This document shows, in pieces, positions 1-64,000 of a stretch of 64,000 bases of DNA. Location: assembly GCA_947650365.1 (NCBI GenBank), contig CANTAL010000208.1:377001-441000 (forward strand), written 5' to 3'. This DNA is from Chamaelirium japonicum (taxonomy: Eukaryota > Streptophyta > Magnoliopsida > Liliales > Melanthiaceae). A program made the position numbers and the translations under genes. The notes under the pieces are model-generated. The model saw only the letters and a program-made list of their open reading frames with translations. It was not told the origin of the DNA and did no database searches. Position 1 is the stretch's first letter. The number at the start of each line of letters is the position of its first letter.

Positions 1-24
1 CCCTTTTGGTCCCCTCTCCTCGCG

Positions 25-100
25 ATCTTTTAGCGCAGCATAGAGTCCCGGGCTGCCCCCGCGCGCGTGTGTTCAGTCGTGGGTTCGACTCCTCTCCACC
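25..100 (+). other. tRNA-like A-box/B-box stretch, possibly SINE-derived
   Basis: A TAGCGCAG...TAGAG stretch near 33-48 resembles a Pol III A box, and GGTTCGACTCC at 83-93 fits the B-box consensus, with spacing close to that of a tRNA gene. The ends do not pair into an acceptor stem, so it is not an intact tRNA. A tRNA-derived SINE head is possible. The B-box-like string recurs near 745, so it may just belong to a local repeat. Confidence 0.2.
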
Positions 101-275
101 GAAAAATTTTTAGCACACCCTGCGTACTCTACAACCGTTGCCCAGGGCCTATCTGCAGGCTTTAAGTGCTGGTCTCTACCCCCATGTGCTGTGCCCTGCT
201 GCCCCATGTCCCTTGAATCGGGCCCGCAGTTGTAGCGTAGGCAGGATGTGCTGAAAAATTTCAACGTCTCCACTT

Positions 276-736
276 ATCGTCTCCCCTATTGGCTGGATGT
301 AGTCGATGCGAAATCGAACTACCACGATTTATGGCCAGGGGACAAACCCCAAGGGGGATGCCACCACCCCCAGCCGCCATCCATCACCATCCGCCACCGC
401 CAGCCACCTTTCCTGTCGACCGCCACCATCAACACCAGTCACCGTTGCGACACCCCTGCTAACCGTCCTCCACCAATCGCCGCCACAAGGGACGGTGGGT
501 GGTGGCCGGTGGTCTACAGTGGTGGTCGGCGACGGCAGTGGTGGGCGGCTATCGGCCGGGGTGGTCGACGACGACGACGAGAACGGTCGCTACGCATGTG
601 GCGATAGGTGATGAGCTGCGGCCAAAGGTGGTGGCATCCCCCTGGGTTCATCCCATCTCCATAGATCGTGACCGTTCGATTTCGGATTGCCACATGTTGC
701 TCCCCAAATCAGTCAGTGACCGACAGGGGAGACGAT
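276..736. mobile_element. Foldback MITE-like element 1
   Basis: The ends are inverted copies: ATCGTCTCCCCT at 276-287 and its complement at 725-736. Inside them lie further inverted arms around 307-365 and 625-690, including a shared GAAATCGAAC and GGATGCCACC. The left arm is shorter than the right by about 25 bases. The middle is GC-rich and CCACC/GGTGG-repetitive and codes for nothing I recognise. It is a non-autonomous DNA-transposon-like element; superfamily is unclear because no clean target duplication is visible. Confidence 0.55.
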
Positions 737-771
737 CATCAATTGATGGGTTCGACTCCTCTCCACTGATG

Positions 772-1181
772 ATCGTCTCCCCTAGGGGTCACTGACGCTT
801 TGGGGAGCGACATATGGCGATCCAAATTTCAATGGTCACGATCTATGGTCATGGGATGAACCCTAAGGGTATGCCACCACCATCAGCAGCCATCGCCCAC
901 CACCTCTCGCCGTTGCTGATCGTCGTCGGCCACCACCCCCGCTAACCATGGGCCGCCAACAAGGTTGTGGCAAGCAGTTGGTGTTTGACGGGAGTGGTGG
1001 TCGGCAACGGATGATACAGTGGTCGGTTGGGTGGTCCCCGATAGTGACAGCAGGTGGTGGGTGGCGACCGGAGGTGCTGACATCCACCTAGGGTTCATCT
1101 CATAGCTACATATCATAGTCATTGAAATTTGGATCACCACGTGTCACTCTCCAAAACGTCAGCCACCCAAAGGGGGACGAT
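772..1181. mobile_element. Foldback MITE-like element 2, same family
   Basis: The same terminal motif ATCGTCTCCCCT opens it at 772 and a close complement closes it at 1170-1181. Subterminal arms match as inverted copies, for example GATCCAAATTTCAATG near 820 against its complement near 1120. It lies about 35 bases from element 1 of the same family. No coding capacity is evident. Confidence 0.6.
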
Positions 1182-1382
1182 CGTTATTGGATAGGAGTCA
1201 AACCCGATTTTTATGGACCTCCCCGATTCTTATCCCACAAAGCGCAGAATTTTACCACATTCTCTTGGTTGGGTAGTGAAAGTGTGAAACAAAGATGTGC
1301 CTAATCTTTCCGTTGAAACCGCGACAGGGCTGTTTCTGGGCTATCCCATGGGACGGCCTCGTAGGAATCCCAATGGTTGTCG

Positions 1383-1639
1383 TTAGGGCTGCAAACAAAT
1401 CAAGCCAAGATTTGATCTGTTTGAGCTTGGCTCGTTTAATACTTCAGGTTTGGGCTTGACTTGTTTAATTATCAAGCCGAGCCGAGCCGAGCTGAGCTTT
1501 GGCTTGCTCGAGCTTGGCTTGTTTATTAAACGAGCCTAAACTCTAGACTTGGGCTTGGCTAAATTAGTAATCAAACGAGCTTTTTATCTAGCTTGTTTGT
1601 GAGTTGTTCACGAACAACTTGGTTCGTTTGCAGCCCTAA
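1383..1639. mobile_element. MITE with TTAGGGCTGCAAAC termini
   Basis: Perfect inverted ends TTAGGGCTGCAAAC (1383-1396) and GTTTGCAGCCCTAA (1626-1639) bound 257 bp of GAGC/CTTGG-rich, partly palindromic sequence. The end motif is like that of widespread plant hAT-type MITEs, but I cannot see a convincing 8-bp target duplication. Confidence 0.7.
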
Positions 1640-2096
1640 GTGTTGCCAAGTTGCCCTCGCTGTGTAAGTGAAACCAACATAGGAGATTAGAGGACTTGGG
1701 ATTAAAGAGAGATCATCCTCCACTCCCCCCTACCCTTGAATCATTCGGCGGCTCAGTCGGACGTCTTGAAGCGTTCGGTTTGAATATATGCACCACCACC
1801 CATTGCCCTATCCTCAATCACCAGTGCTTGTACACCAGTTGAAGGAAAATTTGGATCTGCATTCCACCTCCCTCGTAACCAAAGTTCATGAAAAAACTCT
1901 CGATCCATGCATCTTCGTCCTCTTTTTCTTTTTTTCTTTTTTTGTTTTCCTTTCGTATGTCTTGGTTAGAGGTTTTTTATGTTGGGTTTTGTTGGATTGT
2001 TTAAGAGTTGGATGTTAGATTTGAAGAGCAACAATAAAGTTCATGTCATGATTACACGTCTCATCTAATGAGTGTGTTCTAAACCTCTTATTTATA

Positions 2097-3495
2097 TTTT
2101 TTTTTGAGGAATCCTCTTAGAGGGAGGTTTGGTGCAGACTCCTATATATGGACCAAAAGAAGAAAAAATAAAAAGGACTCAAGAAAGGGTTACAATATGG
2201 TCCTGAAGGTCTGGAGGAAGATTAGTAGCCCAAAGCTTAACTGTGGAAAAAATACGGCTTAGAATTTCTGAATCCGGAGAGAAATTTTGTTTGAAAATCC
2301 TTTGATTGTGCTCGAGCCATAAGTTCCAACATATCGTAGTGGAGAAAATATCCCAGATCGTCCTCAAGTCTCTAGCGATTCTTCATCTGTGCCAACCGAA
2401 ACATAGAGAAATAAGATTGATCGGGTGAGAATGAATGTTGAGGCGCCCCTTAAAGAAGCTCTATATGTCCCTCGAGAGACGGCAGTCTAAGATCAAGTCC
2501 TCTGTCGATTCGTCCGCATTGTTAGAAAGGACACACCTCGTATCCATAAGGTTTGGATGATTGTGCCGTTGAAGGTCCATCTTCGTTAAGATTTTGTTAT
2601 TAATGGCGAGATATAGAAAAATATGGATCTTCAATGATACTTTAGCTTTCCAGAGATTCTTGGTTGTCGGGCAAGTGTGAATATCATGATTCAGATACTT
2701 GTAGAAAGAGTTCACTGTGTAGGATCATGTACATGTGAGTCTCCATATAATGGAGTCTTTGTCTCCTAACAAAGAGAAAGAACTAATAATTTGCAATAAG
2801 TCATACAAGTTATGAAGTAGAGCATCAGACACTCGCCTATTAAAAAGTCGTTTTCTATCTAGTTTGAAGTCCTTGGGTAGTAGTTTGAGATCTCATTGTG
2901 GCCCTTCTTATTTCTTGCTATGGAGTAAAGTTCCGAGAAGAGAGAGTTGAGAGGAGAATTGCCCACCCAAACATCTTCCTATAATGATATTTTCTTCTTA
3001 TCTCCAAGAATGAATTTACTACCAACTTTGTAGGCCCTAGCTACCTTGACTACGCCTTTCCAAAAAGGAGATAGCCTTCCGGATATGCGACTTCGGATTT
3101 GCATTGGGGACAAACGTTTGAAATATCTATGTTTGATGATGTCCTTCCATTTATCGTTTCCAGCATAATTTAGTCGCCACCATCATTTGCCCAAAAAGTG
3201 CAATGTTACAATCCCTTAGGTTTACAACTCTCAGTCTGCCACTAGACTTGGGCTTGCAAAATCTCTTGCCATTTCATAAAGTTGTATCCTCCAACATTCT
3301 CCTCACTTCATTTCCAAAGATAATTTCTTCTTAACTTGTTAATCTCTTTGATAACCCGAGATGGAAAACAGTAGTAAGCCATGAGGTGGGTCGGGGTTGT
3401 AGAAATAACAAAGTTGATGAGTGTAAGCCTACCTCCTATTGACAACATCTTCCCTTTCCACCTTGCAAGACACTTCCTATTTATATATTGTGATT
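2097..3495 (-). mobile_element. 5'-truncated L1-type LINE remnant (reverse transcriptase C-terminus)
   Basis: Minus-strand reading blocks in order match the end of plant L1-type ORF2. At 3499-3308 there is a block with WKGKMLSIGGRLTLINFV and NKLRRNYLWK, typical of the post-RT 'GR.LI..VL...P' region. At 2715-2461 there is the zf-RVT-like LWKAKVSLKIHIFLYLA...C stretch, and at 2367-2179 a WNLWLEHNQRIF block typical of the LINE C-terminus. The blocks lie in different frames with stops between, so it is a pseudogene. A T-run at about 2097-2106 on + would be the A-tail. No endonuclease or early RT motifs are present, consistent with 5' truncation on insertion. Confidence 0.75.
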
Positions 3496-3499
3496 GCAA

Positions 3500-3840
3500 A
3501 TTTCAATCTTTTACTCTTGTTGACTATGGATTATGAGTTTTAAAACAATGAATTATATAGTTGTATAAAGGTTATATAGTACACCTTTTATTTTTAGTTT
3601 TCTATACATAACAAAACAAATTTAAAACTAATTCTAGATCACCTTCATAAAAAATGGTGAATGTGATGGACGGAATAAATTTTTTTAGCAGTAATCAATA
3701 TTATTAATCATTCAATAATTAAGAAGTGTAGTAATCAGATCGGTTTCAGGCTTGTGTAGGTTCAACTTCGGGCTGGTTTTCGGCATGGACAAAATTTTTA
3801 AAATGGTCTCGGGCATGCTAAAACTACTTTGGGCTAGGTC
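3500..3840. other. AT-rich spacer, nothing recognised
   Basis: AT-rich sequence between the LINE remnant and an inverted repeat. I see no reading frame, RNA gene or repeat that I can support. Confidence 0.5.
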
Positions 3841-3954
3841 TAACTAGTGGTGGTCCAACCATTAAAAACCCTAAACCAGAAGGGTTGTAGAAACCCGACT
3901 AAACTTTTATGCTTGAATCTAATTGGAGCAAAACATGTTTTATTATCGGGTGTT

Positions 3955-4462
3955 ATATTTGCATCACAATATTTTCCAAGTACAACCATGCCTAGAAATA
4001 AGAAAATATCATATATGTTCCTTGGTCTTTTTCGAAGTACCACCACAAGGTCAATTGTACTTGCATAACCAACCTCTGCGCCCCCCTTCTTTCTCCTTCC
4101 TTCTTGCCTAAACCCTAGCCAACTGTATTGACTCGGCAAACATTTTCTCACCATGTTGGTTACTACCCATAGTCGACAAAGTTGGCCGATAGCCACCAAC
4201 ACGTACAGTGCGCTAGGGTTCCAACGAGAAGGACAGAGAAAGAAGTAGAAGGAAGAAGATGGAGGAAGGAAGGAGGAGACCACAACGGTGGTGGACTGTC
4301 GTCGGAGGCATGTAGTAGCGGTGACCTATAACAACACCCCCCCCCCCCCCCCCCCCCCTCCATCCCTTTTTTTTGCAGTGGTACTTTGTAATGACCATGG
4401 GTGATATGCGAGTTTCTTTTTGCTAAGTGTGGTTTCACTTGGAGAATATTGTGGTGCAAATA
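3955..4462. repeat. Inverted-repeat (foldback) element with a C22 tract
   Basis: Left arm 3955-4050 and right arm 4370-4462 are inverted copies with shared TTTGCA.CACAATATT, CCAAGT and AAGTACCAC.. blocks, diverged by roughly a quarter. The middle holds CT-rich and GGA-rich sequence and a run of 22 C at 4337-4358. Likely a non-autonomous DNA transposon; no target duplication was resolved. Confidence 0.5.
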
Positions 4463-4602
4463 TTAACACACTCATTGTTGATCAACTATAGATTACAGAG
4501 GTGTTTTCAAAACCAAATCCAATTGAGATCCGACAAAAAACTCCAACTCGATTAAACCGATTCATCACAAAATAAACAGTCAACTATATAATATTATATG
4601 TT

Positions 4603-5640
4603 AGGTTTTATTCAAACCCAGCAAATTACTGAATTTACCACATTTCACATTGATTTCAAATTATCTTGGTTTATTTTTTCAAATGGCAAGTATGCCCTCT
4701 ATTAGATACCCCAAAGTGGAGTATACCCCACCCCATCCTCTTTGGTACATGCCCTTCCTCATCCCATGCCCCACCTCATAGGGACACTATATAAATTGCT
4801 CCGCTTGATCCCCTATCCATACCCCACTTCCTTCATCGCCCTCCTTTCGAAACAATGGTGACCTACTCTGCCTTCGACGTTTGCCTCCATCTTTTGCTTC
4901 TCCACCGCATCTCTTTCTCCCCTTCTCCATCCTCCTTTCCCTATTGTTGGAGTGTTTGTCACCTAACTCGCCTCCCATTTCTCTCCCCTTTCCCCATAAC
5001 CGAAACCTCAACATCCTCCCCTTCCCCCTCCTTCACATCGCATGAGCCTCCATCGTCCAAACACAAAGAACAACATTTTTCGTATGATCCCGTTGTTTGA
5101 AGTTTTCCATTGAATGGATTTCAAAATATTCGACGGAATCTTTGTCGAACATATTAAAGAACATTCTACATTATCCTACTGGTTGTTGTCCTATATGTTC
5201 AACTATGTAATATCAGACAATGAGGCGATGAAATAAGAGTAGCGATGGTGAAGAAGGAGGGGAGGTGGTGACTTCAATGGTGGATAAGGAGAAGAGGGAG
5301 GGAAGGTGGCGGTGGCTCCGGCGATGGGGAAGGAGGAAGGGAAGGGAAGGAACAAGGAGGGGAACTAGGAAAATCCATGAGACATAAGCACCTACGCCGG
5401 AAAGTAGATGAATGAGAGGAAATGCTCACATGAGAGGAGATGCTTGTCAAAAAGAAAGCCATGATCGATCCACACCAAAGACCAAAGATGGGATGTTTTT
5501 TAGATTGTACTAAAGAGGGTGTATTTTTGGGATATGGCAAATAACTCGTGGGGTGTGAATAGGTATGAACCCTGGAAACGATTTTTTTATGGGATGCAGG
5601 TCAGTCATCAATTTTGTGGGGTATGAATAAAATTTATCAA
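4603..5640. mobile_element. MITE-like element related to the one at 60024-61112
   Basis: TTTTATTCAAACCC near 4608 and GGGTATGAATAAAATTT near 5617 form loose inverted ends matching the terminal ATTTTATTCATACCCC of the element at 60024-61112. Internal phrases about 'ACCCCA' are shared too. Ends are approximate. Confidence 0.4.
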
Positions 5641-5827
5641 TTATATATTCCTAGTAACTATGTTTGTTTGAGTTACTCAGAAGCTACTCTTACAATGTAT
5701 TTGGTTGCTTGAAATCAAGGGCTTATGGAATAAATCCAATTTTGAAGAAAACCACCTTACCCATGTGATTCCTCAACCTTGAGAACTCTTGTCTACTTGT
5801 ATGCAAGCCGATGATTGTGTTTGTAAT

Positions 5828-5963
5828 TGTTACGGAGAGAGAATAGGTTTGGGGAGAAAAACTCCTTGTATTATCTCACTAATCTCATACCTCTCCTTAT
5901 ATAGAGAGAGAACGCACACCTTTACATTACCACAACTGAGGTGGGACTAATAGAATACAAACA
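5828..5963 (-). repeat. 3' LTR of the copia fossil
   Basis: A 136-bp TG...CA repeat matching 10961-11100. It contains a TATATAGAGAG stretch shared by both copies. Confidence 0.93.
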
Positions 5964-8900
5964 CCCTCCCTCAAACTCACGGTGGGTCAACCACTGAGAG
6001 TTTGCGAATAAGAAACAAAAAACGAGGAGATGGATGAGACTTCGTGAATAAGTCAACAATCTGCTCCATCGAAGAGACATAAGGCAAAGAGATGGTCCCA
6101 GCCTCGTACTCCTCTCTGGAGAAATAGCAATCTAGCTCGATGTGCTTGATCCGCTCATGAAACACTGGATTGCTGACAATCTGAATAGCACTCTTGTTGT
6201 CACAATGAAGTGCGGTGGGTCCCGAGATATCAACACCAAGATCTCGAAGAAGACTCCGGAGATAAACGATCTCCTTAGTAGCAGTGGCTGTGGCACGAAA
6301 CACGACCTCGGTACTAGAGAGAGAAACCACCTTCTGCTTCTTGCTCTTTCAGGAGATAAGAGAGTCACCAAAAAATAGGTAATAACCAGTAGTCGAGCGA
6401 CGAGTAGTCAGGTCCCCTGCCCAGTCGGCATCAGAGTATGCACGAAGAGCTAAAGATGAGGATGACGAGAAGAAGAGCAACCGAGTGATAGTGCCACGAA
6501 GGTACCTAAGAGTCCGAAGAAGAGCAGCGTAGTGAACATAGTGAGAGGCATCCACTAACTGGCTGAGAACACTGACGGCATGGGCAATATCCGATCTGGT
6601 GATGCAAAGATAAACTAGCTGACCAACTATCTTGCGGTACCTGGTAGGATATGAGAGGTACTCACCATCAACGGGGCGGAGTTTTACATGAAGCTCAAGA
6701 GGAGTGTCAACTGTACAGCAATCAGATAGTGCAGCCCGAGCAAGAATGTCAGCTATGTACTTCTGCTGAGAAAGCAAAATCCCCCTAGTGCTCCTAGCAA
6801 CCTCCAGGCCAAGAAAATAATGCAAAGGACTAAGATCCTTAATCTAAAATTGGCTCCAAAGATGCTCCTGAAGGGAGGCTATGGCATAGGTGTCATCACC
6901 TGTAAGAATCATGTCATCGACATAGAGAAGGATGATGGCTCGGCCCTAGGGGGAAGTCCATACAAACATAGAGTGGTCTTGAAAGCTCTCCACAAAGCCG
7001 ATTTCAGTAATTGCCCGACGGAAATGCTCAAACCAGGCACGAGGAGCCTGTTTGAGGCCATAAATAGCTCGACGAAGATGACATACATGCTGAGAAGGTG
7101 TGCTGACGTCGGAAGGAGGCTGCATATGACAACCTCGGAGAGATCACCGTAAAGAAAAGCATTCTTCATATCCATCTGTGATAGGGGCTAACCTCTAGCA
7201 GCAGCAACAACAAAAAGAGTCTGAATGGTGGTCTTCTGAGCTACTGGAGCAAACGCCTCATCATAATCAATCACATACTCATGAGTGAAACCTCTAGCAA
7301 TGAGATGGGCTTTGTATCGGTCAATAGAGCCATCTGGGCGATGCTTGATCTTGAAGACCCATTTGTAGCTGATGGGCTCGACACCAGGAGGCAGAGGCAC
7401 AACCTCCCATGTCTGAGTCTGTGCAAAGGCCTGAAACTCCTTAACCATAGTCTGCTGCCACATAGGGTACTGCAATGTCTCTCTGTAAGACCGGGGCTCT
7501 CTGTCTGTGTGAAGGGCAGTAAGGTAGGTAAAGAACTGAGGCAAGTAGGAAGTGACAGCGGTAAAACCAAAACAATCAGGGGAGTAGCCAAAGTGGTCGA
7601 GAGGGCGACGCTCGCACTGGGGGTAGCGAGGAGTACGAGGATCCACATTAGGTAGAGGTAGTCTACTCGAAGTGGACGAAAGACCAGAGGAGTCACTAAC
7701 AGATAAAGGCATGGCAGTTAGTGTGTCAGATGGATAAGAAATAGGTAGAGGAGATGAGGGAGCCAAAGAAGAGGAAGGACTTAAACGTCTACAAGGAACG
7801 ACTACGGGAGCAGGAGGTAAAGACTCAAGAGCATTGGTAGGAGGAGAAGCGGTGGAAGGAGGAGAGGGTGAGACAGAAGAAGGCATGGTGGAGGAAGTAG
7901 GAGGAATCTCAAGGAAGGTGGGATCCTGAGATGTAAGAGAGTAGTAAGGAATATTTTCAATAAAAGTGACATATCGAGAGATGCAAAAACGATGAGCCAG
8001 AGGGTCATAGCACGATACCCTTTGTGCTCAGAACTGATTCCCAAGAGTACACACTTAGTGGACCTAGCCGACAGTTTGTTACACTCATAAGAAAGAAGGA
8101 GGATAAAGCATGTGTACCCAAAAGTACGCTGTATGCTGTAATCAGGAGGGGTGCCAAAGAGACACTCATGAGACGAAACACCCACGAGGACAGAGGAAGG
8201 GGTGATGTTAATGAGGTTGACGGAGGTCAAAATGGCCTCCACCCAGAAGGTACCAGGAACGCACGAGGAGATAAGCTGAGCACGAGCTGTCTCAAGAATA
8301 TGACGATGCTTTCACTCTGCAATACCATTATGCTTATGAGTATGAGGACATGGTTGTTGGAAGAGGGTCCCATGGGACTGAAGGATATAACACATGATTG
8401 TTGGAAGAGGGTCCCATGATTGTTAGTATTCACTTAGTCCCATGGGACTGAAGGATAGAACACATTATAGAAGAGAGATATTCACGGGCGCAATCAGATC
8501 TAAAAGTTTTTATATGAGCATGAAACTAAGTATGAACCATGGCGGTGAAAGTCTGATAGATGTCGGGAATGTCAGAACACTGACGAGGGAGATACACCCA
8601 TATGAAACGAGAATAATCATCAATAAAGTTAACATAGTAAAGATAGTCTTTCATAAAGAAAAGGTGCAGGACCCCAAATATCTGAGTGCACGAGATCAAA
8701 TAGACTACATGACTGCGACAAATTAGTAGAAAAGGGACTAGCAGAATGCTTAACCAACTCACATCCTATGCAAAAAGAAAGATGAGAAAATAAACCATAG
8801 CCTAAAGCACCTGATCGGAAAAGACTTTTAAGCCGAGGTTCAGACACATGACCTAGCCTCTTGTGCCACAGGTCGGCATCAGAAGAGACGACATTACAAA

Positions 8901-10384
8901 TGACCGAAGGAGAGGCAGGAGGGAGATGAAGATACTCCAGGTGATATACCGACCCTACGAGCAGCACCAATCCTCTGTCCCGAGCGTGGATCCTGCACAA
9001 CACAAAAAGAGGAAGAGAAAGTAACTGTCAAGCCGGAATCACAAAGACTGCTAATAAAGATCAAGTTCATGCAAAACTGAGGAGCATATAAAACAAAAGG
9101 TAAAGAGAGAAATCCTGAAGTAATAGACCCAGTCTGTGAGATGGCTAGAATAGAGTCATTCGCAGTGTGGATCGAAGGAATACGGTGGGTGGGAGAACAT
9201 GCAGTTAGAATAGAATGGTTAGAGGTCATGTGGTGAGAGGCCCCAGAGTCCATAATCTAAGATGCAGAGGTACCCGAGGTGGCAAAGAAGGCAGAGAGAT
9301 TGGAGGAGCCTGAAGGACTGGGGTAGACTGCAGAAGGAGCTGCTCAAGATGCATATCGAGAAGCTGAAGGCGATCCATCGTAGTAGCTGCAGTAGAAGTA
9401 TGGGCAGGAACAATAGTGGTGGCGCTAGCATTGGTGGCAGCAGGGCGACTATGGTGAGGTGGACTAGCACGCTTCTCCGGGTGAAGAAGCCAACATGAGT
9501 CAATCGTGTGCCTTCTCTTGCCACAGTGGGTGCATTATCGAGTATCAGTCAGACCGGCGGGACGAGAGCCACCCCGAGAAGCAGGAATTCTGGGGAGGGG
9601 GGAGTAGCAGCTAGAACCCCCTCAAAGCTAGAGGGTACAGGGGCCCTGCGGGCAACCACGGTGCGAAGACTCGTCTCCTCGGCAAGAAGTTCAGTGACTA
9701 CAACATCGAGATGAGGAAGCGGATCTCAATGAATCAGCTGACCCGCAAGAGGAGAGAACTCAGGGCGAAGAGCCATCAGAAATTGGTAGAGCTGTTACCG
9801 TTCCCAAAAAAGCTGCAACTCACACCAGGAGACATTGACTTTAGACACCTCCAACAGAGGGGGCTCCAAGGCCTAGAGCTCACGATAATAGCCGCGCATA
9901 AGGCTATGAAACTGCTGAATGGTCTGCTCCCTCTACTAAGCAGACTGGGCCTGAGATAAGAGTTGATATTCGCGGGCCTCACGTTGCTCCACAAAGCGCT
10001 TAGTAAGGTGGGCCCAGACCTTTGCCGCAGTAGAGAAGGCGACAAGATCTGCATGAAGAGAGCGATCTACCGAGGCAACTAGAAAGGCACGAACGTGGAG
10101 GTCACGAACACTCCAAGAGTTAGAGGCCACGAGGTGAGAGGTTACTGCAGGAGCAAGAGTTGAGTCGTCAAGGTGACTGTATAAGGCACGGCCATCCAGA
10201 ATGCTCCAGACTGTAGCCGACCACGCAGTCCAATCCACGATGGTCACAAGTGGGAAGTCCGTAGAGACTGGAAGGACATCCCTTGTCTGTTTGATAGGTG
10301 TCGCCAAGAACTGGGCTGAGGAGGACACTCCATATGGAGCGGAGGACGTCATTATGGACTGATCAGAGGAGGCCATTAGTTATC

Positions 10385-10770
10385 GAAATCAATGCCAACT
10401 CTGGTGCGGGATATAGCTCTGGTGTAGGATAGGGTTGCGTGCAGGATAAGTCCGGTGTGGGATAGGGCACAACAGCGGTACGGGATAGGACACAACAGCG
10501 GTACAGGATAGGGCACAACAACGATACGGGATAGTTTCGTTGTAGGATAGAACGGTACGGGATAGGGCTTCTGGTGCAGGATAGGGTTGCATACTTGCAT
10601 GTGGGATAAGTCCGGTGCGGGATAGGGCACAGCAGCGGTACGGGATAGGACACAACAGTGGTACGGGACAGGTTCGGTGTAGGATAGATCGGTACAGGAT
10701 AGAGGCGGTGCGGGATAAAGCAGGCGATGCGGGATACCATAGGACGGAGCGGGATCTGATGCGGGATACC
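10385..10770 (-). repeat. GGGATAG-rich minisatellite in the copia leader
   Basis: An irregular array built on GGTRCGGGATAG, with larger repeats such as GGGCACAACAGCGGTACGGGATAG. It lies between the 5' LTR/primer site and the gag start of the copia fossil. Both strands are largely open by repetition (reading as 'YPVP..CPIPHR' on minus), which is a by-product and not a gene. Confidence 0.8.
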
Positions 10771-10960
10771 GCGGGCCGGAGCAGGTGACTACGGTTCGGA
10801 TCTGGTGCGGGACGGGCACAGGAGAGAGGGCTCCGGTACGGGACAGGGGCGTAGGGGAGAGAGACAGGTCATAGGAGAGAGAGAGAGAGAGAGGCTCCGA
10901 ATGAGGGCACTGGGGAGTAAGGGATCCGCCGCTTGGACTCAAGAGCCCGGCCTGAAACCA

Positions 10961-11100
10961 TGTTATGGAGAGAGAATAGGTTTGGGGAGAAAAACTCATT
11001 GCATGTATTATCTCACCAATCTCATACCTCTCCTTATATAGAGAGAGAACGCACACCTTTACAGTACCACAACCGAGGTGGGGCTAATAAAATACTAACA
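10961..11100 (-). repeat. 5' LTR of the copia fossil
   Basis: A 140-bp TG...CA repeat matching 5828-5963, with the GTAAT target duplication directly to its right. Confidence 0.93.
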
Positions 11101-11278
11101 GTAATGACTTAGCAAATAATATGAATTTCGTACATAAATTCTAGCCTTACAGCATACCAACACCCTTGCTGAAAAAAAAAAAAGAAGTTAAAAAAACCTC
11201 TAAACATCAAATGATTTTTTCATGATTTGATTACTGAATATTAGGCCGATCAACAACCCTCATAAGCTTATTTTTTTC

Positions 11279-11452
11279 GAGAAAATATTTAGTGGGTCAG
11301 ACAACATTGTCAGCCGTGTATCCCCCACAGCCAATGCACTATTAATCAATGGTGACAATATTGGTTAAAATAGAAACTTTTAATAGTGCATTGGGTGTGG
11401 GGGATACAAAGCTGACATGGTACATCCAACCCAGCGAATATTTTCTCCACTT
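11279..11452. mobile_element. Short palindromic MITE
   Basis: GAGAAAATATT near 11279 and AATATTTTCTC near 11440 bound two arms of about 65 bp, sharing inverted GTATCCCCCACA and AATGCACTATTA blocks around a short centre. It is a typical stem-loop MITE with no coding capacity. Confidence 0.75.
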
Positions 11453-12589
11453 TTTCCTCCATAAATGCTAAATTCTATTCAAATTTTGTGCATTGCCACT
11501 GATAAATTTTGTTTTTTGAGATGCCACAAATATTTGATCCAGAAGAGGAAGAACCTCATCTCGGACCTCATGGATGATCAAAATGGGTGGCGATCAAAAT
11601 TGAATCCTATTGTATTTGAGGAAGAGTCTTGCTCTGATTTATTAAATCTTGATGACCAAGTATATATGTATCAAATTTTCTTTGGATCTGGGGGGGACGC
11701 TATGAATAGATCCCCAATGGTTGCTGTAAAAAAAAAAAAGAAAATTCAGGCCTACGAAGTGCAAACTCTATTTCCAAAATCAAGAGTTCTTCTCTAAACA
11801 TTAAAAAAAAAAAAGGTAAATTATACTTTACACCGCCAAGTGAGTTTATCCCAAAATCACTTAACCTCTGTGGACATTTTTTGGTTCCAAATCGGTCCAC
11901 ATATTTTTCAATGGCATCACAATACATCCTTTTACCAACTACTAAATTTCGTTGGTAATTTATATGTAATCAAAACTGAATTAAATTGGGACAAAATGTA
12001 GTTTATTAAATATAGGGGCCAAGTAATTTTAGGCTAAACTTCGATCTCAGACTAATCCCTCTGAAAATGTGCACCGACTCACTCAAAAGTTTTCCTATGC
12101 ACTCCCGGGTAACTCAAGGGGGGTACAACCTCCTCACTAAAGCATTAGTTGCTTACCAACTCCCCTATCCCTTGGTGTGTAGAAAAGAAAAAGGCTTGAA
12201 TTAAAAGCTGAACCTGACCTATATCGGATATGGGTATAGATTTTATACCCGAAACAAGATTTGGGTAGGGTACATGTAAGGGAACTTTACCCGGTCAACT
12301 TTTGGGTATGGGTATGAATACCTCACTACTAAAATTCGAAATTCAATTACCCCTCTAAATTTCGTATTTTAGACAACACTGTTGGACTCCATGCTCATTG
12401 TGCTATACGTAAATTCTAACGTTGCCCAAATTCTACCCAAACTTGAACCCTCTCACCAATATAATAAGAAATCCTAGAGCTTCTTAACATTATATTGGAA
12501 TACATTGATTCTTAGCTCAAACAGTCACATGTAGTGGAGAAAAAAAAAACGTAATTGTATGCGTAGAAAAAGATTCGGGTCGTCTTTAT
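11453..12589. other. AT-rich intergenic stretch
   Basis: I see no gene here. A GGGTATGGGTAT-type patch at about 12225-12330 resembles the one at 36640-36770. An AATAAA on the minus strand near 12580 could belong to the end of the gypsy remnant next door. Confidence 0.4.
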
Positions 12590-14482
12590 TGCACAAAACG
12601 AGATTACAGAGGTCGGGACTCGGGGGTGGTGAGCCGGGTGCGGTAAAGATTTGATCAGGAGATTATGGGAGAGATCATCTGAAGGGTCCCTTTGATCCAT
12701 GTCTCCACATTACTTCATGCGAGAGCTCTGAAGGGGTTGCCCGAGACAGAGATCTTTACAGGGTGAGGGTTTCTTGAGAGGCTAAGAGGTGTTCGCCGTG
12801 ACTTTTGTCCCTTTTGTGCTTCGTGCTTTCTTGGCTAGGGGGCTTTTGGCTTTGTTCCTCGGTCTTCGTGTCTTCCTCGACTCTGGCTAAATCTCGATGT
12901 CCTAGATCGTCGGTTCGTGGCATTGATCATGCTTCTAGCATCGGCTTTGGCTTTGGCTTTGCTTTGGCGCGGCTCTGGCTTTTGCTTTGCTTTGGTGCTT
13001 GTGCTTGAACATAGACGGGTAGAGGCTTGCGATGCTTTAGTTCTTCCAGACTTTGTATCGTATCGGCTAGAACGTGCGGTGCTTTGCTCGTGACCGTCGT
13101 AGTTGCTTTGCTTTGGCATGTGCGTTGCTTTGACGCGGGCTTTACCGGTACTTTTGCTTCGGCTTCTTGTGTTGGCTTTTGCTCTGGCATTGGCTTGATC
13201 TTCTCAAATGGCAATGGTGATGGCTTCAAGGCTTCTTTATTCTTCCTCGACGGTTGTGGCGTCAGCTTGACTTCTTCTCTCCTCTGGACTTCTTTGGCGT
13301 GATTGGAGTTGAAAGCTCTGTTGAAGATGACGGGGTGATGCCGCTTTGATCTTCTTCTCTGGCCTTTTGGGTTTGATCGGAGTCGAAGGCTTGTTAAAGA
13401 CAATGGGATGATGCTGCTTCGAGTGTCATTCTCCAAGCTTTCTTCTTCGTGAATGGAGCGGGCGTTGCTGAAGACGACGGGGTGATGCTGCTTCGATCTT
13501 CTTTTCTGGGCTTTTGGGCTTGATCGGAGTCGAAGGCTTATTGAAGACGATGGGGTGATACCGCTTTGATCTTCTTTTTTGGGCTTTTAGACTTGATCGG
13601 AGTCGAAGGCTTGTTGAAGACGACGAGGTGATGCCGCTTCGATCTTCTTCTCTGGACTTTTGGGCTTAATCGGAGTCGAAGGCTTGTTAAAGACGATGGG
13701 GTGATGTCGCTTCAATCTTCTTTTCCGGCCTTTTCTTCTGGTGTCTTCGGAGTTGAAGGTTTCTTCTTCTCCGAGCTTTCTTCTTTGTGCATGGAGTCGA
13801 AGGGGTTGATCTTCTTGTGCAAGGGTCTTCACATTGATGAGGACTTTCAATGGACTAAGCCGGTCCCAAAGGGATAGGCTTGCTCGAGCCTCGTGAAGCC
13901 TTGGGTTGTTGAAGGCAAGTCTCCTCCTTTGCAGAACTTTCTCGTCTCTGGCTTTTTCTTCGACCCTTTGACCCTTCCCCCTCCCCCTCTATTTGTAGGT
14001 GAAGGGGGATGTGAGAGATATGGAAAGATTTATTTGAATCCCTTTAATATCTCTCCCATAACTATCCAAGATTCATTTCTTCATTGATGGGGGGAATAAA
14101 CCTTTAACGTGTAAGAGGGCCGTTGTGTCGAGCTGGCTGATGGAAAGTTTCAGATGAATGATCCCGATAGTGGAATGTCCGCCCTGGTTGAACCCTTGAA
14201 TGACCAACTGGCTTTGTGAGAGCTGGTCGGTGGTGATGCCGAGATGCATCATTGTTTGGATGGGCATGATATTGACGGTGGAGCCACAGTCTAGCAGGAT
14301 TCAATTTACCGGCTTCTCCTTGATGTATCCCGAGACGTAGACGGGCCGGTTGTGCAGTCGTGCTCCGAGTTACAGATCTTCGTCTGAGAAGGTTATTGCT
14401 GCGTTGTAGGAGGCAATAATTTTTCTCTTCTTACCTTCTTTCCTTTTTCTCTTGTAGCTATCTGGATCCGCCAGGTCTGCGG
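12590..14482 (-). mobile_element. Ty3/gypsy remnant, piece with protease and basic repeats
   Basis: On the minus strand, 14440-14100 carries a gypsy-type aspartic protease: RPVYVSGYI, then an LLDCGSTVNIMP active-site block, then a FNQGGHSTIGIIHLKL flap-like stretch. Beyond it (14000-12830) is a Lys/Arg/Pro-rich region with in-frame repeats. No reverse transcriptase or integrase is seen here. The piece ends at a TGCGG duplicated by the solo-LTR insertion. It is a fossil broken in many places; its other pieces lie at 18575-18743, 26647-27423 and 34658-36625. The left limit is approximate. Confidence 0.75.
13310..13735 (-). repeat. 72-bp tandem repeat encoding a basic motif
   Basis: About five or six copies of a roughly 72-bp unit, for example starting near 13592 and 13664, contain GGAGTCGAAGGCTT and GGGGTGATG. 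As 72 is 24 codons, each minus-strand copy gives the same KRHHP-V-FNKPSTPIKPK type of motif. It belongs to the post-protease region of the gypsy remnant. Confidence 0.75.
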
Positions 14483-17400
14483 TGTAACAACCATGAATTT
14501 TAAAATATTAAAAATTATGATTTTACTCTTGTGATGAGATAATATTTAACTTTAGTGTTTTAGTGTCCGCATTGTCGATAGTATTCCAATGAATCTTGTT
14601 TCACTCAATTCCAAATTTTGGATCAATAGTTATGACGATTTGAATATTCTCGATAAAGATAATGGGATCCAAAATTTTATCTGATTTGAATCGGATATGA
14701 ACCTTCTCACTAGACACCCGAGTGCGACTCATAACAACTGTGTCATTTTTCTAGATTTTTTAGAAATGAAAATTATAATTTTCGGATGCAAAACGAATTT
14801 GCAATGGATTTATTATGGATTTATAAAGGTATAAAGAAATATAAAAAAAAGGAAAAACAAAAAAAAACAAAAACAAAAAAAACAGAGAGGATAAGAACAG
14901 GTGGGTAAATGGGAACCTTCGCGGAAGGTAGGTTCCCCAACCCACGTCATCCCTTACCCCATCATTTTCCTTAGATCATAACCGTCCAACCCAAATCCAT
15001 CCAACGGCCTCCCTTTCACCCACATCCTTTAAAACCCCATCCCAGGCCCCTCCTTCCCTTCAACCCCGAGCCCCCTCTCTCTCAACCCTCTGTCTCTCTC
15101 TCCTCTGTATCTTACTCACCCCTTCCCCACTCGGTTTACGCCGGCGCCGCATGACGGCCTTCGCCGAAGCGAGGCCCTCGGCCTCCCTCTCTTTGCGTTA
15201 CCCTGCAACCCGATCCGGCCCGACGGCCGCCACCCCATCAATAATGCTCTATCACCCCTCCACCTCAACCCGCCACCTCGCCTCGACGCCGATCATCCCC
15301 AATCGCCGGTCGCACGGCCCCGACGTTGTCGCCGACGACCCAACGACCCGAACCCCTATGCCCTGTCATCCGATCAACCCCAATCCGAAAACCCGATCCC
15401 TTATCCTCGTCGTTCGATCAACCCAACCAGGCCCCGTCACTGCCGGTCGACGCCGGCAGGCTGCCCGGCCAGAACCCAGAGCCCTCCTCCTTCTCTCTCT
15501 CTCTTGTGTGTGATTGACGGTCCCTATAAGACCCGGCAAGCCACCCAGCCATGACTGGAGCCCCTTTTCTCTCTCTTTCTCTATGTATGTGTGTGTGTGT
15601 TGTAGTAGTCGTCGGCCACTACCTCGACGACCACCTGTGGTCAAGCAGGCCAGACCCCTCCATTATCTCGATCTCTCTCTTGTGTGGGTACAAGTGGGTG
15701 CAAGTGTGTGGGGGTGAGCGCCTTCGACGAGCCTCGCCGCCCAATGACGACAAACCCCACCGGCCACCACCCCACCCAGGGTTCACCTCGACTTCTCCCC
15801 TCTAAGTATACATGTGTGCGAGCGTGAGCGAATGGGTGCGAGCACCTTGACCCCGGTAATCCTTTGGTCGGCCGACGCCGACAACTCTGAACATCTCTCT
15901 CAACATTGGACTAACAATATGCATATACGTGTAGTGACCATTTATGTGCATGTGTGCACATGTATGATCATAAGAGCATGATTGAGCAGTGCAAGCACGA
16001 TTCTCCATCTTGAACCATTATGAATCCCAACTCTCAACTTCTCTCTCTCCAACTCTCAACATCTCTCTCTTTCTAAAGAGTGTGTGCAATGAGTCTAATG
16101 ACCATAAGCAACTTTATTAATCTGTGCCTCTCTCCTCACTCTCTCTGATTCTCCTACACTCTTAGCGAGTGGCATGCGAGGGTAGAGAGTGCGAGTTTGT
16201 TTGGGAGTAGTGTGCAGGTGAGGACGCTAGGAACTGCAGAATCAACTAACTTACTAACCGTTGATTGACTTATTAACTTGTTATCTGTTTATTTATTTAA
16301 TTATATTATATCCTTAATAATGATCACCTGTCAATGATAGTCGGACAGCACAATGGTCGGCAAAGCCGCTTGTATTGCGACGATCATCGAAAGTGGTCAT
16401 CAGAACCATCTTATTATTTCTTATTGTTATTATTATTAATTCTTCGTATCGATAAATTATTATTATATGTTGTAAATACTTCTGATAATGATTACCCACT
16501 AATGATAGTCGGACAAAGCAATGGACGGCCTAGCCGCTAGTAGCATCCGACAATCATTAACAGTGGTCGTCATCCGGAGAAACAATGAACTGTTTCGTTT
16601 TTCAAGTAAATATTGTAATATTCATTTCAGTGCCTTTTATACTGGTCCTTTTCCAGTGCCTTTATTTTATTTTATACTGGTCCACTTCTAGTGCCTTTTT
16701 TTTTCATACTATTGTAAATTATTAACAGGTCCTTATTCCAATTGTGCATGTTATAATTGTTAAATTATTATAAAAATATGGGGACTGATGACAAGAATGA
16801 GTGAGAGCATAAGTGCATCAAAGAATCCCTAGAGCAACTCAGCTCATTCTTAATTTCTCTAATTATCTAACAAGATATGAAATTTAATCGGGGTGTGGCA
16901 CTATCTCTTACATGAGTCCTAAACAAAATTGTGAACTGTTAGATGAGGCCTGGTGTTGCCTCTCAACTGAATTGGAAGCTATTTTACACACCAGAACTAT
17001 TTACACGGTACGGAAGATCACTATCCTGGCTAAGGTAAGCTCCACCAGAATTTCATCACTTGAACACCACCATGCTAAACAAATTATAATTACTTTACTA
17101 CAAATAGAATTATGTTCCTTTGCTAAAGTATTAGGATCAATTGATGTTTTATGATAGTTGTAGACCTTTATTTAATTATTGAGCTTGCTATAATTTCAAA
17201 TTGATCAAGTGACACTGTAAACTGTTTCGTTAATTAATCATGCCATTATAAAAATTAAGGGTAGGTATCCATAAAGCTGTATGCGGGTCCCGTCGGACAT
17301 CGTTGCATGTGGTCGAATAGACCCCGCCTTGCATGCAGAGTCGCGAGTCCGGCGACGCATGCTTAAAAATATTAATAATTAAATAAGAATTTCTCTGCTG

Positions 17401-18574
17401 ATTGCTTGGACACCGTAAGTAGGAATTTCCTTAAGTTTCATAAATTAATAATTAAATAATAATAATCGGGACCCACCCTCTAGGGAGGGGTGTGGCAACC
17501 CCGGTACACGGGTATACGGGCGAGAGTAATTTATTATGTTGCATGAGTTATGAGCGTGGTGCAAATCCCGGGATAAAAAGTCAAAGCTGATTCACTATTA
17601 TAACTGTATAATAATCTATCATGTGGAAAGATTAGACCCCGTGCGTGCAAGGGCTGTGTATCACCCTGCGCGCACAGCCAAAGATCAGTAGGCTAGGGGG
17701 TCACGGGTACGGGTTGTGGTAAAGCCAATAGGTGTCCTATAGTAGGGATTAGTCTAGCAATCCTGTCCCAGGATAGTTCAAGACCCCAAGGAAAGCAAGT
17801 TGGGCGGTAGAGCTGCACCGTGAAGACGGGAAACCCCTTATGATCATCTGGGTGACTAGTGCATAGTGTCAGAGGATGCACGGCGAGAGAGTTTGCCCTC
17901 TACATCATAATAAAAGGCCCGATAGTAATGCCCGATTGAGGGCAGGATAAACAAAATAATACCAGGGTTCACAATAGGTTAGAAAACTTATTCTAATATG
18001 ACTTAAATATTGTTTGTACTCATGCGATTGGTAATTATTTTGATAGTTTAGATATGATCGTTTTTGCCTTACTGATTTAGAAATATTTGATAGGACTATG
18101 CAACTGTTAATATGATTCGATTCTATATGGTTATGCTTGTAATTAAGTTATTTGTTAATAAATATTAAATATCATTGTAGTTATCATTTTTTTTATAAGT
18201 TATTATACTTCATTTAGTCTGGTGGTTATGGGCTTACAAAACTGTAAGATTTCTAAGGCATTTTTCTTGTAAAATGCCTTAGGTCGCAGAGAAGAAGCCG
18301 GTACCCAAGTGAACGGACTGGAGCAAAGAATAAATTTCACGTGGCTGAAAGATATTTATGTTTTTGGTTGTAGATACACATTGTATAAATGTCAATAAAA
18401 TTTTGGATATTGTAGCATATATTGAATATTAGTCTTGCTCTGTATCAGCATAATCCAAATATAAAATTTTATTTCTTTATTCTCTCCTTTCTTTTCCAAA
18501 ACCCTTCTAACGAACCGCAGTTCAGTCCGGCTCGGAGGCAATTTCCTGGGCGGTTCGGAATGCGGGGCGTTACA
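14483..18574 (+). mobile_element. Solo LTR, Tekay/Del-type chromovirus, 4.1 kb
   Basis: The segment starts TGTAACAACC, ends GGGGCGTTACA and is flanked by a perfect TGCGG duplication (14478-14482 and 18575-18579). The GGGGCGTTACA end and great length are typical of Tekay/Del chromovirus LTRs. About 700 bp (17259-17960) matches 57022-57735 inside the chromovirus LTR at 55615-58639, in the same orientation. No internal coding region is present, so it is best read as a solo LTR left by LTR-LTR recombination. A CT-rich block at 15070-15115 after TTTAAAA near 15030 could be its old promoter, and about 85 bp is duplicated (near 16320 and 16490). Confidence 0.85.
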
Positions 18575-18743
18575 TGCGGCCATTGCTAGATGAGCTTTCT
18601 TCGGGAGGTGCAATGCTTCTATGAGTGGCAAGTGCAAGATTGCCTCGTTGTGGGAGGCAATGCCCTCCTTGTCGGAGCCATCCCTCTCGTCGTCAGAGTT
18701 GTCTTCTTCAGAAGACTCGATCTTGCCTTTTCCTTTTGGCATC
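18575..18743 (-). mobile_element. Ty3/gypsy remnant, short middle piece
   Basis: A 169-bp piece trapped between two insertions. The minus strand reads an acidic, Ser/Glu/Asp-rich stretch (SSEEDNSDDERDGSD) followed by a HLPLIEALHLPKKAH stretch. It begins with the TGCGG copy from the solo-LTR insertion and ends with the GCATC copy from the next insertion, which shows that both elements landed in the same older sequence. Confidence 0.7.
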
Positions 18744-19335
18744 TGTGGGTGCAAAAATTATATCGGACCGGATCAGAGCCGCATGGGCTTGCGCGACGTC
18801 CCAAGTAAGTAAGCCCGTACGGGCTCATGGACCCACTCTGCAAGGCCCGCAATTCAAGCCCTTTTCCTTATTGGGCCCGCACAATGGCCCAATAAGGGCC
18901 CATCAAGGAGGCCCAGAACCAGTGTCATATTATCACTGCCATATTGGGCACTTACCTATGCTATAAAAGGACCCCAAAGGGATTCAGAAAAGGGGTTGGT
19001 CATTCAATCAGAGAAAGAGAGGATCTCAAAGCTATAGCTAGAGCTTACTTCTCTCCTCCTTGTTCTTTTCTTGTTGCTCTGTGCAACCCCCAATGTAAAA
19101 AGCTTTTCTCGGTCTGTCGAGAGAATGTTCCCCCACCTTTATATTCATTATAGTGGAAACCAGGTGGCACCTCTCGCCCGAAGACGTAGGTCGTAAGACT
19201 GAACTTCGACAACAACTCCACGTGTCTTCTTTCTCTTTACCTACTTTTTAATCTCTAACTCTACAAACCATCACCATTCAATCAAGGCTGTGGGGCGGGG
19301 TTCCCGATCAAGGCGGCTTGGAAATTTCCCTCACA
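18744..19335 (+). repeat. 5' LTR of the gag-only element
   Basis: It begins TGTGGGTGC and ends TCACA; a TATAAAAGG at about 18962 is a good TATA box, and AATGTAAAAAGC follows further down. It matches 26066-26646. Confidence 0.9.
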
Positions 19336-20125
19336 ATCTTTGGCGTCGTCTGTGGAATATCGTTAGAGGTCTTACCCACACCTCTACCGACTCTTACTCA
19401 ACTTGTGGTGACGAGCCACAAGTCCTCCTTCAAGTCTACTTCAATTTCTTCACCACGCCAACATCAACGCGCTTGATGGTGAAGGCTAGCGCCAATCCTC
19501 CGAAGGTAATTGCTGACTGGACAATCGATGTGTTGATCAAAGACGAGCATAAAGTCTCTGCAGCCACCAATCGTAGACATGTCCATAAGCGACTAGGGCC
19601 GCAAAGTAGCCAGCCAAAAGGCCGCAACAATCGACAGAACTCGCCGTCCTCAAGGCGTCAATCTGGCAAAGAGCACGATACCCAAGGAGGTACGTACCAA
19701 ATCTTAGCTATCGACTTCCAGCTGCTGAACCTTCTCAAGAAGAACACAGCCCTCGAGCAAGAGAGGGATTCTCTGAAGAAGGCGACTGAAAGAGCGGGGG
19801 TTGTGGCCCATAACTCTGTAGCCACTGATGAAGACCAACCATGGACTCACCCAGTTGTGAGTCATCATCTTTAAGAACCACATGTGCCGTGTATCGAGAG
19901 GCGTCAGGTATCCATGCAAGCACCAAGGCAAACAGTATGGGATCGCCTCGATGTCGACGGTGCACCAAGCTATCATCGAGAAGGATTTCCTCAATCAACA
20001 GGGTCCACTGGACGTCCTATCCCTTCGCACACGAAAGCAATAGATGCCCCCGAGCTGCTCAACCGATAAGACATACTGCCAACGTGGGACGCCGCCATCA
20101 GAACCGCAGGTAACTAATCACCTCA

Positions 20126-21290
20126 GTGGGGCCACTGCATCCCAAGGTTCTTGTAACCCCATTTTCTATGGGTTGGCAAACACCGAGCCTACCAAAGTTC
20201 AACTGCATCAAGGGAGACCCTGCCCTCCATATCCTGGCCTTCAAGCAAGCCATGCCACCATATGAGTATGAGAATCATATCCTCTGTCGTATGTTCACGG
20301 GAAGCCTCGAGGGACCTTCCCTCGACTGGTACCACACGCTGCCTACCGGTACGGTGGCCAAATTCAAATAGTTGGCTGAACTCTTTATGGACCATTACCG
20401 GCTAAACTTAAAGCTGGAAAAGAAGCTGGATACACTCTACCGACTGAAGATGGGCTCCGATGAGTCTCTAAGGAGCTTCACAATGAGGTTTTGTAATGAG
20501 CACTCTGAGCTCATCGGTCGGTCCCATAATGAGGAGGCCATCATGCTGGCATTCCAGAATACTATCCGGCCAGAGCTCCACGTCTACACCGACTTCATCC
20601 GGCATCCTCCCAGTACCTTGGAGGTAATGTTCAAGCGCGTACAGCGGGAGATAGAGGTGAAAGACAATCAGCGGGCCAGAAGACTATGCGAGCCCCGTGA
20701 GTCTTGTGACTCCCGATATAAAAAAGATTACAAAGCTCCGAATGAAGCACACTACAAGAAGTTTACCAATGTCGTGTCTGACCAAAAGGTGTAGGACAAA
20801 AGGTATAATAAAGATCCGAGGGCCCCTCCAGCAGAGAAGAGGCAAACTCCAAGGGAGCAAAGGGTGTTCACTGAGCTGAACACCTCCATTGAAGACATCT
20901 TCGCCTACTTGAAGAACGAGCTCTTTTGTAAGTGGCCACAGCCTCTTCCTTCAAATTCCGACCAGGCAAGAGATACGACAGCGTACTGTGAGTTCCATCG
21001 CAGCCATGACCACCCAACCTCCACATGTCGGAAGCTAAAGCATCACATCGAACACCTGATCCAAGAAGGGCGGCTCGATGGCTACCTCACTTATAAGGAA
21101 CCAAGTCAAGAGAAGGAAAGACAGTGGCAGTGGAGAAAGAAAGACAACGTAATACATGGATGCATAATCATAACATCCGCTGGGCAGCCTCTGAAAAATA
21201 TAACCGCAACTTTGTTTTATCAATATAGTGTCTTTTTTTTTCTCAAAATCAAATTTCTCGAAGCTCGATTCTACTATGTTAAGGCATAAA
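20126..21290 (+). pseudogene. Gypsy-type gag of the gag-only element, fossil
   Basis: The reading blocks contain the plant retrotransposon-gag core: FTGSLEGPSLDWYHTLP, then SLRSFTMRF.NE, then a stretch ending in a cysteine/histidine block (YCEFHRSHDHPTSTC) near 20985-21035 in the place of a zinc knuckle. Upstream, 19290-19874 is also open but I do not recognise it. It would be a capsid-like protein; it looks broken. Confidence 0.75.
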
Positions 21291-21985
21291 AAAAGGGCTC
21301 CTGACAACCCAGGTTAACAAAAGACCTTCGATTCCGTCCATTCAAGTCAGAATCTCAAAGGTAATTCAGCTACACCCTCTCGAGGCTAAAGTCCGATAAA
21401 AATGCTCCTAGCAACCCAGGTCAACCAAAGACCTTCGATTCCGCCCATTCAAGTCGGAAGCTCGAAGGCAATTCGACTATGCCTTCTCGAGGCTAAAGTC
21501 TGATAAAAAGGCTCCTGGCAACTTAGGTCAATCAAAGATCTTCGATTCCACCCATTCAAGTCAGAAGCTCGAATACAATTCGGCTACGCCCTCTCAAGGC
21601 TAAAGTCCGATAAAAAGGCTCCTGGCAACCCAGGTCAACTAAAGACCTTCGATTCCGCCCGTTCAAGTCGGAGGCTCGAATGCAATTTGGCTACGCCCTC
21701 TCAAGGCTAAAGTCCGATAAAAAGGCTCCTAGCAACCCAGGTCAACCAAAGACCTTCGATTTCGCCCATTCAAGCCGGAAGCTCGAAGGCAATTTGGCTA
21801 CGCCCTCTCGAGGCTAAAAAAGCTCCTGATAACTCAGGTCAACCAAAGACCTTCGATTCCGCCCGTTCAAGTCGAAAGCTCGAAGGCAATTCGGCTATGC
21901 CCTTTCAAGGTGAAAGTCCGATAAAAAGCCTCCTAGCAACCCAGGTCAAGCTAAGCTATCAATTATACTCATCCGAGGCGATGAG
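21290..21985 (+). repeat. Tandem array A, 107-bp unit
   Basis: GCTCCT starts units at 21297, 21404, 21511, 21618 and 21725, exactly 107 bp apart; later units are 97 and 106 bp. Each contains GACCTTCGATTCCGCCC and GAGGCTAAAGTCCGATAAAA. There are about six and a half copies. Confidence 0.9.
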
Positions 21986-22039
21986 AATAAGTCCAAGGCA
22001 GGCATCGCCACTTCGACATGCACCAAGTTCAAGGAGACA

Positions 22040-23220
22040 TCCTTGGTACTTGAAGGCAAAGTCCGAGGTGACCAACACTTCGGCACTTTACAAGTCCAAG
22101 GCCCAGCCTTTGGCACTCAAAGGCAAAGTCCGAGGTGACCAACACTTCGGCACTCTACGAGCCCAAGGCCTAGCCCTTGGTACTCAAAGACAAAGTTCGA
22201 GGCGACCAATGCCTCAGCACTCTACAAGCCCAAGGCCCAGCTCTTGGCATTCGAAGATAAAGTCCGAGGCGACCAACGCCTTGTCACTCTACAAGCCCAA
22301 GGCCCAGCCCTTGGCACTCGAAGACAAAGTCCGAGGCGACCAACGCCTCGGCACTTTATAAGCCCAAGGCCTAGCCCTTGGCACTCGAAGACAAAGTCTG
22401 AAGCGACCAATACCTTGACACTCTATAATCCCAAGGCCCAGCCCATGGCACTCAAAGGCAAAGTCCGAGGTGACCAATACTTCGGCACTCTACAAGCCCA
22501 AGGCCCAACCCTTGGCACTCAAAGACAAAGTCCAAGGCGACTAACGCCTCGGCACTCTACAAGCCCAAGGCCTAGCCCTTGGCATTCGAAGACAAAGTCC
22601 GAGACGACCAACACCTTGGCACTCTACAAGCCCAAAGCCCAACCCTTGGCACTCGAAGACAAAGTCCGAGGCGACCAACGCCACGACACTTTATAAGTCC
22701 AAGGCCCTGCCCTTAGTACATGAAGACATAGTTCGAGGCGACCGATACCTCTGCACTCTACAAGCCCAAGGCCTAGCCCTTGGCACTCGAAGATAAAGTC
22801 TGAAACGACCAACGCCTTGATACTCTACAAGCTCAAGGCCCTGCCCTTGGCACTTGAAGACAAAGTCCGAGGCGACCAACGCCTCGGCACTCTACAAACC
22901 CAAGGCCCAGCCCTTGGCACTCGAAGACAAAGTCTGAGGCGACCAACACCTCGACACTCTACAAGCCCAAGGCCCTGCCCTTGGCACTTGAAGATAAAGT
23001 CCGAGACGACCAATGCCTTGGCACTCTACAAGCTCAAGGCCCAGCCCTTGGCACTCAAAGACAAAGTCCAAGGTGACCAATGCCTCGACACTCTATAAGT
23101 CCAAGGCCTTGCCCTTAATACTCGAAGACATAGTCCGAGGCGATCGATACCTCGGCACTCTACAAACCCAAGGCCCTACCCTTGACACATAAAGACAAAA
23201 TCCGAGACGTCATCCTCGAC
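22040..23220 (+). repeat. Tandem array B, 67-bp unit, about 17 copies
   Basis: GTCCGAGGTGACC recurs at 22061 and 22128 and the series runs on with a 67-bp period to about 23201. Units contain GGCACTCTACAAGCCCAAGG and CCCTTGGCACT, which form a partial inverted repeat around CCAAGG/CCTTGG. As 67 is 1 mod 3, a frame passes through all three phases before repeating, which makes long open frames on both strands. Confidence 0.92.
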
Positions 23221-23934
23221 GTAATGACATTCGATCAAAAGTCCAAACTTAGTCTTGTCACTCAGGTCCAAGCATCAGATTGTCACTGGCCATTACCTTT
23301 TCTCGATGACTGACGATTCCAAACCGATTAGGGGCTGGTCGATCTGACTCTGTCAGCACGTGTTTCCATACTGGTGCAGTCGACAGTTGGTTCCTTATGA
23401 TCTTCGTTCGCAAAGGACCTTAACGACCCGAGCTCGCCATTAAAGCCACTGTTCGAATCCTCAATATGTGGCAGAGGAGGAGCGCAAATGATCTCCTTCG
23501 TTCCTCGATGGTGTTTTCCCAATACAACGGGTCCCCTGATAGTTTTCATCATGAAAAGAGCTGCCTACAATGGGTGAACAAACGATAAGTAAATAGTAGG
23601 GTGGGTGAAAAATTCATCAAAACACGAGATAAAATAGTGCTTCCTTGATCCTGGCCAAGTCAACACCCTCACGTGACCGTAGTACATGGCGAATACAGTA
23701 ACCAGGTGCAGTAATACATTGGGTGAAGACTGGATGACCATCATGCGGTGTCATCCTAGATTATCTCTAAGAAGCCCCCTCAAATATAGCATTGTCCCTC
23801 GCCGACAACCCCACGCACCAGTGTCTTAGGAATATGACCGAAAAAGTATCGGTTTCAGATGGGGCTAAAATTTGGAAAACACACTATTTTCAATACCGAC
23901 ACTTTTTGGCCTCTCCTAGCAGCCCCAACAATGG

Positions 23935-24775
23935 GGTCGGCACCATCAACAACCCACCCCTTGGTTTCGACAGAAAACCGAGAGGGGGGTGTTCGGCATC
24001 AATAACAACCCACCCCTCGGTTTCGTCAAAAAACCGAGAGGGGGGGGTGTTCAGCGTCATTAGCAGCCCACTAGTCGATTTTGTCAGAAAACCGAGAGGG
24101 GGGGTGTCGGTATCAACAAACAGTCCCCCTTCGGTTTTGCATAAAAAATCGAGTAGGGAGGGGGTGACAGCACTCCATCAGCAGCCCACCCCTCGGTTTC
24201 GACAGAAAACCAAGAGGGAGGGTGTGTCGGCATCAACAAGCAGCCTCCCCCTTGTTTCGTATAAAAACCGAGTGGGGAGAGGGTAACGATACACCATAAG
24301 TAGCCCACCCCTCGGTTTCGATAGAAAACCGAGAGGGGGGGTGTGTCGGCATCAACAAACAGCCTCCCCCCTCGTTTCATACAAAAACCGAGTGGGGAGG
24401 GGGTGACGGTACACCATCAGCAGCCCACCCCTCAGTTTCGTTAGAAAACCAAGAGGGGGGTGTGTCGGCATCAACAAGCAGCCCCCCCTCGGTTTTGCAT
24501 AAAAAACCGAGTGGGGAGGGGGTGACAGCACACCATCAGCAGCTTACCTCTCGGTTTTGCAAAAACCCGAGAGGGGAGGGGGTGTCGGCATCAACAACAG
24601 TCCACCTCTCGGTTTCGTCAAAAAACCAAGAGGGTCGGGGTGTTCGGCATCAATAATAGTCCACCTCTCGATTTCATCAGAAAATCGAGAGGGTGGGTGT
24701 TCGGCATCAACAACAGCCCACCACTCGGTTTCGTCAAAAACCGAGAGGGGAGTGGGTCTCGGTGTCTATAACAGC
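23935..24775 (+). repeat. Tandem array C, about 57-62 bp unit, about 14 copies
   Basis: CCTCGGTTTCG and AAAACCGAGAGGGG alternate throughout, so each unit is also a short hairpin (CCTCGGTTT/AAACCGAGG). Units carry CATCAACAA spacers and vary in G-run length. Confidence 0.9.
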
Positions 24776-24782
24776 CAGGCGC

Positions 24783-25320
24783 GGACCTACTCGGAGTAGC
24801 TTCGGTACAACGGCCATAACTTTAGGTCACGAACTCTGATTGGGCTGAAATTTGGACTGCATATAGAGAACTCCGAGCCGCAACTTTTGCATCTAATTTG
24901 AGATCATTTGGACTTCTATAGGTCTTGAAACAATAGAAACATTGTTGATTTTTGATACAAAATCTGGACAGTAGATCTGCTCGGAGAGGCTTCGGTACAA
25001 CAGCTATAACTTTGGATCACGAACTCCGATTGGACTAAAATTTAGACTGTATATAGAAAACTCCGAGGTACAACTTTTGTATCTAGTTTGAGGTAATTTG
25101 GACTTATATAGATTTTAAAACAATAGAAATATCATTGATCTTTGGTGCAAAATCTGGACAGCGGATCTGCTCGGAGAGGCTTCGGTACAACGGCCATAAC
25201 TTTTGGTCACGAACTTCGATTGGGCTAAAATTTGGACTGTATATAGAGCACTCTGAGATGCAACTTGTATATCTAGTTTGAGGTCATTTGGACTTTTATA
25301 GATCTTGCAACAATAAAAAC
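24783..25320 (+). repeat. Tandem array D, 190-bp unit, about 2.8 copies
   Basis: TCGGAG.. starts at 24791, 24981 and 25171, exactly 190 bp apart. Units share GGCTTCGGTACAACGG, AACTTT.GGTCACGAACT and TTTGGACTT.TATAG. Confidence 0.9.
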
Positions 25321-25354
25321 ACCGTGGATATCCTGTTCAAAACTAAGACAGCAA

Positions 25355-25835
25355 GAAAAAGAGTCTCGGTTGAAAAACACACCGATTTTTCGGGAACATC
25401 TAGTTATAAAACTGAGACTTTTTAGATCGTACCAAGAGGGTCTCGACGTCAGCAGAAGAAAAAAGATCTTAGTATTTTTTCGAGAACGCCCACTTAAAAA
25501 ACCGAGACTTTTTGGCTTGCACCAAGAGGGTCTCGGCATCGGCAGAAGGAAAAGAGTCTCGGTCGGGAAACACACTAGTTTTTCGAGAACGTCCAATTAC
25601 AAAATCGAGACTTTTTAGCTCGCATCAAGTGGGTCTCGGCATTGGCAGAAGAAAAAGGGTCTCGGTTGGAAAATGCATTAGTTTTTCGAGAACGTCCACT
25701 TACAAAAAGCAAGACTTTCTGACTCGTACCAAGAGGGCCTCGGTGTCAGTAGTAGGAGAAGGAGCCTCGGTTGGAAAACATGCTGTCTTTCAGGAAACAC
25801 CTCTTTATAAAACCGAGACTTTTCAGTCTGCACCG
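25355..25835 (+). repeat. Tandem array E, about 91-104 bp unit, about 4.7 copies
   Basis: GTCTCGGTTGGAAAA-type unit starts lie at about 25363, 25465, 25556, 25659 and 25763. Units carry TTTTTCGAGAACGTCCA and ACCGAGACTTTTTAG and a GGGTCTCGGC middle. Confidence 0.85.
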
Positions 25836-26065
25836 ATAAATGCAGAATCGTGACCATGACAGTAGGAGGACTGCAAATATAGAAAGAAGATCAGCACAAA
25901 TGTCCTACACAAACACGTTGGCTTGGATCGTGACACGAGTCGGGACTCTGCTAATACGAACCGTGACTCTGATGGCCCTAGCCAGCCATGCCAGAATCCT
26001 AAGGCGTTTGCACCATGGAATCCCAACCGACCTAGGAGGTCCTGACCCGACTTGGAGGGGATAAC

Positions 26066-26646
26066 TATGGGTGCAAAAATTATATCGGACCAGATCAGAG
26101 CCGCATGGGCTCGTGCGATGGCCCAAGTGAGTAAGCCCGTCCGGGCTCATGGACCCACTCTGCAAGGCCCACAATTCAAGCCCTCTTCTTTATTGGGCTC
26201 GCACAACGGCCCAGCAAGAAGCCCCAGAACCAGTGTCACATCACCATTGCCATATTGGGTACTTGCCTATGCTATGAAAGAACCCCAAAGGTATTCAGAA
26301 AAGGGGTTGCTCATTCAATCATAGGAAGAGAGGATCCCAAGCCAGAGCTAGAGCTTACTTCTCTCCTCCTTGTTCTTTTCTTGTTACTCTGTGCAACCCC
26401 CACTGTAAAAAGCTTCTCTCGGCCTATTGAGAGAATGCTCCCCTACCTTTATATTCATTATAATGGAAACCAGGTGGTACCTCTCGCCCGGAGACGTAGG
26501 TCATAAGACTGAACTTCGACAACAACTCCATGTGTCTTCTTTATCTTTACCTACTTTTTAATCTCTAACTCTACAAACCATCAATATTCAATCAAGGCTG
26601 TGGGGGCGGGGTTCCCGATCAAGGCGGCTCAGAAATTCCCCCCACA
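26066..26646 (+). repeat. 3' LTR of the gag-only element
   Basis: It begins TATGGGTGC, ends CCACA and aligns with 18744-19335 along its length, with a short gap near 26217. The GCATC duplication follows directly. Confidence 0.9.
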
Positions 26647-27423
26647 GCATCTTGTGAAATTCGATCATGCAATAACAGACTCTGAGATACTGATCGGCTG
26701 GGAGGAAGTAATCGGGGAAAAACTATTACAGCTTTGCCGATTCCGAAGAACTTTGTTGGAGGAGGTCATCTGGATTTACTGGCGGCTCTTTAAACATGTT
26801 TCTTTCTGGATCTTTGCTCTTCTTCTTATAAGTTCTTCGTTCAGGGAGCTTTCTTGTCACCCGATCTAGCTTGGGTCGTCTCACCGGCCATGACCTTTAT
26901 CTCCGAGGTATATGATTCATACGTCTTCATCGGTGGATTCTCCCTCGCTATGGTGAAGATTTGGAGTGGCGACTGCAGGTTCTTCATCGATCAGAGGAGC
27001 TTGTTCTTTTGGAGGCTCTGCTGGCTCGTTTTCTGATCCCCAGCTGGTAGGCTTAATTTCTTCCATCAAAACGGACAAAGACTTGGAGTAGAGAATGTAG
27101 TAGTTGAACTTGCTTGAGGGCTGGCCCAACAAGCCAACTTCTGGATCTCCACGCTCGTACCTCTTTTGAAGAGTGCGTTGGTATGTAGCCTAATGGGGAG
27201 GGACTTGCTCTTTCACAGACTCATTCTCCGATACCTAGTCAGTTGGTGTGATATCATTCATTGAGACTGATGGAGGCTGGGAGTAGAGAACGTAGTAGTC
27301 GAACTTACCCAAGGGTTGGCTCAACAGGTCGACTTCTGGATCTCCCCACTCATACCTTTCTTGGAGGGGATATTGAGATGTAGCATCGCTTAGGAGAGGT
27401 GCTTGCTGTCGTGGTGATGGTTA
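26647..27423 (-). mobile_element. Ty3/gypsy remnant, piece with a duplicated gag-side module
   Basis: On the minus strand, a RYE.GDPEV.LL.QP..KF.YY.LYS module occurs twice, 195 bp (65 codons) apart, near 27350 and 27150. An acidic tail and unrecognised sequence follow. The piece lies between the GCATC site of the gag-only element and the GGTTA site of the copia element. Confidence 0.65.
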
Positions 27424-29555
27424 TGTTGGGAATAATCCCGTGGTAAAGGCTCGCAGCGGAAATAATTTGGCGGTCGAAAGACCGTTCATGGTGCACGTTA
27501 CACGATTTAAACTTTCATTGAAACTAATCTACATGTGAGTGCATATATATGCATGTGAATCGAACACCCTAATGGCAATCTAGCATAATAATTATCTAGC
27601 ATGCATGCAAATCATAAAGCTCGCTAGATCTACATGTTAGATTATTCATACCTTCGTGCGGATCTTTTAACCGCGGAGAATTATCTTCTTTGTTGATGGA
27701 GACGGAAAATCGTTCGTGAAGAAGCCGATAGTATGAATAGAGATGATGCCTTCTTGTTCAACCGATCTCACACGATGCACGGAATGTCGCTTTCGGATCT
27801 CTGAGTGCCTCCAAAGAATGACCCTACTCCTTCTACGAAACTCCATACAAGGAAGACGAAGTATCAAGCGGGGAAGTAGAGAGATGAGAGAGAGATCTAG
27901 GGAGAAGAAAGAGATGGGGAGTTCGATTTTTGCAACCTCATGGCCGGCCCCATAAGGCTCCCTATATAGGGCCGGTCTACCCCCTTGGATAATGATATAA
28001 GGGGATAAGAACATCCCACAAATATCTTCCCAAAATCACCCTTTTATCTCTCCTTATATTTATCCGTTTTTTCCCACTTTTAGGGATTGTTTTGACCAAT
28101 TCAAAACCCTATCCCTATCCCTATGGCCGACCCTATTGCTGGGGGATTCTCATCCCCACAATATAGGGCCGGCCCTAGCATGGTCCCTCACTGCTAGGGT
28201 CGGCCATAAGTGAGGTCTGCCTGAGTGAGTTTTTACCAAAACGCCCTAACGCCTCAATTTGACCATTTCTAGTGTGCTAGACCTAGCGGTCACTCCTTAA
28301 GTGATCTTTACTAGTTACCTTACTATTAACTGAGGTCACCGAAGGGTGCCTCTAGCAAAGTCAACTAGTCAACTCGCAACATATCCCGGTGCATTGTACC
28401 TATGCAGCGAAGTTCACTTATGGCTAGGGATTACTACCTGCGCCTCTGTACTAGTCTTGGGCTTACCCCTTAGTACTCACATATAGTTACGCATCTACCG
28501 TGCTCTAGTGCCAAGCATACAAGGAGCATAGACTTCTTTCTTCCTCCTACTCCTCATGGTGTTCTGAGGAGATGGTTCAAGAACCGTACATAATGTTGAT
28601 AAGGTGGAACCATCAGGGACCGGGGTTTATGACTTCCAACTCAAGCTCGATCGACACACTACCCGAGTGTACCATCGATCCTCTGAGCTCGAGTTAACCT
28701 GCGTGGCCACCCAGAGTGCGACGCAGGCTGCACTCCAATTCACCCGGACTTACTATGTTCTCCATCATACCCCTGTTCTCCGCTTAGTAGTGGTAAACCC
28801 GTTGTCCCTCCACTTGATGCCATGATTCACTTCGAGCGGTGGAGACTACCGTCAGACTCGAATGATCATATGACTTGGTTCCTTACAGGTTAACCTATAC
28901 ATTGTACCTCTGATTACCCCGTTGAGTAATCGAACCCGGTCAATAGTCAAACTGATGACTACCAGGCCTGGGTTTGGTACAGTGTAAGTCATACCAAGGA
29001 ACGTACCTCCCTTCAGGGGTGTGGATGGCCTGCAGGAGTGACACGCTAATGCAACGCCAGTCGGGTAACCCAGTACACCGTGGTTTTTGATCACTGCATA
29101 TGGATCCTCACATATTGGTGCGCCAAAGCACCACGCAACTAGTTAGTCCATCAAATGTGATTCCTTAAGGTTTAGGATCGTTTTACCCTAAGTAGAAATA
29201 TGGCTTAGTGTACCAGTGTCTGCTCACTGATCTGTACACCGTGTTAGTTCCATTCAACCACAGATACTGTGCCTGGTGATGACCATGGTGAAGACTTCCC
29301 ATGAACTGTCATCCCCAATAGCTTATCATGATGAGGCGACCAACCTGATCATAGCTGCGAACTGATTTAGATTATATAGGACCAATCCACTCAGTCTTCA
29401 ACTCAGTGGACTACCATATAACCATGGCTCTCTGTTCTGAAAAGAACACGTAACTATGTTACGCACCTATATGCATCTCATATAATAACTATCAATCTTT
29501 ATTTATTAGACCAAAACATAAAGTTTTACAAGCTTAGAACACATCAATCCTAATA
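27424..29555 (-). repeat. 3' LTR of the 7.2-kb copia element
   Basis: A 2.13-kb repeat matching 32527-34657. A CTCCCTATATAGGGCCGG stretch near 27957 is the likely TATA region on the complementary strand. Confidence 0.88.
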
Positions 29556-29598
29556 ATCTCTCACTTAGTCTAGCGAAGCAAAACAGTTTTGACTCCCA

Positions 29599-30816
29599 TC
29601 ATGTCCACATGTCGCTCGAATGCCTTGATAGGTATTGCCTTGGTGAAAGGATTAGCAACATTATATTATTAACTAAAGAAGAAACAGAAATCAAATTACG
29701 TCTCAAGGACGGTACATAAAAAACATCTCCAAGAGTCAAAGTCTTATTATTCGAAAAACTAAGATTAACATCTCCAATAGCTTCAGCAGCAGCCACTGCC
29801 TCAGTTCCCATGCTTAAGGTCACATCTCCATCAAGCAACCTTCTGCTTTCCCGAAACCCCTGAAGAGAGTTACAGGCATGGTTAGTGGATCCTGAATCCA
29901 TAATCCAACTAGCAAAAGAACTATTACTCGAAAGAAATGATTCAACAACTAGGAGTTGTAGATTACCTTCACCAGCATTCTGAGGCTTCTTGCAGTCCTT
30001 CTTCCAATGACCCTTCTGGCCATACCGGAAACACTTCGTGCCCAGTTTCTTTGATTCGCTAGACCCAGAGGCCCCAGCAGAGTCTTGCATAGGCGCTGAC
30101 TTAGGTTTCTTCTTATGTTTCTTGCCCTGAGGTTTACCAGACTTCTTGAAGAATCTGCGTTGCATGTGAAGTGCTTCGCCCTTCTGCTTGAAGCTATCCT
30201 CAGCTGCCTGGAGAGCTCCCAGAAGCTCTGCATTTGTCATAGCCAACTTGTTCAATTTAAAGTTAGTGATAAAGCCTTCAAAGGCTCCAGACAGTGACGA
30301 GAGGAAGATGCATGTCATTATCTCGCCTTCTAGCACAATGTCCATGGTTGCTAGTTCGTTCTGGAACCCAAACATTTTTATTATGTGTTCCCGAACTAGC
30401 GTCCCATCAGACATCTTAGTGCCGACGAGTTTCTTGATGGTAAGGTATCGCGTAACGCAATTGTGACCTTCAAATATTTCCTTCAGATACAACATCATGT
30501 CAGAAGCGTCGGACATCTCCTTGACCTGCTTCTGTAGAGTTATTTGCAGGGATGCTATAATATAGCATTTATATATTTCATTAGATTCCTTCCAGTCAGT
30601 GAACGCCTTTAATTGTGCCTCTGTGGCATCGGGTCCTGGCAAATCTGGCTTAGGGTCATTCAGGGTTGTCATATGTTTACCAATCCTTAAGAACAGGTAT
30701 AGGTTGCGCTTCCAGTCCTCATAGTTGGGTCCGGTAAGTTTGTGGTCATTTAGGACAGCGGACAGGGGGTCTAACTTGGTCATCTGAAAATAAAAGATTG
30801 AATAATAAGAATGCAT
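29599..30816 (-). CDS. Copia gag-protease frame (fossil element)
   Basis: A 405-codon frame. Residues about 10-230 form a UBN2-type gag (LTGPNYEDWKRNLYLFL near the start, TNAELLGALQAAEDS later). A Lys-rich stretch precedes a zinc knuckle of the form C-x2-C.. (the first half reads KCFRYGQKGHWKKDC, with Tyr where the second Cys is usual). A protease block (WIMDSGSTNHACNS) and the FYVPSLRRNLISVSSLV stretch typical of copia follow. It would give the capsid-like shell and protease of a virus-like particle. The rest of the polyprotein is not present as a continuous frame. Confidence 0.85.
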   Translation of the reverse strand: MHSYYSIFYFQMTKLDPLSAVLNDHKLTGPNYEDWKRNLYLFLRIGKHMTTLNDPKPDLPGPDATEAQLKAFTDWKESNEIYKCYIIASLQITLQKQVKEMSDASDMMLYLKEIFEGHNCVTRYLTIKKLVGTKMSDGTLVREHIIKMFGFQNELATMDIVLEGEIMTCIFLSSLSGAFEGFITNFKLNKLAMTNAELLGALQAAEDSFKQKGEALHMQRRFFKKSGKPQGKKHKKKPKSAPMQDSAGASGSSESKKLGTKCFRYGQKGHWKKDCKKPQNAGEGNLQLLVVESFLSSNSSFASWIMDSGSTNHACNSLQGFRESRRLLDGDVTLSMGTEAVAAAEAIGDVNLSFSNNKTLTLGDVFYVPSLRRNLISVSSLVNNIMLLILSPRQYLSRHSSDMWT

Positions 30817-31943
30817 GAAAACTTATTTTATGAATTTTTAAAACAAGCTAATTATATCCATATGTCAGCGCTACCCTCAAGCGAAGCCATCTCTATGGAT
30901 TAATTAACCATGTATGTAAGATCTCAGAATCGGCTACACTTGTCCGAGGGGGCAGTGTGCAGGTCTTCCGCTTACACAGGTCTTTTCCTTGACCCTATCC
31001 AAATCTACGAACTAAGGGCTTTGATGAACCATGGTTATCTTTTGGCTAATACCACGTGATCACCGTTGTCTTCGCAATAAATACCTCATGTGTACTTAGG
31101 ATGCTTACCTACGAGCCTAGGCAATTATGGCATGGGAGTTCTAATGGCCCCCACGAGGTGAGTAAAGCCTGAACACTTGGCACCGTAACCGCCATATCCC
31201 AAGGAAGATCACTAAATAGCTTGGTATAGAAAAACACAGCTCTCACCCGAGGGGGTTGTTGAGTTATGCCCTCCCACCCGAGCACGAAGTGATTAGCCGT
31301 AGAGGCCAGAGGATCTCTAAAAGTCATCTTTTACATCCCTTATTAAATTTGAGGATTATTTTGCGAGTATGATTTTATGTCAATACAAAAGGTAGCGACC
31401 TCCTATATACTAGACTCTGGTCACACCGTGCTCTCACCAGTGCTTCAAGCCTTTTGCCTAGCATTAATCATTCTCGGAATATCATAGTCCCTGTCTTAAG
31501 TGGATTTCTCCATTCAAGGGTCACATTACATATTCCGAGAGCATTGATGCTCTACAAACTTGGCTATCACGTTAATGCCTTGGAGCCTAGCTTAAAGTCA
31601 AACACACTGGAAAAGACTCCCACTAGTCATGGCGCCTCTCTTATAAATTTGACAATTGATGTTCAATGGATCTCCATCTCATCTTAGGTTTCGATGCTGG
31701 CCAAATAGGCATACCCGACTAGTGGGGTGTTGACCTAATGATGGCATAACCATATGTGATGGGATCCCACTAATATCAAAAGTCAACTAAATAATAGGCG
31801 TCATCTAGCGGGATCCTATCCTCATACAGTCGCTTGGATCGGAGGGAAAAGGCATCCCTTTAAAAACTGATAATAATAATATTATCTCATCGGGGTTCGA
31901 TATGAAACATAAAGAACTAATAAAGAAAGCAACCATAAAACTG

Positions 31944-31977
31944 AATTAAGTTCAGGGTTCGACCCCTGAACTTAATT
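31944..31977. repeat. 14-bp perfect hairpin in the copia leader
   Basis: AATTAAGTTCAGGG (31944-31957) and its exact complement (31964-31977) flank TTCGAC. It lies between the primer site and gag of the minus-strand copia element, where leader RNA structures are usual. A weaker GGGGTC...GACCCC hairpin lies near 32320. Confidence 0.6.
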
Positions 31978-32526
31978 AGCACAGCGCAGGCCTCTAGATT
32001 TCATCGCAAGGCCCCTCGGTCCGGCTCCTCCGTAACGCTTGCGAACACTTTGCCGGATCGTCTTCGTCCTCCAGGGTTTCGCTTACGCTCCCGATGGTGG
32101 ATTTCTTTGGCACATCTTTTTTCTCGATCTGTAACCGAAAAAAGTCTAGTACGCTTCGAGCAAGTGCTTGCTCGTACACAATTTCCTAGAAATAAAAGAA
32201 AACATGCCTAGGAAAAAGGCCATGGGAACCAAGGATGGTCAACCCCCATCTCTCGCCCAATCTACGGCTCTTATACATATCTACATATATAGAGAGCAAA
32301 TCTAGACAATGACTAACTCGGGGTCTGACCCCCGGTATCAAGCACAATATATAGATCTAGATTTTATAGCGGCGTCCTGCAAGAACGATTCATAGAACAA
32401 GCACAATATATACATATGCATAATCTAAGCGTAAGAACCCCGATGATATCACGCGTTCATCATGCGCATACATGATGGTTTCATAAAAAATCATAAAACG
32501 CACACCACTAATGTGACTCTGATACT

Positions 32527-34657
32527 TGTTGGCAATAATCCCGTGGTAGAGGCTCGCAGCGGAAACGATTTGGCGGTCGAAAGACCGTTCATGGTGCACG
32601 TTACACGATTTAAACTTTCATTGAAACTAATCTATATATGCGTGCATATATATACACGTGAATCGGACACCCTAATGGTAATCTAGCATAATGATTATCT
32701 AGCATATATACAAATCATAAAGCTCGCTAGATCTACATGTTAGATTATTCATACCTTCGTGCGGATCTTTTAACCGTGGAGAATTATCTTCTTTATCGAT
32801 GGAGACGGAAGATCTTTCACGAAGAAGCCGATGGTATGAATGGAGATGATGTTTTCTTATTCACTCGATCTCACACGATGTACGGAACGTCGCTCTCGGA
32901 TCTCTGAGTGCCTTCGAAGAACGATCCTACTCCTTCTATGAAACTCCACGCGAGGAAGACAAAGTATCAAGCGGGAAAGTAGAAAGATGAGGGAGAGATC
33001 TAGGGAGAAGAAAGAGAGGGGGGGTTCGGCTTTTACAACCTCATGGCCGGCCCCATAAGGCTCCCTATATAGGGTCGGCCTACCCCCTTGGATAATGATC
33101 CAAGGGGATAAGAACATCCCACAAATATCTCCCCAAAATCATACTTTTATCTCTCCTTGTATTTATCCGTTTTCCCCACTTTTAGGGTTTGTTTTGACCA
33201 ATTCAAAACCCTATCCCTATCCCTATGGCCAGCCCTATTGATGGGGGATTCTTATCCCCACAATATAGGGTTGGCCCTAGCATGGTCCCTCACTGCTAGG
33301 GTCGGCCATAAGTGAGGTCTGCTAGAGTGAGTTTTTACCAAAACGCCCTAACGCCTCAATTTGGCTATTTCTAGTGTGCGAGACCTAGCGGTCACTCCTT
33401 AAGTGATCTTTACTAGTTACCTTACTATTAACTAAGGCCACCGAATGGTGCCTCTAGCAAAGTCAACTAGTCAACTCGCAACATACCCCGATGCATCGCA
33501 CCTATGCAGCGAAGTTCACTTATGGCTAGGGATTACTACATGCGCCTCTGTACTAGTCTCGGGCTTACCCCTTAGTACTCGCATGTAGTTACGTATCTAC
33601 CGTTCTCTAGTACCAAGCACACATGGAGCGTAGACTTCTTTCTTCCTCCTACTGCTCATGCTGTGCCGAGGAGATGGTTCAAGAACCGTACATAATGTTG
33701 ATAAGGTGGAACCATCAAGGACCGGGGTTCATGGCTTCCAACTCAAGCTCGATCGACACACTACCCGAGTGTACCATCGATCCTCTGAGCTCGAGTTAAC
33801 CTGCGTGGCTACCCAGAGTGCGACGCAGGCTGCACTCTAATTCACCCGGACTTACTATGTTCTCCATCATACCCCTACTCTCCGCTTAGTAGTGGTAAAC
33901 CCGTTGTCCCTCCACTTGATGCCATGATTCACTTCGAGCGGTGGAGACTACCGTCAGACTCGAATGATCATATGACTTGGTTCCTTCCAGGTTGACCTAT
34001 ACATCGTACCTCTGATTATCCCGTCGAGTAATCGAACCTGGTCAACAGTCAAATTGATGACCACCAGGCCTGGGTTTGGTACAGTGTAAGTCACACCAAA
34101 GAACGCACCTCCCTTCAGGGGTGTGGATGGCCTGTAGGAGTGACACGCTAATGCAACGCCAGCTGGGTAACCCAGTACACCGTGGTTTTGGATCACTGCA
34201 TACGGATCCTCACACATTGGTGCGCCAAAGCACCACGCAACTGGTTAGTCCATCAGACGTGGTTCCTCAGGGTTTAGGACCGTTTGACCCTAAGCAGAAA
34301 CATGGCTTAGTGTACCAGTGTCTGTTCACTGATCTGTACACCGTGTTAGTTCCGTTCAGCCACAGACACTGTGCTTGGTGATGACCATGGTGAAGACTTC
34401 CCATGAATTATCATCTCCAACAACTTATCATGATGAGGAGACCAACCTGATTATAACTACGAACTGATTTAGATTATATGGGACCAATCCACTCAGTCTT
34501 CAACTCAATGGACTACCATATAATCATGGCTCTCTGTTCTGAAAAGAACACGTAACTATGTTACGCACCTATATGCATCTCATATAATAACTATCAATCT
34601 TTATTTATTAGACCAAAACATAAAGTTTTACAAGCTTAGAACACATCAATCCTAACA
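32527..34657 (-). repeat. 5' LTR of the 7.2-kb copia element
   Basis: It reads TGTTGGCAATAATCC at its plus-strand left end and CCTAACA at its right end. The primer-site-like sequence lies just left of 32527. Confidence 0.88.
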
Positions 34658-36625
34658 GGTTGCCCCCGGGGCAATGGTATTTCATTTCTAGCAAGCATAG
34701 GGGCATGCCATCGTCGCTTTGAGACCTTCGGTTGTGATGCCGACTTCGCAATTAGCCTTTGACGATTGATGCGTAATTTGGGGGTTCCCCGTTGTGCAGC
34801 AACGAGTACCGACGGGAAGGAACCGAAGGTGATGGACATCATGTTCGCTGTAGCGACCTTACCGGAGTCGATCTTTATCTTCCTTTGCTTTGCGAGCGTC
34901 ATGATTCTCTCTTTGAAGATGAAGCACTTCTTGATGGGATGGCTAACCACTCGGTGGTATTTCCAGAAGAGAGGGTCGTCGATGCGATGCATTTGTTCTG
35001 GCCTCTTTGATGGAGGAAGCTCGATCATCTTCTCCTGCAGCAACTGATCGAACATGGAGGAGACTTCCGAGTTCGGGAAGGGATACTCCTTCGCTTCGAG
35101 CTCCTCAAGAGTCATCCTTGGTTGCCTTTGAGGCTGAGGAGGCGGTATGACGCCCTTTTTCTTGATCCGGCTTGCCACTGATTTTGAGTGGTTTGGAGGT
35201 TGAAGCTACGTCGACAACGTTGACTTGCTTTGCTCTTGGTGCCGACGGCTTGTCCTTCTTCTCCACCTTCAAGAAGTCTTTAGCCTTCGAGTCTTTGGGA
35301 TTTGCTAAGCTGAGCTCTATTTCGTGAGCTCGAGTTTCGAGTTCTTCGAAGGATCGAGGCTTGATCCCTTTGAGGATGTAGAGCAAGCCCCAGTGCATAC
35401 CTTGGGTGCACATTTCGATGGCCGAGTCTTCAGACAAACGATCTCGTAAATTTAGCGCAAGATTCCTCCAACGATCGATATTGTCGATCACCGGCTCGTC
35501 CTTCCTTTGTTTGACGGCAGTAAGCTCGGTCATGCTAACGATGCGTCGGGTGCTGTAGAAGCGGTTAAGGAACTCCCTCTCCATCTGGTCCCAACTATCG
35601 ATGGATCCTGGAAGAAGATTAACGTACCAGTCAAACGCATTACCTTTAAGGGTGCGAACGAACTGTTTCACAATCTCGTCGCCATATATGCTGGCGTTGT
35701 TGCAAGTTTCGATGAAGTGGGCGATGTGCTGCCTTGGATTTCCCTTTCCGTCAAAGTATTGGAACTTGGTGGCTGGAACCCGGTAAGGAAACACAGTTGT
35801 TGGATCCTTGCGGTGTAAGGCTTTGAGTAGGTCGCCGTGATTGGAAGAAGACTGCTGCTATGAGAGCGCATCATGTCGGCCACCAATGACTCTATCTGCT
35901 GGGCAGTCATTGTTGCCACCGCTGGCGGTTGTGTGGCCACCGAGACTGGTACTGGAGAGATGACCTCCGCTGGGACAGGAGCCGAAGAGAGTTTGGAGTA
36001 GCCACTAGAACCGTCGTGGCGACGTATGCCGGAGTTGAAGACGAAGCTGGAGTGGCTACTGGAGAAGCATGAGGTTGATTGATTGCTGTAATGTCCCTCG
36101 TGCTTAGCTTTTGAAGCAAAGTGTTGATGTGATGGTCCTTATCCTCCATCAACTGAGTAATTTGCGCCATATGCTTACTCATTTGCATGACTTGGAGCTA
36201 AAGAGCGGACGAATGATGATGACAAAGGATGTCTCGGTGATGCATGCATGTATCCTCAACATCATCGTCGGAGATATAGTCGCGCCGACTTGCTTCTGCT
36301 TGACGACGGATGTTTGTCCCATACAGAGGAGGTGCAAAGTCCTTTGGAGAACCCATCTGGGTTTGGGGTTGGGGCTGGTTCTCCCCAAATTTCTGGACAT
36401 GGATTTCAAAATTAAGACTCGTTTCTTCATGCACCAAGGCCTTCTTGGCGCTTTGGCAAGCATCCTCGGCAGTAGTTTCCGATGTGAAGACGTCTGCAAT
36501 GTAGACGCGTATTACCGGGGGAGCATCATCCTCCGAGTTTTCTGGATCGCCATTCTGGAGTAGCGGAGACTCGGCGATAGGCTTGGAGCAAACGCATCGT
36601 TGTTTGTGGCCATAGCGAAACTTAA
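34658..36625 (-). mobile_element. Ty3/gypsy remnant, gag piece
   Basis: The minus strand starts a gag near 36613 (MATNNDAFAPS), reads low-complexity sequence to about 35900, then the retrotransposon-gag core at 35794-35105 (KFQYFDGKGNPRQHIAHF, GNAFDWYVNLLPGSIDSW, EREFLNRFYS). A second block at 35178-34636 has FWKYHRVVSHPIKKCFIFK, typical of plant gypsy gag C-termini. No 5' LTR is recognisable to its right, where BAS1 promoter sequence begins within about 200 bp. It is broken in several places. It is the oldest layer of the 12.6-36.6 kb nest. Confidence 0.8.
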
Positions 36626-36639
36626 GGCAACTCCTTTAA

Positions 36640-36770
36640 TTCATACCTGAAACCCAAATGGATATGAGTCAGGTATGGGCCCTATTATACCCGAATTGTT
36701 ATGGGTCGGGTATGGACCCAACCATACCCGAATGGGTATGGGTATAGGTAGGGGTAGCGTCCGACCGGAA
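36640..36770. repeat. GGGTATGGGTAT-type repeat upstream of BAS1
   Basis: Short direct and inverted runs of GGGTATGGG and CATACCCGAA. Similar sequence occurs at 12225-12330. Possibly a MITE remnant. Confidence 0.4.
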
Positions 36771-36832
36771 CCCACATTAATCTCGCTTGGTCAGATAATC
36801 CGGTTCGGGATTCTGTGGCTCCGGTTCACCCA

Positions 36833-36841
36833 TATATAAAA
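36833..36841 (+). promoter_or_regulatory. BAS1 TATA box
   Basis: TATATAAAA lies 65-73 bases upstream of the BAS1 ATG, a usual position for a plant TATA box with a short leader of about 40 bases. Confidence 0.7.
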
Positions 36842-36905
36842 ACCGAGTCGAGGCTCATCTCTGCTTATCCAGTCGAAGAGGCAGAAACCGGGAGCTCCGT
36901 CCGCC

Positions 36906-47223
<10,318 letters not shown>

Positions 47224-47600
47224 GACCAACGGTCGGCTACCAGCGAGGTGGTATGGTATCGGAGGAGGGGAGAGTGATTTTCTTGTTTTCGTTCGGTTGA
47301 GATGTGAGCAGAGGTTGCTGATGAAAGGACCTCTTCTGATCTTTTTCGAATTTGATTGTCACAAAGTATCAACTGGTGCCTCTTGCTCGTTTATGAGCTG
47401 CATGCGTGAGCTTCGCCTCAAATCTGGGAGGGAATAATGGCAGTGATCTGTATTTGCACATTAGTCCTTTAAATTTATTGGTTTTTCCAGATGACCCCGT
47501 TGAGTAGGATTACCAAACCAAATAAAATGTACCTGTGTTGTAACTTATTGCAGATGAGCCCCCCCCCCCCCCACCCCACCCTCACCCCGAATAAAAGATG
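47224..47600 (+). terminator. BAS1 3' UTR and poly(A) signals
   Basis: Downstream of the stop at 47221-47223, AATAAA occurs at 47521-47526 and again at 47590-47595. A C-rich run at about 47558-47572 lies between them. Which one is used cannot be told from sequence. Confidence 0.5.
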
Positions 47601-48089
47601 GGGTTGTGTGTCTAGGGTCCCTGACAACACGTTGGAGAGGCTAACAGGACGGGCAACAAATGGAAATCACCTAAGGTCCCTGGATAGCAGATCGGTGAGT
47701 TGTCAAGTGATGCCGAAACCCGTAATTACCCTCATCAAAACCCAAAATTCGAACGTCTCTCTCGAGATTGATGGCGAGCAGCGGAGGCAGTGGGCGTAGC
47801 GGACGTGAGCTGCTGCGGTGCCTCGGCCTTCACCTCGTTCTGTTCCCCGACACCTCCTCCTTCCTCCTCAATGGCACGAGCAGCAGTGACGGCGAACAAC
47901 GGAGACGAGAGGACGGTGGCTAAGGGGGGGTTCGGTTTGGATTAGGTCTATGATTGGCTGGTTGATTGATTCAGTTTAGTTTAGGTTGGGGTGGCATGAA
48001 GTTAAAATTTAGAGTTAGGTGAGGGGTGTTTTCGTCCTACAAATTAGCAGTCCTTAAAGGCTTTTGAACTGTTGCCCAGGGATGGACCG

Positions 48090-48619
48090 CGAAGTCTCCC
48101 AACGTGAATTTTGATGGATCGAACGAGTATAGCGGCGTACACGGCTTTTTCTATTGGTGATCACAATGGGACTTTTCTCATCGCGGGTGCTGTCTCTCTA
48201 ACCACGGCCTCTGTGCAGGTGGCGTAGACAAGAGGACTATGGGAAGGACTTATCGCAGCCACTACGTCGTTCCCCGGGCATGCAATGTGGATCGAAGAGT
48301 ACTCTCAAAGTGTACTCTCCCAAGTGTCTTCATATACTGTGTCGTCCCTCCTCATTGCCGACTGTAAATTTCTGCTCCGGTCTACGGCCAGAGTCCGATT
48401 ATCTCACATCTATCGCGAAGAAAACTCAGTAGCTGATTGGCTCGCAAGATATGCACGGATAACTGGAGCTATCAAAGTCTGGACGTCCGATTTTTCTCCA
48501 GAAGTTACGATGCTTGCCCAGAAGGATTGTAGCACATGTCAGTACATCCGTTGGATGGGTTAACAATGATGTAATCTTTTGACTTATTAAAGTAAGCTGG
48601 TTACCAAAAAAAAAAAAAA
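48090..48619 (+). mobile_element. 3' end of an L1-type LINE with RNase H and A-tail
   Basis: The + strand reads WTAKSPNVNFDGS near 48088, the start of the RNase H-like domain in many plant LINEs, and 48285-48563 carries its end with HIYREENSVADWLARYA, close to the usual 'H..RE.N..AD.LA'. The part between has stops, so it is a pseudogene. TTATTAAAGTAAGC then a run of 13 A at about 48607-48619 mark the 3' end. It is strongly 5'-truncated. Confidence 0.8.
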
Positions 48620-48819
48620 TCTCCCAAAGTAAAAAGTTCCTCCGGAGAATACTTATACCACCAATACCCATTGCTTTTTCTGGTAATTGTATTAGTTTAA
48701 TTTATTCATCCATACCTACTTGATGGTTATATTCTTTGTGCAATCTACCTGTTTGTTTCTCATGCTTGTAACTAGAATTGCAGTAGGGTCCGATTTGACA
48801 AAAAAAAAAAACATGAATT

Positions 48820-49022
48820 CACACATTGGTGGCTAGCCACCAACACTCTCGGTGGGTAGCCACCTATATCACCACCGTCGACAAGGATATGGTGATGTTG
48901 GTAGCTATCTCACCACATTTTTCGTGTTGATTCAGCGGGGCGGCACTCTCGGCAGGTAGCCACCGATATCACCACCGCCGGCAAGGATACGGTGATATGG
49001 GTGGCTACCTTGCCCACATTTT

Positions 49023-49107
<85 letters not shown>

Positions 49108-49265
49108 TTGACAGTGTGTTGGCGGGTAGCCATCAACATCACCATTTTCTTGTTGACATCGGCCACCGACCACTGATATGGTGATGTCAGTGGGTAGCCA
49201 CCGGTGTCACCGTCGTCGACAAAGATACGACGATGTGGGTGACTACCCCGCCACATTTTTTTGTG
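48820..49265. repeat. Palindrome-rich tandem repeat with (GA)n tract
   Basis: About three or four units of roughly 130 bp each carry GGTAGCCACC, TATCACCACCG, GGATA.GGTGAT, GGTGGCTACC and CCACATTTTT. Because GGTAGCCACC and GGTGGCTACC face each other within a unit, each can fold back. A (GA)n run of about 80 bp at 49024-49105 has expanded in one unit. Confidence 0.8.
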
Positions 49266-49544
49266 TCTGTTAGGTCCGGCTTCGCGGTGGGTGGTTCAAT
49301 TAGGTCCGGCGGCGGCAACGACGGGGGGTGGTGGTGGTGGTGTTCGGTTAGGTCTGGTGACGGGGGTAGTGGCGACTTAGAATGAGTGGCATCATACCTA
49401 AATTTGAAGGGAGGTCAGGGTCATTTTCGTCCACAGGCATTTGAGCTCAAAGGGAAAGGTTGTTGAGACTGCAGCTCTAACTGATGTTCTAAGAAGGGCT
49501 TCTTGCTAATTCCCCATATTTTTTTGGAGGGGAGACTTAGCCAC

Positions 49545-49892
49545 AAGTCCTTTTAGGGCAATCATTTTAAGCTAAAGGATAGACAATGTTTCACTATTGC
49601 ACCAAGTCCCTCTAGAAAGATATGTTCTACAGCAAGTCCCCCACTGCAAATGTTGACTATTTCAACCCCATCAAATGACAAATCTGCCCTTCCATTACAC
49701 ATCCAACAAAAGTAACAATTCGTCAGCAAAAAAGTAACAATTCATTGGCAAAAGAGTATCAATTCGGTTGGTTGACACAATGCATGCAACAGTTGATACA
49801 GTGGCTTCACTATAGCTGTTACAGTGAAATCACTGTATTAAGAGCATCAATTCGGTTAATTGTTATTCTTACTAAGCCAAATTGACACTCTT
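49545..49892. mobile_element. Left arm of a split foldback element
   Basis: This is an inverted copy of 53200-53520: shared blocks include TACAGCAAGTCCCCCA, AGTAACAATTCGTCA and TTTGGTTGGTTGAC-like sequence. The arm starts near the words 'ACAAGTCC' and ends where the LTR-related sequence begins at 49893. Confidence 0.7.
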
Positions 49893-50606
49893 TGTTACAA
49901 GGATCATGAGCACGAGTCTCAAAAATGGCCAAGCGGGGGCTCTGCTAAAGAGATAATGAAGAGGGCTCGGGAGGAGAAGAGGGCTCTGTTGAAGAGATGC
50001 TCGATCTGAGGAGCTGAGGTCGGGTGCGCCGGATATGAAGATCTAAGAAACTAAACATGGAGACCTGGTGGCGCCGACGACTCAAAGAATGAGTGGAGAG
50101 GCTGACAGCGAGCACGAGTCTCAAAAAGGGCAAGCATGGGCTCTGCTAAAGAGATGCTGAAGAGGGCTTGACAGAAGAAGAGGGCTCTTCTAAAGAGATG
50201 CTCGATCAGATTGTGGAACAGATCTGGTGAAGACGTCGTCGGTTCTGATAGTGAAGACGTCGTCGAATCCGATCAGATGAAGACACCGCCGGATCTTATG
50301 ATGTAGACGTCACTGGATCCGATCAGATGAAGACGCTACCGTATCTGCTGATGAAGACGCTGATCTGCTAAAGACGTCGCCGGTTCAGATCTGCGGATCA
50401 GAATAGTTGAAGACAACGAATTAGGTCTGTGGCTCAAATCTGTTGAAGCCGCGTGGAGGGGAGAAGGAATGGATCTGTTGGAGATAAGGGAGGGCGACCG
50501 GATTTGCTGGAAAGGAGGGCGGCCGGATTGCTCGCCATCAGCGAGCTCACGCCAGAGGAGATGGTGGCCTGGTGGAGGGGAGAGGGGAATAAACACTTTG
50601 ATACCA
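49893..50606. other. LTR-element internal scrap with minisatellites
   Basis: The segment starts with TGTTACAAGGATCAT, repeated exactly at 50607. A GAGCACGAGTCTCAAAAA unit occurs twice (49909 and 50110), and 50220-50430 is an irregular GAAGACGTCGCCGGATC-type minisatellite. Just before 50607, TTTGATACCA is the complement of a TGGTATCAAA primer-site motif, pointing to a minus-strand retroelement leader. Family beyond that is unclear. Confidence 0.45.
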
Positions 50607-53155
<2,549 letters not shown>

Positions 53156-53199
53156 ATATATAGGTGCCCAAAGGGAGAATCTTGTAGATGTAGTCTATA

Positions 53200-53520
53200 G
53201 GTGTGGGTCTCATATACAGGGAAGCTATGGGTATGTGTATCCGTTGTACGCTATCATTAACACTCTTGCTACAATGATTTCATTGTGGCAGCTACTACAA
53301 GCTCTACGTGACTACGTCAACCAACCAAATTGTTACTCCTATTGACGAATTGTTACTCTTGCCGGATTGATTTGACCAAAACTCTTGCTGGATGGGTAAT
53401 ATAAGGGTAGTTTTGTTATTTTAAGGGGATGGGGGACTTGCTGTAAAACGTGTCGTTTGGGAGGGACTTTACACTAAACACAATTTGTTGTTTGTCCTTT
53501 AGTTAGTAGAGCATTTGCTC
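53200..53520. mobile_element. Right arm of the split foldback element
   Basis: The inverted partner of 49545-49892. The arm ends near ACAATTTGTTGTTTGTCC at 53480-53500. Confidence 0.7.
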
Positions 53521-54537
53521 AAGAGGCATACCACTAATTTGATATTTTCTTAAAAACTTGGGTTGGGGGGGGGGGGGGGGGGGGGGGTTATACCTTCACT
53601 TCGATTGGCTGGTTTCAACTAAGGTCCATTTCGATTGAGGTGAACAAAAACTCATGATGAGAGAATCCGTTTGCTCGGTGGAGACTGAAAGGGTAAAGAA
53701 AATTGACTTCGGTAATAGGGATGACAATTAAACTGTTTTAGCGGATTACCGGACCCGATCCTATCATGATGGATTTTTGGGATGGGATTAAATGGATTTT
53801 GGATTGTTCGAAAAAAAACCCAATCGGATTTGGGATGAGGACCACTATAGCGGTCAGTACATTACCTGTTAGTGCGCCAGAACAAGATAGACCAAAGATC
53901 AAGACTCGTCACAAGAGCAAGAGAGATACTCTAATTTTTAATAACCCCACATGTAGGAAAGTCTGCCACTAAAACAAGAGGGAGGCCCACCACTACAGAG
54001 CGTGAGGAAATATGCGGTAGTGCTTAATCAAACCTTTGATCTAAGCCATGGGTTGCATGTCTGACCAACTAAGCCTAAAAGTTGTACTTGCAAAATGAAT
54101 ATATATTTTTGAAAAAAGTGTAGACTTTACCTATTATTTAGCTTAAATGAATATAATTTGTGTTTTTTTTAGGTCAAACCCAAAGCTACTTGCTTCTATT
54201 CGTCCGGTTCAAATATATTTAGGATGTAGGAGGTTTGGATTTTGGCAAAGTAGATTGGGGTTAGTAGTCCATGGTCCCTCTAATGAACCCTATAGTTTGA
54301 TAAACACTCTAACTGTTTGGTAGTGCATTAATTCCCTCCCTCACTTAATTTTTTTTAAATGACAATTTTATCCCTCTAAAAACACATGTAGAACCTGATG
54401 TATAGTTTTTTTTTACATACATTATATAATGAAATCCCCAATAGTAGACCCAAACTATTGTAGTCGCTACAACGATTTTACTATAGCAATAATATTTTTT
54501 TGAGTATAATTTTGATTACTACAATAACATTATTGAG
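53521..54537. other. Intergenic stretch with a G23 run
   Basis: A run of 23 G lies at 53565-53587. The sequence 54240-54537 has ACTATAG/CTACAA-type phrases that continue at 58640, so it is the left half of an element into which the 54538-58639 unit inserted. I see no gene. Confidence 0.5.
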
Positions 54538-54991
54538 TGTAACATCCGCCCCAAACACACAAGATTTTGTCCGCTTTGCCCGCACCCACACGAGGACTTC
54601 CTAGGGTGGTCACCCATCCTAGTATTACTCTCGCCCGAGCACGCTTAACTACGGAGTTCTTACGAAATCCGTAGCAGCGCACGGTTTTAAAACGCGTCTT
54701 CTATGTTTATAAGTAGCTCAAGATCTCCTTCTCTCCAGGCAATGTGGGGCTAACTCATGGCCTTGTACACCTCACCTCACCTCATCCATCTTGGTATTCC
54801 CGCCTCAGGAGTCTTGGCTCTTGGCTATTGGTCTATTGGATCTTGGTCATCACAATTCACGCCCCTTAGGGCTACACGTCCTCGTGTAGGGTTAGACCCC
54901 CCATAGCGAGGAGAGCCGGCTTTGATACCATTTTGTAACATCCACACCAAACACACAAGATACTGTCCAATTTTCCCGTGCCCGTACGAGA
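54538..54991 (-). mobile_element. Cassandra TRIM element with 5S-like LTR, partial
   Basis: One LTR spans 54538-54854 (317 bp) with a 5S rRNA-like core. A short internal part (54855-54933) has, on the minus strand, TGGTATCAAAGCC, the initiator-Met tRNA primer site. The second LTR starts at 54934 with the same TGTAACATCC....CCAAACACACAAGAT, and only its first part is present. These traits define Cassandra, a non-coding LTR element found across vascular plants. It codes for nothing and needs partner enzymes. Confidence 0.92.
54583..54685 (-). ncRNA. 5S rRNA-like domain in the Cassandra LTR
   Basis: The minus strand reads AACTCCGTAGTTAAGCGTGC, TCGGGCGAGAG and AGGATGGGTGACCACC in order, which match box A, the intermediate element and box C of the plant 5S internal promoter almost base for base, followed by GAAGTCCTCGTGT as in the 5S 3' part. 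The 5' part is diverged. It is not a genuine 5S gene, since it stands alone inside an LTR. Confidence 0.92.
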
Positions 54992-55614
54992 ACGGAGTCT
55001 TTTGGGACCGGAGAGCGGAGCCTTTTGGGATCGGAGCTCGTACAGGAAACGACGGAGAAGATCGAGCTGATCAGGGAGCGACTTCGAGCAGCGCAGAGTC
55101 GACAGAAGAGTTATGCTGATATGCGTCGACGCCCGCTCGAGTTCACCGTTGGAGACCATATCTTCTTGAAGGTTTCCCCTCGTCGAGGCATCACGAGGTT
55201 TGGGAAGAAAGGAAAGTTGGCTCCGAGATTCATCAGCCCCTTCGAGATCTTGGAGAGAGTTGGTGAGGTAGCTATCGGCTGGCACTGCCTCCACTGCTCT
55301 CGAGCGTCCACGGTGTCTTCCATGTGTCGATGCTTTGGAGGTACGAGCCGGACCCATCCCACGTGTTGGATTGGCAGGACCTAGCCCTCAGTTCAGATGC
55401 ATCCTACGAGGAGCGGCCGATTAGGATTCTGGCTAGCGAGGATCGAGTGCTTCGCACGAAGACCATCCCCATGGTCAAAGTGCAGTGGCAGCACTGCAGA
55501 GAGGAGGAAGCTACTTGGGAGCTTGAGTCCGCGATGCGATCCCTGTACCCATCTTTGTTTGATGACTAATGTTATTTAATTTTCGGGACGAAAATTCTAT
55601 TAAGGTGGGTAGGA
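54992..55614 (+). mobile_element. Tekay/Del chromovirus remnant, integrase end and chromodomain
   Basis: The + strand reads the integrase C-terminal part (RRRPLEFTVGDHIFLKVSPR, GKLAPRFISPFEILERVG) and then a chromodomain-type end with RVLRTKTIPMVKVQW and EEATWELESAMR. These are hallmarks of chromoviruses. The end is followed by TTCGGGACGAAAATTCTATT and a purine tract before the LTR. The earlier parts of the element are absent, and what remains is broken in more than one place. Confidence 0.88.
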
Positions 55615-55788
55615 TGTGATGACCGGTATTTGAAAAAAAAAACTAAACTAAAAAAAAAAACTAAACTAAAGAAGAGAAAAAAAAAAATCTAAACCCACTA
55701 CCCGAACCCAACCCTTACCCGAACCCCAAACCCCTTCCTCTCATCTCTCTCTCTCTCTCTCTTCCTCTCTTCTCCCTCATCTATCTGA

Positions 55789-55820
<32 letters not shown>

Positions 55821-58639
55821 GCCGACGGGGAGGAAGCAGCCGGAGCCAAGCCCTCGCACTAGGTTGGCCGCCTCCCCCTCCCTTCCCGTGTTTTCCTTTT
55901 TCTCTTTGGTGTTGTTGAGACCTGCCCAACCAGCCGGCAACCCCGGCACAAGGTCGGCGGCCCTTTCCCCCTTCTTTTTTTCTTTTTGTGTGTGCGTGTG
56001 TGTGTTGTGGGTTGACCGACCATCGCCACCCTCCGTTCGCCTCATGCCATGGCCATGGCCGCCGACCCGGTGGCCGGCGACTGTGCAACCGCCGAGACCC
56101 CTCCCCCATGGTGATCTACGCGACCATGGCCATCGGCTATGTGGCCGGTGGCTGTGCAGCCGACAAAGCCAACCCGGTGCCGGTGGTATTTTTCTTTCTT
56201 GTGAACCCTATCGATCCTAGCCCAAACACCCGGTGGCATCCGACCACCCTTGGGTCCATATTGGGGAAGCTATTGCCGGCCGGCTATGCAATCGGCTTAG
56301 ATCCGATAGTAAGTCAACCCTTGTTCCGGCGTAGCCTAGCACACGCTGTCGAACCGTACTCGAGCCGGGCGGAAATCCGGCAATTGGATAGTCGGCAACG
56401 CCAAGTTGCGGCTTGGCACACCAACCCTCGACCCCCTACGATGTCGGTTAAGCCCTTAGAGCCCACACTAGAGGTTAGCGGGCCCGATCTCCTCGGGTCA
56501 CGCTCGTATCAAGTTGATGATACCAATGCGGGCCAAACCACCTCGCATAGTCTTTTATGCACGAGATTGACCTCCAACATCTAAGCCTGACCGAGATCGG
56601 CTTTTGTCGATTTTGCCACCGACCGAAGCAGTTATGACCGTTTGACCGGATTAGTGCATTTGGACCCTAATGTGGCTTTTGGCGTCGGTAACGCTGACTA
56701 ACCATGACGCTAGCTTTGGCACATCGATTTACGTGCCAATAGACCGGCGTCTGATGATGCTACCTTTGGCGTATCGGTTTGCGTGCCAGTAGATCGGCGT
56801 CCGATGACGTATAAATTCTCGACTCGGCCAATCAGGGCCTAAGCTAACAATATTTTAAGTAGCACTTAATGACCATAGGCCGCTGGTATGTTTGGCAGTT
56901 AGTGGGCACGTGGACCGAGTCGGTGACGGAGCATAGGGCGCCTAGCAGCATCAGCCTGAGCACACTTTTCAGGTAACACTGCACACTGTTTAGATAGTTA
57001 ATTATGCTGTTATAGAAATTAAGGGTAGGTATCCAGAACGCTGCATGCGGGTCCCGTCGGACATCGTCGCATATGGTCGAGTGGACCCCGCCTTGCATGC
57101 GGAGTCGCGAGTCCAGCGACGCATGCTTAATAATATAATTAAATAATAAATTTTCTGATTGCTTGGACACTGTAAGTAGGAATTTCCTTAAGATTAAAAA
57201 TTAATAATTAAATAATAATTATCGGGCTCACTCTCCTGGATGGAGTGTGGACCCGGGCACACGGGAATACGGGCGAGAGTAAATTTTTATAGTTATTGTG
57301 ATGTATGGGTTGTGAGCGCGGTACAAATCCCGGGGTAAAACATCGAAATTGATTTATTATCATAATTGTGTGATATTCTATTCTGTGGAAAGATTCGGAC
57401 CCCGTGTGCGCATGGGCCATGAACCACCCTGCGCGCACAGCCGAAGATCAGTAGGCTAGGGGGTCACGGGCAGGGATTGTGGTAAAGCCAATAGGTGGTG
57501 CCCTTGAAGAGGGATTGGCCTAGCAATCCTGTCCTGGGGTAGTTGAAGCCCCCAAGGAAAGCAAGTTGGGCGGTAGAGCCCCACCGTGAAAGACGGAAAA
57601 CCCCTTATGATCATATGGGTGACTTTGCGTATGGTGTCGGAGTATGCGCGGCGAGAGAGTTGGCCCTCTACATCGAAATAAAAGGTCCTATAGTAATGCC
57701 CGACCGGGGGCAGGATGAACAAAATATCCAGGGTTCACATTGAATATGTTTAATTTTATTAATTGAAAAATGGTACTCTCGATAACCTAGTGACAGTAGG
57801 AATTGTATGCAAATGTAGAAAATGTATGGACACTTAGGGCGTAATTGAGAACGTAGTTGGACAACTAGGCTAATCAGTAAACTGTTTATAAAATACGGGC
57901 GTCATTAATTACCTAGACAGTTAGCTTGTCACTAGCCATTTATTTGGCTAATCTCCCAATTCATTTTGGGGGCTACTCATTCCCATGAGTAGGCTCTTCT
58001 GCAGGTTCGGAGACTTAGAGGTAGCCGCAGCACGAGGCCAGCGGTGGAGTTGGGACGACGGTAGAGTCTTAGATTACCGCATGTCATGTAGTAGTCATTT
58101 TCCTTCTGGCAATGTAATCGCACTTTATTTGGCTTAGTGTATGCTATTAGTGGCAATGATACAGCTGTGTTCTCTTTGGGTAGGCCTCTCCTCAAGGCCC
58201 CAAGCCTAGGATAGCCCACAATAAAATATAAATCTTAAGGTGACTTAATTGATTAGCCCATTAGATATGATATGTGAACCAGTGCCTGAGTGCTAGAGAG
58301 CGGGCGGGGCTACTCGGCTCGCCGTCAGAGGCTTGAGCCTCGTGCTCCTTTAAGAGAGAATTCTTTTAGCATGTGGGACACCAGCAGGCCGCACATGCTG
58401 AGAGGATTACCCGGTTGAGGGTCGAGCATGATCATCTCCCTGTCGATGAAACTGTATCTCTATATTTTCTTTCAAAATAAAAATCTTTTCGTAAAAAAAG
58501 TAAGTTTTAAAATATTCTTGAGAGAGTAGAAGCCTGGTGAGAAATCCTAATTGGAATAGACAGTTGACCAAACCCTAAAACCCTTGGTTTTTCTCAATTC
58601 ACACCCCAGGAATCGGTTTTAGATTTCTGGGGCGTGACA
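55615..58639 (+). repeat. 3' LTR of the chromovirus remnant
   Basis: It starts TGTGATGACC after an AAGGTGGGTAGGA tract and ends GGGGCGTGACA; 3025 bp. About 700 bp (57022-57735) matches the solo LTR at 14483-18574. A (CT)n run lies at 55747-55815. TTGAG follows at 58640-58644, and TTGAG also precedes the Cassandra LTR at 54533-54537. Confidence 0.88.
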
Positions 58640-59264
58640 TTGAGCAGCTATAGTGATTTCGTTATATCAACCGAATTTATACTCCACATACACCCGAATT
58701 TTTACTCCATAATTGCTACAATGATTTCACTGTAGTTGCAATATTCTGGAGTATAAATTCAGTTGCTGCAATGAAATCACTACAACTGCTACAATGATTT
58801 CATAATAGCAATCAAATTTACACTCCATATATACACCCGGAGTTATACTCCATTACCCCGAATTGAAATCACTGTAGCTACAGATCTTGGAGTATAAATA
58901 TGGGTTAATGGATTATAAATTCTAGAGTATCAACTGGGTTTATCGGACTATAAATTTGGGGGTATTTTAGTCAGTTGCTAGGGGTTGAGCAAGTCAATAG
59001 GGCTTTAATGAAAAGTACCGTTTCGGGTGAGACTGAGCTCAGACCAAAACACTGTACTGGTGCTTAAAAAGCATCTTCTAAGAAGGGCTTTTCACTAATT
59101 TCCCAAATAAATTCGGTGACTTTTGGGTTTTCCTTCCAAATCGGAGATGGATTTGGGATGGGGTTACAAATTGGGACCAGGTGTTTGTTAACGGGACGGG
59201 CTCGGTGTCTGACCGGACCCGTCCCAAAGGACCAGGTGTTTCTTGCCGGTAACGAGCGGGTGTA
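58640..59264. other. Right half of a CTACAATGATTTCA-rich element
   Basis: GCTACAATGATTTCA, its complement and ACTCCATA recur several times, as they do at 54420-54537 and, more loosely, at 49780-49850 and 53270. It appears to be the continuation of the sequence left of 54538. Confidence 0.45.
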
Positions 59265-60023
59265 AGTGTTTTGAAAATCGGACCGAACCAGACGGTTCAA
59301 CCGGTTTGGACTGGACCTGGAACATGTTTCAGTTTAGTCTTTGAATAAGCCGGTTTGTATGTTAACCCAGAGAGATCCTTTTCGAGTAGCAGTCCCGACC
59401 ACATTTCCATTTGAGCTTCAGCCCTTATGGACGAAAATGCCCTCACCCCACTTTGAATTTAGGTCGGCTGCCCTCATCTCCCCCCCCCCCCCGCCGTCGG
59501 AGCCGAACCTAACCGAACCCCCCACCAGCCCTCACCTGCAGTCGCCGGACCTAACCGAACCCCCCCACCCCCGCCGGACCTAACCGAACCTGCTGGCCCC
59601 CCCCCCCCCCCCCACCACCGCCGGACCTAACCGAACCCCCCTCCCCCGGCCGGACCTAATCTATAACCATGGGATGAACCCTAGACCTAGAAATCCTAAC
59701 CCCTAGACCTAACTGAATCCTCACAGTCGCCTCCGGTTCTCGAGCCCGCCGCCGCCTCCGCCTTCGCCACTCGTGCCAGCAGCCACTGTCGCCTCGCCTC
59801 CGTCGCTCGCGCCTGTCGCCGCTGTTGCCTTTGCCTCCGCCACTCGTCTTCACCGGACCTGACAGGGAAGAGTGTGAGGATGGTCTGGGATTAAAAAAAA
59901 CAGGAAGGGTTTATCCTAATGTTAGTTTGGTTAGAGGGGCTGGACCTCAAATGAAAATGTTCAGTGGGTTTATCCTAATGTTAGGTTAGTTAGAGGGGTC
60001 TTAGGCTAATTACCTCTTTAAAA

Positions 60024-61112
60024 AGGGAAATTTTATTCATACCCCAAAAATCTGTAACTAGCCCCCGTCTCCCTATCGTTTCTCAATAACTTACTTAGCG
60101 ACTCTTTAATACCAACATTGCCCTTTTCTTTTGTACCCCAAACCTCAAAGCCCTAACTTAGCATCTTTTGTACCCCCAACCCAACCCAACCCAACCCAAC
60201 CCAAGGTCTGTTTGAACTTCCTTAGCCCTAGCCTAATCCGTCGGGTTGGTCAGGTTGATCAGGTTGTGCGGGATGGGTTGATCGGCTTCAATATGGTAGA
60301 GGAGAAATAATTCGGGTTGGGCTCGGGTTGGGTTCAGGTTAGCCCGCCCAAATTTGGGTTGGGTTCTGGTTGGCCCGCCCAAGTTGCAGCCCTACGTTTG
60401 CCTTCAAGTAGGGGTGGCAATGGGTCGGGTCGAGTCGGTTGAGACATAGGTATAAGGGCAAAACACCCAACCCGAACCCAACCCGTTTAATAAACGGGTC
60501 AAAAATTTAAACCCAAACCCGACCCTACTAAACGGGTCGGGTCGGGTTGGCTCAACAGAACCCATGTAAACCTACCGGGTTGGGTCAAGACAAGTCGGAT
60601 TGGGTCGAATTTAATCGGATTGGGTCGGGTTGCCTTGGGTCGGGTCTGGTTGACACGACCCATTTGGTAAACTGGTCAAGTCGGGTCAATCGGGCTATAA
60701 GTACAAACCCGAACCCGACCCATTAAATAAACGGGTCAATCGGGTTGACCCTTATATGACCCGAACCCGTTTAGGCCAAATCTAAACTTGCTAACTTTGG
60801 GTCGGGTTCGGGTCGGGTCAAGGATTGCCACCCCTACCTTCAAGTACCAGCCAACTGCATGGGGTTTATTTAAGAGTGGGGTGTATTCAAGAGTGCATAT
60901 AATTATGATATATTTAAGGGGGTATGTGTTTGATTGGGGTATAATCAAGTTGGAGCGGGCCATTTAACTGGGGTGTATTGAAGGTGGGGTGTACGGGCGA
61001 AGGGTAGTTTTGGGATAAGAATGGGGTATGAAAAAAAAAGATGGGGTGTGTTCAAGTTTGTTGGAAATGGGGACTAAACACAGATTTTTGGGGTATGAAT
61101 AAAATTTTCCTT
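60024..61112. mobile_element. Middle inverted-repeat element (MITE)
   Basis: The ends AAGGGAAATTTTATTCATAC and its complement near 61092-61112 continue inward for about 50 bp (CCCCAAAAATCTG both sides). Flanks are A/T runs, so the target duplication cannot be read. The element at 4603-5640 has similar ends. Confidence 0.7.
60409..60836. mobile_element. Inner hAT MITE
   Basis: TAGGGGTGGCAATGGGTCGG and its near-complement GATTGCCACCCCTA form the ends, and a perfect 8-bp duplication CCTTCAAG lies at 60401-60408 and 60837-60844. The interior is GGGTCGGGT/ACCCGACCC-rich. It is the standard non-coding plant hAT MITE with these ends. Confidence 0.92.
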
Positions 61113-61222
61113 AAAAAAACATATTTTTATGTGGTTCAAACGGTTGAACCACCGGTTTGAACCGATTTAGACCGAACCAGATACCTTTTCGGTTCGCCTT
61201 CTGGTCCGGTTTTGAAAACACT

Positions 61223-61370
61223 CTATATGCCTCGCGATTTGAGAGAGAGAGAGGGAGAGGGTAACAGGTCGGTTTCATTACCGGAGCAAGAGTCGAACCC
61301 TATAAAATCCTTGCCGATTGTTTGCCGGTTGGCTCTCTAGACTTCATCGGATTGGATTCAAGGAGAGGAG
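61223..61370 (+). promoter_or_regulatory. Probable promoter/5' UTR of the NSRP1-like gene
   Basis: The 148 bp between the outer inverted-repeat element and the ATG hold a GAGAGAGAG stretch (61242-61260) and no TATA box. GA-rich, TATA-less promoters are common in plant housekeeping genes. Confidence 0.4.
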
Positions 61371-64000
61371 ATGAAGAAGTTCGGCCTTAACCTGAGGATG
61401 GCTCCGTCGCAGCAGAAGAAGCCCCAGGCGCCGAGGCCCCCCATCCGGCCTCCGGCCTTCGCTTTTGGCGGCGACGACGAGGACGATGTCGAGAGGGAGA
61501 TCGCTCGCCAGTCGTCCAAAAATAAGGCGCTCAAGAGGGTATGCCCTAATTTTTGATGAATCCCTTTCCTAATTCTCGATCAATCGACGATTCCCGCGAT
61601 GACAATCGGAATTCGATGTTTTTTTTTTTGCTTCATAAATAAAAGATTGAGGAGCAGCACAAGAAGGCAATGGAGGAGGATGCCTCGGTTTTCGACTATG
61701 ATGGTGTTTACGACGAGATGAAAGAGGAGATCGCCCGCCCTCGTATCGAGGATCGCACGGAGAGAAAGGTACCCTTTGCTTTCCCTAGTTGCCCTAAACT
61801 CCCCCGTGAGGAAACCCTAAAACTTTATTGATTCTTTTATATGTTGTTATATTTAATGAAAGCAGATACATCTGGGCTCCATCAGAAAATTTATTTAGAA
61901 AGGGAGAGGGATATGAACATTAAAAATCCAAAAAAAAAGAAGATTTTTTTACGTTGACAAATTAGAACCAGGCAGGTTCTTGTAGGTTAAGATTTACATA
62001 TTTTAGTTGAAATCATCTTCTAGATTCATCCATGAGCCTAGATGTACTTTTAATAGTGTCTCATAATCCTTTCAAAATCTCTGCTTCAGACTTCATTTCC
62101 AGCAAACTTAAACTGTTTTCCTTTTGTGCTTTCTTTTCCTTTGTTAAAGATGGCCTTGTGGCTCGCAACATCTAGCTTTTTTGTGCTTTTTTTTATTTGT
62201 AACCTAGAGTAAAATATGCACGAAAAAAGGTGCTTTCATGACCAAGTTCCAATCCACCATGTTTTTGTATGAGAAATTAGAATGAGAGGAACTTTAGATG
62301 GCTCTTCTAAGACGGTAACCTTGCCCATATGGCTATATCCAATGTTGCACTGCCTTTTTCTCCAATGCTCTATCAATGAGTTTTTTTTTTAAATTTATCT
62401 TCTTGGTTGACAATATATAGTCGCAATCAACTGAATAGTTATCGACATTGTGACAGTCACATAAATTCATAATTATTATCAACACCCTTTATCCCATTTT
62501 TTTAGGGTTACCACTATCTGCTTCCGAATCATCTTTTTCTGAATTCAAAGATATCTGATTCCTTATACTTTTTGGAGTTCTGTGAATAAGTTACTGAACA
62601 TTTTTGGGCCTTTCAAGATTTTACTCTTGTTGGAGATTCTTGTATATCTGTAATTCCTCTCTGCTTATTAGTATAAAAAGCTTACTGATTTCTTGAGAAT
62701 CCATGATTTATGAACTACATTATGAATTTCACCCGAATAAGTCACTGATCATTTATGGACATTTCCAAAATTTACTCCTGTTTTAGATTCTTGTATACCT
62801 TGTAATTCCTCTCTGTTTATCAGTATCAAATGCCTACTGAGTTCTCATGATTTATGAACTAGATTATTAATTTCATCTGTGCTAATTAATATCCTTGATC
62901 GCGAGCTTGATGGCTGCAAGTCTACAAGTATGATGTGGTCTTTGGCATCGAAATCTGAAGTATGCAACATCTTAATGTGTATCGTTTATTAAATCATTTC
63001 ATGCTTTCTTATTATTAAGTAGAATTTGTTGTTGATTTAAAGATGGACATGTTTGTATCTGAATTATATTCTGGCATTTTGTTATTTCTTTCATATGGAA
63101 TTATGGATAGATATGGTTTTGTAGATTTTGATGCAGTTTTATTCTTGTTGGCAGTCCAAATACATAGATAGGCTTATGGAAAAAACTAAAGAACGTGAGC
63201 GTGAACGCGAGATAATTTTTGAGAGAAAATTATCAAAAGAGAGAAGCAAAGATGATCACCTCTTTGCAGACAAGGAGAAGTTTGTAACAAGTGCTTACAA
63301 GAAGCAGCTTGCGGAACATGCAAAATGGTTGCAAGAAGATAGGCTGCGTGAAATTCGTGAGGAGAAAGAGGATGTAAGTGGGCACATATTTGTCTTGTTA
63401 TCATTTTTGATTTATTACATGATGCGCTTAAGTACTTTTGTGATGCACAAGGTATTCTTATAGATGATAATCACAGTAGTTATACAGCTGTTAATCAAAG
63501 CATCTTAAAAATTGTGTTCTATGCATTTCCTGGGCATATGTAAGTTCTTCACAAGGGTACGCACACCTGACAACACCTACGACTGGTTGGTTTCAAGAAA
63601 TGAACCTATGATACCTTCTTGATGGATAATTCAGCATGCATGACACTTTAGGATTGCTAAAAAAAGTATATCATTCAAGGATGAATTTTTAATTGGTGGG
63701 TTGTATTTTCTACCCATGCTTGCATTTTTATGTAAGAAGATCTCATCAAATAAATAAACTACAATAATATAACAAATTAACAATTATGCCAACAACAATT
63801 ATGTAGCACTGAGATGAAACCAACAATTTTTAGGTCTAGCCCCAAAACGTATCATTCAGGGATGGCTTTTTAATTTGTGGGTTGTCTCGCCTACCCATGC
63901 TTGCATTTTTATGCGAAAAGATCTCATCAAATAAATAAACTGCAATAATATAAAAAATTATGCCAACAACAATTATGGAGCACCGAGATGAAATCGACAA
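61371..64000 (+). CDS. NSRP1: NSRP1/CCDC55-family nuclear speckle splicing regulator, 5' part
   Basis: Exons visible: 61371-61538, 61646-61768 and 63155-63373, in phase and with GT/AG borders; 170 residues before the gene leaves the window. Exon 1 has a basic, Pro-rich start and FGGDDEDDVEREIARQSSKN; exon 2 reads EEDASVFDYDGVYDEM; exon 3 reads SKYIDRLM, an Arg/Glu-rich coiled coil (EREREREI), then FADKEKFVTSAYKKQLAE and W at the end. This series is the conserved N-terminal domain (DUF2040) of NSRP1, a nuclear speckle protein that affects alternative splice-site choice in animals. The plant role is inferred by family. I chose the ATG at 61371 as it opens the conserved MKKFGLNLR start. The C-terminal part, usually RS-rich, lies outside. 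Confidence 0.9.
62584..62885 (+). repeat. 151-bp tandem duplication, NSRP1-like intron 2
   Basis: GAATAAGT.ACTGA.CAT starts at 62584 and 62735, and TTCTTGTATA, GTAATTCCTCTCTG and GATTTATGAACTA follow in both, at roughly 85% identity. Confidence 0.85.
63665..64000 (+). repeat. 181-bp tandem duplication, NSRP1-like intron 3
   Basis: TCATTCA occurs at 63671 and 63852, and CTACCCATGCTTGCATTTTT, AAGATCTCATCAAATAAATA and GCCAACAACAATTATG repeat 181 bp apart or nearly so. The second unit runs to the window edge, so more copies may follow. Confidence 0.85.

Follow-up and report, generated by a model that had tools for sequence, protein, structure and literature searches.

A gag-only LTR retrotransposon family of Chamaelirium japonicum carries five tandem arrays in a fixed order

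Tat/Ogre elements reportedly have a hypervariable tandem-repeat 3' UTR, an observation attributed to Macas et al. 2009. TR-GAG elements are under about 4 kb, and LARD elements have a long interior without coding capacity. In Tat/Ogre elements, tandem repeats of varied unit and length lie between the coding region and the 3' LTR (PMC7004042, PMC11963269), and their proposed cause is that co-packaged copies undergo illegitimate recombination or abnormal strand transfer (PMC7004042). The available part of a survey of 63 Retand clusters gives LTRs of 315-1194 bp, 3' regions of 2.9-6.6 kb, some non-autonomous members, an antisense TRP28 ORF in nearly all clusters and, in its Table 1, 0-3 arrays per cluster; ten clusters are defective, lacking Gag, Gag plus protease, or RNase H plus integrase, and the text calls none of them gag-only (PMC11963269). 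In the wheat RLG_Quinta / RLG_Cereba system, a gag-only element with an intact gag is presumed to be cross-mobilised, and its recombined lineages are ascribed to template switching (PMC11302176). TR-GAG elements, for their part, comprise a pair of LTRs plus one Gag frame, and one of them transposed in Arabidopsis ddm1 (PMC8704663).

The element described here lies in a 64,000-nucleotide stretch of Chamaelirium japonicum DNA (hereafter the window), where it occupies positions 18744-26646 (7,903 bp; Table 1). Its paired TG...CA LTRs and 5-bp GCATC duplication on both sides are those of an LTR retrotransposon, as originally predicted, with the qualification that the 3' LTR starts TATG, not TGTG. 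The two LTRs are identical at 529 of 580 aligned sites (91.2%, K2P 0.095). Overall, we believe the window copy is probably an old and decayed insertion belonging to an abundant gag-only LTR family of Ty3/gypsy type, whose arrays are copied as part of the element and have changed in length likeliest by unequal template switching. Of 11 other copies, 4 (L011, L012, L026 and L027) have an exact 5-bp duplication immediately outside the LTR ends as set for this analysis; the remaining seven have none at those set ends.

Table 1. Parts of the element, in window coordinates.
Feature	Position	Strand	Basis
5' target-site duplication GCATC	18739..18743	.	
5' LTR, 592 bp, TGTG...CACA	18744..19335	+	
Putative primer-binding-site-like stretch directly after 5' LTR	19339..19357	+	Position alone
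gag remains, interrupted by stops and frameshifts	19476..21290	+	Open frame of sister copy L019 matches PF03732
Array A1, 107-bp unit x6.2	21291..21949	+	Tandem Repeats Finder
Array A2, 67-bp unit x17.4	22041..23209	+	Tandem Repeats Finder row 22041-23206
M, unique (non-repeat) spacer, 727 bp, common to family copies	23210..23936	+	
Array A3, ~58-61-bp half-units, 119-bp period; palindromic, hairpin-forming	23937..24757	+	Tandem Repeats Finder row 23941-24757
Array A4, 190-bp unit, three in-register copies	24784..25353	+	Tandem Repeats Finder row 24790-25321, x2.8
Array A5, 90-103-bp units, ~5 total	25353..25850	+	Tandem Repeats Finder rows span 25386-25823
Conserved tail; purine-rich run GGAGGGG at 26054-26060 adjoins 3' LTR	25851..26065	+	
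3' LTR, 581 bp, TATG...CACA	26066..26646	+	
3' target-site duplication GCATC	26647..26651	.	

Five separate arrays had been predicted, with units of 107, 67, about 60, 190 and about 100 bp, and Tandem Repeats Finder recovers them with units of 107, 67, about 58 or 119, 190 and 90-103 bp, the best row per array scoring 375-1580 against a threshold of 50. A3 can be read as 13.7 copies of a 58-bp unit or 6.9 copies of a 119-bp unit, and A5 as 1.9 copies of 90 bp followed by 3.4 copies of 103 bp. If at least three units are required, the window's A4 (2.8) narrowly falls short; it reaches 3.0-3.8 in 5 of 12 further copies analysed. The claim that the array families are unrelated also stands, no pair among the A1-A5 units matching at blastn E<0.01, and the A4 unit occurs elsewhere as a single-copy module of about 189 bp. 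Contrary to the prediction, the arrays do not run end to end, being interrupted by 91 bp after A1, by the unique stretch between A2 and A3 and by 26 bp after A3.

Tandem-repeat 3' regions are already known from Tat/Ogre/Retand, and the arrays here lie, as in those elements, between coding region and 3' LTR; LTR size and a long 3' region (4.8 kb, counted from the start of A1 up to the 3' LTR) are further likenesses to Retand as surveyed. At the same time, this element differs from Tat/Ogre in having five arrays, no satellite among the best 40 candidates per array, and no pol, so that the arrays follow gag directly. Placement in the Tat/Retand lineage would take RT-RH-INT phylogeny and an additional RNase H; no pol was seen in the element copies read. 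None of eight antisense ORFs scanned (three from the window, five from L030) matches the TRP28 profile PF04195. As no cluster in the available part of the Retand survey has more than three arrays, a gag-only element with five represents an extreme form of something already known, in keeping with the original view that five stacked families are unusual. A gag frame without pol is shared with TR-GAG elements, with PF03732 found in sister frames and the window gag itself broken, but the element, at 7.9 kb and with its extended array tail, exceeds their size, and the open gag frames retained by related copies set the family apart from LARD elements. The element resembles RLG_Quinta in being gag-only, presumably cross-mobilised and split into recombining lineages; unlike in wheat, where the partner is known, none was found here, and the available part of the wheat report mentions no stacked arrays.

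The arrays are inherited within a large family, and their order is fixed. When 20 other family copies were fetched and compared with the window, all five arrays were found in the same order in 12, and in 11 of the 12 copies whose 3' LTR falls inside the fetched stretch; the exception, L027, is missing A3 and A4. L021 and L028 resemble one duplicated insertion, and merging them gives 11/19 and 10/11. A1-A2-M-A3 is also present in all 13 further copies picked for open gag frames, with copy numbers of 3.9-11.3 for A1 and 6.1-31.1 for A2. The original prediction would have been undermined by family members without the arrays, this copy having gained them as later insertions, or by units occurring only in this copy; neither was observed, as the counts above show for the former and the many matches to every array elsewhere in the genome for the latter.

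It was also suggested at the outset that the element could be a seed for satellite DNA; put more widely, the arrays would be seeds, or pieces, of satellite DNA existing as long blocks elsewhere in the genome. There is precedent in Lathyrus sativus, where, according to the available part of the report, the majority of satellites studied originated in Ogre 3' UTR repeats (PMC7004042). Nonetheless, the suggestion is so far unsupported and we think it quite improbable here, as the scored matches, joined by visual inspection, form runs of at most 1.5 kb for A1, 2.7 kb for A2, 2.5 kb for A3, 0.95 kb for A4 and 0.74 kb for A5. The scan scored the best 40 candidates per array of 1599 (A1), 2310 (A2), 1495 (A3), 3876 (A4) and 1448 (A5), ranked by likeness to the window, so that a divergent satellite could escape; the lack of any run above about 2.7 kb among those 40 is accordingly not decisive.

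Selection for functional RNA structure, packaging hairpins for example, would be another reason for arrays to persist, and folding energies set against shuffles give it some encouragement. Among the A1-A4 units covered, the mean z is -4.5 for A3 (6 units), a weak -1.95 for A2 (25 units) and -1.4 for A1 (25 units), although A4 is ordinary at -0.3 (25 units). On weak RNAalifold structures, none of 200 shuffles reaches the pair counts of A1, A4 and A5, but related units can beat shuffles without any structure. RNAalifold returns no structure for A2 and only two pairs for A3. With columns shuffled, pairing as good as that observed arises in 285 of 300 cases for the main A2 hairpin, which thus does no better than the shuffles; for the A3 hairpin the corresponding counts, 30 and 72 of 300, leave no clear excess. 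Hairpins kept by covariation are therefore unsupported, and we regard a selected RNA structure as highly improbable. A CTCGG/CCGAG motif common to the arrays was also considered and rejected: none of 500 shuffles reaches its count of 17 (the highest is 13), but an A5-derived array of L030 accounts for 8 of these, and the other nine are matched by the commonest 5-mer in 78 of 500 shuffles, in a null that included the L030 array.

The element looks non-autonomous. The window gag is split into several frames, with no pol, and Pfam finds no gag match in three open pieces of the window (two of gag, one 5'), so sister frames were used instead; PF03732 matches those of L019 (E 2.4e-9) and L030. Of 105 scored gag matches, whose ranking favours intact frames, 71 have no internal stop, and the longest open frame among them, 773 aa, is too short for gag-pol in one frame. 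In 11 of 12 copies, the longest stop-to-stop ORF between A1 and A5 has 118-230 aa, in agreement with the prediction that no enzyme gene separates gag from the 3' LTR; the exception, L023, has a 409-aa ORF and extra DNA within its A2. No autonomous, pol-bearing partner was seen as a long open frame beside gag in the 105 scored matches, and a profile search with RVT_3 (PF13456) gave 15,586 candidates, of which 150 were scored. On this reading the family makes its own Gag and presumably borrows the enzymes that an autonomous partner would supply. Codon comparisons indicate purifying selection on gag: L030 and L031 differ with dN 0.024 and dS 0.078, L030 and the window have codon-position differences of 74/50/102, and a third-position excess is found for L030 against all five old copies tried. 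Among 19 old copies themselves (omitting L016, with a gag deletion, and L028, the likely duplicate), informative differences are 74/47/63, with no third-position excess. Gag is also mosaic: L030 is identical to L029 or L031 across 200 columns, then differs at 46 of the next 400 and at 13 in 600, with 2-3 differences in the remainder.

Close copies differ by whole units. The A2 of L031 equals that of L038 plus one identical five-unit, 335-bp block, the other 1005 bp being without mismatch, and L029 holds a 13-unit block twice. L031, L038 and L039 share one A1 string of 11 units without any difference, while their A2 arrays have 20, 15 and 17 units; the presence of this string at three loci indicates that array states are carried along in transposition. 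Between L031 and L039 the 5' flanks show no similarity; L038, whose 5' end was not found at the expected position, is a putative separate insertion. Despite their alike A1 and A2, L031 and L038 have A3 lengths of 1727 and 765 bp, so more than one change separates them. All of these lengths come from the assembly and could be wrong there.

Exact whole-unit blocks between close copies, together with recombination between elements, fit unequal template switching at reverse transcription, which we consider the likeliest mechanism, though not a proven one. The row of five arrays between gag and 3' LTR would be copied as part of the element, out-of-register switching between or within packaged RNAs would generate the block changes, and the same process would also produce mosaic gags. 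The original idea of slippage at reverse transcription survives in this modified form, with the reservation that exchange at the DNA level could also act. In that case array lengths would change not at reverse transcription but later, in the chromosome, where unequal crossing-over, break repair or replication slippage would act on the inserted element. Unequal exchange predicts the observed gains and losses of whole-unit blocks, array ends are mostly stable with the middle changing, and gene conversion or unequal crossing-over between genomic copies could yield both the blocks and the mosaic gag. We nonetheless think this unlikely, given the A1 string shared by three loci and given L030, the sole open-gag copy with both LTRs in reach and the only one for which a young age was measured. 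Its LTRs are identical at 618 of 620 sites, with CTGTC flanking both sides. This leaves little time; even so, both A1 and A2 of L030 differ from their counterparts in five relatives that match it in M at 99.3% identity or more.

Since near-identical copies differ by exact unit blocks, the steps of array change can be read directly, and five mutually dissimilar arrays in one element amount to repeated trials of that change. Tentatively, a gag-only parasite of another retrotransposon might act as a repeat generator, one that gathers dispersed single-copy modules, multiplies them in tandem at reverse transcription and passes on a multi-array cassette; the family would thus preserve, in legible form, how arrays are born, grow and are replaced. 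Should the changes prove to occur during reverse transcription, the family would serve well for testing how satellite-like repeats arise.

In this 1.52-Gb genome of 3253 contigs, the LTR element at 18744-26646 of the window (C220:377001-441000) is bounded by LTRs of 592 and 581 bp, with GCATC on either side. The LTRs are 91.2% identical (41 transitions and 10 transversions over 580 sites; K2P 0.095), an age of about 3.7 million years at a grass rate of 1.3e-8 substitutions per site per year. Downstream of the 5' LTR lie broken gag remains in several frames; in two sister copies, L019 and L030, the gag frame is open and matches Pfam model PF03732 (E 2.4e-9 and 6.6e-9). No enzyme domain was seen downstream of gag in the window element or the copies read. 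The original prediction placed five unrelated tandem arrays end to end in this interior. Tandem Repeats Finder recovers all five between 21291 and 25850 (A1, 107 bp x6.2; A2, 67 bp x17.4; A3, 58 or 119 bp; A4, 190 bp x2.8; A5, 90 and 103 bp), but not all of them abut, as a 727-bp unique spacer, M, separates A2 from A3. The arrays are indeed mutually unrelated at the sensitivity used, with no pair matching at E<0.01 when one unit per array is compared.

The window copy did not gain its arrays by later insertion, since they occur in other family members in the same order and in variable copy number. A query of 5' LTR plus gag gave 4001 first-look candidates, of which the best 40 were scored and 20 of the 39 other long matches fetched. 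A1 is at least partly present in all 20, all five arrays are present in 12, and the block starts, counting the blocks present, follow one order in every copy. The 3' LTR falls inside the stretch in 12 copies, 11 of which hold all five arrays; L027 is without A3 and A4. In the remaining eight the 3' LTR is absent from the 9.7 kb read, and several contain extra DNA. Across the window element and 12 copies, copy number ranges over 4.9-7.7 for A1 (107-bp rows; up to 8.2 in 214-bp rows), 6.1-22.0 for A2 and, where a row was reported, 1.8-3.8 for A4. LTR identities in these other copies are 89-95%. Two copies, L021 and L028, are 97.8% identical and alike in the final 40 bp of 5' flank, and are probably a single insertion that was duplicated.

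A gag protein query (the L019 frame) gave 20,288 first-look candidates; 71 of 105 scored matches are stop-free within the match. From these we sampled three stretches of ~9.5 kb (L029-L031) and ten 4-kb pieces from the gag end, and all 13 carry A1-A2-M-A3. Among six copies (L029-L031, L036, L038 and L039), M is at least 99.1% identical, and arrays 1 and 2 match internally at 94-96%. In L030, whose LTRs agree at 618 of 620 sites between two copies of CTGTC, A4 is absent; A3 is followed by a 156-158-bp array, a GC-rich block, perhaps captured sequence, with no Pfam match for its longest frame, and then a 143-bp array with an 80% match to A5 and a CTCGGTATGC mini-array inside it. A4 is retained in L032 and L040. 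Thus the front of the cassette is kept, and its 3' part is replaced from one branch to another. In the lineages that spread, purifying selection acted on gag, as shown by dN 0.024 against dS 0.078 between L030 and L031, and by a third-position excess of L030 against five old copies (e.g. 74/50/102 against the window copy). No such excess is found among 19 old copies compared with each other, which is what one would expect if the bulk of the differences between them post-date insertion.

With every A2 unit coded by variant number, the first unit is common to five of the six copies with near-identical M (the exception being L039) and the last two to all six. A2 of L031 is that of L038 plus one five-unit block identical to its neighbour; with the block removed, 0 of 1005 bp differ. 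In L029 a 13-unit block is present twice (10 consecutive units with at most 1 mismatch at shift 13). L031, L038 and L039 share an identical 11-unit A1 string and have 20, 15 and 17 A2 units; A3 spans 1727 bp in L031 versus 765 bp in L038. The 5' flanks of L029, L030, L031, L036 and L039 lie in different places, without similarity at E<0.01 except between L029 and L036, both of which lie within a ~23-bp tandem repeat, in opposite orientation; this repeat may be a satellite or a preferred target. At the expected place no 5' end turned up for L038, which leaves that copy a candidate separate insertion only.

Set against L029 and L031 in steps of 100 columns, L030 shows 0 differences at columns 900-1099, 46 at 1100-1499, 13 at 1500-2099 and 2 or 3 in the remainder. 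Differences between L029 and L031 are nearly confined to the first 800 columns (LTR and just after). A mosaic of this kind means that copies have exchanged sequence, during reverse transcription or through gene conversion. Unequal template switching would produce both such mosaics and whole-unit block changes in arrays, and taking the two together we infer that it is the simplest single cause.

Feature coordinates in the window and in fetched stretches
Feature	Location	Strand	Remarks
~23-bp tandem repeat at 5' flanks	L029 1-100; L044 1-289 (5' flank of L036 copy)		insertions opposite in orientation to repeat
Block in place of A4, one branch	L030 5886-8220		158-bp array; GC-rich stretch to 74% G+C; 376-aa frame
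Single A4-like unit, 189 bp, outside element	window 52685-52873	minus	75% over 187 bp
173-bp unit x3	window 39861-40379		second and third copies 98% and 90% like first
Tandem array, 73-bp (146-bp) unit	window 13278-13734		about 6 units
93-bp unit x2.1	window 46022-46215		matches 98%
Two imperfect 165-bp copies just downstream of element	window 27025-27384		195 bp apart, 71%
Retrotransposon remains	window 7188-8027
Retrotransposon remains	window 29599-30822
Retrotransposon remains	window 35105-35857	minus

The suggestion that the element might seed satellite DNA fares less well. Among the best 40 candidates scored per array, with neighbouring rows joined by eye, the longest runs are about 1.5 kb (A1), 2.7 kb (A2), 2.5 kb (A3), 0.95 kb (A4) and 0.74 kb (A5), lengths that fit arrays internal to elements; among these candidates, long satellites of the units find no support. 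The A4-like unit outside the element, used as query, matches a further 39 places (84-97% identity) among the best 40 of 2241 candidates, each a single row with no tandem neighbour, so the A4 unit has a single-copy form elsewhere in the genome.

The other retrotransposon remains in the window, at 7188-8027, 29599-30822 and 35105-35857, are RVT_2, copia-type gag with Pol_BBD, and a Retrotrans_gag (PF03732) frame. Separately, the same RVT_3 match (89 bits, one TAG) recurs in 107 of 150 scored rows on many, mostly small contigs (e.g. C2234, C2265), as if a repeated block with an RNase H frame had been left unplaced.

Tandem-repeat 3' regions are described as common among Tat elements in PMC7004042, which also reports a proposed cause, namely that co-packaged copies undergo illegitimate recombination or abnormal strand transfer. 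For 63 Retand clusters, PMC11963269 (section 11 and Table 1) gives 0-3 arrays with at least three repeats, and a gag-only partner with recombined lineages is described in PMC11302176. Lineage features of Tat, according to PMC6317226, rest on pol, which was not seen in the copies read, so Tat or Retand membership is a lead only. In the literature searched we came across no element with gag alone and five arrays, which does not in itself prove absence. The window element is an extreme form of a known kind of element, and its family is useful for reading how arrays change.
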